From Microbacterium sp. LWO12-1.2 (GTDB lineage Bacteria; Actinomycetota; Actinomycetes; Actinomycetales; Microbacteriaceae), in NCBI RefSeq assembly GCF_040675875.1, contig NZ_JBEGII010000001.1, positions 2,108,001-2,172,000 of the forward strand: a stretch of DNA of 64,000 bases, read 5' to 3'. Below are positions 1-64,000 of the stretch, one piece after another. Numbering within the stretch: position 1 is the first letter of the stretch; each line of letters opens with the position of its first letter. Both the position numbers and the translations under genes were made by a program. The notes under the pieces were generated by a model, which saw nothing but the letters and a program-made list of their open reading frames with translations, was not told where the DNA came from and did not search any database.

Positions 1-87
1 CTCCACCTCGTACCCCTCACGGCGCAGCAGATACGCCAGCGGGTCGGCGAGATCGGGCTCGTCTTCGACGAGAAGGATGCGGGTCAT
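1..87 (-). CDS. regX3: Response regulator, N-terminal fragment (RegX3-like)
   Basis: Only the first 29 codons are inside the window; the rest lies beyond the left edge. The peptide starts MTRILLVEDEPDLADPL, the usual start of an OmpR/PhoB-type receiver domain with the acidic pair (ED) that binds magnesium. The next gene downstream is a SenX3-type histidine kinase whose stop codon overlaps this ATG (ATGA). However, on the minus strand the kinase is transcribed first, so the order is senX3 then regX3, as in mycobacteria. By analogy the pair senses phosphate limitation. The DNA-binding domain cannot be seen, so the RegX3 name rests on the partner and on the neighbouring phoU and gpmA genes. Confidence 0.8.
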   Translation of the reverse strand, partial: MTRILLVEDEPDLADPLAYLLRREGYEVE

Positions 88-1304
88 GCTTTTTCTCCGT
101 TTCGCACGCGCGCACCAGCGGACTTCTCCGCCTTGCGCGCGCGTTTCTTCTTTCGCTTCTTGCCCGTGTCTTCGATCAACGGGGCATCGATCTGCGGGAG
201 GCGGACCGTGAAGGTGGATCCGCGGCCGGGCCGCGACCAGAGCCGCACCTCGCCGCCGTGGCGCTGGGTGGCGTGCTTGACGATCGAGAGGCCGAGCCCG
301 GTACCACCCGTGCGACGCGATCGCGCCTCATCGGCCCGGTAGAACCGCTCGAAGATGCGCTCGCGATCGGACTCGGAGATCCCGATGCCCTGATCGGAGA
401 CCGCGATCTCGACCACACCGCCGTCCACTCTCACGCCGACGCCGACACGCGAGCCGCGCGGAGAGTAGACGATCGCGTTCGCGATGAGGTTGCCGATGGC
501 TTCGATCAGGATCTGCGCGTCGCCGCGCACCCAGGCTCCGCGGTCCCCGCCGCGCGTCAGGTCGACGCCGGCCGAGTCGGCCTGCACGACGTGAGCCTCG
601 ATGGATGCCGCGATGACCTCGTCGATCGACACGGGATCGACGTCCGTCAGCCCGTCGTCGGCCTGGAGTCGCGACAGGCTCATGATGCGTCCGGTGAGCT
701 GGCCGAGGCGCCCGGCCTCCGCAGAGATACGGGCAGCGAAGATCCGCACCTGGGCAGGATCGTCGGCGGCGGATTCGATGGCCTCAGCGAGGAGGCTCAC
801 CGCGCCGACCGGCGTCTTGAGCTCGTGGCTCGTGTTCGCGACGAAGTCACGGCGCATCTGATCGAGGCGCTCCTGCTCGGTGATGTCGCGGATGATGACG
901 AGCGCCATCCGCGCACCGATCACGCTCGCGCGCGCCGAGACCAGGCGGGGATCGAGGCTGAGCCCGCCCCTTGTGATGCGCAGCGTCTCGGTCTTCGTGC
1001 CGCCCACCGCTCTGACGCTGCGCACCAGCTGACGAAGTTCGGGGTTGTCGAGCGTCGCCCCGACCTCGATGCCGAAACGCGTCGCCGCGTGCGATCCGGC
1101 CAGCACGAGCCCGGAGGAATCCACGACACAGGCGGCATCGTCCATGCTGTCCAGCACGTCGGTCATACCGCCGGGGACGACCGTCGACGTCTCCAGTTCG
1201 ACCTTCGCCCGTGCACGGTAGGCCCAGACGATCAGCAGCGAGAGCCCCACCCCGATCAGCACGCCGATGGCGAGTGCGATCAGCGCGATCTGCGGCAGGG
1301 TCAT
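84..1304 (-). CDS. senX3: Sensor histidine kinase, SenX3/PhoR-like (phosphate)
   Basis: This is a 406-residue membrane histidine kinase. There is one N-terminal membrane segment at about residues 5-27 and then a PAS-like region. The HisKA motif SHELKTP carries the phospho-accepting His160. The C-terminal ATPase has NLIANA, DQGIGI and GTGLGLSIVKH boxes. A Lys/Arg-rich tail ends the protein. I chose the ATG at 1304 because a TACGCT box lies exactly 6 nt upstream, which suggests a leaderless mRNA; an ORF extension to 1487 has no such support. The stop overlaps the regX3 ATG. Divergent phoU lies beyond a 218-nt gap containing PHO-box-like repeats, so phosphate signalling is the likely role. Confidence 0.88.
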   Translation of the reverse strand: MTLPQIALIALAIGVLIGVGLSLLIVWAYRARAKVELETSTVVPGGMTDVLDSMDDAACVVDSSGLVLAGSHAATRFGIEVGATLDNPELRQLVRSVRAVGGTKTETLRITRGGLSLDPRLVSARASVIGARMALVIIRDITEQERLDQMRRDFVANTSHELKTPVGAVSLLAEAIESAADDPAQVRIFAARISAEAGRLGQLTGRIMSLSRLQADDGLTDVDPVSIDEVIAASIEAHVVQADSAGVDLTRGGDRGAWVRGDAQILIEAIGNLIANAIVYSPRGSRVGVGVRVDGGVVEIAVSDQGIGISESDRERIFERFYRADEARSRRTGGTGLGLSIVKHATQRHGGEVRLWSRPGRGSTFTVRLPQIDAPLIEDTGKKRKKKRARKAEKSAGARVRNGEKA

Positions 1305-1310
1305 GAGTCC

Positions 1311-1316
1311 AGCGTA
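1311..1316 (-). promoter_or_regulatory. -10 box (TACGCT) for leaderless senX3
   Basis: On the minus strand TACGCT is followed by exactly 6 nt and then the senX3 ATG. That places the expected transcription start on the first base of the start codon. No Shine-Dalgarno sequence precedes the ATG. The same geometry recurs at many genes in this window. Confidence 0.55.
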
Positions 1317-1376
1317 GAGTGCGTTCACCCGCGCTCCGGCGGGTTTCCCCGTCACCGCGGCCAGGAGAGAAGTACT

Positions 1377-1409
1377 ATTCACGTGCTGGGCACCGTTCGT
1401 TAACCTTCG
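1377..1409 (+). promoter_or_regulatory. PHO-box-like triple 11-nt direct repeat between senX3 and phoU
   Basis: Three consecutive 11-nt units start at 1377, 1388 and 1399 with 7-nt heads ATTCACG, GGGCACC and GTTAACC. This matches the phased GTTCACC-type repeats bound by actinobacterial PhoP/RegX3 regulators. It lies in the divergent gap, so it could control phoU, senX3-regX3 or both. The repeat is seen directly; the binding is inferred. Confidence 0.55.
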
Positions 1410-1522
1410 GAGCACACAATCGCATCGGGCCTGTGCGGGAGTACAGACCTGCTCTCGTGCGGACGACCCGCCGTCTCGCGCTGACACACAGTCGAGATTC
1501 GAATGAAAGGTTGCGCCCCAAC

Positions 1523-2221
1523 ATGCGCGAAGTCTTCCACCAGTCCCTCGAGGACCTGCAGAACCGTCTCGTGGAGATCGCCGACCTCGTCACGGTCTCG
1601 ATCGACAAGGCCACCCGCGCCTTCGCCACGAGCGATGTCGCGCTGGCCGAAGAGGTGATCGCCGACGACGCGAAGATCGACGAGTTGGCTGTCGCACTCG
1701 ACGAGCAGGCCATCGAGATCCTCGCCCGCCAGCAGCCGGTCGCCCGTGATCTGCGCATCGTCGTCAGCGCGCTGCGTGTGAGCGCGTCGCTCGAGCGCAT
1801 GGGCGACATGTCCGAGCACATCGCGCAGCTCGCACGTCTCCGCTTCCCCGAGCGCGCCATCCCCAAGGGCCTCAAGAGCACCTTCAAGCGCATGGGCGAG
1901 CTGGACGTCGAGATCGCCCGCACGCTCAGCGAACTGCTGCGCACACAGGATCTGCGCCTTGCGGACGCCATCCGCAACTCCGATGACGACGTCGACGAGC
2001 TGCACGTGAACGTCTTCGACAAGGTGCTCAGCGACAACTGGAAGGGCGAGGCGACCGCAACCGTCGACGCGACCCTCGCCAGCCGCTACCACGAGCGGTT
2101 CGCCGACCACGCAGTCGCCGTCGCCAAGAAGGTCGTGTACCTCGCGACCGGCGACTGGCAGGTCGACGAGGAGGACATCGCCCTCGCCGTCGAGCAGCAG
2201 CAGGAGCTCGGGCACGCCTGA
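1523..2221 (+). CDS. phoU: Phosphate signalling protein PhoU
   Basis: This 232-residue protein has two PhoU helical-bundle repeats, in the family's normal range. It begins MREVFHQSLEDLQNRLVE, and contains the repeat signatures around VALAEEVIADDAKID and the RYHERFADHAVAVAKKVVY end. PhoU links the Pst transporter to the sensor kinase and keeps the kinase quiet when phosphate is plentiful. The start is set by GAAAGG about 12 nt upstream. A longer ORF from 1319 would run through the regulatory gap and is rejected. It is divergent from senX3, and pstSCAB lies 8 kb downstream in the same block. Confidence 0.93.
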   Translation: MREVFHQSLEDLQNRLVEIADLVTVSIDKATRAFATSDVALAEEVIADDAKIDELAVALDEQAIEILARQQPVARDLRIVVSALRVSASLERMGDMSEHIAQLARLRFPERAIPKGLKSTFKRMGELDVEIARTLSELLRTQDLRLADAIRNSDDDVDELHVNVFDKVLSDNWKGEATATVDATLASRYHERFADHAVAVAKKVVYLATGDWQVDEEDIALAVEQQQELGHA

Positions 2222-2258
2222 CCGCTCCTCCGCTCACGCCGAGGCCCCCTCTGCGCAA

Positions 2259-2298
2259 CGAAGCCCCTCCTGATCCGCGCGGATCAGGAGGGGCTTCG
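2259..2298. terminator. Bidirectional terminator between phoU and gpmA
   Basis: A perfect 40-nt palindrome with two 20-nt arms (2259-2278 and 2279-2298) sits between convergent phoU and gpmA. T- or A-runs are short, but the position and perfect symmetry support a shared bidirectional terminator. Confidence 0.75.
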
Positions 2299-2324
2299 AC
2301 GATGAGCGGGGGCGTCGGCGCTGG

Positions 2325-3074
2325 TTACTTCTTGCCCTGTGCGGCGACCGCAGCGGCGCCGGCAGCGGCGGCCTCGGGGTCGAGGTAGCGGCCGGGACCG
2401 GTGGGCACGTTGTTCTCGTCCAGCTCGTAGACGAGCGGGATGCCGGTGGGGATGTTCAGCTCGGCGATGTCGTCATCGCTGATGCCCTCGAGGTGCTTCA
2501 CGAGGCCACGCAGCGAGTTGCCGTGAGCGGTGACGAGTACGGTCTTGCCGGCCTCGAGGTCGGGCACGATCGCGCTGTCCCAGTACGGAAGGAGACGGTC
2601 GATGACCAGCTTGAGGGACTCGGTGCGCGGCACCTCGCCGTCGATGTCGGCGTAGCGGACGTCGCCGACCTGGCTGAACTCGCTGTCGTCGTCGAGCAGG
2701 GGCGGCGGCACGTCGAACGAGCGGCGCCACAGCTGGAACTGCTCCGGGCCGAACTCCTCGAGCGTCTGTGCCTTGTCCTTGCCCTGCAGGGCGCCGTAGT
2801 GGCGCTCGTTCAGGCGCCACGAGCGCGTCACGGGGATCCACAGCCGGTCCGCCGCGTCGAGCGCGATGTTCGCGGTCTGGATCGCACGGCTGAGCAGCGA
2901 GGTGTGCAGCACGTCGGGCAGGATGCCGGCCTCGGCCAGCAGCTCGCCGCCACGACGGGCCTCGTCCCTGCCCTGCTCGTTGAGGCGGACATCCACCCAG
3001 CCGGTGAAGAGGTTCAGTTCGTTCCACTCGCTCCGGCCGTGGCGGAGCAGGATGAGGGTGCGCGTCGCAGTCAT
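2325..3074 (-). CDS. gpmA: 2,3-bisphosphoglycerate-dependent phosphoglycerate mutase
   Basis: This 249-residue cytosolic enzyme interconverts 3- and 2-phosphoglycerate in glycolysis and gluconeogenesis. The [10 protein letters not shown] motif carries catalytic His12, followed by the family motifs [10 protein letters not shown] and [12 protein letters not shown]. The second histidine lies in [11 protein letters not shown]. An alanine-rich tail closes the protein. TAAACT lies exactly 6 nt before the ATG, suggesting leaderless transcription. In mycobacteria gpm1 sits beside senX3-regX3, so this placement is conserved synteny. Confidence 0.95.
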
Positions 3075-3131
3075 GCCGCCAGTTTATCCGGGGCGGTCCC
3101 CCGCTCGCTCGCGTGCTGGAAGGATTGACGC

Positions 3132-3956
3132 ATGGCGTCATCTCCCCTGGGTCGTCCCACACGCGGCACGACCGGGACCAACCGGCTGCGGCGCAACGAT
3201 CGGTGGATCGCCGCGAGCGAGGCATTCCGACGCGCCACCGACCCGTTGGTGATCGATCTCGGCTATGGCGCCAGCGGTGTCACCGCGTTCGAACTGGCCA
3301 CCAGACTGCGCGCCGTCCGGCCCGATGCCGAGGTGCGTGGGCTCGAGATCGACCCGGCCCGCGTCGCCACGGCAACTGCACAGTTGGAGGAGGTGCGCGC
3401 CGGCCGCACGCCGTTCGCCCCCGACCTGCCCGTCTCGTTCGCACGCGGCGGGTTCGAGGTCCCGCTGCCGGCCGGTCGTCAGGCGGCCGTCATCCGCGCA
3501 ATGAACGTGCTGCGCCAGTACGACGAAGCGGATGTGGCCGGCGCCTGGCGGACGGTCGCGGCACGTCTGGCACCGAGCGGCCTGCTCATCGAAGGCACCT
3601 GCGACGAGATCGGCCGGGTCTCGAGCTGGGTCGATGTGCGACCGGACGGCAGCCCTGTGCGCTTCACGCTGTCCCTGCGTCTCGCCGAGCTCGAACAGCC
3701 GAGCATCGTCGCCGAACGCCTGCCCAAGGCGCTGATCCATCGCAACGTCGCCGGAGAGCGCGTCCACGCACTGCTCGTCGACCTCGACCGCGAATGGGAC
3801 CGCGCGGCGTCACTGTCGACGTTCGGAGCGACGCAGCGGTTCCTCGCCACGGTGACAGCGCTGCGCGCACAGGGATGGCCGATCCTCGGTGGCCGCACAC
3901 GATGGCGCCTGGGCGAGCTCACGCTGCCCTGGGACGCGGTGGCCCCTCTCCCCTGA
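3132..3956 (+). CDS. Class I SAM-dependent methyltransferase (substrate unknown)
   Basis: This 274-residue predicted cytosolic protein has a Rossmann-type SAM-binding start: VIDLGYGASGVTAFEL (motif I), then GLEIDPARV, where the acidic residue would contact the SAM ribose. Further motifs include VIRAMNVLRQY and LAPSGLLIEGTCDE. The N-terminus has a polar segment rich in Arg and Asn (TNRLRRNDRWI). GGAAGG before the ATG is a fair ribosome site. It is divergent from gpmA and convergent with ygfZ. The substrate cannot be told from sequence; the family is common and uncharacterised in actinobacteria. Confidence 0.75.
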   Translation: MASSPLGRPTRGTTGTNRLRRNDRWIAASEAFRRATDPLVIDLGYGASGVTAFELATRLRAVRPDAEVRGLEIDPARVATATAQLEEVRAGRTPFAPDLPVSFARGGFEVPLPAGRQAAVIRAMNVLRQYDEADVAGAWRTVAARLAPSGLLIEGTCDEIGRVSSWVDVRPDGSPVRFTLSLRLAELEQPSIVAERLPKALIHRNVAGERVHALLVDLDREWDRAASLSTFGATQRFLATVTALRAQGWPILGGRTRWRLGELTLPWDAVAPLP

Positions 3957-3970
3957 CGGAGCGGAACCGC

Positions 3971-5101
3971 TCAGCGGCCGCCGCTCGTGCTGCGAGGGTC
4001 GGGCGCAGCGGGGCGCCGCGAGAGCCGGGTGAGCCGCGGGATGTCGGCGGTGGCGCCGGCGTCGGCGGGCACGATGACCTGTTGAGCCGCCGCGATGTCG
4101 ATGCCGTCCGCCCGCACGGTCAGGTCACCCACCGGTGTGCGGCGCGACAGGATCGCCAGCGCGATCGGACCGTCTTCGTGGTGACGCGCCGCTGACGTGA
4201 TGTGTCCGACCTCGTCATCGCCCGCGAACACCGGCGATCCGGCCGGCGGCAGCACCGCGTCGCTGCCGTCGAGCTGCAGAGCGGCGAGTCGGCGAGGAGG
4301 ATGGCCGAGGTTGTGCACCTTGGCGACCGTCTCCTGCCCCCGGTAGCAGCCCTTGTTCAGGTGCACCGCACTGCGGAGCCAGTCGGATTCGTGCGGCAAC
4401 GACCGCTCATCGACCTCGGCGGCCCACCGTGGACGCCAGGCCGCGATGCGCAGCGCTTCGGCGGCGAGCAGCCCGGCCGCTGCATCTGGTTCGAGCGAGT
4501 CCGCGAGCGCGGCTGCGGCGTCGTCCGTGAGGATGCCGACGCGCCAGGCGAGTGCGGCTCCCGGATGTTCGGAGATCTCGGCGTACTGATGGCCGCCGGC
4601 TGTGACGTGCTGCCACGGATCGGCCCAGATGAGCGGCACGCCGTTCGATGCGAGCGCGGCCGCCACGACGGTCGCCGCCGCCGACGCTCCGTCGACGAAC
4701 CCGATCAGTGCGAGATCGGTGCGCCGTTCGACCGTCGCCTGCGTGCGGAACTTCATGCGCGTCAACCAGGCGGCCAGTGCGTCGGCGTCCCCGGCGTCGG
4801 CGATCAACCAGGTCGATGATCCGTCGTCCACCACTCCGGCGGCATGCTCCACCCGGCCCTGGGGATCGAGAACGAGAAGCTCAGTGCTCTCACCTGGGGT
4901 GAGGCGGCCCACCGATTGCGAGGTGATGGAGTCGAGCCAGCTCAACCGCTCCGGGCCGGCGACCTCGATCACCGCGCGGTCGTCGAGCGGCGCGATCGCC
5001 GTGCCGGCGGCGAGGCGGCGCTGCTCGCGGAACGGATCTCCGAAGTGCGAGATGCCCGCGTCGTCCGAGACAGCGCCGGGAATGCCGGAGAAGACGCTCA
5101 T
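3971..5101 (-). CDS. ygfZ: Folate-binding YgfZ/GcvT-like protein
   Basis: This is a 376-residue member of the YgfZ family of folate-dependent proteins that help maintain or assemble iron-sulfur clusters. The signature KGCYRGQE is present, and the fold resembles the glycine cleavage T protein. The start ATG at 5101 comes one base after the stop of the upstream gene, so the two are translationally coupled. A longer ORF to 5509 overlaps that gene in another frame and is rejected. It is the last gene of a three-gene minus-strand cluster. Confidence 0.88.
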   Translation of the reverse strand: MSVFSGIPGAVSDDAGISHFGDPFREQRRLAAGTAIAPLDDRAVIEVAGPERLSWLDSITSQSVGRLTPGESTELLVLDPQGRVEHAAGVVDDGSSTWLIADAGDADALAAWLTRMKFRTQATVERRTDLALIGFVDGASAAATVVAAALASNGVPLIWADPWQHVTAGGHQYAEISEHPGAALAWRVGILTDDAAAALADSLEPDAAAGLLAAEALRIAAWRPRWAAEVDERSLPHESDWLRSAVHLNKGCYRGQETVAKVHNLGHPPRRLAALQLDGSDAVLPPAGSPVFAGDDEVGHITSAARHHEDGPIALAILSRRTPVGDLTVRADGIDIAAAQQVIVPADAGATADIPRLTRLSRRPAAPDPRSTSGGR

Positions 5102-5102
5102 G

Positions 5103-5705
5103 TCAGACCTTGGCCAGGCGTGCCGACGCGTGCGAGCGCAGAGGGGTTCCCAGTGCGGCGATGTCCCACGCCCACAAAAGATGACCGTCGACGAGACCGT
5201 AGAGCCGGGTGGCGGCGCCGTAGTCCTTCCCGCCGGCACCGCGCACGATCGCATCGGAGGCCATGTCGATGCGCGGCCCCTTGATCTCACCCAGGTACAG
5301 CTCCAGCATCCCGTCGGAATGCGCGAGCGAGACCTCGATGGGGAAGGCGCCGTTGTCGCCACGCAGTTCCTCGACATCGTCGACCGTGCGAGGAGCCGCG
5401 ACGGCCTGCGGTGGAAGCAATGCGGGCCCCGCGTCGCTGTCGTCCGCGGGACGAGAGAGACGCCAGAACCCGATCTCGGAGACCAGAGGCAGCGACTGCT
5501 CGCCGTCATCGCGGAGGAGCGTGGCGGTGCTGGAGTAGTTCAGGAAAGGACCACCGTCATGGCTGAAGCTCACGCGATGTGCGAACTCACCCTGCAACCG
5601 CTCGTCGCCGACGGGGAAGTCGATGACGCCGGTTCCCTCCCACACGCCGATCAGCCACGAGAGCGGGGCGAGGTCCGCGGGGAGGTCGGTCGGCAGCTCG
5701 AGCAC
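5103..5705 (-). CDS. FABP/nitrobindin-like heme-binding beta-barrel protein
   Basis: About 200 residues, of the actinobacterial FABP-like (DUF1794) family related to nitrobindin. The diagnostic GxWxGxG motif appears as GVWEGTG at residues 20-26. A mid-protein stretch rich in beta strands and the end SHARLAKV fit a 10-stranded barrel. Homologues bind ferric heme and may scavenge or isomerise peroxynitrite. I chose the GTG at 5705 because the alternative upstream ORF runs through a different small gene. It lies 7 nt after that gene and directly before ygfZ. Confidence 0.78.
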   Translation of the reverse strand: MLELPTDLPADLAPLSWLIGVWEGTGVIDFPVGDERLQGEFAHRVSFSHDGGPFLNYSSTATLLRDDGEQSLPLVSEIGFWRLSRPADDSDAGPALLPPQAVAAPRTVDDVEELRGDNGAFPIEVSLAHSDGMLELYLGEIKGPRIDMASDAIVRGAGGKDYGAATRLYGLVDGHLLWAWDIAALGTPLRSHASARLAKV

Positions 5706-5712
5706 GATGCGA

Positions 5713-5826
5713 TCAGCGCTGGCCGCGGAAGAGGTTGCGCAGAACCACGGCTGAGACGAAGACGATCGCGAGGCTCGCCAGGCCCAACAGGCCGATGAAG
5801 AAGAATTCGAGCGCGATGAGGTCCAT
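5713..5826 (-). CDS. 37-residue single-pass membrane protein
   Basis: A small gene of 37 codons that reads MDLIALEFFFIGLLGL, then a continuous hydrophobic segment to about residue 29, and a basic end RNLFRGQR. This is typical of a one-pass inner-membrane microprotein with the C-terminus in the cytosol. GGAGG is only 2 nt from the ATG, while TAATGT lies 7 nt upstream, so transcription may begin at or near the start codon. It heads the cluster with the nitrobindin-like and ygfZ genes. The function is unknown. Confidence 0.6.
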   Translation of the reverse strand: MDLIALEFFFIGLLGLASLAIVFVSAVVLRNLFRGQR

Positions 5827-5875
5827 GACCTCCACATTACCGCTCTCCGGCGATGATGTCAGCGGAGCGGCGATG

Positions 5876-6166
5876 TCAGGCGGGGATCAGCGCCGCGATA
5901 CCGAAACCGACCGAGATCAGGCCCATCAGGACGAGTGCCCCGATGACGCTGCCCGCCACCCGGAAGATGAACCCCTGCGTGCGTCCGTACCAGAGCTGCA
6001 CGGCGAAGGAGACGAGCACGACTCCACCGAATGCGACCAGCATCCAGGGGACGCGCCACTCCTCCGAGACGAAGATCCCGACCGCGACGGCCGCGAGGAA
6101 GGCCGCGATCCACACCCCGACCACGCCGATGAGCGCATTGCGCGGTGCGAGTGCTGGTTCCGACAT
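5876..6166 (-). CDS. Small integral membrane protein, unknown function
   Basis: 96 residues with three predicted membrane segments (about 11-32, 40-59 and 68-94) separated by short charged loops, including SEEWRVP and YGRTQGF. GGAG sits 4 nt before the ATG at 6166; an ATG 18 nt upstream would place the ribosome site inside the gene. It is divergent from glnR with a short shared promoter gap. I recognise no domain beyond the general pattern of actinobacterial hypothetical membrane proteins. Confidence 0.65.
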   Translation of the reverse strand: MSEPALAPRNALIGVVGVWIAAFLAAVAVGIFVSEEWRVPWMLVAFGGVVLVSFAVQLWYGRTQGFIFRVAGSVIGALVLMGLISVGFGIAALIPA

Positions 6167-6239
6167 GACTCCATTGTTGCGCATCCGCTCCCGGTATCAT
6201 GGCGGCACGGCGTCAACCCGGTGCCGGTGAGGAGTGCGC

Positions 6240-6923
6240 GTGGCCCAGGTCCTGGTTCTGACGAACGCTCCCGTATCAGAGCAGGTTCTCCCTGCGCTCG
6301 AGCTGCTCAGCCACCGCGTGCGCCAGATCCCCGCCGAGCCGTCGCAGCTGGTGAGCGCCCCGGAGTACGACCTCGTGATCGTCGACGGTCGACACGATCT
6401 GGTCGGCGCGAAGTCGCTCTGCCGCCTGCTGCGCGTCGCCGGGCAGGATGCTCCGCTGCTCCTCGTGGTCACGGAGGGCGGCATGAGCGCCCTCTCCGGG
6501 GACTGGGAGATCGACGACGTCCTGCTGTCCACCGCGGGGCCGGCCGAGACCGACGCCCGCGTCCGTCTCGCTCTCGCGCGGCGCGACGAGGTCGCAGAGC
6601 CGACCCGCGTGCAGGCCTCCGGGGTGACGATCGACGAACAGTCCTACTCCGCGAAGCTGCGCGGCAAGCCGCTCGATCTGACCTACAAGGAATTCCAGCT
6701 GCTGCACTTCCTCGCCACGCACCCTTCGCGCGTCTTCACCCGCGAGCAGCTGCTCAGCGAGGTGTGGGGCTACGACTACTTCGGCGGTACCAGGACGGTG
6801 GACGTGCACGTGCGGCGCCTGCGGGCGAAGCTCGGCGATCAGGAGCAGATCATCGGCACCGTGCGCAACGTGGGCTACCGCTTCAACGTCTACGACGAGG
6901 ATTCGATCGTCGCCGCGGGGTAA
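6240..6923 (+). CDS. glnR: Orphan OmpR-family nitrogen regulator GlnR
   Basis: 227 residues with a degenerate N-terminal receiver and a C-terminal winged helix. Hallmarks of actinobacterial GlnR are [27 protein letters not shown] (Asp49), the [10 protein letters not shown] segment and the effector stretch [20 protein letters not shown]. GlnR is an orphan regulator without a cognate kinase that controls ammonium uptake and glutamine synthetase genes. GGAG at 6231 overlaps a first GTG at 6234, so the second GTG at 6240 with 5-nt spacing is the better start. In mycobacteria it also neighbours phosphate genes. Confidence 0.88.
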
Positions 6924-6935
6924 CGGAACGGCTCC

Positions 6936-6957
6936 GTTCACACGCGCGTCACTTCGC
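6936..6957 (+). promoter_or_regulatory. Possible PHO box before ppk (weak)
   Basis: Two 11-nt units start at 6936 and 6947 with heads GTTCACA and CGTCACT. They resemble the pstS repeats but are weaker. If real they would couple polyphosphate synthesis to phosphate stress. This is suggestive only. Confidence 0.3.
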
Positions 6958-6975
6958 GGTGATTAGATGTACCCC

Positions 6976-9141
6976 ATGATCGATCCCGCACTCGCCGACG
7001 CTGGACTCGGCGACGCCGAAGACGACGACTTCGACGCGAATGAGTCGCCCGACGCCCTGCTGCCCGACCACCGCTACTTCGATCGGGAGCTGAGCTGGCT
7101 GGCGTTCAACCAGCGTGTGCTCGAACTCGCGGAAGATCCGTCGCTGCCCGAGCTGGAACGTGCGAACTTCCTGGCGATCTTCGCGAGCAACCTCGACGAG
7201 TTCTTCATGGTGCGCGTTGCCGGCCTCAAGCGCCGCATCGTGACGGGTCTCGCCGTGCCGACGAACATCGGCCGCTCCCCCGTCGACGCGCTCGCGGACA
7301 TCTCGCGCGAAGCGCACGCACTGCAGCTGCGCCACGCCGCGGCGTGGACTTCGCAGGTGCGCCCCGCACTCGCCGACGCCGGGATCGAGATGAGCACCTG
7401 GTCGGAGCTCACCGACTCCGAGCGATCGGCGCTGTCGGAGTACTTCCAGCTCCAGGTCTTCCCCGTCCTGATGCCGCTGGCCGTCGACCCCGCCCACCCG
7501 TTCCCGTACATCTCGGGCCTCTCGCTGAACCTCGCGATCCGCATCCGCAACGCCCGCACCGGTCGCCAGGAGTTCGCGCGCCTCAAGGTGCCGCCGATGC
7601 TCCCCCGCTTCGTCGAAGTGCCGGGCGCCAGCGAGATCACGCGGTACCTGAGCCTGGAAGAGCTGATCGCGAACCACCTCGGCGACCTCTTCCCCGGCAT
7701 GGAGGTGCTCGACCACCACGCGTTCCGCCTGACCCGCAACGAAGACGTCGCGATCGAGGAGGATGAGAGCGAGAACCTCATCCAGGCACTCGAGGCCGAG
7801 CTGCTGCGCCGACGGTTCGGCCCGCCGATCCGTCTCGAGATCACGGATGACATGGACGCGGTGACGCTGGAGCTGCTCGTGAAGGAGCTCGACATCACCG
7901 ACCAGGAGGTCTACCGCCTCCCCAGCCCGCTCGATCTGCGGGGCCTGTTCGGACTGTCGCGCATCGATCGACCCGATCTGCGCTACCCGCCGCATCTGCC
8001 GACCACCGCCGTGGCGTTCCAGCCCGGCGACAGCAACACCCGCGCCGACATGTTCAAGGCCATCCGCAAGTCCGACGTGCTCGTGCACCATCCGTACGAG
8101 TCGTTCACGACGAGCGTGCAGGCATTCCTCGAACAGGCCGCCCGCGACCCTCACGTGCTGGCGATCAAGCAGACGCTCTACCGCACCTCGGGTGACAGCC
8201 CGATCGTGCAGGCCCTGATCGATGCGGCCGAGGCGGGCAAGCAGGTGCTCGCACTGGTCGAGGTCAAGGCACGCTTCGACGAGGCCAACAACATCGTCTG
8301 GGCACGCAAGCTCGAGAAGGCGGGCGTACACGTGGTCTACGGCCTGGTCGGCCTCAAGACGCACTGCAAGCTGGCACTCGTCATCCGTGAGGAAGAGGGC
8401 ACGCTGCGCCACTACTCCCACGTGGGCACCGGCAACTACAACCCCAAGACCAGCCGCATCTACGAGGACTTCGGCCTGTTCACCGCCGACGCCCAGGTCG
8501 GCAAGGACCTGACCCGCCTGTTCAACGAACTCAGCGGCTACGCGATCGAGAAGAAGTTCAAGCGCCTGCTCGTCGCGCCTCTGCACCTGCGCAAGGGCCT
8601 GGTGCGACAGATCGACGGGGAACGCAAGAACGCGGAAGCGGGGAAGCCGGCGAGCATCCGCATCAAGGTGAACTCGCTCGTCGACGAGGAGATCATCGAC
8701 TCCCTCTACCGTGCCAGCGTCGCGGGAGTGAAGATCGAGGTCTGGGTGCGCGGCATCTGCAGCCTGCGCACCGATCTCGACGGCATCAGCGACAACATCA
8801 CCGTGCGCAGCATCCTCGGCCGCTACCTGGAGCACTCGCGCATCTTCGCGTTCGAGAACGACGGAGACCCGCAGGTGTACATCGGCAGCGCCGACATGAT
8901 GCACCGCAACCTCGACCGCCGCGTGGAGGCGCTGGTGCGAGTCACCGAGCCTGCGCACCTCAAGGAGCTGCTCGCGTTCTTCGACCTCGCGATGGATCCG
9001 GGCACGACCTCCTGGCACCTCGGTGCGGGGGGCGTCTGGCAGCGCCACGCCGTGGATGCCGACGGCAAGCCCTTGATCGACCTGCAGGATAAGACCATGG
9101 GGTTGATCCAGCGGCGCCGTCGCGCCCGGTCGGTGCGATGA
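6976..9141 (+). CDS. ppk: Polyphosphate kinase 1
   Basis: About 721 residues; makes polyphosphate reversibly from ATP. Family motifs run along the protein: [18 protein letters not shown] at the N-terminus, [28 protein letters not shown] and the autophosphorylated histidine in [10 protein letters not shown]. The second catalytic lobe ends with [14 protein letters not shown]. Two starts are possible (6967 or 6976). A TTAGAT box at 6963-6968 would put the mRNA start at about 6976 and no ribosome site is visible, so I prefer 6976. The stop overlaps the next gene's ATG. Confidence 0.94.
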
Positions 9142-10115
9142 CACTTCGACAGACGCAGGAAGCGCCCAGCGCGAAGTGGACCGACAAGGCGGTCTACGCC
9201 GCCGGCGCCGTGGTCTGGCGCCTGGTCGACGGCAAACTGCGCATCCTGTTGATCCATCGCACCAAGTACCGCGACGTCACCCTGCCCAAGGGCAAGGTCG
9301 ACCCCGGCGAGATGCTCGCCGAGACCGCGGTGCGCGAAGTGCATGAAGAGACGGGCATCAGAGTGTCGCTCGGCGTCCCCGTCGGCGTGAGCCGCTACGT
9401 GATGGCCTCACGCAAGCAGAAGGTCGTGCACTACTGGGCAGCCGAGGCGACGGAGGATGCGATCCGGGCCTCGGCCTTCGTGCCCAACCGCGAGATCGCC
9501 GCGCTCGAATGGGTGAGCGTCAAGAAGGCCAGGACACGGCTCAGCTACCCGGTCGACCTCGAGATCCTCGACTTCTTCGCCACCCTCATCGACGACGGGG
9601 TGCTGCGCACCTTCCCCGTGATCGCGCTGCGACACGCGAAAGCACTCCCACGGTCGGAGTGGGACGGCACGGACGCCTCCCGCCCGCTGACCGAGCGCGG
9701 CCGCACCCAGGCGAAGTCCATCGTCGGGCCGCTCCGCGCGTTCGGCGTGCGCAAGATCATCACCAGCGACGCCGAGCGGTGCGTGCGCACCGTGGCGCCT
9801 CTCGCCAAGGCGCTGGGTCGCAAGCCCGTGCAGACGGAGAAGATCAGTCAGGATGCCTGGGAGGAGGGCACCGACGACCTCCGCTCGGTGGTCGGACGTC
9901 GTGTGCGCGCGGGCAAGCCCGCCGTGCTGTGCAGCCACGGGCCGGTTCTCCCCGGACTCCTCTCCGAGATCTCGCTGGCGACCGGGACCATCCAGGGCTC
10001 CTATCTCAGCAGCGCGTCGGATCTCGAACCGGCCGCGTTCTCGGTCGTGCACCTCTCGGCGACCAACCCCGGCTCCGGCATCATCGCTATCGAGACGCAC
10101 ATCCCGAAAGTCTGA
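9138..10115 (+). CDS. mutT1: Nudix hydrolase fused to histidine phosphatase (MutT1-like)
   Basis: 325 residues with two domains. Residues about 15-145 are a Nudix hydrolase with the box [20 protein letters not shown]. Residues about 155-320 are a SixA/phosphoglycerate-mutase-like phosphatase with the RHA motif in [14 protein letters not shown] and a second His in CSHGPVLPG. Mycobacterial MutT1 has the same fusion and hydrolyses 8-oxo-dGTP and dinucleoside polyphosphates. It also lies next to ppk there. The ATG overlaps the ppk stop (ATGA), so the two are coupled. Confidence 0.85.
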
Positions 10116-10211
10116 CCGCTCGCGTCAGAGGATGACCTGTCGGCGCCTGGGCGCCTGGCGGTTCCGGCGACCCTACGGGCGACAAGGCGGCACCCCAGAG
10201 AGTCGCCCGTC

Positions 10212-10252
10212 GTTCACCTGCTGTTCACCTGTGCGGGAGAGTCTCGTTAACC
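10212..10252 (+). promoter_or_regulatory. PHO box upstream of pstS
   Basis: Two adjacent 11-nt units at 10212 and 10223 share the perfect head GTTCACCTG. A further GTTAACC follows at 10246, one base out of phase. A TAGCGT -10 candidate starts at 10261. GTTCACC repeats of 11 nt are the known recognition pattern of PhoP/RegX3-type regulators, and the target gene fits. Confidence 0.68.
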
Positions 10253-10319
10253 GCCACACATAGCGTCACTGTGTGCCCTGCACCGGGCCTCAACCCAACC
10301 ACGATCGAACGGATCCACA

Positions 10320-11423
10320 GTGAAGATCTCCCGAATCGCTCGCATCGGCGCCATCGGCGCCGTCGCCGCCCTCGCTCTCGCCGGCTGTGCCGCGAACGAA
10401 GGCACCACCGGCGGCTCGTCCGAAGCACCCTCCGCCTCGACGCTCGAAGGCACGCTCAAGGCCACCGGGTCTTCGGCACAGACCGCCGCCCAGGAAGCCT
10501 GGGTCGCCGCATTCCAGACGGCCAACTCCGGCGTCACCGTCAACTACGAGCCCACCGGGTCAGGAACGGGACGCGAGAACTTCCTCGCCGGCGCCAGCGA
10601 CTTCATCGGCTCCGACCGCGCCTTCGACGACGAGGAGGAGGCCGCCGGCGGATTCGGCACCTGCGCGTCTGACGCCATCGTCGAGGTGCCCCTCTACATC
10701 GCACCCGTCGCTGTCGCGTTCAACCTCGACGGCATCGACACCCTGAACCTCGATGCCGCGAGCATCGCGGGCATCTTCGCCGGCACGATCACCAACTGGA
10801 ACGACGCCGCCATCGCCGACCAGAACGAGGGCGTCAAGCTTCCCGATCTGGCGATCTCGCCGGTGCACCGCTCGGACGACTCCGGTACGACGGAGACCTT
10901 CACGCACTACCTCTCCGCCACGGCGCCTGACGTGTGGACGTTCGAGGCCGACGGCGAATGGCCGATCCAGGGCGGCGAAGCGGCACAGGGAACCTCGGGA
11001 GTCGTCCAGGCGATCACCGCGGGCAACGGCACCATCGGCTACGCGGATGCCTCGCAGACGACGAAGCTCGGACAGGTCCACGTCGGCGTCGCCGGCGAGT
11101 ACGTGGCGTTCTCCGCCGAGGCTTCCGCCGCACTCGTGGAGAGCTCTCCGCTCGTCGAAGGCCGCGGCCCCGGCGACCTCGTCTTCGACATCGACCCGGC
11201 AGCAGCACCCGCCGGCGCCTACCCGATCGCGCTCGTGAGCTACCTGATCGCGTGCGAGGAGTACGAGGACAAGAACACGGCTTCCCTCGTCAAGGCGTAC
11301 TTCGAGTACATCGCGAGCGCTGAAGGCCAGGACGCCGCTGCAGAGAACGCCGGCAGCGCACCGATCTCGGACGGTCTGCGCGAGAAGGTGCTCGCCGCCA
11401 TCGACACGATCAAGGTCGACTGA
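10320..11423 (+). CDS. pstS: Phosphate ABC transporter substrate-binding lipoprotein
   Basis: 367 residues. A signal peptide ends in the lipobox LALAGC with Cys23 as lipid anchor, placing the mature protein on the outer face of the membrane. Binding-site motifs of PstS are visible: TGSSAQTAAQEAW, YEPTGSGTGRENF, GSDRAF and HRSDDSGTTE. It captures phosphate for PstCA. Translation starts at GTG. Its own promoter carries a PHO box, and a strong hairpin separates it from pstC. Confidence 0.94.
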   Translation: MKISRIARIGAIGAVAALALAGCAANEGTTGGSSEAPSASTLEGTLKATGSSAQTAAQEAWVAAFQTANSGVTVNYEPTGSGTGRENFLAGASDFIGSDRAFDDEEEAAGGFGTCASDAIVEVPLYIAPVAVAFNLDGIDTLNLDAASIAGIFAGTITNWNDAAIADQNEGVKLPDLAISPVHRSDDSGTTETFTHYLSATAPDVWTFEADGEWPIQGGEAAQGTSGVVQAITAGNGTIGYADASQTTKLGQVHVGVAGEYVAFSAEASAALVESSPLVEGRGPGDLVFDIDPAAAPAGAYPIALVSYLIACEEYEDKNTASLVKAYFEYIASAEGQDAAAENAGSAPISDGLREKVLAAIDTIKVD

Positions 11424-11437
11424 CACATCGACTGACT

Positions 11438-11474
11438 CCGATACCCTCGCGTCTGCTCGGCGCGAGGGTATCGG
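11438..11474 (+). terminator. pstS-pstC intercistronic hairpin
   Basis: A 14-bp perfect stem (11438-11451 with 11461-11474) and 9-nt loop lie 15 nt after the pstS stop. There is no long T-run, so it could be a leaky terminator or an mRNA stabiliser that makes pstS more abundant than pstCAB. Confidence 0.6.
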
Positions 11475-11519
11475 ACAGTCCGCCACCACACGCCCACTCC
11501 AGCCCGAAAACAGGAGACC

Positions 11520-12485
11520 ATGAGCACGACGACTTCGCAGGCGCCGTCCGTCCCGCCTGCCCCGATCAAGGCCAAACAACGGCTCGGCGATCGCGTCTTC
11601 TCCGGCACGGCGCTGGGCGCGGGGATCATCATCCTCGTCGTGCTCGCGGCTGTGGCCACGTTCCTCATCATCCAGAGTGTCCCCGCGTTCGAGCCGGACA
11701 CGAGCGGCAACCACATCCTCAAGGGAAGATCGTTCTGGGAGTACGTCGGCCCCCTGGTCTTCGGTACCCTGTGGGCCGCGTTCATGGCGCTGGTCATCGC
11801 CGCGCCGATCTCCATCGGCATCGCGCTCTTCATCTCGCACTACGCCCACCGCCGGCTGGCCGCATTTCTCGGCTACGTCATCGACCTCCTGGCCGCCGTG
11901 CCGTCGGTCGTCTTCGGTCTCTGGGGCGGCCTGGTGCTCGCGCCGCTCCTTCAGCCCATCTACGTCTGGTTGAACACGAATGCTTCGTGGGTGCCGTTCT
12001 TCGGCGGCCAGGTGTCGGCGACGGGAAAGACGATCCTCACCGCAGCGCTCGTTCTCGCGGTGATGTGCATCCCGATCATGACCGCGATCTGCCGCGAGGT
12101 GTTCCTGCAGACTCCGAAGCTGCACGAAGAAGCAGCCCTCGCTCTGGGCTCCACCCGCTGGGAGATGGTGCGTATGGCGGTTCTCCCGTTCGCCCGCGGC
12201 GGCATGGTCTCGGCGGCGATGCTCGCACTCGGGCGTGCACTCGGCGAGACGATGGCCGTGACCATGGTCCTCTCGCCCTCCGCGGTCGTGAGCTTCCTCG
12301 TGCTCACCGCTACCAACCCTACGCCGATCCCCGCGAACATCGCCCTGGCCTTCCCTGAGGCGCACGACACGGGTGTGAACACGCTCATCGCGACCGGCCT
12401 CATCCTCTTCGTCGTGACCTTCGCGGTCAATGCGCTGGCGCGATGGATCGTCGCCCGCCGCGCCGAGTTTTCGGGAGCGAACTGA
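11520..12485 (+). CDS. pstC: Phosphate ABC transporter permease PstC
   Basis: 321 residues with about six membrane segments and the inner-membrane permease loop EAALALGSTRWEMVRMAVLPFARGG that docks the PstB ATPase. CAGGAGA 4 nt before the ATG is a strong ribosome site. It is followed one nucleotide later by pstA. Together with PstA it forms the phosphate channel. Confidence 0.94.
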   Translation: MSTTTSQAPSVPPAPIKAKQRLGDRVFSGTALGAGIIILVVLAAVATFLIIQSVPAFEPDTSGNHILKGRSFWEYVGPLVFGTLWAAFMALVIAAPISIGIALFISHYAHRRLAAFLGYVIDLLAAVPSVVFGLWGGLVLAPLLQPIYVWLNTNASWVPFFGGQVSATGKTILTAALVLAVMCIPIMTAICREVFLQTPKLHEEAALALGSTRWEMVRMAVLPFARGGMVSAAMLALGRALGETMAVTMVLSPSAVVSFLVLTATNPTPIPANIALAFPEAHDTGVNTLIATGLILFVVTFAVNALARWIVARRAEFSGAN

Positions 12486-12486
12486 C

Positions 12487-13578
12487 ATGACCACCCTCAC
12501 CGCCTCTCCCGCTGTCGCCACCTCGTCATCCCTCACGTCCGGAAAGCTTCCGAAGTGGGCGCCATGGGCGCTGCTCGGGGTGTCCCTCCTGATCTCCTTC
12601 GCTGTCTTCGCGGTCGCCGGCCTCGGCGGGGACCTCGCGGACTTCAACATCGCCGGTGCGTCGGTCCTCGGCCTCGTCCTGTACATGGTCATCATCACGG
12701 TGATCTCCTCGATCGTGGAGAGCCGCCGGAAGGCAACCGATCGGCTGATGACGGCGCTGGTCGCCACGGCGTTCCTGATCGCCCTGCTTCCGCTGATCTC
12801 CCTGCTCTGGACCGTCGTCGCCAACGGTCTCGAACGGTTCGATGCGGAGTTCTTCAGTTCGTCGATGCGCAACGTCGTCGGCGATGGCGGCGGCATCGCG
12901 CACGCGATCTGGGGCACCGTGCTGATCACGCTCACCGCGACGGTCATCGCGGTCCCGGTAGGACTCATGACATCGATCTACCTCGTCGAGTACGGTCGCG
13001 GGAAGATCGCGAAAGCGATCACGTTCTTGGTCGATGTGATGACAGGGATCCCGTCGATCGTCGCGGGTCTGTTCATCTACGCGGTGTTCGCTCTGCTGAT
13101 CGGCCCCGGCATCTCGATGGGCTTCATGGGCGCGCTTGCGCTCGCGGTGCTGATGACTCCGGTCGTCGTCCGCGGCAGCGAGGAGTTGCTGAAGATCGTT
13201 CCGAACGAGCTCCGCGAAGCGTCCTACGCGCTCGGGGTCCCGAAGTGGCTGACGATCCTCAAGGTGGTGCTGCCGACCTCCATCGCCGGCATCACGACCT
13301 CGATCATGCTGGCCATCTCACGAGTCATCGGCGAGACAGCACCGCTGCTCCTGACGGCCGGCTTCACGCAGAGCCTCAACACGAACCTCTTCAGCGGTCA
13401 GATGATGACCCTGCCGGTGTTCGCCTACAACCAGTACATGAACCAGGGCACCAACCCCGACGCGGCCGTGGCACGCGCCTGGGCCGCAGCCTTGACACTC
13501 ATCCTCATCGTCATGGTGCTGAATCTGCTTGCGCGACTGATCGCGAAGTGGTTCTCCCCGAAGACCTCCGGCCGCTGA
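12487..13578 (+). CDS. pstA: Phosphate ABC transporter permease PstA
   Basis: 363 residues, longer than the classical approximately 290-residue PstA because of an N-terminal extension with extra membrane segments (about 20-100). The coupling loop [20 protein letters not shown] is clear. The start ATG follows the pstC stop by one base, so the pair is coupled. An ORF extension back into pstC is rejected. Homologous extended PstA proteins are usual in actinobacteria. Confidence 0.93.
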
Positions 13579-13607
13579 GCGCCCGACCACTCAGAACAGG
13601 AACCCAC

Positions 13608-14387
13608 GTGTCCAAGAGCATCGAAGTCAACGACCTCAACGTCTACTACAGCAGCTTCCTCGCCGTCGAAGGTGTCTCTCTCGAGATCCAGCCGCGCAGT
13701 GTGACGGCGTTCATCGGCCCCTCCGGCTGCGGCAAATCGACCTTCCTGCGCACGCTCAACCGCATGCACGAGGTGATCCCCGGCGCCCGCGTCGAGGGAG
13801 AGGTGCTGCTCGACGGCAGCGACCTCTACGGGCCCGGCGTCGACCCGGTGCTCGTGCGCCGCGAGGTGGGCATGGTGTTCCAGCGCCCGAACCCCTTCCC
13901 CACGATGTCCATCAAGGAGAACGTGCTCGCCGGCGTCAAGCTCAACAACAACCGCATGTCGAAGAGCGACCAGGAAGCGCTGGTCGAGAAGTCGCTGACG
14001 GGTGCGAACCTGTGGAACGAGGTCAAGGATCGCCTCGACCGTCCGGGCTCCGGTCTCTCCGGCGGTCAGCAGCAGCGTCTCTGCATCGCCCGCGCGATCG
14101 CCGTCTCCCCGCAGGTGCTGCTGATGGACGAGCCCTGCTCGGCCCTCGACCCGATCTCCACCTACGCGATCGAGGAGCTGATCGGTGAGCTCAAGAACGA
14201 GTTCACCATCGTCATCGTGACGCACAACATGCAGCAGGCGAGCCGCGTCTCCGACAAGACCGCGTTCTTCAACATCGCCGGTACCGGCAAGCCCGGCAAG
14301 CTGATCGAGTACGACGACACGACGTCGATCTTCACCTCCCCGTCTGTGCAGGCGACCGAGGACTACGTCTCCGGCCGCTTCGGATGA
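13608..14387 (+). CDS. pstB: Phosphate ABC transporter ATPase PstB
   Basis: 259 residues. Walker [10 protein letters not shown] is at residues 37-45, the ABC signature reads [16 protein letters not shown], and Walker B is [12 protein letters not shown]. The GTG at 13608 is preceded by AGGA 6 nt upstream; the start [14 protein letters not shown] agrees with the family. It ends the pst operon and is followed by a terminator-like hairpin. Confidence 0.95.
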
Positions 14388-14407
14388 TCGCGGGCTCGTG
14401 ATCGCAC

Positions 14408-14441
14408 GGGGCTCAGGTGCTGCGGCATCCGAGCCCCTTCT
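14408..14441 (+). terminator. Terminator after pstB
   Basis: GGGGCTC (14408-14414) pairs with GAGCCCC (14431-14437), followed by TTCT, 20 nt after the pstB stop. It is a plausible intrinsic terminator of the pst operon. Confidence 0.5.
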
Positions 14442-14634
14442 GTGTCGCCGTGACAAAACCCAGAGCATCTGTTTCACTCACGGTGCGGCGGCGGACGACT
14501 CGCCACCCCGAGGTGTGATGGTCTGGTTTTCGTGGCGCGCGACTATTCCTGCACCGCTGTCGGACGAGGTGCGCTCTCCACAGTCCACGGCTGCGCGGAT
14601 GAAGTGCTGATCAGGCTTCGTTCATGCTCTACGC

Positions 14635-15510
14635 ATGTCCTTCATCCGCGCCGACGCCGCACTGCGCGGGATCGGTCGAATGGCACGAACGGCGGAGCTT
14701 CAGAGACGAGGTGTCAGCACGCGAGAGTTGTCGCGGGCGGTTCGCGACGGCGAGGTACTGAGACCGCGTCAGGGTGTGTACGCACTTCCCGACACGCCTC
14801 CACGGATGCAGCATGCGGCGTCCCGTGGAGGCACGATCGCCTGCGCGGAAGCCGCCGCCGCCTGGGGCTTGTGGGTTCTCGAGCTTCCCTCACGCCATCA
14901 CATCTGGATGGGCACCGCGGGCACTCCGCGATCGGCGTGTCCGGAGTGCGTCGTGCATTGGGATGCCGGACACGTCATCCTCGGCCAACCGCCGCCGGTG
15001 GCCAACGTCCTTCTGCAGATGGCGACGTGCTGCGGCGAGGATGCGTTCTTCGCGGCCCTGGAATCAGCGCTGCGTCACGCTCTGCTCTCCCCTGCCGGTA
15101 CGCGGTGGCTGCAGCGGCATCTGCCCGTCTCGCTCCGTTGGCTCGTGTCGTTCGCCCGTGCAGACGCAGACAGCGGTCTGGAGTCGTTGATCCGACTTCG
15201 TCTCCACCGCATCGGCATCACGGTCCGCTCACAGGTATCCGTCAACGGCGTCGGCGAAGTCGATTTCGTCATCGGTACCCGACTGATCATCGAGGCGGAC
15301 GGTCGTGCGAACCACGAGCGCGAACGGGAGAGGCAGAAGGACCTCCGACGGGATGCGATCGCCGCGGCCGCGGGCTTCACCACCTTGCGATTCGCATACT
15401 CGCTCATCGTCAACGAGTGGCCACTCGTGCAGAGCGCTATCGTCAGCATGATCCACCGCAAGGCACACCTCGCAGAGTCCGACCCAGGTCACAAAACGGA
15501 GAGGATGTGA
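14635..15510 (+). CDS. AbiEi-type antitoxin domain / DUF559 endonuclease-like protein
   Basis: 291 residues. The N-terminus is a winged-helix AbiEi-like region (TRELSRAVRDGEVLRPRQGVYAL). The C-terminus has the DUF559/Vsr-like nuclease fold: SGLESLIRLRLHRIG, then VNGVGEVDFVIGTRLIIEADG, with E, D and E-D as likely metal ligands, and a final RFAYSLI strand. This fusion is common as a solo gene in actinobacteria. No AbiEii toxin gene neighbours it, so a working toxin-antitoxin system is not supported. CATGCT lies 6 nt before the ATG. Confidence 0.7.
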   Translation: MSFIRADAALRGIGRMARTAELQRRGVSTRELSRAVRDGEVLRPRQGVYALPDTPPRMQHAASRGGTIACAEAAAAWGLWVLELPSRHHIWMGTAGTPRSACPECVVHWDAGHVILGQPPPVANVLLQMATCCGEDAFFAALESALRHALLSPAGTRWLQRHLPVSLRWLVSFARADADSGLESLIRLRLHRIGITVRSQVSVNGVGEVDFVIGTRLIIEADGRANHERERERQKDLRRDAIAAAAGFTTLRFAYSLIVNEWPLVQSAIVSMIHRKAHLAESDPGHKTERM

Positions 15511-15587
15511 TCGTGGCGCGGCGCGCCGAGGCACGACTCTCCGTCTCCACGACGGAAGGTCTCTGTTTCGGCACTCCCCAGCCCGGA

Positions 15588-16472
15588 TCAGTCGCGGGGC
15601 GACAGCAGGTACTCGTTCAGCTCGGCCGTGAGCGCGTGATCGACCGCGACATCCGCACCGTCGATCGCGGTGATCGGGGCCGCGAGGCGCACGCTCGAGA
15701 CCAGCCAGGCGGCATCAGCTCGTGCGAGATCGGATGCCGGGATGCGATCGTATCCGACCTCGAAGCCCCGCGCGGCCAGGTGGTCGTACATGCTGAGCTG
15801 GGTGGTGCCGTGCAGGATGCCGCCGTTCGGGGCCGGCGTGACGAACCGGTCGCCGAAGCGCAGGATGAGCGAGGCCGTGGGCGCCTCCAACACGAAGCCG
15901 TCGCTCGACAGGAAGATCGCGTCATCCGCCCCGCGCCGGTGTGCCTCCCGCAACGCTGCCATGTTCACCGCGTACGACAGGGTCTTTGCGCCGAGCAGCA
16001 GCCAGGGCGCCCGTTCCGCCGCACCCAGATCGTAGCCGCGGTCCAGCGTCACCACGCGGATGCCGTCCTCGCGCACGGCACGGAAATCCGCGGCGGGCGC
16101 GGCTGTGACCCACGCGGTCGGTGTCGGGCCGTGCTCGACGCCGCGGCTGAGGATGAGCTTGATGACCGCCTCGCCCTCTCCGCACTGCGATGCCGCCTGA
16201 TCGATCGCCTGGTGCCACTGGTCTGCGTTCGGCACCGGCAGGTCGCAGAGTCGGGCGGAGTGCGCCAGCCGCTCCAGGTGCGGCACCACCTCCTGGGCGT
16301 GCCCGTCGACCACGCCGATGGACTCGAAGACGCCGTCGCCGCGCTGTGTGCTCAGCTCGCCCACGCTGAGCGCTGGGGCCGCGGCATCCACCGTGGTGAA
16401 GGTATCTGCGTAGTCGTCTCGGACCTCATCCGCGACGACGGGATCGATCATCAATGCGAAGCGCCGGTTCAT
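15588..16472 (-). CDS. pabC: PLP-dependent class IV aminotransferase / aminodeoxychorismate lyase-like
   Basis: 294 residues of fold-type IV. The PLP-binding lysine lies in LLLGAKTLSYAVNM, and the catalytic-site glutamate in SSDGFVLEAPTASL. The N-terminal GDGVFES segment is typical of 4-amino-4-deoxychorismate lyase, which makes p-aminobenzoate for folate. A branched-chain or D-amino acid aminotransferase cannot be excluded. TAGGCT sits exactly 6 nt before the ATG, so it is probably leaderless. It is convergent with the AbiEi-like gene. Confidence 0.75.
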   Translation of the reverse strand: MNRRFALMIDPVVADEVRDDYADTFTTVDAAAPALSVGELSTQRGDGVFESIGVVDGHAQEVVPHLERLAHSARLCDLPVPNADQWHQAIDQAASQCGEGEAVIKLILSRGVEHGPTPTAWVTAAPAADFRAVREDGIRVVTLDRGYDLGAAERAPWLLLGAKTLSYAVNMAALREAHRRGADDAIFLSSDGFVLEAPTASLILRFGDRFVTPAPNGGILHGTTQLSMYDHLAARGFEVGYDRIPASDLARADAAWLVSSVRLAAPITAIDGADVAVDHALTAELNEYLLSPRD

Positions 16473-16527
16473 GATCTGAGCCTAGAGGTCGGGAATAGCC
16501 ATCGTGCGTCCGCGTTACAATGGAGTG

Positions 16528-16610
16528 GCCGGGCCGCATAACCCCGGGCTCCATTTTTTGCCGCTACGAGCGGCCTTCCGCCGAGAGGCGTTTTTGCGGC
16601 CCGGTCTTTT
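16528..16610 (+). ncRNA. Candidate structured small RNA with intrinsic terminator
   Basis: A TACAAT -10 box (16516-16521) predicts a start near 16528. A 10-bp closing stem (16529-16538 with 16595-16604) encloses two hairpins: 16560-16565 with 16569-16574 (loop ACG), and 16579-16582 with 16587-16590 (GAGA tetraloop). TCTTTT follows at 16605-16610. I see no -35 match. The stem also folds on the minus strand, where it lies between two minus-strand genes, so a terminator for the upstream gene is the alternative. It matches no RNA family I recognise. Confidence 0.45.
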
Positions 16611-16639
16611 CATGCCGGCGGCGATGTGGACGCGCGGTC

Positions 16640-17269
16640 TCAGCTCAGGGTTCCCGAACGCCACAGCGTCGATGCCGCGGAAAGATCCTGCGCGTAACTG
16701 CTCAGACGGAACGCCCTGGTGGTCAGATCGCTGGCCCGTCCGGGCTCCGTCGACTCGTAGTCGTCTGCCAGGTGGGTGGCTCCGGAGGCCTGGACGCGGC
16801 AGAACGCCGCCGCCCGTTCGAGCGCGACGGCGAAGTCTCCGCGGAACGCTCCGCGGAGGATCGTGTCGATGAGCGCGACGAGCTCGTCTGGGTTCGCCGG
16901 CACAGGAGCTCCGGCGATCGCCGCATCGACCGAGGGCAGCTCGACGCGCCCGCGCTCGTACAGCAGCGCCGACGTCTCCGAGTCGGAGTGGATCGCCAAC
17001 TGCAGCAGGTACAGGCGCCACAGCGCCCCCGGCAGTGTGCGCGGCGCGGCCTTCGACCACAGCTCCGCGATCTCGTCGATGCCGTGCTCGGAGGTGAACG
17101 CCACCAGGCGGTCGGCGCTCATGCCGCTCTCGTCCGCACGCACCCTGGTGAGGAGAGCGGATGCCGTGGCATGTGCGACGCGTGTCTCCTCGGCAGGGTC
17201 GTGGGTGCCGACGATGTTGTCGAAGGCGCTGGACGGTCGCCGCACGGGGCGGTGGTGCTGCTCGGGCAT
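16640..17269 (-). CDS. Hypothetical actinobacterial protein
   Basis: 209 residues, predicted soluble and alpha-helical, with no signal peptide. Visible stretches are the helical GMSADRLVAFTSEHGIDEI, LPGALWRLYLLQLAI and ALERAAAFCRVQASGATHLADDYE. I recognise the pattern as a conserved actinobacterial hypothetical but cannot assign a function. TAGCCT lies exactly 6 nt before the ATG, which supports this start and a leaderless mRNA. It sits 29 nt downstream of rskA start-side operon end, on the same strand, but likely has its own promoter. Confidence 0.6.
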   Translation of the reverse strand: MPEQHHRPVRRPSSAFDNIVGTHDPAEETRVAHATASALLTRVRADESGMSADRLVAFTSEHGIDEIAELWSKAAPRTLPGALWRLYLLQLAIHSDSETSALLYERGRVELPSVDAAIAGAPVPANPDELVALIDTILRGAFRGDFAVALERAAAFCRVQASGATHLADDYESTEPGRASDLTTRAFRLSSYAQDLSAASTLWRSGTLS

Positions 17270-17298
17270 CGAACCAGGCTACCCGCGTTCGCTGCGCC

Positions 17299-18093
17299 TC
17301 AGGCCGTGGGGATCACGATGAACGGGTCGGAGGTCGGCTTGCCCGTCGGGGATCCGCCGGCCTGCTCGACCGTGACGGCGATGATGTCGCCGTCGTGCAT
17401 CTCTCCGGAGAGCGCGGCCGTTGCGGTGCCGCCTTCGACGTCGAACACTCCCGCCGAGATCGGGGTCTCTCCGCGCACGAACCAGAGTTCGTAGCTCTCG
17501 CCCTCCGCCGCGGCGGGGATGCCGTCGGTGACGAGCACGGCGGCTCCTGCGGATGCCGACCAGTGCGCGGTGGCTGTTCCACCGTCGTCGAGCTTCACCG
17601 TGGCCTGCTGCGCATCGCTCGACGACTGGATCTGCTCCAGCGCGACGACCGCTGCGGGGCGGTTCAGGTAGCCATTCAGCGCCGCGGCGCCGAACCCGAC
17701 ACCCACGACGAGTGCGAGGCATGCGGCGAGCGCGAAGATCGATCGCGTCCACCGACGCGGCCTGGCCGCCCGCTCCTGAGACTCCGTTGCCGGGGCAGCG
17801 GATGACTCGGCGGTGGAGTCGGATGACATCGCGGGGTGCGCGACCGTGTCGTCATCTCCACCGTTCTGCGGCGTCGACGCGATCTGGGCGAGCAGCGTGG
17901 CCCGCAGATCCAGCGGCGGGAACTCCGGGGGCGCGGCGGCCTCGAGCGACGCGACGGTCTCGACATCGTCGTCGACGAGAGCGGCCCATTCCGGATGCAC
18001 CGCGAGGGTCTCGTGGAACAGACGCTCATCCTCAGGCGACAGCGCATGTAGGGCGGCACCTGCCGCGAGTTCTGCGAAGTCCTTCTCGTTCAT
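17299..18093 (-). CDS. rskA: Anti-sigma-K factor RskA
   Basis: 264 residues. The cytosolic N-terminus (about 1-110) has the anti-sigma helical start MNEKDFAELAAGAALHAL followed by an acidic linker. One membrane segment (about 121-143) leads to an outer RskA domain with YELWFVRG and VTVEQAGGSPTGKPT motifs. It holds SigK inactive until regulated proteolysis releases it. The ATG overlaps the sigK stop (ATGA), so the two are made together. Confidence 0.88.
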   Translation of the reverse strand: MNEKDFAELAAGAALHALSPEDERLFHETLAVHPEWAALVDDDVETVASLEAAAPPEFPPLDLRATLLAQIASTPQNGGDDDTVAHPAMSSDSTAESSAAPATESQERAARPRRWTRSIFALAACLALVVGVGFGAAALNGYLNRPAAVVALEQIQSSSDAQQATVKLDDGGTATAHWSASAGAAVLVTDGIPAAAEGESYELWFVRGETPISAGVFDVEGGTATAALSGEMHDGDIIAVTVEQAGGSPTGKPTSDPFIVIPTA

Positions 18094-18689
18094 GCCGTCA
18101 CCCCCATAGCTGCGCGGAGACGGGTGAGCCCGTCTCGCATCCGTGTCTTGATAGTCCCCAGCGGCGCTCCCACGAGCGCCGAGATTTCGTTCTGACTGTA
18201 ACCGCCGTAGTACGCGAGCACGATCGCCTCACGCTGTACGTCGGGAAGGGTGGAAAGAGCTCCGACGACCTTCTCGCCCTCGATGCCCAGTTCCACCTGC
18301 TCGGCGACACTGTCGTGCGCCACGCCGATGTCTCTCAGCCCTGCCCGTACATCACGGTCCGTGCTCGACTGCGATGCACGCACCCGATCCACGGCCCGAC
18401 GATGTGCAATCGTCATCACCCATGTTCGTCCTTGACCTCTGTTCGGAGCGAACCGGGAAGCGGATTGCCAGATCTCGAGGAAGACCTCCTGCAAGACCTC
18501 TTCGCTCTGCGAGCGGTTGACCAGGACGCGGAGGATGAGGCCGAACGCGCGCGCGGAGAGCATGTCGTAGAGCGCTGCGAAGGCAGCCTGGTCGCCGGCG
18601 GCGATACGCAGGAGAAGCTCGGCTGCGGCGTCGCTCGCCGCCCCGTCCTCCGGTACGTCCATGCCATCGATGACCATCTCTACAAGCAT
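18090..18689 (-). CDS. sigK: ECF sigma factor SigK
   Basis: 199 residues. Region 2 reads FAALYDMLSARAFGLILRVLVN, then EEVLQEVFLEIWQSA. Region 4 has LPDVQREAIVLAYYGGYSQNEIS as the -35-reading helix-turn-helix. The ATG at 18689 has GGGGAG 8 nt upstream; the longer ORF start at 18731 lacks one. It is adjacent to rskA and divergent from a fasciclin lipoprotein, as with mycobacterial SigK and its MPT70/MPT83 targets. Confidence 0.88.
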   Translation of the reverse strand: MLVEMVIDGMDVPEDGAASDAAAELLLRIAAGDQAAFAALYDMLSARAFGLILRVLVNRSQSEEVLQEVFLEIWQSASRFAPNRGQGRTWVMTIAHRRAVDRVRASQSSTDRDVRAGLRDIGVAHDSVAEQVELGIEGEKVVGALSTLPDVQREAIVLAYYGGYSQNEISALVGAPLGTIKTRMRDGLTRLRAAMGVTA

Positions 18690-18862
18690 GCCGCATCTCC
18701 CCTCTGTTCCCGTGCAGCGCACCACCCGCAAGTGACGGAGGAGATGCGCGCGCAGGGTGCTTTCTCGCTAACGTCTCTTCTTCGCGCCCGCGCGAGGATC
18801 GGATTGGATGCGCGTCAGAGACCGCGGAATCATGCGGATTTCGAACAATCTTGAGATTTCTC

Positions 18863-18889
18863 CCATCCGATCGCCGCGGGGCTCCGAAC
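18863..18889 (+). promoter_or_regulatory. SigK-type promoter of the fasciclin gene
   Basis: CCATCC (18863-18868) and CCGAAC (18884-18889) are 15 nt apart and lie about 50 nt before the fasciclin start. They closely resemble the mycobacterial SigK promoter pattern as I remember it (CCATCC and CCGAAT). SigK is encoded divergently next door. Confidence 0.6.
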
Positions 18890-18938
18890 ACAACTCGACG
18901 CCACGGAGAGGCCGTGGCTCAGTTTGAAGGAGCTCGAG

Positions 18939-19595
18939 ATGTTCAGCACCAAGAAGAAGGTCACCGCAGCCCTCACCCTCACGCTGGCGAGCGCATTCCT
19001 GCTCTCCGCATGTTCGATGGGCAGCACCACCACGGACGAGTCCGCAGAGCCGATGGCCCCCGAGACCTCGGCAAGCACGCCTGACACGATGGACCCGGCC
19101 GCGAACCTCGTCGGCCCCGGCTGCGCGGCTTACGCCGAGGCAGTGCCGGACGGCGCAGGATCCGTCGCCGGCATGGCAGCTGACCCGGTTGCGGTCGCCG
19201 CCTCCAACAACCCGCTCCTGACGACGCTCGTCGCAGCGGTCAGCGGTCAGCTCAACCCCGACGTCGACCTCGTCGACACGCTCAACGGCAGCGAGTTCAC
19301 CGTCTTCGCACCGGTCGACGACGCCTTCGCCAAGATCGACCCCGCCACCATCGAAGCGCTCAAGACCGACAGCGCGACGCTGAGCTCGATCCTGACGTAC
19401 CACGTGGTCCCCGGCCAGATCGCTCCGGACGACATCGTGGGCACGCACGCCACCGTGCAGGGTGCTGACCTCGAGGTCACCGGCAGCGGAGACGAGCTGA
19501 TGGTCAACGACGCCAACGTCATCTGCGGTGGAGTCCAGACCGCCAACGCGACCGTGTACCTGATCGACACGGTTCTGATGCCCCCGGCTGAGTAA
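18939..19595 (+). CDS. Fasciclin-domain lipoprotein (MPT83-like)
   Basis: 218 residues. The signal peptide ends in LLSAC with Cys25 as lipid anchor. After a Ser/Thr-rich linker comes a single fasciclin domain with [14 protein letters not shown] and [10 protein letters not shown] (H1/H2 boxes) and a [11 protein letters not shown] end. It is probably exported and membrane-anchored, possibly adhesive. AAGGAG with 6-nt spacing fixes the ATG at 18939; an earlier TTG codon is rejected. It lies behind a SigK-type promoter. Confidence 0.9.
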
Positions 19596-19625
19596 GCCGG
19601 ACTGCCGGGAAGGGACCCCGGCAAA

Positions 19626-19702
19626 TCTCGCCCTCTCCCAGTCGGGGAGGTCTGCGAGAGGGCGAGAAGGGGCGTCGGTGACACTGTCACCGACGCCCCT
19701 TC
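19626..19702 (+). terminator. Double terminator after the fasciclin gene
   Basis: Two hairpins lie in tandem. The first pairs 19626-19637 with 19656-19667 (12 bp). The second pairs 19666-19682 with 19686-19702 (17 bp, 3-nt loop) and is followed by TTCTG. The second is the stronger terminator and separates the lipoprotein gene from tRNA-Lys. Confidence 0.8.
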
Positions 19703-19726
19703 TGTGCACCTTAGACTGGAAGACGC

Positions 19727-19799
19727 GGGCCTCTAGCTCAGTTGGCAGAGCATCGGACTTTTAATCCGCGGGTCGTGGGTTCGAGCCCCACGGGGCCCA
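19727..19799 (+). tRNA. tRNA-Lys (anticodon TTT)
   Basis: A 73-nt cloverleaf: acceptor GGGCCTC pairs with GGGGCCC (one wobble), the D arm TAGCTCAGTTGGCAGAGC is canonical, the anticodon loop CTTTTAA gives TTT, and GGTTCGAGCCCC forms the T arm. The CCA end is not fully encoded. TAGACT at 19712-19717 is a plausible -10 box. Confidence 0.96.
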
Positions 19800-19933
19800 C
19801 CGCATTTCATCTGTGTACGGCGCCTCGTAGCATCCCGCGTCGGCGTCGCCAACCCCCTTCACTTCGCAGACACCCTGCACGAGAGTCGAGACGTTCCCGA
19901 ACAGGGAGCGGCATTCTCACGGAAGGACGGAAG

Positions 19934-20479
19934 ATGACGACTCTGCGCAGCCGCGTGGCATTCCTCGCGACAGACGGATTCGAGGACAGCGAACTCACCA
20001 GCCCGTGGGAGGCGGTGACCGCCGCCGGCGCCAGCGCCACGCTCATCGCCCCTGACGGTGCGGAGATCACCGGCAAGAACGGGCATGTGCAGTCCGTCGA
20101 TCTGCGATCAGCGGATGCGACGGCCGAGAACTTCGAGGCCCTCGTACTTCCGGGCGGGGTCGTCAACGCAGATCACCTGCGCATGGATCAGCCGTCGATC
20201 GACCTGGCCCGCGCGTTCTTCGCGCAGCACAAGCCGGTCGGGGTGATCTGCCACGGGGCTTGGATCCTGATCGAAGCCGGCGTCGTGGACGGACGCACGC
20301 TCACGAGCTACCCCAGCCTGAAGACCGATCTCCGCAACGCCGGTGCCACGTGGGTCGACGAGGAGGTCGTGGTCGATCAGGGCCTCGTCTCCAGCCGTAC
20401 ACCCGACGATCTGCCGGCGTTCAACGCGAAGGTCATCGAGGAGATCGCGGAGGGCGAGCACGCGGGGCAGACCGCCTGA
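19934..20479 (+). CDS. DJ-1/PfpI family glyoxalase or deglycase-like protein
   Basis: 181 residues of the type 1 glutamine amidotransferase fold. The nucleophile elbow is GVICHGAW with Cys106, and a conserved glutamate sits at residue 18 (GFEDSEL). Related proteins act as stress chaperones, glyoxalases or deglycases. GGAcGGAAG before the ATG at 19934 fixes the start; the longer ORF reads into tRNA-Lys and is rejected. Confidence 0.85.
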   Translation: MTTLRSRVAFLATDGFEDSELTSPWEAVTAAGASATLIAPDGAEITGKNGHVQSVDLRSADATAENFEALVLPGGVVNADHLRMDQPSIDLARAFFAQHKPVGVICHGAWILIEAGVVDGRTLTSYPSLKTDLRNAGATWVDEEVVVDQGLVSSRTPDDLPAFNAKVIEEIAEGEHAGQTA

Positions 20480-20622
20480 CCAGACCCCGCGACAGCGAGT
20501 CCGCCAGGCGCCAGACCTCACCGGTCACTTCCAGAGCGGGTCACTTCCAGCGCAGTCGCTCGCAGAGTCGGAGAAGCCGCAATCTGGTGATGCGCGGCCC
20601 GCCCGCTCAGTACGCTCGGTCC

Positions 20623-21246
20623 ATGACGAAAGCTGACGAAACTGCCGACAAGAACATCGGCACTCGCCGCAGCAGACGGGGCAAGTCCAATCATTGGCTC
20701 ACCGGGATCTCGATCGCGCTCTCGGTGCTTGCGTTGGTCGTTTCGAGTGTCGCGGCGGTAGGGACATGGGCGCAGGTGCAAGTCATGCAGCAATCGTCAT
20801 CTGAGAAGCTCGTGGTGATGGCGATGACGGCCGGAGTTCTCGATGCCGACTATCCCGACGCTATGGGCGAGCCGGATGATCATGGCGTTCAGGACATCGA
20901 TACCGGCGACACCCTCTCCGTGTGGATGGATGTGGCCAACAACGGTCGTGCAGCTGGATCCATTACGGAGATGTCCTATCTCGCCATCGGCGAACAGGCC
21001 ATTCCGATCACGTCAGTGATGTGCGGCACGCGGGATGACGGCGCGGCGAATCAATGTTCGCTGCCGCTGGCAATGGAGCAGGGTGAGCAGCTCCGCATCC
21101 GAGTGGATTTCGACGAAGATGCGCGCAGGATGCTGAACTGCCCCGACAGAATCAGCCACCTCTTCCTAACTCTGACGGATTCCTCAGGGATAGATGTCAA
21201 TGTCGGCGTCGAGTACGAAGAACCAGCGTGGGACTGCTCCAGGTGA
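20623..21246 (+). CDS. Hypothetical membrane-anchored protein
   Basis: 207 residues. A charged cytosolic N-terminus (about 1-24) precedes one membrane segment at about 27-50, and the remainder looks extracellular with beta-rich stretches. Cys-rich features are modest (MCGTRDD, NQCSLPL, LNCPDR, WDCSR), giving four cysteines that could form disulfides. TACGCT is exactly 6 nt before the ATG, so the mRNA is probably leaderless. I do not recognise the family; it may be an accessory gene. Confidence 0.55.
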   Translation: MTKADETADKNIGTRRSRRGKSNHWLTGISIALSVLALVVSSVAAVGTWAQVQVMQQSSSEKLVVMAMTAGVLDADYPDAMGEPDDHGVQDIDTGDTLSVWMDVANNGRAAGSITEMSYLAIGEQAIPITSVMCGTRDDGAANQCSLPLAMEQGEQLRIRVDFDEDARRMLNCPDRISHLFLTLTDSSGIDVNVGVEYEEPAWDCSR

Positions 21247-21292
21247 GGGCACGTCTGCACGGCACGGAGGCGTTCCAGGGGGACAGACTGAC

Positions 21293-21811
21293 TCAGGCCC
21301 CGCGCGCCCGGTGACGCCGCACCGCCGCGCGGTTGGCGCAGCGCACCGAGCAGAAGCGCTGACGCCCGTTGCGCGTCACATCGGCCACCACGTTCGTGCA
21401 CGGCGACGCCTCGCAGCGGCCTAGCCGGCTCATCCCCCGCGTCACGAGATGCAGCGACGTGCCCAGGTTGATGACGGCCCGCAGCACGAACGGCAGCGAC
21501 TGCACGTCGTCGCGGTAGTGCAGGTGCCAGCCCTCGCCGTCGTGATTGGTGAGCCGCGGGTAGGCCGCAGCCTCGGCGAGCTGCGCGTTCAACAGCACGG
21601 CGCGCGCGTCATGATCGGGCTCGTCGACGATCGTGAGCCAGTCGTCGATCACCGCGCGGATCCGCTCATGATCGTCGGGCGCCGGCGGAAAGATCATCGT
21701 CATGCCCATGTCGAGCGTGCGCTGCTCGATCGCTGCACGATCCTCAGGCCAGTCGTTGGCGAGGGACGCCGCCAGCAACACGGCGTATTCGCCGTAAGGG
21801 TTGAGATGCAT
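21293..21811 (-). CDS. CGNR-type zinc-finger transcriptional regulator
   Basis: 172 residues. The N-terminal ABATE-like helical domain is followed by a zinc-finger region with CEASPC and RFCSVRCANRAAVRRHRAR, a CGNR-family signature in which the usual letters read CANR. Such proteins are putative stress regulators with an unknown ligand. TGTAAT lies exactly 6 nt before the ATG. It is divergent from a tiny gene at 21837. Confidence 0.75.
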   Translation of the reverse strand: MHLNPYGEYAVLLAASLANDWPEDRAAIEQRTLDMGMTMIFPPAPDDHERIRAVIDDWLTIVDEPDHDARAVLLNAQLAEAAAYPRLTNHDGEGWHLHYRDDVQSLPFVLRAVINLGTSLHLVTRGMSRLGRCEASPCTNVVADVTRNGRQRFCSVRCANRAAVRRHRARGA

Positions 21812-21836
21812 AAGGCCATTACATCACGCTGGATAC

Positions 21837-22061
21837 ATGACCACGTTGCACACTCTCCCGATCCCCCGAATCCCTTTGCCTGCGACGACGCACGAGCACG
21901 CCTGGCTCGTCGATTCGCGACACCGTACGAGCGAGGGAACCCTGCTCTACGTGCGCTGCGCCGACTGCGGCAGCCACCGCCTGGACGTGCAGGTGCATCC
22001 GCAGCAGCCGCCCGCTGCGCTCACCCGGGAGATCGGCAAGACCTCGGGTTCGACGCGCTAG
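21837..22061 (+). CDS. Small hypothetical protein with one CxxC motif
   Basis: 74 residues with a single CADC and the HEHAWLVDSRH segment, which could make a small metal site of Cys and His ligands. The rest is polar with no membrane segment. CACGCT lies 6 nt before the ATG, which fits the leaderless pattern of the window. It is divergent from the CGNR gene, and its stop overlaps the stop of the DUF1697 gene tail to tail. Confidence 0.5.
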   Translation: MTTLHTLPIPRIPLPATTHEHAWLVDSRHRTSEGTLLYVRCADCGSHRLDVQVHPQQPPAALTREIGKTSGSTR

Positions 22062-22591
22062 GCGGTCAGTTCGGCGAGGGTGCGCACGGTGCGCAGGTTC
22101 CGTGCCGTCCCCGCCACCCCGAGCGCCCGGTCGAGCACGGCCTTGGTGAGCCGGGTGGAGTGCACTCCGCCCTCGCCGTAGTTGATCCAGAGGTCTTCAC
22201 CCACGAGAGCGATCTCCTCCCCCGGCACCAGCCGCTCACGCAGGGCATCGACCGCGCCTGCGGCCGGGGTCGCTTCGAGGAACATCGCGTGCAGCAGCTT
22301 CTCGACCGGGTCGGTGAAGGGATGGGCCGCGAGCGTTGCCATCAGCGCGTCGTGCGTGCGGAGGATCACCGGGGTGTCCACCCCGAACTCGGCGGAGATC
22401 AGCTTCCGCACGCGGTCGCACGCCGCCGTCGGATCGTCCGGATGGGCGCAGATGATGTTCCCACTCGCGATGTAGGTCGACACCTCCTCGACCACATGCG
22501 CCGCCGTCAGCGCCTCCCGCAGCTCCACCATCGGCACGCGGTTGCGCCCGCTGACGTTCACGGCACGCAACAGCAGGACGCTGCGACTCAC
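22058..22591 (-). CDS. DUF1697 family protein
   Basis: 177 residues. The start MSRSVLLLRAVNVSGRNRVPM and TYIASGNIIC are the hallmark of DUF1697, a family of uncharacterised soluble proteins. The ATG overlaps the pncA stop, so it is the second gene of a coupled pair. The stop overlaps that of the 74-residue gene on the other strand. Confidence 0.85.
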   Translation of the reverse strand: MSRSVLLLRAVNVSGRNRVPMVELREALTAAHVVEEVSTYIASGNIICAHPDDPTAACDRVRKLISAEFGVDTPVILRTHDALMATLAAHPFTDPVEKLLHAMFLEATPAAGAVDALRERLVPGEEIALVGEDLWINYGEGGVHSTRLTKAVLDRALGVAGTARNLRTVRTLAELTA

Positions 22592-23169
22592 GCCTGCGTG
22601 CTCTCGATCAGCTCCGCGCCCGCATGCGCGAGCTCGGCGAGTGCCGCTTCACTCGACTCGGCACCGACTCCCGCGATCAGATCGGTGAGGATCCGCACCC
22701 GCACCCCGTGCGCCACGGCGTCCAGCGCAGTCGCCCGCACGCAGTGATCCGTTGCGATTCCCACGACGTCGACATCCAGCACGCCCGACGCCGTCAGCAC
22801 GGCGCCCACCGTCTCGTTCGCATCGGTGATGCCCTCGAACATCGAGTACGCGGGCTTCCCCTGCCCCTTGCGCACGTGATGGGTCACAGCGCCGGTCTCG
22901 AGCAGTGGGTCATATTCCGCTCCGTCGGTGCCTGCCACGCAGTGGGTGGGCCAGGTGTCGACGAAATCGGGGTCATCGGCGAAGTGGCCGCCGTTGTCAC
23001 TCTCGGAGTCGTGCCAGTCGCGCGAGGCGATGATCACTCCGTAGTCACCGGCGTGCGCGGAGAGATACACGGAGACCGCGGAGGCCACGGCATCGCCGCC
23101 AGCGACCGCGAGCGCACCGCCTTCGGTGAAGTCATTCTGGATGTCGACGATGAGAAGTGCTCTGCTCAT
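22588..23169 (-). CDS. pncA: Nicotinamidase
   Basis: 193 residues. It converts nicotinamide to nicotinate for NAD salvage. The catalytic triad is visible as Asp9 (LIVDIQNDF), Lys in HVRKGQGKP and the nucleophilic Cys in ATDHCVRATALD. A cis-peptide loop precedes it (DVVGIATD). TACGCT lies exactly 6 nt before the ATG, so it is likely leaderless. It is followed by DUF1697 with a 4-nt overlap. Confidence 0.93.
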   Translation of the reverse strand: MSRALLIVDIQNDFTEGGALAVAGGDAVASAVSVYLSAHAGDYGVIIASRDWHDSESDNGGHFADDPDFVDTWPTHCVAGTDGAEYDPLLETGAVTHHVRKGQGKPAYSMFEGITDANETVGAVLTASGVLDVDVVGIATDHCVRATALDAVAHGVRVRILTDLIAGVGAESSEAALAELAHAGAELIESTQA

Positions 23170-23199
23170 GATTCGAGCGTACGCCGTGGGGAACGGGAA

Positions 23200-23232
23200 A
23201 GGCCCCGTGATGTTCTTCGCATCACGGGGCCT
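23200..23232 (-). terminator. Terminator of tRNA-Thr
   Basis: A 13-bp perfect stem (23200-23212 with 23220-23232) with a 7-nt loop lies 6 nt past the 3' end of tRNA-Thr on the minus strand and is followed there by TTTCCC. Confidence 0.7.
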
Positions 23233-23237
23233 GTCGG

Positions 23238-23310
23238 AGCCGCTTGTCAGAATCGAACTGACGACCTTTTCATTACGAGTGAAATGCTCTGCCGACTGAG
23301 CTAAAGCGGC
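23238..23310 (-). tRNA. tRNA-Thr (anticodon CGT)
   Basis: On the minus strand, a 73-nt cloverleaf has acceptor GCCGCTT pairing with AAGCGGC, D arm TAGCTCAGTCGGCAGAGC, anticodon loop with CGT and T arm GTTCGATTC. CCA is not encoded. TAATAT (23340-23345) is a -10 candidate upstream. Confidence 0.95.
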
Positions 23311-23380
23311 GTGCGACGGACGAACCGGCGCGATCACCGATATTACCCTGTCTCGCGCCCACTCGCGAATCGAGGCCGAG

Positions 23381-24937
23381 TCACTCGCAGCGCAGCCCGT
23401 CTTCGGGCACCACGTCGTCGAGCAGGAAGGCCTCCACGGCGTCATCGACACAGGCGTTGCCCTTGTTGTAGCCGGTGTGGCCCTCGCCGACGCGCGTGAT
23501 GAGCACACCCTGCTCGAGCTGGTTCGCGAGCGACTCCGACCACTCGTACGGAGTCGCCGGATCGTTCGTGGTTCCGACGACCAGGATCGGTCCCGCGCCC
23601 TCGGCAGCGATCTCGCCGCGCGTGCCGGTGGGCGGGTACGGCCACACCTCGCAGGAGTCCGGGCCTTCCCAGTACGGGGCGATGGTCGGCGCACCCGCGG
23701 CTATCTTGGCCCGTATCGCTGCCTCGGCCTCGGGGTCGTCCTCGACCGGATAGTCCATGCAGTTGTACGCACGGAACGCCTCGGACGAGTTGTCGACGTA
23801 GGTCCCGCCCTCTCGCCCGTTGTAGAAGTCGGCCAGCAGGAACATGGTGGCCGGGTCGCCCTGCAGCGCCTCTTCGAGACCCTGGGTGAGGAAGCTCCAG
23901 CTGTCCTGCGAGTAGAGCGCGGCGATGATGCCGGTCATCATGGAGTCCGCCCCCATCAGACGACCGTCGCCGTTCTTCAGCGGTGCGCGGTCGGCGCTCG
24001 CGAGCAGCGCGCCGAGGTCTGCCATCGCCTGATCGACGGTGCCGGTGAACGGGCATTCGCCGGAATCGAGGCAGTCCTGCATGTAGGCACGCAGTGCCGA
24101 CTCGAAACCGAGAGCCTGCGTCGCGCCGACCTCGAGACCCGGGACCGCGGGGTCGATGGCACCGTCGAGGACCAGTCGACCAGCCTTCTCGGGGTACAGC
24201 TGGGCGTACGTCGCGCCGAGGAACGTGCCGTAGGAGTAGCCCAGGTAGTTGAGCTGCTTGTCGCCCAGCACCGCGCGGATGAGATCCATATCGCGCGCCG
24301 CGTTGATCGTGGTGATGAAGGGCAGGATGCCGTCACTGTTGGCTTCGCACGCGTCTGCGAACGCTTTGTGCCTGTCGAGCAGTTCGGCCTCCCACTCAGC
24401 CGTCCCTCGCGCCGCGGCCGGGATGCCGTAGAGATAGTCGTCCATCTCGGCGGCGTCGAAGCAGGTCACGGCCGTCGAGGAGCCGACACCACGCGGATCG
24501 AAACCGATCACGTCGTAGTTCTCGATCAGGTCGGCGCCGACAGCGTAGTCGAGGCTGTCGAGGATGAGGTCGACGCCGCTGGCACCAGGGCCGCCCGGAT
24601 TGGTCAGCAGCGATCCGATCGCCGTGCCCTCTGCCTGGTGACGGACCACCGAGAGCGTGATCTCCCCCGCCCCCGGGTTCTCCCAGTCGAGCGGTGCCGT
24701 GACATCGGTGCAGTCGAACCCGGTGCCGCACTCGGTCCAGGTCAACGTCTGCGAGTAATACGGCAGCAGATCCTCTGCGACGCCTTCGGTGTCAGGAGCG
24801 TTGGTCGCCGAGGGCTTCGGCTCCGTCTGCTCGGGGATCATGGCGTACAGGCACCCGGAGAGGGCGACGGATGCCGCGGCGAGCCCTGCGATGATCGCGG
24901 CGGCGCGGCGGAAGCGGGAAGTCGGTCTGTTGTTCAC
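23381..24937 (-). CDS. Lipoprotein alpha/beta hydrolase, TAP-like peptidase
   Basis: 518 residues with a signal peptide and lipobox ALSGC, so it is anchored outside the cell. The oxyanion region NPGGPGASG, the nucleophile elbow GYSYGTF and the C-terminal TAP-like region with GEGHTGYNKG (catalytic His) mark the tripeptidyl/proline aminopeptidase-type alpha/beta hydrolases of actinobacteria. It starts at GTG 24937, overlapping the holB stop (GTGA). The exact substrate is unknown. Confidence 0.87.
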   Translation of the reverse strand: MNNRPTSRFRRAAAIIAGLAAASVALSGCLYAMIPEQTEPKPSATNAPDTEGVAEDLLPYYSQTLTWTECGTGFDCTDVTAPLDWENPGAGEITLSVVRHQAEGTAIGSLLTNPGGPGASGVDLILDSLDYAVGADLIENYDVIGFDPRGVGSSTAVTCFDAAEMDDYLYGIPAAARGTAEWEAELLDRHKAFADACEANSDGILPFITTINAARDMDLIRAVLGDKQLNYLGYSYGTFLGATYAQLYPEKAGRLVLDGAIDPAVPGLEVGATQALGFESALRAYMQDCLDSGECPFTGTVDQAMADLGALLASADRAPLKNGDGRLMGADSMMTGIIAALYSQDSWSFLTQGLEEALQGDPATMFLLADFYNGREGGTYVDNSSEAFRAYNCMDYPVEDDPEAEAAIRAKIAAGAPTIAPYWEGPDSCEVWPYPPTGTRGEIAAEGAGPILVVGTTNDPATPYEWSESLANQLEQGVLITRVGEGHTGYNKGNACVDDAVEAFLLDDVVPEDGLRCE

Positions 24938-26091
24938 GGTGTCCTCCCGCTCGTGATGGTCACGAGCAAGCTCTCCAGGGCCAGCAGCGGGGCGACGTTG
25001 CGCTCCAGCGACTGCCGCGTCTCGGCAAGGTGGTCAAGTACGACAAGAGTACGGGTCTCGGGCCAGGCTGCCGCGAGGGCGCTCAGCTCCGGCAACAGCT
25101 CGCGGTTGATCAGCTCATCGCTCTGACCGAACTGCAGCATCACGACGTCGCGGAACATCGACTGCAGGTCGGTGAGCACGCGGTCGATGCCGTCGCGCAG
25201 GCTGCGTGTCGCGCGCTTCTTCTGATCGTCTTCCAGCGCCGAGAGCTGCGAGCGCAGTGCCGGAGGGACCGCTTGTCCCTCGGCGATGCCGACCATGCGC
25301 AGCAGAGAGGCGCGCTCCTGCGCGTCGCGCTCCGCTGTCAACGACTTCGCGTCTTCGGTGGCGGCCTGGATGATACGTCCGGCCACCTCTACGGCGTCTC
25401 CGACACCGCGGACGCCGATCACGGAGCGCAGCGTCTCATCTCGTCGTCGACGGGCACCCTCATCGGTGGCGAGGCGCTGGGCCATGCCGATGTGCCGCTG
25501 CGCATGCCGTGCTGCCTGCTCTGCAACGGCCTCGTCGACCCCCGTGCGCAGGGTGATCAGCCGAGCGACATCAGCGACATCGGGCTCGCGCAGCCGCAGC
25601 GAACGCACGCGCGAGCGAATGGTGGGCAGCAGATCGGCCTCGCTCGGCGCGCACAGGATCCAGACGGTGTTCTCGGGCGGCTCCTCGAGAGCCTTCAGCA
25701 GCACGTTGGACGTGCGCTCGACCATACGATCGGCGTCTTCCACGACGATCACGCGGTAGCGGCCGGCCGAGGGCGCGAAGTAGGAGCGTTCGACGAGCGC
25801 ACGGGCCTCGGCGATCGTGATGATGACCTTGTCGGTGCGCAACGCGGTGACGTCGGGATGCGTACCGGCGAGCACCTGGCGCATCGCGGCCTCGTCGTCG
25901 GGACGATCAGCCACCAGCGCGGCGGCGAAGGCATAGGCGAGGGTCGAGCGGCCGGAGCCGGGAGGGCCCGTGATCAACCAGGCGTGCGAGAGCGCCGAAG
26001 GATCGGATGCCGCTCCGCGCAGCGTCTCGACAGCCGCATCCTGTCCCCAGACATCGCCCCATGGAAACGGAAGCGCGACGGTGTGGGGCAT
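24934..26091 (-). CDS. holB: DNA polymerase III delta-prime subunit
   Basis: 385 residues of an AAA+ clamp-loader subunit. Walker A-like GPPGSGRST lies near residues 42-50, and VVEDADRMVERTSNVLLKALEEPPE is the Walker B/sensor region. It works with DnaX and HolA to load the sliding clamp. TAGGCT lies exactly 6 nt before the ATG, giving holB and the hydrolase their own promoter although tmk is just upstream. Confidence 0.92.
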   Translation of the reverse strand: MPHTVALPFPWGDVWGQDAAVETLRGAASDPSALSHAWLITGPPGSGRSTLAYAFAAALVADRPDDEAAMRQVLAGTHPDVTALRTDKVIITIAEARALVERSYFAPSAGRYRVIVVEDADRMVERTSNVLLKALEEPPENTVWILCAPSEADLLPTIRSRVRSLRLREPDVADVARLITLRTGVDEAVAEQAARHAQRHIGMAQRLATDEGARRRRDETLRSVIGVRGVGDAVEVAGRIIQAATEDAKSLTAERDAQERASLLRMVGIAEGQAVPPALRSQLSALEDDQKKRATRSLRDGIDRVLTDLQSMFRDVVMLQFGQSDELINRELLPELSALAAAWPETRTLVVLDHLAETRQSLERNVAPLLALESLLVTITSGRTP

Positions 26092-26159
26092 GCACTCAGC
26101 CTAGACGGGAGCACCGACGCTCGCGGCGCGGAGCAGGGGATTCTGTGCAGACGCAGCAC

Positions 26160-26795
26160 TCAGCGCGATGCGAGCAGAGCCGCGACTCTGTCCCGCACGA
26201 GTGCGGCGATCTCTTCCGTGGATACGGCGGCATCGAGCACCAGGAACCGTTCGGGTTCTGCGGCCGCGAGCGCGAGATAGGCGTCGCGGACGCGTCCGTG
26301 GAACTCCGCCTTCTCGGCCTCCAAGCGGTCGAACGGCTTGTCGGCCGAGTCCAGGCGCGTACGGGCCGTCTCCGGGTCCAGGTCGAGGAGCACCGTGAGA
26401 TCGGGCAGCGCACCCTCGGCGGCCCAGAGCGACAGGTCGCGGATCTCGGTGGCGTCGAGCACTCGTCCGGCCCCCTGATACGCGACCGAGGAGTCGAGAT
26501 AGCGGTCCTGCAGCACGACTTCGCCGCGCGCCAACGCCGGACGCACGACCGTGGCGACGTGATGCGCACGGTCCGCCGCGTACAGCAGAGCCTCGGCACG
26601 GGGGGCGATATCACCGCGGTGGTGCAGCACGATGTCGCGGATCAGCTGACCGACCTCGGAACCGCCGGGTTCGCGCGTGCGAACGACCGTGTGTCCCTCT
26701 TCCGTCAACCATCCGGCCAGCAGGTTCGACTGCGTGGTCTTGCCGGAGCCGTCGCCGCCCTCGAGCGTGATCCACGCACCGGGACCTGAGGTCAC
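26160..26795 (-). CDS. tmk: Thymidylate kinase
   Basis: 211 residues. The P-loop GGDGSGKT is at residues 14-21, the DR motif reads LQDRYLDSSVAYQG, and RTREPGGSEVGQLIR binds dTMP. It makes dTDP for DNA synthesis. Its ATG overlaps the topA stop (ATGA). The topA-tmk-holB order is common in actinobacteria. Confidence 0.95.
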   Translation of the reverse strand: MTSGPGAWITLEGGDGSGKTTQSNLLAGWLTEEGHTVVRTREPGGSEVGQLIRDIVLHHRGDIAPRAEALLYAADRAHHVATVVRPALARGEVVLQDRYLDSSVAYQGAGRVLDATEIRDLSLWAAEGALPDLTVLLDLDPETARTRLDSADKPFDRLEAEKAEFHGRVRDAYLALAAAEPERFLVLDAAVSTEEIAALVRDRVAALLASR

Positions 26796-29680
26796 GAGTC
26801 CGCCTTCGCACCCGCGGTCTCGGCTTCGCGCTTGGCCGCGTTGGCCGCCCGCGTCGCTGCTGCCTTCTTCGCCGCGGCCGACCGCGCAGCCGACTTCGCC
26901 GCATCCGCCGGAGCCTTCGCCGCCGTCTTCGTGGCCGGAGCCTTCTTGGCCGGAGCCTTCTTGGCGGGAGCCTTCTTGGCCGCAGGCTTCTTCGCGGGAG
27001 CCTTCTTCGCGGGAGCCTTCTTGGCTGCCCCACGCTTGGGTGCCGGCCCCTTGGCGCGCTTGTCGGCGAGCATCTGCACGGCGATCTCGAACGTGATGTC
27101 CTCGACCTTCTGCCCGCGCGGGATGGTCACGTTCGTCTCGCTGTCGGTGACGTACGCACCGAAGCGACCGTCGCGGATGCGGATCGGCTTGCCGCTGACG
27201 GGATCCGCATCGAACTCGGCGAGCGCGCTCGATGCACGACGGGCGCCGTACTTCGGCTGCGCGTAGATCTCGAGCGCCTGCTCGAGGGTCACGTCGAAGA
27301 TCTGAGATTCGCTCTCGAGCGAACGCGAGTCCGTGCCCTTCTTCAGGTACGGACCGAAGCGGCCGTTCTGCGCCGTGATCTCCTCGCCAGACTCAGGATC
27401 GGTTCCGACGACGCGGGGAAGGCTCAGCAGCTGCAGCGCGGTGTCGAGTTCGAGCGTATCGACCGACATCGAGCGGAACAGCGACGCCGTGCGCGGCTTG
27501 GGAGCCGTCTCCTTCTTCGCGCCGCGCTTCGGCTTGGGTGCCTCGACGACCTCGCCCGTGCTCTCGTCGACCGCGGCATCTTCGGACACCGGGTCGTTCT
27601 CCTGCACGTACGGGCCGAATCGGCCGTCCTTCACGACGACGATCTTGCCGTTCTCGGGGTTCTCCCCCAGTACGCGATCCCCGGCGACCGGCGCATCGAT
27701 GAGCTCCTGCGCCTTCTCCGAGGTGAGCTCGTCGGGCGCCAGGTCCTCCGGCACGTTGACGATGCGCGGCTTGGCTTCCGGGTTCTCGGGGTCCACGACC
27801 TCGAGGTAGGGACCGTACTTGCCGAAACGCAGAGTCGCGGTGTCGGTGATGGGCGTGGAGTTGAGGGCGCGCGCATCGATCTCGCCGAGGTTGTCGACCA
27901 CCTGGCGCAGACCGACATGCGAGTCCGAACCGAAGTAGAACGACTTCAGCCATTCGACGCGGTTCTGCTCTCCGCGGGCGATGGTGTCGAGGTCGTCTTC
28001 CAGGGCAGCGGTGAAGTCGTAGTCCACGAGGTCGGCGAAGTGCTCTTCGAGCAGACGCACCACGCTGAACGCGAGCCAGGTCGGCACCAGCGCCTGACCG
28101 CGCTTGACCGCGTAGCCGCGATCGAGGATCGTCTCGGGGATCGAGGCGAACGTCGAGGGGCGTCCGATGCCCTTCTCCTCGAGCACCTTCACGAGTGACG
28201 CCTCGGTGTAGCGCGGCTTCGGCGTCGTGCGGTGCCCCTTGGCCTCGGCATCCTTGACGGCGAGCTCATCGCCCACCGCGACGGCGGGAAGAGACTGGTT
28301 CTCCGCCGCGTCGGCGTCGCCGCGCTTCTCGTCGCGGCCCTCCTCATACGCCTCCAGGAAGCCCTTGAAGGTGTAGACCGTTCCTGAGGCCGTGAACTCG
28401 GCCTTCTGGCCCGCGGCATCCACGGCGATCGTGACCGTGGTGGTCTCGTATTTCGCGTCGGACATCTGGCTGGCGACCGTGCGCTTCCAGATGAGGTCGT
28501 ACAGACGCTGCTCGTCGCGGTCCAGCTCGGACGAGAGCGATGCGGGCGTGCGGAAGTTGTCGCCGGAGGGACGGATCGCCTCGTGGGCCTCCTGCGCGTT
28601 CTTGCTCTTCGACTTGTAGACACGCGGCTTGAGCGGCACGGCGCTGTCGCCGTAGAGCGCCACCGCCTGGCTCCGCGCCGCCTGCACCGCCTGGGTGCTC
28701 AGCGACGTCGAGTCGGTACGCATATAGGTGATGTAACCCTTTTCGTACAGACGCTGGGCGACACCCATCGCCTGCTTGGCGCCCATCGAGAGCTTGCGAC
28801 CGGCCTCCTGCTGCAGCGTCGAGGTCGTGAAAGGCGCATAGGGGCTGCGGGTACCCGGCTTGGCCTCGACTTTCGTGACGGTGCCGGCGCCGACGGCGTC
28901 GACGGCCTGCGCGAGCGCGGTGGCCTTGGCCTCATCGAGGATGACGACGGCCTTCTTGAGCTTTCCGCTGTCGTCGAAGTCGGTGCCACGGGCGAGCTGG
29001 CCGCCGTCGACTCGGACGAGGCGGATCTTGAACGAGGTGCCGGTCGCCGCGGCGGCGGCGTCGACATCCCAGTACTCGGCGGAGGTGAACGCCATGCGCT
29101 CTCGCTCCCGGTCGACGATGAGCCGGGTCGCCGCGGACTGCACGCGTCCGGCCGAGATGCCGGTCTTGACCTTGTACCAGAGGACCGGCGACACGTCCCA
29201 GCCGTAGAGACGGTCGAGGATACGGCGTGTCTCCTGCGCGTCGACCAGGTCGTGGTCGAGCTCACGGGTGTTGCCGATGGCCGCTTGGATCGCGTCCTTG
29301 GTGATCTCGTGGAAGACCATGCGCTTGACAGGGACCTTCGGCTTCAGCGTCTCGAGCAGGTGCCAGGCGATCGCCTCGCCTTCGCGGTCCTCATCAGTGG
29401 CGAGCAGGAGCTCGTCTGCGGTCTTGAGCGCACGCTTGAGCTCGGCGACGGTCTTCGTCTTGCGATCGGACACGACGTAGTACGGGTCGAAGCCGTTGTC
29501 GATGTCGATCGAGTACTTCCCGTATGCCTGCTTGTCGGCAGCCGGGATGTCCTTCTTATCGGCGAGGTCGCGGATGTGGCCGACCGAGCTGAGCACCTCA
29601 TAGCCGTCGCCGAGGTATCCCTGAATAGACCGCATCTTCGTCGGGGACTCGACGATGACGAGCTTCTTGCCTTCAGCCAA
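26792..29680 (-). CDS. topA: DNA topoisomerase I with Lys/Ala-rich tail
   Basis: About 962 residues. The Toprim domain has VIVESPTKM and LLATDEDREGEAIAWHLL. The active-site tyrosine is in ITYMRTDSTS. The C-terminus carries several topoisomerase repeats (GPYLKKG, GPYVQEN style) and then about 85 residues of AKKAPAKK-type repeats encoded by a 15-nt period, a mycobacterial-type DNA-binding tail. I prefer a TTG start at 29680 because AAAGGA lies 7 nt upstream; the ATG at 29713 is inside the promoter gap. The stop overlaps the tmk start. Confidence 0.93.
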   Translation of the reverse strand: MAEGKKLVIVESPTKMRSIQGYLGDGYEVLSSVGHIRDLADKKDIPAADKQAYGKYSIDIDNGFDPYYVVSDRKTKTVAELKRALKTADELLLATDEDREGEAIAWHLLETLKPKVPVKRMVFHEITKDAIQAAIGNTRELDHDLVDAQETRRILDRLYGWDVSPVLWYKVKTGISAGRVQSAATRLIVDRERERMAFTSAEYWDVDAAAAATGTSFKIRLVRVDGGQLARGTDFDDSGKLKKAVVILDEAKATALAQAVDAVGAGTVTKVEAKPGTRSPYAPFTTSTLQQEAGRKLSMGAKQAMGVAQRLYEKGYITYMRTDSTSLSTQAVQAARSQAVALYGDSAVPLKPRVYKSKSKNAQEAHEAIRPSGDNFRTPASLSSELDRDEQRLYDLIWKRTVASQMSDAKYETTTVTIAVDAAGQKAEFTASGTVYTFKGFLEAYEEGRDEKRGDADAAENQSLPAVAVGDELAVKDAEAKGHRTTPKPRYTEASLVKVLEEKGIGRPSTFASIPETILDRGYAVKRGQALVPTWLAFSVVRLLEEHFADLVDYDFTAALEDDLDTIARGEQNRVEWLKSFYFGSDSHVGLRQVVDNLGEIDARALNSTPITDTATLRFGKYGPYLEVVDPENPEAKPRIVNVPEDLAPDELTSEKAQELIDAPVAGDRVLGENPENGKIVVVKDGRFGPYVQENDPVSEDAAVDESTGEVVEAPKPKRGAKKETAPKPRTASLFRSMSVDTLELDTALQLLSLPRVVGTDPESGEEITAQNGRFGPYLKKGTDSRSLESESQIFDVTLEQALEIYAQPKYGARRASSALAEFDADPVSGKPIRIRDGRFGAYVTDSETNVTIPRGQKVEDITFEIAVQMLADKRAKGPAPKRGAAKKAPAKKAPAKKPAAKKAPAKKAPAKKAPATKTAAKAPADAAKSAARSAAAKKAAATRAANAAKREAETAGAKADS

Positions 29681-29779
29681 GGGTGCGTCCTTTCTTCGAA
29701 GCACACCATACACACCACTGTGTGGGGTTGTTCACAGTCAGCGCCTGCTTGTTCGCGGGATCGGTGCTTCGTGCAGCCG

Positions 29780-30109
29780 TCAGTTCCCCTCGGGTGGCCC
29801 AGCGCGGGCTCGGGAGACGGCAGCGAGTCCAGCGTACGCCGCCTGCACCTCTACAGTCGCCACGAAGCCCGTGATCGCGCACTGCGTCAACGTCGCACCG
29901 GCGGCCGACGCCACCCGCGCGGCGAGCACGCACGGCTCGTCGTCGACCAGCACCGCACCAGTGGCCGCATCGGCGGCAGCGAGCGCCGCGGCGTCGGCTG
30001 CACCGGCCGCGCGCTGAGCGGTGACCGCCGCACCGCCCACGACGGCGAGGCCGAGAGCGAGGGCGGCGACCACTCCGAGCGCACCGGCAGCGATCGCCGA
30101 ACCCGCCAT
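29780..30109 (-). CDS. TadG/Rv3654c-like pilus-associated membrane protein
   Basis: 109 residues. An N-terminal hydrophobic segment (about 5-30) precedes an Ala-rich stretch containing [13 protein letters not shown], typical of the short TadE/TadG-like proteins at the end of the actinobacterial Tad locus. The ATG at 30109 overlaps the stop of the TadE gene (ATGA), so the short start is preferred over TTG at 30133. Confidence 0.72.
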   Translation of the reverse strand: MAGSAIAAGALGVVAALALGLAVVGGAAVTAQRAAGAADAAALAAADAATGAVLVDDEPCVLAARVASAAGATLTQCAITGFVATVEVQAAYAGLAAVSRARAGPPEGN

Positions 30110-30495
30110 CAGCCTCCTCCGTCGAGTGCGCAACTCCGGGCTCTCAGCGACAGCCGGATCAGTCCAGCGACCTCCGCATCGACTTTCGTCGTCACACAGA
30201 CCAGATCATCATCACGCGACGAGGACAGCCCCGCGCCAGGCACAGCTCCGCTGACGATCCGCGCCGCCGCTTCGTCAGTCTCACCGCGACCGAGCACCCG
30301 CGCAGCGTCGGCCGCAGCATCCTGCAAGGCGACCTGCCTCGCCGCGGCTCCGAGAGCTCCGACGCCGAGCGCGATGGTGAGCACGACAGCGGGGAGTGCC
30401 ACGGCGAGTTCTGCGGCGACAGACCCGTGTTCAGTCGTCTCCCTCGACGTCGTGTCCGCCCGTCTTCGACGCGGGCGACGCATCCGGCCGGTCAC
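30109..30495 (-). CDS. TadE-like minor pilin
   Basis: 128 residues. The basic leader (RRPRRRRAD) and the hydrophobic pilin-like helix beginning GSVAAELAVALPAVVL, with a Glu at position 5, match TadE family pseudopilins, processed by a prepilin peptidase. I chose the GTG at 30495 because it overlaps the DUF4244 stop (GTGA); an ATG at 30483 is the alternative. It is the second-last gene of the locus. Confidence 0.72.
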   Translation of the reverse strand: MTGRMRRPRRRRADTTSRETTEHGSVAAELAVALPAVVLTIALGVGALGAAARQVALQDAAADAARVLGRGETDEAAARIVSGAVPGAGLSSSRDDDLVCVTTKVDAEVAGLIRLSLRARSCALDGGG

Positions 30496-30689
30496 GAGAC
30501 GGTGAGGGCCCGGCGGATGAGATCGGTGAGGATCCCCCGCACCTCGTCCGACCGCATGATCACCACCAGCAGGCCGGCGAAGGCGACGGCGGCCATGGTC
30601 GTGATGGCGTACTCGGCCGTGGCCGCGCCGGTGTCGTCGCTGAACAGGGTGGCAGCACGTCGACGGTCCAATCTCGGAAGTGCGGTCAT
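30492..30689 (-). CDS. DUF4244 small pilin-like protein
   Basis: 65 residues. A short basic N-terminus is followed by GAATAEYAITTMAAVAFAG, a Flp-type pilin motif with Glu five residues into the hydrophobic helix. It matches the DUF4244 proteins (Rv3656c type) of actinobacterial Tad loci and is the likely major pilin. It overlaps the TadE gene by four bases. Confidence 0.8.
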   Translation of the reverse strand: MTALPRLDRRRAATLFSDDTGAATAEYAITTMAAVAFAGLLVVIMRSDEVRGILTDLIRRALTVS

Positions 30690-30734
30690 GATGTTCCTTC
30701 TTTCTCTGAGGATGCGTGTGCATCGGGTGATGGG

Positions 30735-31646
30735 TCACAGCGGAAGCGGTGTCGAGCCGAGGACGCTGAGCAGCAACGGGGCGACGCCGAGCAGGAGGAA
30801 GGCCGGCAGCGTGCATACGCCGAGCGGGAGGAGCAATCGGGTGGAGAGCCGGGCCGCCCGCAGCCGCCCCTGCACCCGTGCGGCATGACGCTCTTGCGCC
30901 GCCGAGGCACGGAGCAGCTCCGCGGCGGGAACACCTGCGGCACGCGAGAGATCGAGGACTGTTCTTATCCGGTGTTCCGGCTCCTCCCCGGAGACGGAAG
31001 TCGTCGCGACCAGGTGCAGGGCCCGTTCGACCGAGGCGCCGCCGGAGACGGCGATCGCCACGAGCTCGGCGCGCATTCCCGGTGTGCCGGGCCGCGGGCG
31101 GGCCCGCCTCAGCAGCCGACTCGTCCACATGCGTGCGACACCGACCAGACCGAGACCGACCAGCACGCACGTCGCCGCCAGCGGATTGCGCACGACGACG
31201 CCCACCGTGTCGAAACCGAGCGCGAATCCCAGGAGCAGTCCGGCCAGCGGCATCCACAGGAGCAGGCGCGCCGTCCCCGCGGGTTCGGCGAGCGCGATAC
31301 GCACGTCATCCGCAGCGGACGCCGCATCCCTCAGAGTCTCCGCGATCATGCGCAGCACTTCAGCGAGAGGTGCGCCGACGGTCGTGGCGATCTCCCATGC
31401 AGCGGCGAGGTCGATCCACGCACCTCCTTCGGCCTCGATCGCCGCCAGCAGCGGCATGCCGCCATCGAGGCGTGCGACCACGGACTGCGCGTGCACGTCC
31501 CCCGTGTCGGCGAGGTGCCGCCACGCAGCGGCAGGAACGGCGCCGGCCTGGAGGAGGACGGCGAGCGTCTGCACCGATGTCGCCGCGTCCACGGTGGAGG
31601 CACCTCCGCGCGGCGCCGACGACGCACGCCAGAGGCGGATCACCAC
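30735..31646 (-). CDS. TadB/TadC-like type II secretion F-domain protein
   Basis: 303 residues with several membrane segments in the T2SSF arrangement and the GGMPLLAAIEAEGGAW and ATTVGAPLAEVL stretches. It is the inner-membrane platform of the pilus machine and joins TadA. It seems to merge the role that is split into TadB and TadC in longer loci. The start overlaps the end of tadA by 7 nt. Confidence 0.82.
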   Translation of the reverse strand: MVIRLWRASSAPRGGASTVDAATSVQTLAVLLQAGAVPAAAWRHLADTGDVHAQSVVARLDGGMPLLAAIEAEGGAWIDLAAAWEIATTVGAPLAEVLRMIAETLRDAASAADDVRIALAEPAGTARLLLWMPLAGLLLGFALGFDTVGVVVRNPLAATCVLVGLGLVGVARMWTSRLLRRARPRPGTPGMRAELVAIAVSGGASVERALHLVATTSVSGEEPEHRIRTVLDLSRAAGVPAAELLRASAAQERHAARVQGRLRAARLSTRLLLPLGVCTLPAFLLLGVAPLLLSVLGSTPLPL

Positions 31647-32653
31647 GGCCGCACCTCCTCGATACCCAGACGGTCTCCACGCATCTCGAAGACGCCGGCC
31701 TGAGCGATCCGCCGCACGCCGTCGGGGGTCCGCTCGAGATGCAGCACGATCGTGAACGCGCTGACGACCTGACGTGCGAGGGCCGTCGCGTCCATCCCGG
31801 CGAGCGCTCCGAGCGCCTCGAGTCGCGCCGGCACGTCACGAAGACCACTCGCATGGAGCGTGCCCGCTCCCCCGTCGTGCCCGGTGTTCAGCGCGCTGAG
31901 GAGTTCGCGCACCTCCTCTCCTCGGCATTCACCCACGACCAGGCGATCCGGGCGCATGCGCAGCGACTCCCGCACGAGACGCGCCAGGCTGATCTCCCCC
32001 GCTCCCTCGAGATTCGCCTGTCTCGCCTCGAGCGCCACATGGTGCGGGTGTCGCGGCCGGAGCTCGGCGACATCCTCGATCGTCACGATGCGCTCGGCCG
32101 GCGGAGCCTCCGAGAGCAGTGCGGAGAGCAGTGTCGTCTTGCCCGTTCCGGTGCCTCCGGTGATGAGGATGTTGGCTCTGCTGTCGACGAGCCCCCGCAA
32201 CCATCGCTGCTGACCTTCGTCGACTGTTCCTCTGGCGGCAAGAGCATCGAGGTCGGCGGCATGCACGCGCGGGATCCGTATCGACAACGCCGTCCCCGCC
32301 GTGGCGATGGGGGCGAGCACCGCGTGCACCCGGATGCCGGAGGCCAGGCGCACGTCGACGCAGGCCGCCTGGTCGTCGAGGTGGCGGCCGCCGAGGCCGA
32401 CGAGGGCCACGGCGAGATCCCGCACTTCGCGCTCCGATGCGCTCCATCCGACGACCGGCTCCGTACCCTGTCCTCTGTCGACGAAGAGGCCCCGTGCGCC
32501 GTTGACGAAGATGTCGGTGACCGTGTCATCAGCGCAGTACTCGGCGAGCGGCCCGAACGCCCCGTCGACACGGAGCGCGGACGCGGACGAGAGCGGATCT
32601 GCTCCGGATGCGGCGCTCGCCTGTCGGGGCTGGATGACGAAGGAATCGGCCAT
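31640..32653 (-). CDS. tadA: Tad-type secretion ATPase TadA (VirB11/CpaF-like)
   Basis: 337 residues. Walker A is GGTGTGKTT, Walker B RIVTIEDVAELRP, and MRPDRLVVGECRGEE is the Asp/His-box region of secretion ATPases. It powers assembly of the Flp pilus. TAGCGT lies exactly 6 nt before the ATG, so the mRNA is likely leaderless. The usual upstream Ssd/CpaE-like ATPase gene is absent here. Confidence 0.88.
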   Translation of the reverse strand: MADSFVIQPRQASAASGADPLSSASALRVDGAFGPLAEYCADDTVTDIFVNGARGLFVDRGQGTEPVVGWSASEREVRDLAVALVGLGGRHLDDQAACVDVRLASGIRVHAVLAPIATAGTALSIRIPRVHAADLDALAARGTVDEGQQRWLRGLVDSRANILITGGTGTGKTTLLSALLSEAPPAERIVTIEDVAELRPRHPHHVALEARQANLEGAGEISLARLVRESLRMRPDRLVVGECRGEEVRELLSALNTGHDGGAGTLHASGLRDVPARLEALGALAGMDATALARQVVSAFTIVLHLERTPDGVRRIAQAGVFEMRGDRLGIEEVRPW

Positions 32654-32784
32654 GCCCCGACGCTAGGAGCCGGCGCCCCCGCGGGGATGCCGGGATCACA
32701 CGGCCTGTGAAGAACCGCTCCCGCCGTCCCTCCGTGCAGGACGGTTCGCGAGTGCACCGTCCGACCGATCACGACGGCCGCGGA

Positions 32785-32868
32785 GACGGAGAAGGGCGGC
32801 ACCTCACGGGGGGAATGAGATGCCGCCCACGGCGCTCCGCGATCGGGGGAATCGGGGCACGCCAAGGC
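32785..32868 (-). ncRNA. 6C small RNA
   Basis: On the minus strand two hairpins have C-rich loops. The first (32831-32863) is a symmetric stem-loop with loop TCCCCCG. The second (32794-32828) pairs 8 bp and then CTCA with TGAG, with loop TTCCCCCCG, and acts as terminator before TTCTCC. This matches the actinobacterial 6C RNA architecture. In M. tuberculosis the 6C RNA (B11) lies in the gap beside the Tad/Ssd genes, the same place. A -10 candidate is near 32874-32881. Ends are approximate. Confidence 0.8.
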
Positions 32869-33037
32869 CGGAATGAGTATTCGGCTGTCGTCGAGTGTAC
32901 GCAAGGCGACGGTCCTGACAAAACCCGCGGTACTACCTACTTTCGGCAGTATGCGATGTCGGAGGGCGGGGCTAGATTCGCCCTGACTTGATCGTGCCCT
33001 CTCACGACCATGCCCTGACGCAAAGGAGCGCCTGCTG
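32869..33037. other. Divergent regulatory gap between 6C RNA and acs
   Basis: The non-coding gap from tadA to acs covers 32654-33037. This half carries the 6C RNA promoter (TTGCGT and a TACTCA-like -10, minus strand) and a possible acs -10 box TAGATT at 32973-32978 with an approximately 53-nt leader. The other half (32654-32784) has the tadA -10 box and a TCACA-CGGCC-TGTGA palindrome at 32696-32710, which is not the usual CRP/GlxR spacing. Confidence 0.4.
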
Positions 33038-35005
<1,968 letters not shown>

Positions 35006-35013
35006 ATCCAGAC

Positions 35014-35053
35014 AGCGAACGGCCCCTTCCGAAGCCGGAAGGGGCCGTTCGCT
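35014..35053. terminator. Bidirectional terminator between acs and ridA
   Basis: An 18-bp perfect stem (35014-35031 with 35036-35053) with a 4-nt loop separates convergent acs and ridA. It can serve both strands. Confidence 0.8.
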
Positions 35054-35070
35054 GCGTGAAACGGATGCCG

Positions 35071-35529
35071 TCAGGCCAGGATGAAGACGACGTCGACCTC
35101 GACCGGGCTGTCCAGCGGAAGGACCGCGACGCCGACCGCCGCGCGAGCGTGGCGGCCGGAATCACCGAAGATCTCACCGAGCACTTCGCTGGCGCCGTTG
35201 ATGACGCCGGGCTGACCCGAGAACTCCGGCGCCGAGGCCACGAAGCCGCCGAGGCGCAGCACACCGGCGATGCGGTCGACGCCGCCGGCGATGTCTGCCG
35301 CTGCCGCGAGAGCGTTCAGCGCACAGGTGCGGGCGTACGTCTTCGCGTCATCGGCGGACACGGCCGCGCCGACCTTGCCGGTCACGGGCAGAGCGCCGTC
35401 TGTGAAGGGGAGCTGTCCCGACGTGTAGACCAGACCTCCGTGGCTGACGGCGGGCACGTAGGCCGCCACGGGGGCCGCAACGGCAGGGAGCTCGATACCG
35501 AGCTCGGCAAGGCGAGCACTGACGGTCAT
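35071..35529 (-). CDS. RidA-family reactive enamine/imine deaminase
   Basis: 152 residues. VSHGGLVYTSGQLPF and DAKTYARTCALNALAAAADI are typical RidA segments, and the end DSPVEVDVVFILA is the last beta strand of the fold. Proteins of this group hydrolyse 2-aminoacrylate or related imines, but the key arginine is not clear here, so activity is uncertain. It overlaps the DUF4177 gene by four bases. Confidence 0.85.
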   Translation of the reverse strand: MTVSARLAELGIELPAVAAPVAAYVPAVSHGGLVYTSGQLPFTDGALPVTGKVGAAVSADDAKTYARTCALNALAAAADIAGGVDRIAGVLRLGGFVASAPEFSGQPGVINGASEVLGEIFGDSGRHARAAVGVAVLPLDSPVEVDVVFILA

Positions 35530-35750
35530 GCCGCACCCCCTTCGAACTGGCGCGCGGCTTCGGCCGCCGCAGCGAGGCCCGCGTTGTTCGAGCCGTCCTG
35601 CGTGACCGGGCGCTTGAAGTAGGCGACGAGGCCGCCTTCAGGTCCCTGGACGACCTGCACGAGCTCCCAGCCCTGCTTGCCCCACTTGTTGAGGATGGCC
35701 GCCGTGTTGTGGATCAGCAGCGGCGTGGTGACGTACTCCCACGTGGTCAT
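35526..35750 (-). CDS. DUF4177 domain protein
   Basis: 74 residues. The MTTWEYVTTPLLIHNTAA start and WGKQGWELVQVVQGPEG core match DUF4177, a small alpha/beta fold of unknown function. AGGAG a few bases before the ATG is the ribosome site. Translationally coupled with ridA, and divergent from the penicillin-binding protein gene. Confidence 0.82.
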   Translation of the reverse strand: MTTWEYVTTPLLIHNTAAILNKWGKQGWELVQVVQGPEGGLVAYFKRPVTQDGSNNAGLAAAAEAARQFEGGAA

Positions 35751-35838
35751 GGCACTCCTATCGATTCGGCGTCACCGCACCGAATCGGGCGTGCGCTCGT
35801 CAAAGCCGGTATTCAGGGAACTCCCCTACGATCAGCGT

Positions 35839-38406
35839 ATGCCTCAAAAGAATCGCACGGTGAACGGCGTGCTCGGCGGCCTCCTCGGGGTCGTCGGTCT
35901 CAGCGCCGTCGCCGGTCTCCTCGTCGCAGCCAGCGTCACCCCCGTCCTCGCGATGACGGGCGTCGCCGGAACCCAGGCCCTCACGCTGTTCGACAAGCTC
36001 CCCGAGAAGCTGAACCCGATCACGCCTATGGAGCAGTCGACGATCTACGCGATGGATCCTGACGACAATCCCATCGCACTCGCCTCGTTCTACGAGCAGA
36101 ACCGCGTGCCGGTGACGTACGAGCAGGTATCCCCGGTGCTGTACGACGCGATCCTCTCAAGCGAGGACAAGAACTTCTACAGCCACGGAGGTGTCAACCT
36201 CGGCGCGACGGTCAGCGCCGTCATCGACAACCTCAAGGGCACGTCATCCCGCGGTGCTTCGACGATCAGCCAGCAGTTCGTGAAGAACGTGCTGATCCAG
36301 GAGTGCGAGCAGGAGGTCGACACGGCCTCGGAGACCTATTCCGAGGAGCTCCGGGCCTGCTGGGAGAATGCGACCCAGGCGAAGGGCACCGACGGCATCG
36401 AACGCAAGCTGCAGGAGATGCGCTACGCGATCCAGATCGAGAAGGACTACTCGAAGAACGACATCCTTCTCGGCTACCTCAACATCGCCAACTTCGGCGG
36501 CACGGTCTACGGCATCGAGGCCGCATCCCGCTACTACTTCTCGACCACCGCATCCAATCTGACAGTCGCCCAGGCAGCGACGCTGGCGGGCATCGTGCAG
36601 AACCCGAACCTGTACCGCATCGACTTGACCGGGGGCACCTACACGGACAAGGCCGGCGTGGGGCACAACAGCGAGGCGGATGGCTACGCGGAGACCAAGG
36701 ACCGCCGTCACTACGTCCTCGGCCGCATGCTCGCGAACGGCAAGATCACCCAGGCGCAGTACGACGAGGCCGATGCCTCGGATATCGTGCCGGCGATCAC
36801 GCAGCCCACTCAGGGCTGCGCAGCGGCCGGTCGCAACGCATACTTCTGCCAGTACGTGAAGTCGATCATCGAGAGCGATGAGGCATTCGGCGCCACGGCC
36901 CCCGAGCGGCGCGAACTGCTCCGCCGTGGCGGCCTGAAGATCTACACGACGCTCGACTACCGCATCCAGGATCCGGCTGCGGAGAAGATGGCGGAGGTCG
37001 TGCCGACGAACTACGACAACAAGAACTTCGGTGCGGCCGGCGTCTCGATCGAGGTCGGCACCGGGCGCATCCTCTCCATGACGCAGAACACCGTGTTCTC
37101 CGAGAGCATCACCGGCGATCAGGCGTACTCATCCCTGGTTTTCGCTGGCGACAAGAAGAACGGCAACTCGAGCGGGTTCCAGGTCGGTTCGACGTACAAG
37201 CTCTTCACGCTGATCGACTGGCTCGAGAAGGGGCATTCCGTACGTGAGGTCGTCAACGGCCGGGTTCAGACCAACATGAAGTTCACTGCGGCATCGTGCG
37301 GTGGCGGAACGATGACCGCCAACACCAAGGAGATCGGCAACTTCGGTGGTGGCGGCGGCTACACCAACACGGTGATGAACTTCACCGCGCAGTCCCTGAA
37401 CAGTGGATTCTTCGCGATGGCTTCGAAGCTCGACCTCTGCGAGATCAACAAGGTCGCGGATCGAATGGGCGTCACGCTCGCCAACGGCGACAAGACCACT
37501 GACAACAATGTTCCGTCCAACGTCATCGGTTCCGAGAGCATTTCGCCCTTGGCCATGGCGAACGCCTACGCAACAGTGGCGAGCGGCGGCGAGTACTGCA
37601 CCCCGCGCGCCATCGACCGTGTCGTCGGAGCGGACGGCGTCGACCGCGAGCTGCCGAAGTCGTCGTGCACGCCGGGCGTCATCAGCCCCGAGGTCGCCGC
37701 AACGGCGGCATACGCCCTTCAGGGCGTGATGGCCCGTGGCGGTACAGGAAATCAGGCAAACCCCAATGACGGCACCCCGGTCATCGGCAAGACCGGTACC
37801 CACGACACCTGGTCGACGATGATGATCGAGTCGAGCACCAAGGTCGCGACCGCTGTGTGGGTCGGCCGTTGGGATGGTCAGGCGAACATCTACCGGCAGA
37901 GAGCCGACACCGGCTACCTGCTCAATGAGATGCGATATCCCCTCGCGCGAGCGGCGCAGGCGGCCGCGAACAGCGCCTACCCCGGAGATGCCTTCCCCCG
38001 ACCGGACGACAAGCTGGTCCGCCAAGTGATGTCATCGGTTCCCAGTGTGGTCGGGATGACTGTGGACGAGGCGACGTCGACGCTCGAAGCGGCAGGCTTC
38101 TCGGTCTCGGTTGGCGCCGCGGTCGACAGTGACAAGGCGACGAACATCGTCGTGGCGCAGGACCCCTCAGGACAGGCAGCCGGCGGCGCGACCATCACGA
38201 TCTCGCCGAGCAACGGCCAAGGTGCCACGGTCCCTGATGTGACAGGGCAGGATCCGACCGCGGCCGGAGCCGCGCTGGTCGGGGCCGGCTTCGGGTCCGT
38301 CGACTTCGCAGGTGCCTGTAGTGCCCCCGGCGCGAAAGTGACCGGTACCAGCCCCGCCGCGAACACGGCGGCGAACAGGTCCACCAAGATCTCGGTGTCG
38401 TGCTGA
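35839..38406 (+). CDS. Class A penicillin-binding protein with PASTA repeats
   Basis: 855 residues. One membrane segment (about 11-40), a GT51 glycosyltransferase with catalytic Glu109 in SSEDKNFYSHGG and RGASTISQQFVKN, then the transpeptidase with STYK (Ser451), and KTG at 651-653. Two PASTA domains (about 734-798 and 800-855) end the protein. It polymerises and cross-links peptidoglycan. TACGAT is exactly 6 nt before the ATG at 35839; the ORF start at 35677 is rejected. It overlaps the next gene. Confidence 0.93.
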   Translation: MPQKNRTVNGVLGGLLGVVGLSAVAGLLVAASVTPVLAMTGVAGTQALTLFDKLPEKLNPITPMEQSTIYAMDPDDNPIALASFYEQNRVPVTYEQVSPVLYDAILSSEDKNFYSHGGVNLGATVSAVIDNLKGTSSRGASTISQQFVKNVLIQECEQEVDTASETYSEELRACWENATQAKGTDGIERKLQEMRYAIQIEKDYSKNDILLGYLNIANFGGTVYGIEAASRYYFSTTASNLTVAQAATLAGIVQNPNLYRIDLTGGTYTDKAGVGHNSEADGYAETKDRRHYVLGRMLANGKITQAQYDEADASDIVPAITQPTQGCAAAGRNAYFCQYVKSIIESDEAFGATAPERRELLRRGGLKIYTTLDYRIQDPAAEKMAEVVPTNYDNKNFGAAGVSIEVGTGRILSMTQNTVFSESITGDQAYSSLVFAGDKKNGNSSGFQVGSTYKLFTLIDWLEKGHSVREVVNGRVQTNMKFTAASCGGGTMTANTKEIGNFGGGGGYTNTVMNFTAQSLNSGFFAMASKLDLCEINKVADRMGVTLANGDKTTDNNVPSNVIGSESISPLAMANAYATVASGGEYCTPRAIDRVVGADGVDRELPKSSCTPGVISPEVAATAAYALQGVMARGGTGNQANPNDGTPVIGKTGTHDTWSTMMIESSTKVATAVWVGRWDGQANIYRQRADTGYLLNEMRYPLARAAQAAANSAYPGDAFPRPDDKLVRQVMSSVPSVVGMTVDEATSTLEAAGFSVSVGAAVDSDKATNIVVAQDPSGQAAGGATITISPSNGQGATVPDVTGQDPTAAGAALVGAGFGSVDFAGACSAPGAKVTGTSPAANTAANRSTKISVSC

Positions 38407-39341
38407 CGGCCACTCGGTCGCCCGCTCACCCGGCCCTCATCGCGCTCGGCGCGGTGGGGGCCGCGGGCGTCGCGGCCGCCGTCTGGGGCATCGGCATCGA
38501 GCGGTACCTGTTCACGGTGCGTGAGGTGACCGCCCCCGCCCTCGCGCCCGGCTCGACGCCACTCCGCGTGCTGCACCTGTCGGATACGCACATGGCGCCC
38601 TGGCAGCACCGCAAGCAGGACTGGCTGGCATCCCTCGCGCAGTTGCAGCCGGATCTGATCGTGAACACCGGGGACAACCTCGGTCACCAGGACGGTCTCG
38701 CCGGGATCCGTCGCGCCTTCGAGCCGTTCGCCGGGATCCCCGGGGTCTTCGTGCACGGGTCGAACGACGTCAACGGCCCTGCGCCGCGCAACCCGCTGCG
38801 CTACTTCTCCGGGCCCTCGAAGCGACACCGCGAGCCCACCTTCCTCGACACGGACGCGATGGATCGTTTCTTCACGGATGACCTCGGCTGGACGGACCTC
38901 AACAACGCCGCCGCACGCCTCACGGTCGCCGGGCACACGCTCGACCTGTTCGGCGTGAGCGATGCGCACCGGCAATGGGACAAGCTGGAGGTGCTCCCCG
39001 AGGCGATCTCCGCGCTCGGTCCACGGAATGCCGGAACCTCGGTCCTGGGCGTCACTCACGCGCCGTATCAGCGCGTACTGAACAGCTTCACGGATCTCGG
39101 TGCGGATGCCGTCTTCGCCGGCCACACACACGGGGGTCAGGTCTGCATCCCCGGTTTCGGCGCGATCGTCGCCAACTGCGACATCCCCCTGAAGCAGGCC
39201 AAGGGTCTGAGCACCTGGTCGCACGGCGACCGCACGGTTCCGCTGAACGTCAGCGCCGGGTGCGGGCACTCGATCTACGCGCCCGTGCGCTTCGCGTGCC
39301 GGCCCGAGGCGACGCTGCTGACGCTGACGGCGCGGAGCTGA
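38400..39341 (+). CDS. Metallophosphoesterase, membrane-associated
   Basis: 313 residues. An N-terminal hydrophobic segment (about 10-33) precedes the metallophosphoesterase motifs LHLSDTHMAPW, NTGDNLGH, HGSNDVNG and AGHTHGGQVCIPG. This is the YkuE/YaeI type, with a likely role at the cell envelope. The GTG start overlaps the penicillin-binding protein stop by 7 nt, suggesting co-translation. Confidence 0.88.
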   Translation: MLTATRSPAHPALIALGAVGAAGVAAAVWGIGIERYLFTVREVTAPALAPGSTPLRVLHLSDTHMAPWQHRKQDWLASLAQLQPDLIVNTGDNLGHQDGLAGIRRAFEPFAGIPGVFVHGSNDVNGPAPRNPLRYFSGPSKRHREPTFLDTDAMDRFFTDDLGWTDLNNAAARLTVAGHTLDLFGVSDAHRQWDKLEVLPEAISALGPRNAGTSVLGVTHAPYQRVLNSFTDLGADAVFAGHTHGGQVCIPGFGAIVANCDIPLKQAKGLSTWSHGDRTVPLNVSAGCGHSIYAPVRFACRPEATLLTLTARS

Positions 39342-39397
39342 TCCGCCCCTCGATTCGGTGCTGCGAGGTTTTCCCTGTAGACTCGGAGGGTTGCAAA

Positions 39398-39475
<78 letters not shown>

Positions 39476-39483
39476 TGACACCG

Positions 39484-39512
39484 GAAGGCCGCCCTCAGGG
39501 GCGGCCTTCTCT
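39484..39512 (+). terminator. Terminator of tRNA-Pro
   Basis: An 11-bp stem (39484-39494 with 39499-39509) with a 4-nt loop is followed by TCTCTGT, about 10 nt past the tRNA end. Confidence 0.75.
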
Positions 39513-39540
39513 GTACCGGGAACGCCACGAAAGGGAAGGC

Positions 39541-39672
39541 ATGAGCCCGATGCTCCCCGCTCCTCGGCGCCGCACGCGCGGCTGGGCGCTGGCGCTGTGC
39601 GCTCTCGCCTGTACTCAGCTGTTCGCTCCACGTGTCGCACAGCATCCATCTCCTACGCTGGAAGCATCATGA
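39541..39672 (+). CDS. Small ORF coupled to HAD gene
   Basis: 43 codons with a possible N-terminal basic region (RRRTRG) and a short hydrophobic stretch WALALCALACTQLFA. GGGAAGG with short spacing precedes the ATG. Its TGA overlaps the ATG of the next gene (ATGA), suggesting it could be a leader peptide driving coupled translation. Chance is possible in such GC-rich DNA, so the confidence is low. Confidence 0.35.
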   Translation: MSPMLPAPRRRTRGWALALCALACTQLFAPRVAQHPSPTLEAS

Positions 39673-40424
39673 CCACGCCTGCTCTCGTCGCCTTTGACCT
39701 CGATGACACCCTCGCCCCCTCCAAGGGCGCGATCGACCCGCGTATCGCGACTCTGCTGCGGGCACTGCTGCGGTCGGTCGATGTCGCGATCATCTCCGGG
39801 GGCAACGAGGCGCAGTTCCGCACGCAGGTGATCGCCCAGCTGGGCGATGCGGATGCCGCCGACCTGGCGAGACTGCACCTGCTGCCCACCTGCGGCACCC
39901 GCTACCTGCGCCACGACGGCGTCGAGTTCGCGCCCGTGTACGCGCACGACCTCAGCGACGACCAGAAGGCGGCTGCGCTGACCGCGCTGCGCGAGGAAGC
40001 GCAGCGCCTGGGTCTCTGGGAGTCAGAGCCCTGGGGAGAGATCCTCGAGGACCGTGGGTCGCAGATCACCTTCTCGGCGCTCGGGCAGCGCGCGCCCCGC
40101 GACGCGAAACACGACTGGGACCCCAGCGGGGCCAAGCGCTCCTCGCTGCGCGATGCTGTCGCCGCGCGCCTCCCCGGCCTGGAGGTCCGCTCCGGCGGAT
40201 CGACCTCGATCGACATCACCCAGGCGGGGATCGACAAGGCGTTCGGCATGCGAGAGCTCGCCGCGCGCACCGGCATCCCGCTGACATCGATGCTGTTCTA
40301 CGGCGATCGCCTGGACGAGGGTGGCAACGACTACCCCGTGCTCGCGATCGGCGTACCCTCCGTCGCCGTCGAGGGCTGGGAAGACACCGCCGACAAGCTC
40401 GACGCGCTGCTGAAGACGCTGTAA
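39669..40424 (+). CDS. HAD-superfamily hydrolase, phosphomannomutase-like
   Basis: 251 residues. Motif I is FDLDDTLAPSKG, followed by motif II IISGGNEAQF and motif IV GDRLDEGGNDYPV. The cap resembles eukaryotic phosphomannomutase and sucrose/trehalose phosphatase-type HAD-IIB enzymes, with the segment RSGGSTSIDITQAGIDKAFG for sugar phosphate. The substrate is not certain. TACGCT lies 9 nt before the ATG. An ORF extension back through tRNA-Pro is rejected. Confidence 0.85.
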   Translation: MTTPALVAFDLDDTLAPSKGAIDPRIATLLRALLRSVDVAIISGGNEAQFRTQVIAQLGDADAADLARLHLLPTCGTRYLRHDGVEFAPVYAHDLSDDQKAAALTALREEAQRLGLWESEPWGEILEDRGSQITFSALGQRAPRDAKHDWDPSGAKRSSLRDAVAARLPGLEVRSGGSTSIDITQAGIDKAFGMRELAARTGIPLTSMLFYGDRLDEGGNDYPVLAIGVPSVAVEGWEDTADKLDALLKTL

Positions 40425-40462
40425 AGCGCGACTCCGCTGCGCGCGGGTCCTAGCATGGCGTC

Positions 40463-41305
40463 ATGGATGCCCTGCTGATCGTCATCATCGTCGCCGCGAT
40501 CGCCAGCATCGGATGCTGGGTGCTCTCGCTGATCACCCGTGACACCTCATGGGTGGATCGTGCGTGGTCGATCGTTCCCGTCGTCTACGTATGGATCTTC
40601 GTCGTCGGGGCATTCGCCCACGGCGACGGCTCGGCCCGGGTCGTGCTGATGGGCGTCCTCGCCACCGCCTGGGGCGCGCGTCTGACGTTCAACTTCGCGC
40701 GCAAGGGCGGATACTCCGGTGTGGAGGACTATCGGTGGGCGATCCTGCGGGCGCGGATGCGGCCGTGGCAGTTCCAGATCTTCAACGTGCTCTTCATCAT
40801 CGGCTACCAGATGACTCTGCTCGTGCTCATCACCCTGCCGGCCTCCGTCGCCGCGCAGCATCCGTCCAACCTGACGGCGTGGGATGTCGTGTTCGCACTC
40901 GCGTTCGTGGCATTCCTGGCGGGAGAGACCGTGGCCGACCAACAGCAGTGGGCCTTCCATCAGCGCAAGAAGCGCGCGGGCGGCACACTCTCCCCCGGTT
41001 TCGCGACCACGGGACTGTTCCGCTTCAGCCGCCACCCCAACTTCTTCTTCGAGCAGGCGCAGTGGTGGGCGTTCTACGCGATCGGGGCGACCGCGGCCGT
41101 CGTGTCGGGCGGCGGTGTGGTCGGGGGCGTGCTGAACTCGAGCATCGTTGGCGCAGTGCTGCTGACCGGACTGTTCATCGGCTCGACGATCTTCACGGAA
41201 TCGATCACGGCGTCGAAGTATCCCGCCTACGCCGACTACCGGAGCACCACGTCGATGCTCATCCCGTGGCCTCCGCGCGCCCGCGCGACCGCTCCGCAGC
41301 CCTGA
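40463..41305 (+). CDS. DUF1295 membrane protein (steroid reductase-like)
   Basis: 280 residues with about six membrane segments. The DWVDRAWS-like start (TSWVDRAWSIVPVVYVW), GETVADQQQW and the FRFSRHPNFFFEQAQWW end are hallmarks of DUF1295, related to steroid 5-alpha reductases and methyltransferases. TAGCAT is exactly 6 nt before the ATG. The substrate is unknown. Confidence 0.85.
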   Translation: MDALLIVIIVAAIASIGCWVLSLITRDTSWVDRAWSIVPVVYVWIFVVGAFAHGDGSARVVLMGVLATAWGARLTFNFARKGGYSGVEDYRWAILRARMRPWQFQIFNVLFIIGYQMTLLVLITLPASVAAQHPSNLTAWDVVFALAFVAFLAGETVADQQQWAFHQRKKRAGGTLSPGFATTGLFRFSRHPNFFFEQAQWWAFYAIGATAAVVSGGGVVGGVLNSSIVGAVLLTGLFIGSTIFTESITASKYPAYADYRSTTSMLIPWPPRARATAPQP

Positions 41306-41344
41306 GACCGGTCGGAGCAGCCGCACGGGCGGTACGGGAGAGGT

Positions 41345-42604
41345 TCAGCGGGCGTCCACCTTGGTGGCGGCGCGCGAGACCGGCACCAGACGCGTGAGCT
41401 GCGTCACGTGCGAGGGCTCGAGCTCGGCGAGCGACGCCACGCCGAGCAGTCGCATCGTGCGCTCGATCTCGCTGCGCAGGATGGCGATGGTGCGATCCAC
41501 GCCCTGTCGTCCACCGGCCATCAGGCCGTAGAGGTAGGCGCGGCCGATGAGAGTGAAGTCGGCGCCGAGCGCGACAGCGGCCACGATGTCGGCACCGTTC
41601 ATGATGCCGGTGTCGATCATCACGGTGAAGTCGTCCCCGACAGCCTGCCGCACCTCGGGCAGCAGGTGGAAGGGGATCGGCGCACGGTCGAGCTGACGAC
41701 CGCCGTGGTTGGACAGGACGATGCCGTCGACGCCGGCATCCCGCAGGCGGACTGAGTCCTCGACGTTCTGCACGCCCTTGATGATGAGCTTCCCGGGCCA
41801 GATGTCGCGGATGACGGCAAGGTCGTCATAGCTGATGGTCGGATCCATCGCCGCATCCAGCAACTCGCCGACCGTACCACCGGTGGTGCTGAGCGAGGCG
41901 AACTCGAGCTTGGGAGTGGTGAGGAAGTCGAACCACCACCACGGACGCGGGATCGCGTTGATGATGGTTCCCAGCGTCAGCTGCGGCGGGATGCTGAAGC
42001 CGTTGCGCTTGTCGCGCAGGCGGGCGCCGGCGACCGGGGTGTCGACCGTGAACTGCAACGTGTCGAATCCGGCCGCGGCGGCGCGACGCGTGAGCTCGTA
42101 CGAGATCTCTCGGTCGCGCATCACGTACAGCTGGAACCAGTTGCGCCCGGTGGGGTTGGCCGCCTTGACGCCCTCGATCGAGGTGGTGCCGAGCGTGGAG
42201 AGGGTGAAGGGGATGCCCGCGGCTGCGGCGGCGCCTGCTCCGGCGACCTCACCCTCGGTCTGCATCAGCCGCGTGAAACCGGTCGGTGCGATACCGAACG
42301 GCAGGGCCGACGGACCGCCGAGGATGTCGACGCTGGTGTCGACATCGGGCGCGGGGCGGAGGATGCCGGGGTGGAACTCCACGTCCTGGAACGCCTGGCG
42401 AGCGCGTGTCAACGAGAGCTCGCCCTCGGCCGCGCCATCCGTGTAGTCGAACGCGGCCTTGGGCGTACGGCGCTTCGCGATCGTGCGGAGGTCGTCGATC
42501 GTGAGGGCACCGTCCAGACGACGTTTGCGTCCGTTCAGCTCGGGCTTCTTGAACTTCATCAGATCGAGGAGTTCTGCGGGATTGGGAACCTGGCGCTGGA
42601 CCAT
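41345..42604 (-). CDS. lldD: FMN-dependent alpha-hydroxy acid dehydrogenase (L-lactate)
   Basis: 419 residues of the FMN TIM-barrel family. The N-terminal region ([13 protein letters not shown]) binds FMN. The catalytic histidine sits in [13 protein letters not shown] and the [15 protein letters not shown] loop binds the phosphate. It oxidises L-lactate to pyruvate and passes electrons to the quinone pool. I chose the ATG at 42604, which has AGAGGAA upstream; the ORF to 42850 runs into the regulator gene. Confidence 0.88.
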
Positions 42605-42671
42605 GGTGTTCCTCTCAGTCGTGGTTCGCGATATCGGGCCCCGAGGCAGGCTCAGGGGGTGTTCGGATGGA

Positions 42672-43394
42672 TCAGGGTGCCGCCGGCGAACGGCGCGGGC
42701 CGAGTGCTTTCTCGTAGTAGCCGGTGATGTGGGTGCGCACGAGAGCACGTGCCGCGTCACCGTCACCCGCATCGATGGCGGCGACGAGCGCATGATGCTC
42801 GGCGCGCAGGTGGGATGCCATGGCCGTCCAGTCCGGGATCGAGGCGGCACCGGCCTGCACGTAGGACTCGATCGAGGAACGCAGCCCCGCCATCATCGCC
42901 GCGATCACCGTGTTGCCGCTGGACTCGGCGAGCGAGAGGTGCAGTTGCGCATCGAGGGCCAGGAACTCCCCCGGTGTCAGGTCGGGCTCCTCCATTGCCG
43001 CGAGCAGCTGATGCGCACGCGTCGTGTCACGCTCGTCGGCGGCGGCCAGTGCGGCGACCACGGCATCCTCCAGCACGAGGCGGGTCTCGACCACATCGTG
43101 CAGCGGGAAGCCCTGCGCGGCGACCTGAAGGCGCAGCAGCGCCGACATCCCGCCGGTGGGCGTCGCGATCACGATCGCACCCGACTGCGGCCCTGAGCCG
43201 GTGGCGGTGCGGATCAGTCCCATGACCTCGAGCACCCGGAACGCCTCGCGGACGCTCGATCGCCCTAAGCCGAGTTCGGTGGCGAGGTCGCGTTCCGAGG
43301 CCAGGCGGTCCCCCGGGCCGAGACGGCCGTCGAGAAGGTCGCTCTCGATGCGCTCGAGAACGAGTCGCCATGCACGCGCCGGCTGCTCCGCCAT
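42672..43394 (-). CDS. FadR/GntR-type transcriptional regulator (lactate)
   Basis: 240 residues. The N-terminal winged helix reads [34 protein letters not shown]. The C-terminal FCD domain has metal/ligand motifs such as [30 protein letters not shown] and EHHALVAAI. It lies 67 nt upstream of lldD on the same strand, so it is likely LldR-like and bound to lactate. AGGAGG lies 4 nt before the ATG at 43394. Confidence 0.86.
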
Positions 43395-43403
43395 CTCGCC
43401 TCC

Positions 43404-43443
43404 TGTGGTCAGACCACAGAGTATCGCGTGTGGTCTGACCACG
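43404..43443 (-). promoter_or_regulatory. Twin GntR operators upstream of the regulator gene
   Basis: Two near-perfect palindromes, TGTGGTC-A-GACCACA at 43404-43418 and TGTGGTC-T-GACCACG at 43429-43443, have centres 25 bp apart. Both contain TGGTCNGACCA, which fits the FadR-family consensus TNGTNNNACNA. They lie 10 to 49 nt upstream of the regulator ATG, so autoregulation and lldD control are expected. Confidence 0.72.
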
Positions 43444-43478
43444 CAAACAGGGCGTGCGTTTCTCCACCGCGGACGCAG

Positions 43479-43547
43479 CTCAGGAAGAACACGAGAAAAC
43501 GGCGCGCGGGCGTCGTTTTCTCCGTGCGGGCCGAACATCTTCCTGAG
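43479..43547. repeat. Nested palindromic repeat
   Basis: CTCAGGAAGA (43479-43488) pairs with TCTTCCTGAG (43538-43547). Inside, GAGAAAACG (43493-43501) pairs with CGTTTTCTC (43514-43522). The arms are unequal by about 11 nt, so it looks like an imperfect palindromic element of REP/MITE type, though copy number cannot be judged from this window. It lies in the gap between the GntR gene and tdk. Confidence 0.45.
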
Positions 43548-43615
43548 TTGTGCACGTGCGCGGGGCGACACCGGCTGATCGAACGAGCTACCGGAGAGGG
43601 CAGCGGGCGGCGGGC

Positions 43616-44269
43616 TCAGCCCAGGCGTCCGCCGGACTCCTGGAGGTAGCAGGTGCCGCAGAGCGACTCGTAGGTCGTCAGCTCGGGAGCCGCGGAGCCG
43701 TCGGCCCCCTCGTCGATCGCGACCTGGTCGCCGTCGAAGACGAACCGCCCGCCGACCACCCGGCCGTTGAAGACCGCCTTGCGACCACAGCGGCAGATCG
43801 TCTTGAGCTCCTCCAGGGAATGCGCGATCGCGAGAAGGCGGGCCGACCCGGGGAAGGCGTGCGTGCGGAAGTCGTTGCGGATGCCGTACGCCATCACCGG
43901 GATGCCGTCTTCGACCGCGATACGGAACAGGTCATCCACCTGCTCGGGGGTGAGGAACTGCGCCTCGTCGATGAGCAGACAGGCCACGTCGACCGGCCCA
44001 CTGGGCAGGAGCTCGTCTTCCGCAGAGCGCCGTGCACGCTCTCGGTTGCGCGCGAACAGTTCGCGGGCATCGTCCTCCGGCGCGATCAGGAAGTCGACCG
44101 CACGAGTGACACCGAGGCGGCTCGCGATCTCCCCCGCACCCTTGGTGTCGATCGCGGGCTTCGCGAGCAGCACATGCTGCCCGCGCTCCTCGTAGTTGTA
44201 GGCGGCCTGGAGCAGTGCGGTGGACTTGCCCGAGTTCATCGCGCCGTAGCGGAAGTAGAGCTTGGCCAC
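43616..44269 (-). CDS. tdk: Thymidine kinase
   Basis: 217 residues. P-loop GAMNSGKST, the DEAQF motif with catalytic Glu, and zinc-binding CRCGRKA and CGTCYLQ at the C-terminus mark type II thymidine kinase. It salvages thymidine to dTMP. The GTG start lies 6 nt after the mqo stop, so the genes are co-transcribed. Confidence 0.95.
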   Translation of the reverse strand: MAKLYFRYGAMNSGKSTALLQAAYNYEERGQHVLLAKPAIDTKGAGEIASRLGVTRAVDFLIAPEDDARELFARNRERARRSAEDELLPSGPVDVACLLIDEAQFLTPEQVDDLFRIAVEDGIPVMAYGIRNDFRTHAFPGSARLLAIAHSLEELKTICRCGRKAVFNGRVVGGRFVFDGDQVAIDEGADGSAAPELTTYESLCGTCYLQESGGRLG

Positions 44270-44275
44270 GGTCTC

Positions 44276-45745
44276 TCAGACGTTGATGCCGAGGGTGGCG
44301 GCGGTCGCCGCCGTCGACTCCTCCGCGAGCGCGGCGTTCGTGTTCAGCTGCTCGCCGAACGTGGGGATCAGCGCGCGCAGCTCCGACTCCCAGCCGGGGT
44401 ACTCCTCCGGGAAGCAGGACTTGAGCAGGCTCAGCATGATCGGGACAGCCGTGGATGCTCCGGGCGATGCGCCCAGCAGTCCAGCGATCGAGCCGTCTGA
44501 CGCGGCGACGACCTCGGTACCGAACTGCAGCACGCCGCCCTTCTTCGGATCCTTCTTCATCACCTGCGCGCGCTGACCGGCATCGATGAGGGTCCAGTCC
44601 TCATCCTTCGCGGTGGGCATGAAGGTGCGCAGGCTGTCGACCTTCTTCGCGTGGTTCTTCAGCAGCTCGCCGACCAGGTACGTGATCAGGTCGGGATTCT
44701 TGACGGCCACCTGCAACATGGGCAGCAGATTGTGCGTGCGCACCTGCGAGACGATGTCGAGCATCGAACCGTTCTTCAGGAACTTGGGGCTGAACGTCGC
44801 GAACGGGCCGAACATGAGCGAAGCCTCGCCGTCGACCACACGCGTGTCGAGGTGCGGCACCGACATGGGCGGAGCGCCGACGGATGCCTGCGAGTAGACC
44901 TTCGCCTTGTGCTGCGCGACGACCTGCGGGTTCGTCGTCTTGAGGAACTGGCCGCCGATCGGGAAGACGCCGTACCCCTTGATCTCGGGGATTCCGGCGT
45001 TCTGGAGCAGCTTGAGCGCCCAGCCACCCGCGCCGACGAAGACGAAGCGCGCCTTGATCTCGTTGGGCGTGTGGCCGATGCGGTTACGGTACTTGACCAG
45101 CCAGGTGCCGTCCTTCTGCTTCTTCAGAGAGCGCACCTCGTGGTTCGTTCGCAGCGTCACGCCCGAGTCGGTGAGGTGGTCGAAGAGCTGATGCGTGAGC
45201 GCCCCGAAGTCGACGTCGGTGCCCGCGGGCACGCGCGTCGCGGCGAAGGGTTCGCCCTTGCGGCGCTGCTGCATGAGCAGCGGCGCCCACTTGTTGATGA
45301 CGCGGGAGTCCTCGCTGTACTCGATGCCGGCGAACAACGGCTGCTTCTTGAGCACCTCATAGCGGGCCTTGAGGTACGCGACATCCTTCTCGCCGCGCAC
45401 GAACGTCATGTGCGGCGTCGCGTTGATGAACGTCGAGGGCGCGTCGAGCACACCGCGGTCGACGAGGGAAGACCAGAACTGACGGCTCTGCTGGAACTGC
45501 TCGTTGATCGAGACGGCCTTGGCCGGGTCCAGCGGACCGTCGCCCTGCGGCATGTAGTTCAGCTCGCAGAGTGCGGCGTGGCCCGTTCCGGCGTTGTTCC
45601 AGGGGTTGGAACTCTCCTGAGCCACCTCCGAGAGTCGCTCGAAGGCGACGATCTTCCACTCCGGCTGCAATTCATGCAGCAGAGTACCCAGGGTGGCGCT
45701 CATGATGCCACCACCGATCAGGACGACATCGACGGTTTCGGTCAC
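44276..45745 (-). CDS. mqo: Malate:quinone oxidoreductase
   Basis: 489 residues. The FAD-binding start VLIGGGIMSATLGTLL, the NPWNNAGTGHAALCELNYMP motif, and LLGASPGASTAV near the C-terminus are typical of Mqo. It oxidises malate to oxaloacetate and reduces menaquinone at the membrane. It starts at GTG, and TAGACT lies exactly 6 nt upstream, indicating a leaderless mRNA. Confidence 0.95.
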   Translation of the reverse strand: MTETVDVVLIGGGIMSATLGTLLHELQPEWKIVAFERLSEVAQESSNPWNNAGTGHAALCELNYMPQGDGPLDPAKAVSINEQFQQSRQFWSSLVDRGVLDAPSTFINATPHMTFVRGEKDVAYLKARYEVLKKQPLFAGIEYSEDSRVINKWAPLLMQQRRKGEPFAATRVPAGTDVDFGALTHQLFDHLTDSGVTLRTNHEVRSLKKQKDGTWLVKYRNRIGHTPNEIKARFVFVGAGGWALKLLQNAGIPEIKGYGVFPIGGQFLKTTNPQVVAQHKAKVYSQASVGAPPMSVPHLDTRVVDGEASLMFGPFATFSPKFLKNGSMLDIVSQVRTHNLLPMLQVAVKNPDLITYLVGELLKNHAKKVDSLRTFMPTAKDEDWTLIDAGQRAQVMKKDPKKGGVLQFGTEVVAASDGSIAGLLGASPGASTAVPIMLSLLKSCFPEEYPGWESELRALIPTFGEQLNTNAALAEESTAATAATLGINV

Positions 45746-45821
45746 CAGAACAGTCTAGTTCGGAGGCGCGGCGCCCCGGACCATCCGCGGGGTTCGTGAC
45801 GGGCCTCCGAGCCACCGCATC

Positions 45822-45919
45822 CAGAGCACAGTTCTGCGGCCAGAGCACAGTTCTGCGGCCCGATCGCCCGATCACGGCCGCAGAAAGTGGGAACGGCCGC
45901 AGAAGGTGCGGCCGTTCCC
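45822..45919. repeat. 19-nt repeats and terminator of asd
   Basis: The unit CAGAGCACAGTTCTGCGGCC occurs twice at 19-nt spacing (45822 and 45841). A second pair with the core CGGCCGCAGAA (45875 and 45894) also has 19-nt spacing and is partly inverted to the first pair. The last repeat forms a 12-bp hairpin (45889-45900 with 45908-45919, 7-nt loop) just 4 nt after the asd stop, which is a good minus-strand terminator. Confidence 0.55.
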
Positions 45920-45922
45920 AGA

Positions 45923-47211
<1,289 letters not shown>

Positions 47212-48492
47212 TCAGCGTCCGGTGCCGGCGTGGATCGTGGCGTCGAACTCGCCGTCGAGACCGTAGGCGGTGTGCACGGTGCGTGCGGCCTCGGCGAGAT
47301 CGTCGCCACGCAGCACGACCGAGATGCGGATCTCGGACGTCGAGATCATCTCGATGTTGATACCCCCGGCCGAGAGGGCCTCGAACAGCACGGCCGAGAC
47401 ACCGGAGTGCGTTCGCATGCCTGCGCCGACCACCGAGAGCTTGCCGATCTGGTCGTCGTGAACGAGGTTCTGGAAACCGACCTCGGTCTGCTCCCCTGCG
47501 AGCGCCTTGAGCGCGGCGGCCGCGTCGGCCTTCGGCACCGTGAAGGAGATGTCCGTGCGGCCGGTGGCCGACACGTTCTGCACGATCATGTCGACGTTGG
47601 CGCCGGACTTGGCGACGATCTTGAAGATCTCGGCGGCCTTGCCCGGAACGTCGGGCACACCGGCGACGGTGATCTTGGCCTGGCTGAAGTCGGTGGCGAC
47701 GCCCGCGACGATCGGTTCTTCCATGTCTGCTCCCTCGGCTTCGCGCGGGTTCTTCATGCCCTCGCCCAGAACGTACGTACCCTCGGACGACGAGAACGTC
47801 GACCGGGCGTGAATGAGGACGCCATGACGGCGTGCGTATTCGACAGCGCGGATGTAGAGCACCTTCGCGCCGTTGGCGGCGAGCTCCAGCATCTCCTCGC
47901 TCGAGATGTGGTCGAGCTTCTGCGCCCGCGGGATCACGCGGGGGTCAGCCGTGAAGATGCCGTCGACGTCGCTGTAGATCTCGCAGACGTCCGCGTCGAG
48001 CGCTGCAGCGAGAGCCACGGCCGTCGTATCGGAGCCGCCGCGTCCGAGCGTGGTGATGTCGCGGGTGTCGCGGTTGAAGCCCTGGAAACCGGCGACGATG
48101 ACGATCGCACCTTCGTCGAGAGCCTCCCGCAGACGCACCGGCGTCACATCGACGATGCGCGCGGCGCCGTGCTGCGAGTCCGTGATCATGCCGGCCTGGC
48201 TGCCGGTGAACGAGCGCGCCTCGAAACCCATGGAGTGGATGGCCATGGCCAGCAGCGCCATCGAGATGCGCTCACCGCTGGAGAGCAGCATGTCGAGTTC
48301 GCGCGGTGCCGGGATGGGCGCGACCTCGTTCGCGAGGTCGAGAAGCTCATCCGTCGTGTCGCCCATCGCGCTGACGGCGACGACCACGTCGTGGCCGGCA
48401 CGGCGCGTGTCGACGATGCGCTTGGCGACGCGCTTGATGCTCTCTGCGTTGGCGACGGACGAGCCGCCGTACTTCTGCACGATGAGGGCCAC
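47212..48492 (-). CDS. lysC: Aspartate kinase
   Basis: 426 residues. The kinase start [13 protein letters not shown] and [10 protein letters not shown] are present, with catalytic [15 protein letters not shown] [16 protein letters not shown]. Two ACT domains (about 265-425) hold the feedback site for lysine and threonine. GTG at 48492 is preferred over GTG at 48498 because AGGGA would overlap the latter. In some actinobacteria a second internal start makes the beta subunit; I could not confirm one here. Confidence 0.94.
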
Positions 48493-48511
48493 GATCACTC
48501 CCTGGGATGTC

Positions 48512-48537
48512 GGGCGGATCCGCCCACGCTCATTCTA
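48512..48537 (-). promoter_or_regulatory. lysC promoter and leader hairpin
   Basis: TAGAAT (48532-48537) is a good -10 box on the minus strand, about 40 nt before the lysC start. It would begin transcription near 48525, where the 14-nt perfect palindrome GGGCGGATCCGCCC (48512-48525) forms at the very 5' end of the leader. Confidence 0.4.
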
Positions 48538-48595
48538 CGATCGGCCCATATGCCCCGGTGCGCATGTGACGACGGGCGCGATCACTCGGCTCCGC

Positions 48596-49519
48596 CTACG
48601 GGGCGGGTGGCAGCGGGACGGAGACCGGCGGTGGCGGACGCAGCCTGCCACCCGTGGCGGCGAACCAACAGCCGGCGATGATGAGGGGGAAACCGACGAG
48701 CAACCCCGGCGTGAGCGGCTCGGCGAGGACGAGGGCTCCGAGCAGGATCGCCACGACCGGATTGACATAGGTGAACAGCGGAGCACGCACCGGTCCGACC
48801 TCGCGGATCAGCGCGAAGAACGCCAGGAAGGCCACAGCGGTGCAGATGACCGCGAGTGCCAGCAGCGCGAAGATCGACGGCAGCGTCGGGACCTCGTGCT
48901 GGGTCAACGCACCGATGGGCAGATAGAACACGCCGATCATCAGCAACGAGAGGGTGATGGTGCCCAGCGACGGCACATCGCCGAGCTTGCGTGCGACGAT
49001 GAACGGCGCGATCGCGTAGAGGACCGCGACGAGCAACACCTCACCGGCCGCGAGCAGGCTCATCTCTCCGCCGAACAGTCCGGGACCGGCGACCACGATC
49101 GCGACCCCCAGGAAGCCGACGATCAGCCCGATCGCCCGTGACGGCTTGAGCACCCCGCGATCCCCGCCGCCGAGCGCGATCAGCGCGGCGAACAGCGGAA
49201 CCGTGGCGACGAGCAGTCCGGTCATGCCGGACGGAAGCGTCATCTCGGCATGTCCGAGCAACAGGAACGGTCCCGCCATCTCGACGGCGCCGAAGGCCAG
49301 CACCCAGGGCCAGTGCTTCCACGCGGCGCGCAGAGCGCCGCTGCGGATGGCGAACGGCAAGAGCAGCAGTGCCGCGATGAGGGTGCGGCCCGCGACGATG
49401 GCCGCGGGCGAGATCGACTCGACCGCGATGCTGATGAACAGGTAGGGCACGCCCCACAGCAGGGCCATCGCTCCGAACAGCAGCCATCCTCGGCGGGAGA
49501 ACCCACCGCCGGCGTTCAC
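48596..49519 (-). CDS. EamA-family transporter (drug/metabolite exporter)
   Basis: 307 residues with about ten membrane segments and two EamA repeats. The start WLLFGAMALLWGVPYLFIS and the YVNPVVAILLGALVLAEPL end are typical. The substrate cannot be inferred; it may be amino acids or metabolites. It starts at GTG and lies downstream of recR on the same strand. Confidence 0.88.
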   Translation of the reverse strand: MNAGGGFSRRGWLLFGAMALLWGVPYLFISIAVESISPAAIVAGRTLIAALLLLPFAIRSGALRAAWKHWPWVLAFGAVEMAGPFLLLGHAEMTLPSGMTGLLVATVPLFAALIALGGGDRGVLKPSRAIGLIVGFLGVAIVVAGPGLFGGEMSLLAAGEVLLVAVLYAIAPFIVARKLGDVPSLGTITLSLLMIGVFYLPIGALTQHEVPTLPSIFALLALAVICTAVAFLAFFALIREVGPVRAPLFTYVNPVVAILLGALVLAEPLTPGLLVGFPLIIAGCWFAATGGRLRPPPPVSVPLPPAP

Positions 49520-49553
49520 CGAGTCACCGCGCGCTGAGACGCGACGACGCTGG

Positions 49554-50147
49554 TCACAGGACGCGCCGGCCTTCGAAGGCGCGCCCCAGAGTGACCTCGT
49601 CGGCGTATTCCAGATCGCCTCCCACCGGAAGACCGGATGCGAGACGCGAGACCGTGATCTGCATGGTCGTGAGCAGACGGCTCAGGTAGCTGGCCGTCGC
49701 TTCGCCCTCGAGGTTCGGGTTCGTGGCGAGGATGACCTCCTGCACCGTGCCGTCGGCGAGGCGCGTCATCAGCTGGGTGATGCGCAGGTCGTCGGGTCCG
49801 ACGCCGGCGATCGGGCTGATCGCCCCGCCGAGCACGTGATACAGCCCGCGGAACTCCCGGGTGCGCTCGATCGCCGAGACGTCCTTGGCATCTTCCACGA
49901 CGCAGATCAGCGTCTGGTTGCGTCGCGGGTCACGGCAGATGGCGCAGCGATCCTGCTCGGACACGTTGCCGCACACGTCGCAGAACTTCACGCGATCGCG
50001 GATGTCGCGGAGCAGCTCCGACAGGCGCGCGACATCGAAGGTCGGTGTCTGCAGGATGTGGAACGCGATCCGCTGTGCGGACTTCGGGCCGATGCCCGGA
50101 AGACGACCGAACTCGTCGATCAGTTCCTGAACGATGCCGTCGTACAT
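49554..50147 (-). CDS. recR: Recombination mediator protein RecR
   Basis: 197 residues. The helix-hairpin-helix start [17 protein letters not shown], the zinc-binding CDVCGN and CAICRD quartet, and the Toprim [14 protein letters not shown] are present. It helps load RecA at gaps. The ATG shares an A with the dnaX stop (TGATG), a common translational coupling in this pair. Confidence 0.95.
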
Positions 50148-52570
50148 CAGGCGAACCTCGTCGGGGGCTCATAGGGCTCTTCGCGCACGAACGTCGCGCC
50201 GAGCACCTGGCGGATCACGGCCTCACCGTAGCGCTGCACTCCGCCCACGGTGGGGGCGCGCTCAGTGACGGTCGGAGTGGGTGCGGAACGGGGCGCCGGC
50301 GGCGCGACCGTCCGTGGAGCGGCGCTCTGGGCAACTGTCTGCGCAGGGTTCTGCGCGGAGTTCTGGACAGGACCCCGGGCGGACGGGAGCGGCGCGGACG
50401 ATGCGCCTCGCGTCGAAGCCCCCTGGCCCTGTGACGGCGCCGGCTCGTACGAGGGATCGTACGGCGGCTCATCGTCGAAGTACGGTACGTCGTCGTCGCC
50501 GGGAAGGGGCGGCTCCCCTCTGTCGACACCACCGTCGACAGGGGGCGTCGGTGCGGATGCTTCCGCTTCGACCTCTTCGGGCTCTTCGTCGACCGGCAGC
50601 GGCGCCTGGGGGGCACTGAGCGGCGCTCCTCCTGGTTCGCCCGCGGGGATCGGCGCGACCGCCCACTCGGTGACCGCAGGCGCGGAGGAGCCGTGCGACT
50701 GCGGACGAGAGGGAGCGGGAGCTGACGACTTCGCGGCCGGCGCGGCTGAGTCCTTCGACGCGGCCGAGTCCCTAGATGGGGCTGAGTCCTTCGACGCGGC
50801 TAAGTTCTTCGGAGTCGCAGCGTTGTTCGGAGCCGCACCGTTCGGCGGTGCCGAGGATCCTGCCGGAGCCCCCGACGACCCCGCAGCGGGCAACGGTGCC
50901 GGCAGGTACTTCACGCGCACGCCGAGCTCCTGCTCGATCGCGGTACGCAGGTGATCGGAGGTGCCGGCGCCGGGCGTGGTGCCCTTGAACTTGCCGACAT
51001 CGTGCTGGCTGGCGAACCCGAGCGTGAGCACCTCGGTATCGGTGTCATAGGCCAACGGCTGCACGGTGGTGACGACCAGCCACGACGTGCGGCTGATGGT
51101 CTCGAGCCGCGCGAGCACCGCAGGCCAGACCGCCGTGATGCGAGCGAAGGTGACCGGACCGGTCGGCGCGGCGACAGGCTCCGGAACCGGTGCGGCTGCT
51201 TCGACCTCGGCAGCCGCCGGGGCGACGACCGGTGCCTCATCAACCGCGGGAGCCGCCGGTGTGGGAGCCGCCGGCGTCGATACCGGTGCATCCGTGGGCT
51301 GAGCCGCCGGAGCCGCCGGGGACGGAGCGTGCGTCGCCTGAGCCACAGCAGCCGGCGGGGCAGACTGCGCCTGCGGGAGGCCTGCTGCCGTGGTGCGTGC
51401 GGCCGGAGCGGCCGCAGGCGCCGAGGCCACCGCCGGAGCCGAGGCATCCGCAGACGCCGCGGCGAGAACGCGCGCGACCATGAGCTCGAGGTGCAGGCGC
51501 GGCGAGGTCGCACCCGACATGTCGTCGAGCGCGGCACTGACGACGTCGGCGGTGCGCGACAGGCGCGCGGCACCGAACCCCTGCGCCTGACCGCGCATGC
51601 GCTCGAGCTCGTCGTCGGCGATGCCGCGGAGCACGGCAGATGCACCGCTTCCGACGGCGGCGATCACGATGAGGTCGCGCAGACGCTCGAGCAGATCGTC
51701 GACGAAGCGACGCGGATCCTGACCGGTCTGCACCACACGATCGATCGCGGGGAACGCGGCAGCCGCATCTGCGGCCGCCAGCGCGTCGACGATCTCGTCG
51801 AGCAGGGCGCCGTGGGTGTAGCCGAGCAGAGCAACGGCGCGCGCGTAGCCCACAGTGACCGTGGGCGAATCGGCGGGGGCGTCGGAACCGGCGATCAGCT
51901 GGTCGAGCAGCGACAGCGTGTCACGCGGCGAGCCGCCACCGGCACGGACGACGAGCGGCAGCACACCCTGCTCCACGAGCACGCCCTCTTCGGTGCAGAG
52001 CTTCTCGACGTACTCAAGCATCGCCGCAGGCGGCACGAGCCGGAACGGGTAGTGGTGTGTGCGCGAGCGGATGGTGCCCAGGACCTTCTCGGGCTCGGTG
52101 GTCGCGAAGATGAACTTCACGTGCTCCGGCGGTTCTTCGACGAGCTTGAGCAGCGCGTTGAACCCCTGCGGGGTGACCATGTGCGCCTCGTCGAGGATGA
52201 AGATCTTGTACCGGTCGCGGCTCGGGGCGAAGGTCGCGCGCTCGCGCAGGTCGCGGGCGTCGTCGACACCGTTGTGGCTGGCAGCGTCGATCTCGACCAC
52301 GTCGAGCGATCCACCGCCCGCGCGAGAGAGCTCCACGCAGCTCGGGCAGGTCCCGCACGGCACGTCGGTCGGCCCTTCCGCGCAGTTCAGGCAGCGCGCG
52401 AGGATACGGGCGGAGGTCGTCTTGCCGCAGCCGCGCGGCCCGGAGAACAGATAGGCATGACCGACGCGGTCACCGCGCAGGGCCGTCATCAGTGGATCGG
52501 TCACCTGGGACTGCCCGATCATCTCGCCGAACGTCTCGGGGCGGTAGCGGCGGTAGAGGGCTGTGGTCAC
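50147..52570 (-). CDS. dnaX: DNA polymerase III subunits gamma and tau
   Basis: 807 residues. Walker [11 protein letters not shown], Walker [10 protein letters not shown], the clamp-loader zinc-binding [19 protein letters not shown] and sensor motifs are in the first 350 residues. The rest is a long Ala/Pro-rich region including a 6-residue repeat of SKDSAP type encoded by an 18-nt period at about 50735-50830. TAGGCT is exactly 6 nt before the GTG start. I see no clear frameshift site for a gamma form. Confidence 0.93.
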
Positions 52571-52623
52571 CTCAACAGCCTACGGCGTGCCACGGACGTT
52601 CGGCGGGCTCCGACGTTCACCTC

Positions 52624-55134
52624 TCAGTCGATGGGCTCGATCACCGGGATCGCGGTCGTGATCACGGGGACGGACGCCGACAGGCGGGTGCCGTCCTCGC
52701 GACGGGCGTCTGCGAACTGCCGCAGGGTCGGGCGTCCGGGGATCAGCGGTCCCTGGTCAGCGAGCGGCACGACGACCTCGGCGTCGGCGGTGGCGATGTA
52801 CGCCTCGCCGCGCACCGTGAACGGCACCGGATCGCCGGAGCGCACCTGCACCCGCAGCTCGTCCTTGGTGATCGTCACCTGCACAGCGGACCCCTGCCAC
52901 TGCAGCGGGTACGACAGCGACGGCCATCCGGCGGGGAGCCGCGGATCGAAGCTGAGCTCCCCTGCGTAGTCGCGCATGCCGCCGAAGCCGCACACCAGCG
53001 CCGTCCACACGCCACCGGCCGATGCCACGTGCACGCCATCCGCCGCGTTGTGGTGCAGGTCGTGCAGGTCGACGAACAGAGACTGCGAGAAGTACTCCAG
53101 AGCGAGGTCCTGGTAGCCGACCTCGGCCGCGAGGATCGACTGCACCACGGCAGACAGCGTCGAGTCGCCCGTGGTCAGCGGATCGTAGTAGTCGAAGTCC
53201 GCGCGCTTCTCCTCTGGCGAGAAATGGTTGCCCTGCAGGAACAGCGCGAGCACGACATCCGCCTGCTTCAAGACCTGGAAGCGGTAGATCACGAGGGGGT
53301 GGAAGTGCAACAGCAGCGGGCGCTGCGAATCGGGCGTGTGCGCCAGGTCCCAGACCTCGCGCTCGAGGAAGAGCGAGTCCTGCGGGTGGATTCCGAGGGC
53401 TTCGCTGTAGGGGATAAACATGGCCTCGGCCGCGCGCTCCCATGCGTCGGCTTCGCCCTCGCCGAGCCCCGTGCGTTCGACCAGCAGGGCATAGTCCTCG
53501 GGGTAGCTCTCGGCGATCTCGCGCACGATACGGCTGGCGTAGCGCAGGTTGTAGCGCGCCATGACGTTCGTGTAGAGGTTGTCGTTCACCACCGTCGTGT
53601 ACTCGTCCGGGCCGGTCACGCCGTGGATGTGGAAGGTCTGGATGCCGTCATCCGCACCGACCTCCTCGACCAGGCGCGAGCTGCGCCAGAAGCCCAGCGT
53701 CGCCCACAGGCGCGCGGTCTCGACCGCGACATCCGCGCCTTCCCTGCGCAGGAACTCCTCGTCGCCCGTGGCACGCACGTACTTGCCCAGCGCGAAGCTG
53801 ACGTCGGCGTTGATGTGGTACTGCGCGGTGCCGGCGGCGTAGTAGGCCGAGGCCTCCTCGCCGTTGATCGTGCGCCACGGGAACAGGGCGCCGGCCTCGT
53901 TGAGCTGCGCGGCGCGACGGCGCGCGGCCGGCAACATGTGCACGCGGGCGCGCAGGGCGTTGCGCGCCCACTGCGGCGACGTGTACGTGAGGAACGGGAG
54001 CACGTAGATCTCGGTGTCCCAGAAGTAGTGGCCGCTGTAGCCCGAGCCGGAGACGCCCTTCGCGGGCACACCGGTGCCGTCAGCGCGCGCCGAGGCCTGG
54101 GCGAGCTGGAACAGGCACCAGCGTGTGGCCTGCTGCAGGTCGTCGCGACCGCCGATCTGCACGTCGCTGCGCTCCCAGAACGCGGCCAGCCACTCCTGCT
54201 GACGCTGGAACTGCGTCTGGACACCCTCGACGATCACGCGGTCCAGCGACCGGCGGCAGCGGTCGACGAGCTCACGCGGCGGCACACCACGCGAGGTGTG
54301 ATAGCTCACGAGCTTCGTGACGTGGATCGGGACCCCGGCCTTCGCCTGCACCCGGAACACGTTCTTGGCGATGTCGGCTTCGATCAGCGTGCGAGCGTTG
54401 TACTCGTTCTCGGTCTCGATGATGTGATCGGCCACGACGGCGACCGTCATCCCGGAATCGGCGACCTGGTACGACAGCGCTGAGCGCAGTCCGTCCTGCC
54501 AGTGCTCGGCCGGCTCGAGCACCCTGTCGGCAATCTTCTCGGCCTTGCGCGGGTCGAATCCGGCCGGCTTCTTGGCCGCGGCCGGCGTGCCGGCGTAGAC
54601 CCCGGCGCCGTCCTGACGGTTCAGCAGCTGGCAGCTGATCGTGACGGGGGCGTCGGAGTTCTCGACGACGACCTCCAGGCGGAGCACCGCGAGGTGGCGC
54701 TCCTGGAAGCTCACGATGCGCTCGTCGCGGATGCGCACGCGCTTGCCAGACGGCGTCTCCCAGACCACGATGCGCTCGAGCACACCCGTGCGCATGTCGA
54801 GCGTGCGGCGGTACTCGCGCACATCGGCGACGTCGAACGAGATCGGCTCGTCGTCCACGTAGACGCGCATGACCTTCGCATCCGGCGCGTTGACGATGGT
54901 CTGGCCGACCTCGGCGAAGCCGTATGCCTGCTCCGCGTGGCGGATCGGCCAGGTCTCGTGCAGTCCGTTGATGAACGTGCCGTGCTCGTGCGCGCCTCGT
55001 CCTTCGATGTGGTTGCCGCGCAGGCCGAGGTAGCCGTTGCCGACGGAGAACAGCGTCTCGCCGACGCCCTCCTCCGAATAGCGCGTCTCGACGAGACGCC
55101 ACGGGTCGACGGGGAAGCGGTCGCGGTCGATCAT
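52624..55134 (-). CDS. Glycoside hydrolase family 65 phosphorylase
   Basis: 836 residues of the trehalose/maltose/kojibiose phosphorylase group. It has FSVGNGYLGLRGN near the N-terminus, YWDTEIYVLP-like GHYFWDTEIYVLPF, the catalytic-acid motif TGPDEYTTVVNDN, and a C-terminal beta-sandwich. It should cleave an alpha-glucosyl disaccharide with phosphate to beta-glucose 1-phosphate. The disaccharide is unclear. The ATG overlaps the upstream phosphoglucomutase stop. Confidence 0.9.
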   Translation of the reverse strand: MIDRDRFPVDPWRLVETRYSEEGVGETLFSVGNGYLGLRGNHIEGRGAHEHGTFINGLHETWPIRHAEQAYGFAEVGQTIVNAPDAKVMRVYVDDEPISFDVADVREYRRTLDMRTGVLERIVVWETPSGKRVRIRDERIVSFQERHLAVLRLEVVVENSDAPVTISCQLLNRQDGAGVYAGTPAAAKKPAGFDPRKAEKIADRVLEPAEHWQDGLRSALSYQVADSGMTVAVVADHIIETENEYNARTLIEADIAKNVFRVQAKAGVPIHVTKLVSYHTSRGVPPRELVDRCRRSLDRVIVEGVQTQFQRQQEWLAAFWERSDVQIGGRDDLQQATRWCLFQLAQASARADGTGVPAKGVSGSGYSGHYFWDTEIYVLPFLTYTSPQWARNALRARVHMLPAARRRAAQLNEAGALFPWRTINGEEASAYYAAGTAQYHINADVSFALGKYVRATGDEEFLRREGADVAVETARLWATLGFWRSSRLVEEVGADDGIQTFHIHGVTGPDEYTTVVNDNLYTNVMARYNLRYASRIVREIAESYPEDYALLVERTGLGEGEADAWERAAEAMFIPYSEALGIHPQDSLFLEREVWDLAHTPDSQRPLLLHFHPLVIYRFQVLKQADVVLALFLQGNHFSPEEKRADFDYYDPLTTGDSTLSAVVQSILAAEVGYQDLALEYFSQSLFVDLHDLHHNAADGVHVASAGGVWTALVCGFGGMRDYAGELSFDPRLPAGWPSLSYPLQWQGSAVQVTITKDELRVQVRSGDPVPFTVRGEAYIATADAEVVVPLADQGPLIPGRPTLRQFADARREDGTRLSASVPVITTAIPVIEPID

Positions 55135-55937
55135 GCGGTCTCCGTGGTGAGGTTCGGGTTGAGCGGGAGGAAACGGGAGAGATCGTCGACGACGACCGTC
55201 GCGCCGGATGCGCGCAGTGCGTCGGCACCGGAGCCACGGTCGACACCGATGACGTCGGCGAACCCGGCCGCGGCAGCGGAGGCCACGCCCGAGGTGGCGT
55301 CCTCCACCGCGATGCTGCGCGCAGGGTCGACACCGAGGTTCTCCGCGCCGGCGCGGAACATGTCGGCAGCGGGCTTCGAGGCGAGGTCATCGCGCTCGGC
55401 GACGACACCGTCGACGACCACTCGGAAGTAGGAGCGGAGGCCGGCGGCGGCCAGCACCTCTTCGGCGTTCTTCGAGCTCGACACCACTCCGAGCGGCACT
55501 CCGGCGTCGTGCAGCCCCTGCACGACGGCGAGCGAGCCCGGGTACGGGGCGATGCCCTCCGCACGCAGCGAGGCGGCGAACGCGGCGTTCTTGCGGTTGC
55601 CGATGCCGCAGATCGTCTCGGCCTCCGGCGCATCGTCGACATCACCCCACGGCACCTCGACGTTGCGGCTGTGCAGCAGGCTGGCGACGCCGTCGTAGCG
55701 CTTCTTGCCATCGACGTAGTCGTAGTAGTCGGCATCCGAGTAGGCGGGCGTGATCCCCCACTGCGCGAACACCTGATCGAACACGACCTTCCAGGCGCGC
55801 ATGTGCACCTCGGCGGTCGGGGTGAGCACGCCGTCGAGGTCGAACAGCACGCCATCCGCGGCGAGCAGATCGGGAAGGGCTTCGGGCACAGGAGCCTCCA
55901 GGAGAAGGGGCGAAAGGTCGGCACCTCTCCGTGCCAC
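55131..55937 (-). CDS. Beta-phosphoglucomutase-type HAD hydrolase
   Basis: 268 residues. Motif I GVLFDLDGVLTPTAEVH, the cap segment and motif II VVSSSKNAEEV, with IAVEDATSGVASAAAAG near the C-terminus, are typical of the beta-PGM clade. It would convert the beta-glucose 1-phosphate from the adjacent GH65 enzyme into glucose 6-phosphate. TACGCT is exactly 6 nt before its GTG start. Confidence 0.88.
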   Translation of the reverse strand: MARRGADLSPLLLEAPVPEALPDLLAADGVLFDLDGVLTPTAEVHMRAWKVVFDQVFAQWGITPAYSDADYYDYVDGKKRYDGVASLLHSRNVEVPWGDVDDAPEAETICGIGNRKNAAFAASLRAEGIAPYPGSLAVVQGLHDAGVPLGVVSSSKNAEEVLAAAGLRSYFRVVVDGVVAERDDLASKPAADMFRAGAENLGVDPARSIAVEDATSGVASAAAAGFADVIGVDRGSGADALRASGATVVVDDLSRFLPLNPNLTTETA

Positions 55938-55993
55938 TGTGCCAGCGTAGTTGCCGAGTGCCGTCGGGGGTAACCCCTCGGATGAGCGGTTGT

Positions 55994-57210
<1,217 letters not shown>

Positions 57211-57214
<4 letters not shown>

Positions 57215-59328
57215 ACCGCCCCTCCCTGGGCCTGGATCGCGGTGATCGCGACGGTGTTCACGATGTCGTCGACCAGCGCTCCGCGGGAGAGGTCGTTGAT
57301 CGGCTTGTTCAGCCCCTGCAGCACCGGGCCGATCGCCACGGCACCCGCCGAGCGCTGCACGGCCTTGTAGGTGTTGTTCCCCGTGTTGAGGTCGGGGAAC
57401 ACGAACACGGTCGCGCGCCCTGCGACTGCGGAGTCGGGCAGTTTCGCCTTCGCGACCGCGGCGTCCGCCGCCGCGTCGTACTGGATCGGGCCTTCGACCG
57501 GCAGCTCGGGCGCCCGCTCGCGCACGAGGGCGGTGGCCTCGCGCACCTTGTCGACGTCGGCGCCGGAACCGGACTCCCCGGTCGAGTACGACAGCATCGC
57601 CACACGCGGGTCGATGCCGAACTGGCGCGCGGTGGCCGCAGAGGAGATCGCGATATCAGCGAGCTGCACGCTGGTTGGATCCGGGATCACGGCGCAGTCG
57701 CCGTAGACGAGCACGCGATCGGCGAGCGCCATCAGGAAGACGCTCGAGACGACCTTCACGCCCGGCTTGGTCTTGATGATCTCGAACGAGGGCCGGATCG
57801 TGTGCGCGGTGGTGTGCGCGGCCCCGGAGACCATGCCGTCCGCGAGTCCGAGGTGCACCATCATGGTGCCGAAGTACGACACATCGGTCACGGTGTCTGC
57901 CGCCTGGGACACCGTGATGCCCTTGTGGGCGCGCAGCCGGGCATACTCCTCGGCGAAGCGCTGCACGAGCTCCGGATCGTGCGGGCTGACGACCTGGGCG
58001 CCGGAGATGTCGATCCCCAGCTCGATCGCACGGGCACGGATGGCCCGCTCATCGCCGAGGATCGTGAGATCCGCGACCTCTCGGGCGATCAGGGTGGCCG
58101 CGGCGCGCAGGATGCGGTCGTCATCGCCCTCGGGAAGCACGATGCGCCGCCGATCGGCGCGCGCCCGCTCGATCAGACCGTACTCGAACATCAGCGGCGT
58201 CACGACCCGCGACTCCGCGAGCCCGAGCTGGGTGGTCAGCGAGGTGTAGTCCACGTGGGTCTGGAAGAGCCCGAGCGCGCGGTCGTAGCGGCCCCGCGAA
58301 TCCGGGGAGATGCGTCCGCGCGCGCCCATCACCCGCACGGCGGTGTCGTACGTGCCGAGGTCGGTCGCGATGATCGGCACCGTCGACGAGAAGCCGTCGA
58401 GCAGCCGCACGATCGGCTCCGGCAGAGGGAATGGTCCGTTCAGGATGATGCCGGCCACGCGGGGGAAGGTGCCGGAGGCATCGGCGAGAAGCGTCGCGAG
58501 CAGCACCTCGGTGCGATCGGCGGGGATCACCACGACCGCCTCCTCGGTCAGCCGCGGCAGCACGTTCACCATCGACATTCCCGCCACCACGATCGTCAGG
58601 GCCTCACGCCCGAGCCGGTCCGCGTCTCCCTTGATCAGGCGTCCATCCACGGCCGACAGGATGCCGCGGATCGACGGGGCCACCAGCGTGCGGTCCTCCG
58701 GGATCGCCCACACCGGGGTCTCCTTCTGCGGACGGATACCCCGGACCGCGGCGATGATGTCGTCCAGCGCCTCAGGGTCGGCACGGTTCACGATGACCGC
58801 GAACAGCTCTGCGCGCTCCGCGTCGAGCTCGGCGAGGGCGAGTGCCGCGATCTGACCGACAGCCCCGGCGACGCGCGCCGTGGTGGTACCGAGCTGCTCG
58901 GCCTGACGCTGCTGGTCTCGACCGCTGAGCACGAGCAGCACGGGGGCGCCGAGGTTGGCGGCGATGCGGGAGTTGAACCCGAGCTCGGCAGGGCTCGCGA
59001 CATCCGTGTAGTCGCTGCCGATGATCACGACAGCGTCGCACTGCGCCTCGACGGCTTTGAAACGCGAGACGATCGTCGACAGCGCCGCTTCCGGATCGTG
59101 GCGCACATCGTCGTAGGTGACGCCGATGCAGTCCTCGTAGTCGAGGTGCACCCCGTCATGCGCGAGCAGCAGCTCGAGGATCTCGTCGCGCTCGGCGACC
59201 GAGCGGGCGATCGGGCGGAAGACCCCGACGCGGGGGCTGACGCGCATCAGCGCATCGAGAACTCCGAGCGCGATCGTGGACTTGCCGGTATGACCTTCGG
59301 CCGAGGTGATGTAGATGCTCCGCGCCAC
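57211..59328 (-). CDS. pta: Phosphate acetyltransferase (long, Pta type)
   Basis: 705 residues, the long form with an N-terminal P-loop-like and DRTGG domain before the PTA domain. SAEGHTGKSTIALGVLD at the start, and GAAHTTAHTIRPSFEII and PDLNTGNNTYKAVQRSAGA in the catalytic domain, are visible. It converts acetyl-CoA to acetyl phosphate. TAAGCT is exactly 6 nt before the GTG start. Confidence 0.95.
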
Positions 59329-59366
59329 CCCTTCAGCTTAGGCGGGTCGCGTGGAGGGCGCGCCGG

Positions 59367-60029
59367 TCAGCACCCGTGGGAAAGCCCGTCGACCACGGCA
59401 GTGGCATCCGCCTCGTAGCGGGAGTAGTAGTCGCGGTCGGTGTTGATCTGCACCCGGTGGATCGCGTGCGACGGCTCCATCTGCTGCCAGTCGGGCAGCC
59501 GGACCAGTCGGGTGAAGAACAGGGTGGCCGAGGTCGCCGGGTCCATCCGCTGCTCCACGCTCCCCCACCAGTCCTGCTGTTGGAAGAGCCCGATGCTGCT
59601 GGTGCGCGTGCCGTCGGGGTTGGTGAATCCGCTGGTCTCCCAGTCGCCGTAGTCGATGTTGCGCAGGCTGCTCTCGCCCATCGCGGTCATGACGCCCAGG
59701 ATCTGTCCGTCGCGCCCGAGCCCCAGCGCAGACGCCGTGGTCATGATCGTCGCGGCGTTCTGGAGTTGCTCGCCCTGCCATCCCTCGATCCCCGCTTCGG
59801 GGAAGGTGCCGGGGTCGTCGGCGCACACCACGACGGGATCGTGCGCGATGCTCAACGGGACCAGCACCGCGACCCCCACGACCACAGCGACCACGGCGGT
59901 CGAGATGAGGATGCGGCGCAGCATCCGCCGCCGACGCAGCCGGATCGCGGCGCGAGCGCGCGCCCCCGGCTTGCGCTTCTTCGCGCGCTTCCGCGGCCGC
60001 GCGCGGCTCTTCGCGCGCGGGGCGCTCAT
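59367..60029 (-). CDS. Membrane-anchored lysozyme-like protein
   Basis: 220 residues. A very basic N-terminus (about 1-38) precedes one membrane segment (about 38-60). The outer domain reads GVMTAMGESSLRN, with a likely catalytic glutamate, then SIGLFQQQDWWGSVEQ and SATLFFTRL. These motifs match actinobacterial transglycosylase or lysozyme-like proteins that act on peptidoglycan. ATG overlaps the rhomboid stop (ATGA), so the two are made together. Confidence 0.72.
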   Translation of the reverse strand: MSAPRAKSRARPRKRAKKRKPGARARAAIRLRRRRMLRRILISTAVVAVVVGVAVLVPLSIAHDPVVVCADDPGTFPEAGIEGWQGEQLQNAATIMTTASALGLGRDGQILGVMTAMGESSLRNIDYGDWETSGFTNPDGTRTSSIGLFQQQDWWGSVEQRMDPATSATLFFTRLVRLPDWQQMEPSHAIHRVQINTDRDYYSRYEADATAVVDGLSHGC

Positions 60030-60640
60030 CCCGCGCGGTCCCGGAGCGCCGCCTGGCCGGTGCGACGGCCGGTCAGTGCGGCAACGCCTCCGCCGACCGC
60101 GCCGAATAGGTGCGCCTGCCACGAGATGCCCTCGCTGACACCGACGACGCCGGCGAGCATGGTTCCGCCGTACAGCACGATCACGACCAGCGCGACGACG
60201 GCGTACAGGATGCGGTGCGCGACCTTCGCCGGTGCGAACACCCGCATCACGATGTAGCCGAAGTACCCGAACACGAGACCGGAAGCACCGACCGTGAGGG
60301 TACCGGGGGCGTTGAACACCCAGGTGCCGAGACCGCCGATGACGGCGATGACCGCGGTGACCGTCCAGAAGCGGCGAGCGCCTTCCACCGCGACCAGGCA
60401 GCCGAGCACGAGGAACGGGAGGGAGTTGGCCAACAGGTGACCCCAGCTCGCGTGCAGCAGCGGTGCGGCGACGATGCCGCCGAGACCCGCGAGGTCCCAG
60501 GAGCGCAACCCGAAGCCGGAGAACGAACCCGGCAGGATCGCATCGGCCAGTTGGATGATCCACATCAGGGCGAGCAGGACGACCGGCGAGGCGAAACGGC
60601 TCAGCGTGGTCGAGCGCGGGGAATCGGCGGGGCTGGTCAC
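60026..60640 (-). CDS. Rhomboid family intramembrane serine protease
   Basis: 204 residues with about six membrane segments. LHASWGHLLANSLPFLVLG is the loop-1 region, the serine is in VGASGLVFGYFGY, and the catalytic histidine is in WQAHLFGAVGGG. It probably cleaves membrane proteins. The start is GTG at 60640. It is fused by overlap with the lysozyme-like gene and lies just after the SRP RNA gene. Confidence 0.9.
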   Translation of the reverse strand: MTSPADSPRSTTLSRFASPVVLLALMWIIQLADAILPGSFSGFGLRSWDLAGLGGIVAAPLLHASWGHLLANSLPFLVLGCLVAVEGARRFWTVTAVIAVIGGLGTWVFNAPGTLTVGASGLVFGYFGYIVMRVFAPAKVAHRILYAVVALVVIVLYGGTMLAGVVGVSEGISWQAHLFGAVGGGVAALTGRRTGQAALRDRAG

Positions 60641-60687
60641 GTCACGATCCTCGCAGTGCCGCCCCGGAGGACGCTGAAAAAGAAAGT

Positions 60688-60777
60688 GACCCTCCGCGCA
60701 CCCAGCAGAGCCCGGTTACCCTTGCTGCGTTTCCGCCCTGGGGGAATTGGCCTGGATGCCGCCACGCGGAGAGCCGT
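60688..60777 (-). ncRNA. ffs: Signal recognition particle RNA, small type
   Basis: On the minus strand the apical domain is conserved: GGAAAC, GCAGCAAGG and TAACCGGG are present. The basal stem pairs about 60765-60775 with 60688-60698. A T-rich tract follows (about 60672-60686), acting as terminator. TAGGAT (60783-60788) is a -10 box that would start transcription near 60777. It forms the RNA scaffold with Ffh for membrane targeting. Confidence 0.92.
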
Positions 60778-60930
60778 CAACCATCCTAACCCGACGATGC
60801 CCGATGCTCCGACACCCGGCGTCCTCCCCCGCCGACATGCATCCTCAGGGCAACCTGCCAGAGCAGCGCCCTCTTCACCGGGTTACGATCGAGTAACGCG
60901 CACAGAAGCGCCTCACGCGAGAGGGAACGC

Positions 60931-61908
60931 ATGCCCGACAACTCCCCCCTGATCACGGCCGAGCAGTTCGCGGCGCAGACCTCCGCGATCCTCGGCTCCG
61001 TGGGCCAGGTGATCGACGGAAAACCGGATGCCGTTCGCAGCGCACTGGTCTGCCTCCTCGCCGAGGGCCACCTGCTGATCGAAGACGTGCCCGGTGTCGG
61101 GAAGACGATGCTCGCCCGCGCACTCGCCGCCAGCGTCGACGCCACCGTGCGTCGCATCCAGTTCACGCCCGATCTGCTCCCCGGCGATGTCACCGGCGTC
61201 TCGGTGTACAACCCCGTCGACCGGGAGTTCGAGTTCAAGCGCGGCGCCGTGTTCGCGCACATCGTGATCGCCGACGAGATCAACCGCTCCTCACCCAAGA
61301 CCCAGTCCGCACTCCTGGAGGCGATGGAGGAGGGCCAGGTCACGGTCGACGGCTCCACGCATCCGCTCCCCGACCCGTTCCTGGTCGTCGCGACCCAGAA
61401 CCCGCTGGAGATGGAGGGCACGTACGCCCTCCCCGAAGCGCAGCGCGACCGCTTCATGATGCGTATCTCGATGGGATATCCGGATGCCGCCGCCGAGGCC
61501 CTCATGCTGCGGCAGCGCGATGTCGTGAACCCTCTGAGCGCGGTATCCCCCGTCGCCGACGCGACCTCCATCGCGCAGCTCATCGCCTGGGGACGCGCCG
61601 TGCACGTCGCGCCCGCTCTCGAGGAGTACGCGGTCGCTCTCGCCCAGGCCACCCGTTCGGACCCCAACCTCCACCTGGGCGCGAGCCCACGCGCCACCCT
61701 GCAGCTCATCAGGGCCGCCAAGGTGTGGGCGGCTCTCGACGGCCGCGACTATGTGATCCCCGACGATCTGACCGCCCTGCTGATCCCCGTGTTCGCGCAT
61801 CGTCTGCTGCCCGCGCGCGGAGCTCATCGTGCCGGCGCGCAGCCGATCGAGGCAGCGCTGACCCAGATCGTCGAACGCGTGCGGGTTCCCGTCGCCACCC
61901 GTTCCTGA
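60931..61908 (+). CDS. MoxR-family AAA+ ATPase
   Basis: 325 residues. Walker A EDVPGVGKTMLAR, Walker B HIVIADEINRSSPKTQSAL and MEEGQVTVDG are typical of MoxR AAA+ chaperones. It acts with the DUF58 and transglutaminase proteins encoded just downstream. GAGGGAA precedes the ATG. Confidence 0.93.
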   Translation: MPDNSPLITAEQFAAQTSAILGSVGQVIDGKPDAVRSALVCLLAEGHLLIEDVPGVGKTMLARALAASVDATVRRIQFTPDLLPGDVTGVSVYNPVDREFEFKRGAVFAHIVIADEINRSSPKTQSALLEAMEEGQVTVDGSTHPLPDPFLVVATQNPLEMEGTYALPEAQRDRFMMRISMGYPDAAAEALMLRQRDVVNPLSAVSPVADATSIAQLIAWGRAVHVAPALEEYAVALAQATRSDPNLHLGASPRATLQLIRAAKVWAALDGRDYVIPDDLTALLIPVFAHRLLPARGAHRAGAQPIEAALTQIVERVRVPVATRS

Positions 61909-61918
61909 TCGAGCGACC

Positions 61919-63109
61919 ATGGGACGCCGTCGAGCACTGACCATCCGCGGGGCGGGTGCACTGGTGGCTGCACTGGGCTGCATCATCGTCGCGAACCTGG
62001 TGGGCGCGCCCATCCTCATCTACCTCGGCGTGCTCCTGGCCCTGGTGACGGGATTCTCGCTGATCGTGGTGCATGCGCCGCGGCGCACCGGGACGATCTC
62101 GCGACAGGTCTCGACGGACCTGCTGACGGTCTCCGAGACGTCCAGGGTCACTCTGCGCTTCGCCCTCCGCTCCATCCGCGTCCCCCACGGGCTCTGGCAC
62201 GACGTGCTGCCGGATGCGGTGTCCGGCGATTCCAGCGGCGAGTATCCGCCGGAGTCCGGCCAGCTCAGCTATCTGATCACCGGTATCCGGCGCGGCGTCT
62301 GGCCGATCGGACCGCTCCTGCTGCGCACGGTCGACCCCTTCGGCCTTGCCCAGAGGGAGCAGGCGTTCGGCGAGCACCGCACCGTGACGGTCGTGCCGGA
62401 GGTCATCGCCCTCGCGCCGCTCTCCGTGAAGGTCGGCGCCGCGGGCGGAACGGCCCAGACGTCCTCGAGCCGTCTGGGGCAGGGCAGTGACAACCTCTCG
62501 CCCCGGCGCTACATCCCCGGCGACTCGATGCGACGCATCCACTGGCGGGCCACGGCTCACCGCGGGCAGTTGATGGTGCGTCAGGAGGAGGAGGAGTCCA
62601 GTCCGGACGCGCTCGTCGTGCTGGATCGCAGCAGCGCCCGCTGGGGCACCCCCGGCGAGGATGCGGACGCCGCCTTCGAAGCGGCCGTCTCCCTCTGCGC
62701 CTCGTCGGCGATCCACCTGGCCGACGAGGGCTACGGCGTCGACGTGATCGACAGTGCCGGCCTCTCCCTCGGCACGCTGCGCGGACACGAGGACGACCGC
62801 GACGGGCTGCTGGTCGCCTTGGCAATGGTCTCGCCGCGCGGCGAGTCCCGCGATCTGACGACGCTGATCGGTGGCACGCCGCCCGGACCGCTCGTCTACA
62901 TCACCGGCCGCATCGACGGGGAGGATGCCGCTCTGCTCCGCCCATCGGGCGCGGCAGCAGCGCTGCTGTTCAGCACGGACCCGCTCGCGGGCGCGAGTGC
63001 CGCGGCGGCGCAGCACGGCTGGACGGTGACGACTCTCGGCGGCGACGTCGCGGAGGCCTGGGAAGACGCCCTGCCCGCGCGGATCGGAGTCGGCGATGTT
63101 CCGCGCTGA
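61919..63109 (+). CDS. DUF58 membrane protein
   Basis: 396 residues. Two N-terminal membrane segments (about 10-50) precede the DUF58 region with the signature RRYIPGDSMRRIHWRATAHRG and the following VVLDRSS strand of a von Willebrand-like fold. It is the usual partner of MoxR in cell-envelope maintenance. It starts 11 nt after moxR and overlaps the next gene by 14 nt. Confidence 0.9.
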   Translation: MGRRRALTIRGAGALVAALGCIIVANLVGAPILIYLGVLLALVTGFSLIVVHAPRRTGTISRQVSTDLLTVSETSRVTLRFALRSIRVPHGLWHDVLPDAVSGDSSGEYPPESGQLSYLITGIRRGVWPIGPLLLRTVDPFGLAQREQAFGEHRTVTVVPEVIALAPLSVKVGAAGGTAQTSSSRLGQGSDNLSPRRYIPGDSMRRIHWRATAHRGQLMVRQEEEESSPDALVVLDRSSARWGTPGEDADAAFEAAVSLCASSAIHLADEGYGVDVIDSAGLSLGTLRGHEDDRDGLLVALAMVSPRGESRDLTTLIGGTPPGPLVYITGRIDGEDAALLRPSGAAAALLFSTDPLAGASAAAAQHGWTVTTLGGDVAEAWEDALPARIGVGDVPR

Positions 63110-64000
63110 GGACGGCCGGACCGGACGCGCGGCACCGGCACGCCCCGCGCCCACCTGGCATCGCGAGCACGAGGACGAGCACGGGGTGCTGGTACCGGCC
63201 GTCCTCGCCGCGGTGGCCGGGCTCGTCGCGATGTGGCCGTACACGTCGGTCATCGAACCGGGAGCCTGGTCGTTCACCGTCGTGGCCGTGATCATCATGG
63301 TCGGCGTCACCGGGGCGCTCATGCGCACCTGGATGCGTCGGCGCAGCGAGTGGATTCGCGACCTGACGACCTTCGCCGTGCAGATCGCGGTCGCCGTCGC
63401 AGTCCTGATCCGGCTCGTCGCCGGCGACTCCGCCGCGCTCGGGATCATCCCGACCTCCACGACGTTCTCCGTGTTCCGCACCCTCGCCGCGGCGGCCTGG
63501 GAGGAGATCGCCTACGGATCGGCCCCTCTCGCGGCGACCGCTGGACTCGCCGCCGTGCTCGGCGCGGGCTTCGCCCTGGTCGCGATCCTGCTCGACCACC
63601 TCGTCTCCCACCGGTCGGCGATCCTCGCGATCGTGCTCACCGGAGTGCTCGGGGCCGTGCCGATGATCGTGACGCTGGGCGACACGAACGTCGTCTGGTT
63701 CGTCCTCCTCGGCATCTTCGCCCTCGTGCTGCTGCGCTTCACCGCACGCCGCCATCCGCTCGCGCCACGCCGATCCTCGACCTCGCTCGCCGCGGGCGTG
63801 GGGGTCGCCGCGCTGGCGGTGACGATCGTGATCGCCCCCGGACTCCCCGTCGCGGCGAGCCTCGCCGGCACCGGAGCAGGCATCACGGTCGACGCTTCCC
63901 TCCGCCTCGGCGACGACCTGCGTCAGCCCAACCCCGTCGAGGTGCTGACGGTCGCGACGAAGAACGATGTCGCGCCCTACCTGCGTCTGACCACGCTGTC
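63096..64000 (+). CDS. Transglutaminase-like protein, N-terminal fragment
   Basis: About 301 codons are inside the window; the rest continues past the right edge. After a short basic N-terminus there are several membrane segments (about 30-190), typical of the DUF3488/TgpA N-terminal region. The catalytic Cys/His/Asp core lies outside. It forms the third gene of the moxR-DUF58-transglutaminase operon, with its start overlapping the DUF58 gene. Confidence 0.8.
   Translation, partial: MFRAEDGRTGRAAPARPAPTWHREHEDEHGVLVPAVLAAVAGLVAMWPYTSVIEPGAWSFTVVAVIIMVGVTGALMRTWMRRRSEWIRDLTTFAVQIAVAVAVLIRLVAGDSAALGIIPTSTTFSVFRTLAAAAWEEIAYGSAPLAATAGLAAVLGAGFALVAILLDHLVSHRSAILAIVLTGVLGAVPMIVTLGDTNVVWFVLLGIFALVLLRFTARRHPLAPRRSSTSLAAGVGVAALAVTIVIAPGLPVAASLAGTGAGITVDASLRLGDDLRQPNPVEVLTVATKNDVAPYLRLTTL

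Follow-up and report, generated by a model that had tools for sequence, protein, structure and literature searches.

A weakly recognisable but genuine 6C RNA keeps its ancestral place beside tadA after the loss of ssd in Microbacterium

Outside mycobacteria and corynebacteria, little is known about the function of the small RNA 6C (B11 in mycobacteria). Its tight linkage to the ssd and tad genes invites the idea that it is in the service of those genes. The RNA is widespread in Actinobacteria, was not detected in M. leprae, is present in multiple copies in some mycobacteria and lies near Ms1 with one gene in between (PMC9569102 and PMC6582537, partial texts). Our literature search, which left most subscription papers outside its coverage, found no report of 6C in Microbacterium; the one paper it covered that names both 6C RNA and Microbacterium deals with ANTAR RNAs. 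The 64,000-nt stretch of Microbacterium sp. LWO12-1.2 analysed here (the window) carries two adjacent C-loop hairpins on the minus strand between acs and tadA, with no ssd gene in between. Is this element a 6C RNA, and what could it do in a genome which has dispensed with its usual neighbour? The features concerned are the following:

32785..32887, minus strand: 6C RNA, with a predicted length of about 100 nt and inferred ends, placed by the genus model R1 and Rfam 6C
32865..32887, minus strand: 5' tail of 6C, about 23 nt ahead of the Rfam match, in which GCCG is conserved and CCG invariant in 62/62 aligned sequences
32831..32863, minus strand: hairpin 1 of 6C, C5 loop at 32845-32849; from the fold and from 13/13 modelled stem pairs changed on both sides (71 sequences)
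32794..32828, minus strand: hairpin 2 of 6C, loop UCCCCCC with C6 at 32808-32813; from the fold, 7/14 pairs changed on both sides and 98.9% of cells paired
33038..35005, plus strand: acs, acetyl-CoA synthetase, divergent neighbour of 6C (TIGR02188, 961.4 bits against a cut-off of 724.95)
31640..32653, minus strand: tadA, encoding a TadA-family ATPase; it follows 6C downstream, where ssd usually lies (TIGR03819, 412.1 bits against a cut-off of 373.15)

The minimum-free-energy fold of the minus strand consists of hairpin 1 at 32863-32831 with the loop CCCCC and hairpin 2 at 32828-32794 with 14 pairs and the loop UCCCCCC, the very coordinates at which the original prediction had placed its hairpins with C5 and C6 loops. 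None of 200 dinucleotide shuffles folded as stably (z -3.9). The start of the transcript was placed 7 nt past the -10 hexamer and its end directly past hairpin 2. This hairpin may double as a terminator stem; a terminator search of the window region gave no match to a T-run terminator after 6C.

The original prediction had named Rfam 6C (RF01066) as the model with which the RNA could be recognised, and the outcome was mixed. The model matched 32864-32791 on the minus strand over its full length with 34.7 bits (E 0.0049 in a search of 381 bases with 4227 families), but this is about 12 bits short of the gathering score of 47 bits, a curation threshold, and the scan of the window at this threshold did not report 6C. 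Moreover, in a whole-genome search with the 6C model, which scored 150 of the 1612 first-look candidates, a plain terminator-like hairpin elsewhere in the genome (L001) reached 34.8 bits, and the three places that this search listed at E <= 10 did not include the window copy. The Rfam score alone therefore cannot separate the window copy from chance on the scale of the genome, and the L001 hairpin speaks for the view that the element is just two chance hairpins, such as a terminator pair, in a GC-rich genome. The loops of the window copy hold five and six C, compared with the name-giving six in both. The number of C per loop is not fixed, however, since the C. glutamicum 6C has eight in each (PMC4046766, partial text).

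A sample of tadA loci, the best 80 of at least 509 stretches encoding a relative, was used to assess conservation. The loci come mostly from Microbacterium; a few are labelled only Microbacteriaceae, Actinomycetota or alike, one is from Frigoribacterium and one from Planococcus. A pattern search found the twin hairpin in 61 of the 80 loci. The covariance model R1 detected the identical 61 loci at E 1.5e-8 or better, in addition to the window, and gave no match in the acs-tadA interval of the 19 others. This model was built from 17 sequences, so that 45 of the 62 6C sequences (window counted) were outside model building; the window, which scored 113.4 bits at 32888-32782, is one of the 17. When 71 6C copies were aligned, standard pairs occupied 92.5% of the cells, compared with 80.7% in shuffles and 33-57% with slid partners. 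Changes on both sides were found at 20 of the 27 base pairs (13/13 in hairpin 1, 7/14 in hairpin 2) against 13.9 in shuffles, counts which lean towards the structure because the alignment was fitted to it. RNAalifold applied to a MAFFT alignment, which is independent of the structure fit, recovered hairpin 2 with 5/13 pairs compensated and did not predict hairpin 1.

Hairpin 1 is the variable part of the RNA, whereas loop 2 has an almost invariant C run among the 6C copies. On its own, hairpin 1 folds only modestly better than shuffles (mean z -1.5). At least four C of a run lie in its loop in 60 of the 62 single-sequence folds; the exceptions are L044, which has no C run, and L048, with only three C in the predicted loop. 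The L044 copy (3787-3891), whose hairpin-1 loop is devoid of a C run, falls in a tree group shared with the 6C-less lineages L054, L070 and L075, and is possibly a decaying 6C gene.

Eight of the ten loci checked were below the gathering score, and a 6C match above the Rfam cut-off was found in 3 of 35 same-genus genomes (own included). In two of these three, L007 (51.8 bits) and L008 (51.7 bits), 6C is flanked by acs on one side and by tadA on the other. Because the window copy misses the gathering score and yet copies in the same place reach 51.8 and 51.7 bits, its membership in the 6C family rests on orthology. The mean majority fraction over 17 sequences was 0.93 for the RNA and 0.92 for its promoter, compared with 0.59 for the spacer between 6C and tadA, 0.84 for the upstream part of acs and 0.76 around the tadA -10 hexamer. 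Since the RNA is conserved in 61/80 loci, its stems covary and its promoter is conserved as well, the window 6C is real, as had been predicted; the probability of a chance pair of hairpins is next to nil. The element is a weakly recognisable but genuine 6C RNA with two C-loop hairpins, which has kept its ancestral place after the loss of a neighbour gene.

In a sample of 148 genomes of the class, 6C (match at E <= 0.01) was found in 85 (64 over the cut-off) and Ssd (match at E <= 1e-20) in 117 (111 over the cut-off). In 72 of the 85 genomes with 6C, the RNA lies directly upstream of ssd on the same strand, at a gap of 112-1151 nt (median 206.5). Altogether 80 of the 85 have Ssd, and in eight of these 6C is not in the upstream place; the remaining five, two of them from Microbacteriaceae, carry 6C without an Ssd match. 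All five Microbacteriaceae genomes listed in the class sample are without Ssd at E <= 1e-20, and no Ssd over the family cut-off was found in the genome of the window (best 44 bits against 154). In other genomes ssd is known to be followed by tadA; the counts given here cover the step from 6C to ssd. The common order is thus 6C-ssd-tadA, the window represents the state after the loss of ssd, and this loss is why its 6C is adjoined downstream by tadA. Conversely, no 6C match was obtained in 37 of the 117 Ssd-bearing genomes, which is an upper bound because the class search misses weak copies, including those of G000 and G034. The syntenic position beside tadA and the absence of ssd in the presence of the RNA had both been noted in the original prediction, together with the suggestion that 6C is not simply an accessory of Ssd. 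All three are borne out, the last one by the genomes with one partner only and by the promoter of 6C itself.

Three elements upstream of 6C and tadA are of importance in this respect:

32916..32921, minus strand: -35 hexamer TTGTCA of the 6C promoter; TTG lies within the -35 window in 55/62 sequences
32894..32899, minus strand: -10 hexamer TACACT of the 6C promoter; TANNNT ends 4-5 nt ahead of the aligned RNA block in 62/62 sequences
32660..32665, minus strand: -10-like hexamer TAGCGT of a separate tadA promoter, leaderless-type by sequence; TANNNT before the ATG in 70/70

The combination TTGTCA-16-TACACT (9 of 12) is the sole promoter-like site in 32600-33100 (mean 0.0 in 50 shuffles). TTGTCAG ahead of 6C resembles what we take to be the RecA-NDp motif. 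A PafBC-type DNA-damage promoter was considered and rejected: because TTGTCAG occupies the -35 position, 16 nt from TACACT, the 6C promoter is read as one of the ordinary housekeeping type. The C. glutamicum 6C was found to be increased about two-fold on mitomycin C (as cited in PMC6789036, partial text). Another element, CCGAAAGTNGGTA, is conserved between the divergent acs and 6C promoters, at 32934-32946 (minus strand) in the window and at the corresponding position in relatives. Visual inspection of the 17 loci lacking 6C showed an exact copy in 3 and a changed but still recognisable one in 11; since it persists there, the element may serve acs.

The tight linkage to ssd, on the same strand, directly upstream and with a median gap of 206.5 nt, would be odd for a trans-acting RNA, and the Rfam type label of 6C is Cis-reg. 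Both would fit a cis element, i.e. a 5' leader or an attenuator of the tad (usually ssd-tad) operon. A set of 70 tadA starts, comprising the window and 69 loci with a match from residue 1 and 60 bases upstream, points in another direction. A -10-like TANNNT ends 6 nt (59 sequences) or 7 nt (11 sequences) ahead of the ATG in all of them, and a Shine-Dalgarno-like GGAG, GAGG or AGGA is absent in 70/70 from the 15 bases located 18 to 4 nt ahead of the ATG. The tadA mRNA thus looks leaderless, with a promoter of its own, and a transcript shared with 6C is not supported by these sequences. The second C run is separated from tadA by anything between 77 and 388 nt (some tadA starts were extrapolated from partial matches), in a spacer with a conservation of 0.59; tadA is kept in 17 genomes with no detectable 6C; and the effects of B11 in M. 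abscessus extend to over 200 genes (PMC10470900, partial text). We consider the leader or attenuator improbable. Since 6C has its own promoter and tadA a separate one of apparently leaderless type, 6C would not be a leader of tadA, nor would the tadA start be its target. The tadA mRNA was also rejected as a target on account of this start and of the lack of a G tract in the first 60 nt of tadA in the window. The suggestions that 6C is linked to the pilus genes through a tadA leader, and that its C loops pair with a G-rich tadA leader, are not supported by these results.

A palindrome within two mismatches of TGGGAGCGCTCCCA occurs in 25 of the 62 spacers between 6C and tadA (e.g. in L050, L052, L058 and L078) and is absent in the window. 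It resembles what is presumably the CebR/LacI-type sugar-repressor box of actinobacteria; judged by this motif, sugars may in some species control tad or the read-through from 6C.

The 19 tadA loci without 6C do not all represent a loss. Two of them are contig-edge artefacts, as 6C lies beside acs on other contigs of these genomes (38.8 and 58.5 bits). In the remaining 17 genomes, the best R1 score was 25.4 bits and no convincing copy was found elsewhere among the 150 candidates scored, out of several thousand, in each genome, while the same search found 6C in all three control genomes carrying it (L033, L101 and L107). Relocated copies were looked for among matches at E <= 1; in six of the seven genomes having such a match, the inspected sequences were one copy of a second C-loop RNA (RNA 2, see below), four terminator-like hairpins and one coding-like sequence, and all were rejected. 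All 17 genomes keep tadA, by which the loci were fetched. Since no 6C was found there, the RNA is dispensable in 17 of the 80 genomes. In an Acs tree with 78 rows, of which 61 have 6C and 17 do not, the label has to change four times, and at least two of these changes fall on well-supported branches. The rows without 6C are one clade of 13, further rows in the M. aerolatum/ihumii group and L038, which stands beside 6C-bearing relatives. The rows nearest to the window in the Acs tree are Microbacterium.

RNA 2, found upstream of a csp gene, may bear on these losses:

G000:C1:3361041-3361161 (L002 1450-1570, L168), outside the window: RNA 2, a twin hairpin that has a UCCCCCC loop and is accompanied by a palindromic operator; it precedes a csp gene

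Its parts are, in this order, the palindrome TTGTCCCCC-N4-GGGGGACAA ahead of the promoter, a -10-like hexamer, a short hairpin in which GACG...CGUC encloses CACCCUCCGGU, and a long hairpin (GGCCCUCAUCGC-UCCCCCC-GCGGUGAGGGCC). The fold has a z of -6.2 (-2.8 in the divergent copy L159), and the sequence is nearly unchanged among many Microbacterium species. The 6C model gave 28.3 bits at G000:C1:3361092-3361152, below the cut-off; among Rfam families at E <= 1, the own copy matched only 6C (E 0.072) and two unrelated sRNA families with 20.2 bits or less, and the 6C model gave nothing at E <= 1 on seven further copies. Model R3, applied to an order sample of 119 genomes, detected RNA 2 in 5/6 Microbacterium genomes. 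Its two weak matches outside the genus (35.4 and 33.6 bits), a hairpin without a C run and a C5 in coding-like sequence, were taken for chance, given their sequence. In all 38 copies (own included) the run in the second loop is C6 or C7, and 102-240 nt past the RNA a csp-like frame begins; the TGTCC...GGACA palindrome was recognised at 33 of the 38. The first loop is in most copies a CUCC tetraloop within a CCCUCC stretch, and CCUCC in this hairpin resembles what we take to be the 16S anti-Shine-Dalgarno sequence. In the genomes L088 and L097, which belong to species without 6C, hairpin 1 of RNA 2 also has a C6 run, with four C in the predicted loop, and these two copies resemble a 6C RNA located elsewhere. 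The cspA thermoregulator model matched 7/7 RNA 2 stretches with 17.6-57.3 bits, under its gathering score of 78, and this favours the reading of RNA 2 as a csp leader; the best match (L258) lies mostly over the csp gene, yet begins inside RNA 2.

Could RNA 2 stand in for 6C? It was found in 37 of 49 genomes behind the tadA loci, i.e. in 15/17 without 6C and in 22/32 with 6C. The ten 6C-bearing genomes without RNA 2 are all from the divergent L101-L112 set, where the best score of a laxer search was 22.9 bits; the two genomes that have neither RNA reached 23.5 at best. Thus 47 of the 49 genomes have 6C or RNA 2, and as about four genomes without both would be expected under independence and two were seen, the association is not significant. 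It is conceivable, if somewhat doubtful, that RNA 2 overlaps 6C in function, and 6C could then have been dropped repeatedly because RNA 2 shares its work.

For the 6C of the window itself, structure, conservation, its own promoter, the separate promoter of tadA and the missing ssd are established at the level of sequence. We hold it to be highly probable that the element is the Microbacterium orthologue of 6C/B11, with its own transcript of about 100 nt and an inherited place, most likely acting in trans via the C loops. Transcribed independently, this small RNA would measure about 100 nt and consist of a conserved 5' tail followed by two hairpins exposing C5 and C6 runs; the position between acs and the tad genes would be inherited, ssd having dropped out of 6C-ssd-tadA. 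Translation of a target mRNA would be blocked through pairing of either C loop with a G tract at its ribosome-binding site. G-tract pairing and repression are most likely by analogy with the mycobacterial orthologue, and the RNA is probably a translation repressor. In M. abscessus, B11 represses an eccB4 reporter, in which a G6 tract pairs with either C loop; the genes with raised expression in the B11 deletion mutant are enriched for complementary ribosome-binding sites (PMC10470900, partial text). Base pairing was demonstrated there by compensating mutations of the B11 loop and the UTR, which restored repression (PMC10470900, partial text). The latter result argues against a different role of the C loops, namely that they mainly bind a protein (a cold-shock or other single-strand RNA-binding protein), which the RNA would titrate instead of pairing with mRNAs. 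Titration would agree with the almost invariant C run of loop 2 beside a variable hairpin 1 and with the UCCCCCC-type loop of RNA 2 upstream of a csp frame in 38/38 copies; all in all, we consider it very improbable.

Suitable targets for trans-acting 6C may be present in the genome. GGGGGAA-N2-8-ATG occurs at 39 sites, compared with 3 for the reversed pattern, so that G-tract ribosome-binding sites do exist, although any Shine-Dalgarno-like motif would give such an excess. Thirty of the 39 sites were inspected; the candidates are from one genome only. Seven look by eye like true gene starts, three of them with a Pfam family: a Cys/Met-metabolism enzyme (L179), a DUF2510 protein (L189) and a Lys/Orn monooxygenase (L197). 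One of the 30 sites is the antisense of 6C itself. Another of the seven, L192 (G000:C1:2192777-2192792), is a GGGGGAA ribosome-binding site ahead of a protein which is TasA/camelysin-like by eye (no Pfam match); judged from its sequence, this gene is a possible candidate target of 6C in surface biology.

Microbacterium uncouples the parts of this locus. The ssd gene is gone and 6C is kept in one state; 6C is gone and tadA is kept in the other, in 17 genomes including close relatives which differ in 6C. The genus is therefore a natural test bed for the role of 6C, and RNA 2 offers a testable reason for its loss.

The RNA of the window resembles 6C (RF01066; B11 in mycobacteria, cgb_03605 in C. 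glutamicum) in its two adjacent hairpins with C-run loops, and it shares with 6C the place upstream of the ssd/tad genes and a promoter of its own. The C. glutamicum RNA is about 100 nt long with a 27-nt 5' extension (PMC4046766, partial text), compared with a predicted length of about 100 nt and a tail of about 23 nt in the window. The window copy differs from 6C in its score (34.7 vs 47 bits), in loop 1, which is C5, and in the loss of ssd. Scr3202 (RF02833) of Streptomyces, with C-rich hairpin loops, has a similar C-loop design and gave an overlapping weak match of 21.0 bits, but this is far under its gathering score of 52, and parts of both stems are missing from the window in the alignment. 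More than one C-loop RNA per genome, as found here for 6C and RNA 2, is also known from mycobacteria with extra 6C copies (PMC9569102, partial text). In contrast to those copies, RNA 2 scores no higher than 28.3 bits against the 6C model and has mostly CUCC in its first loop.
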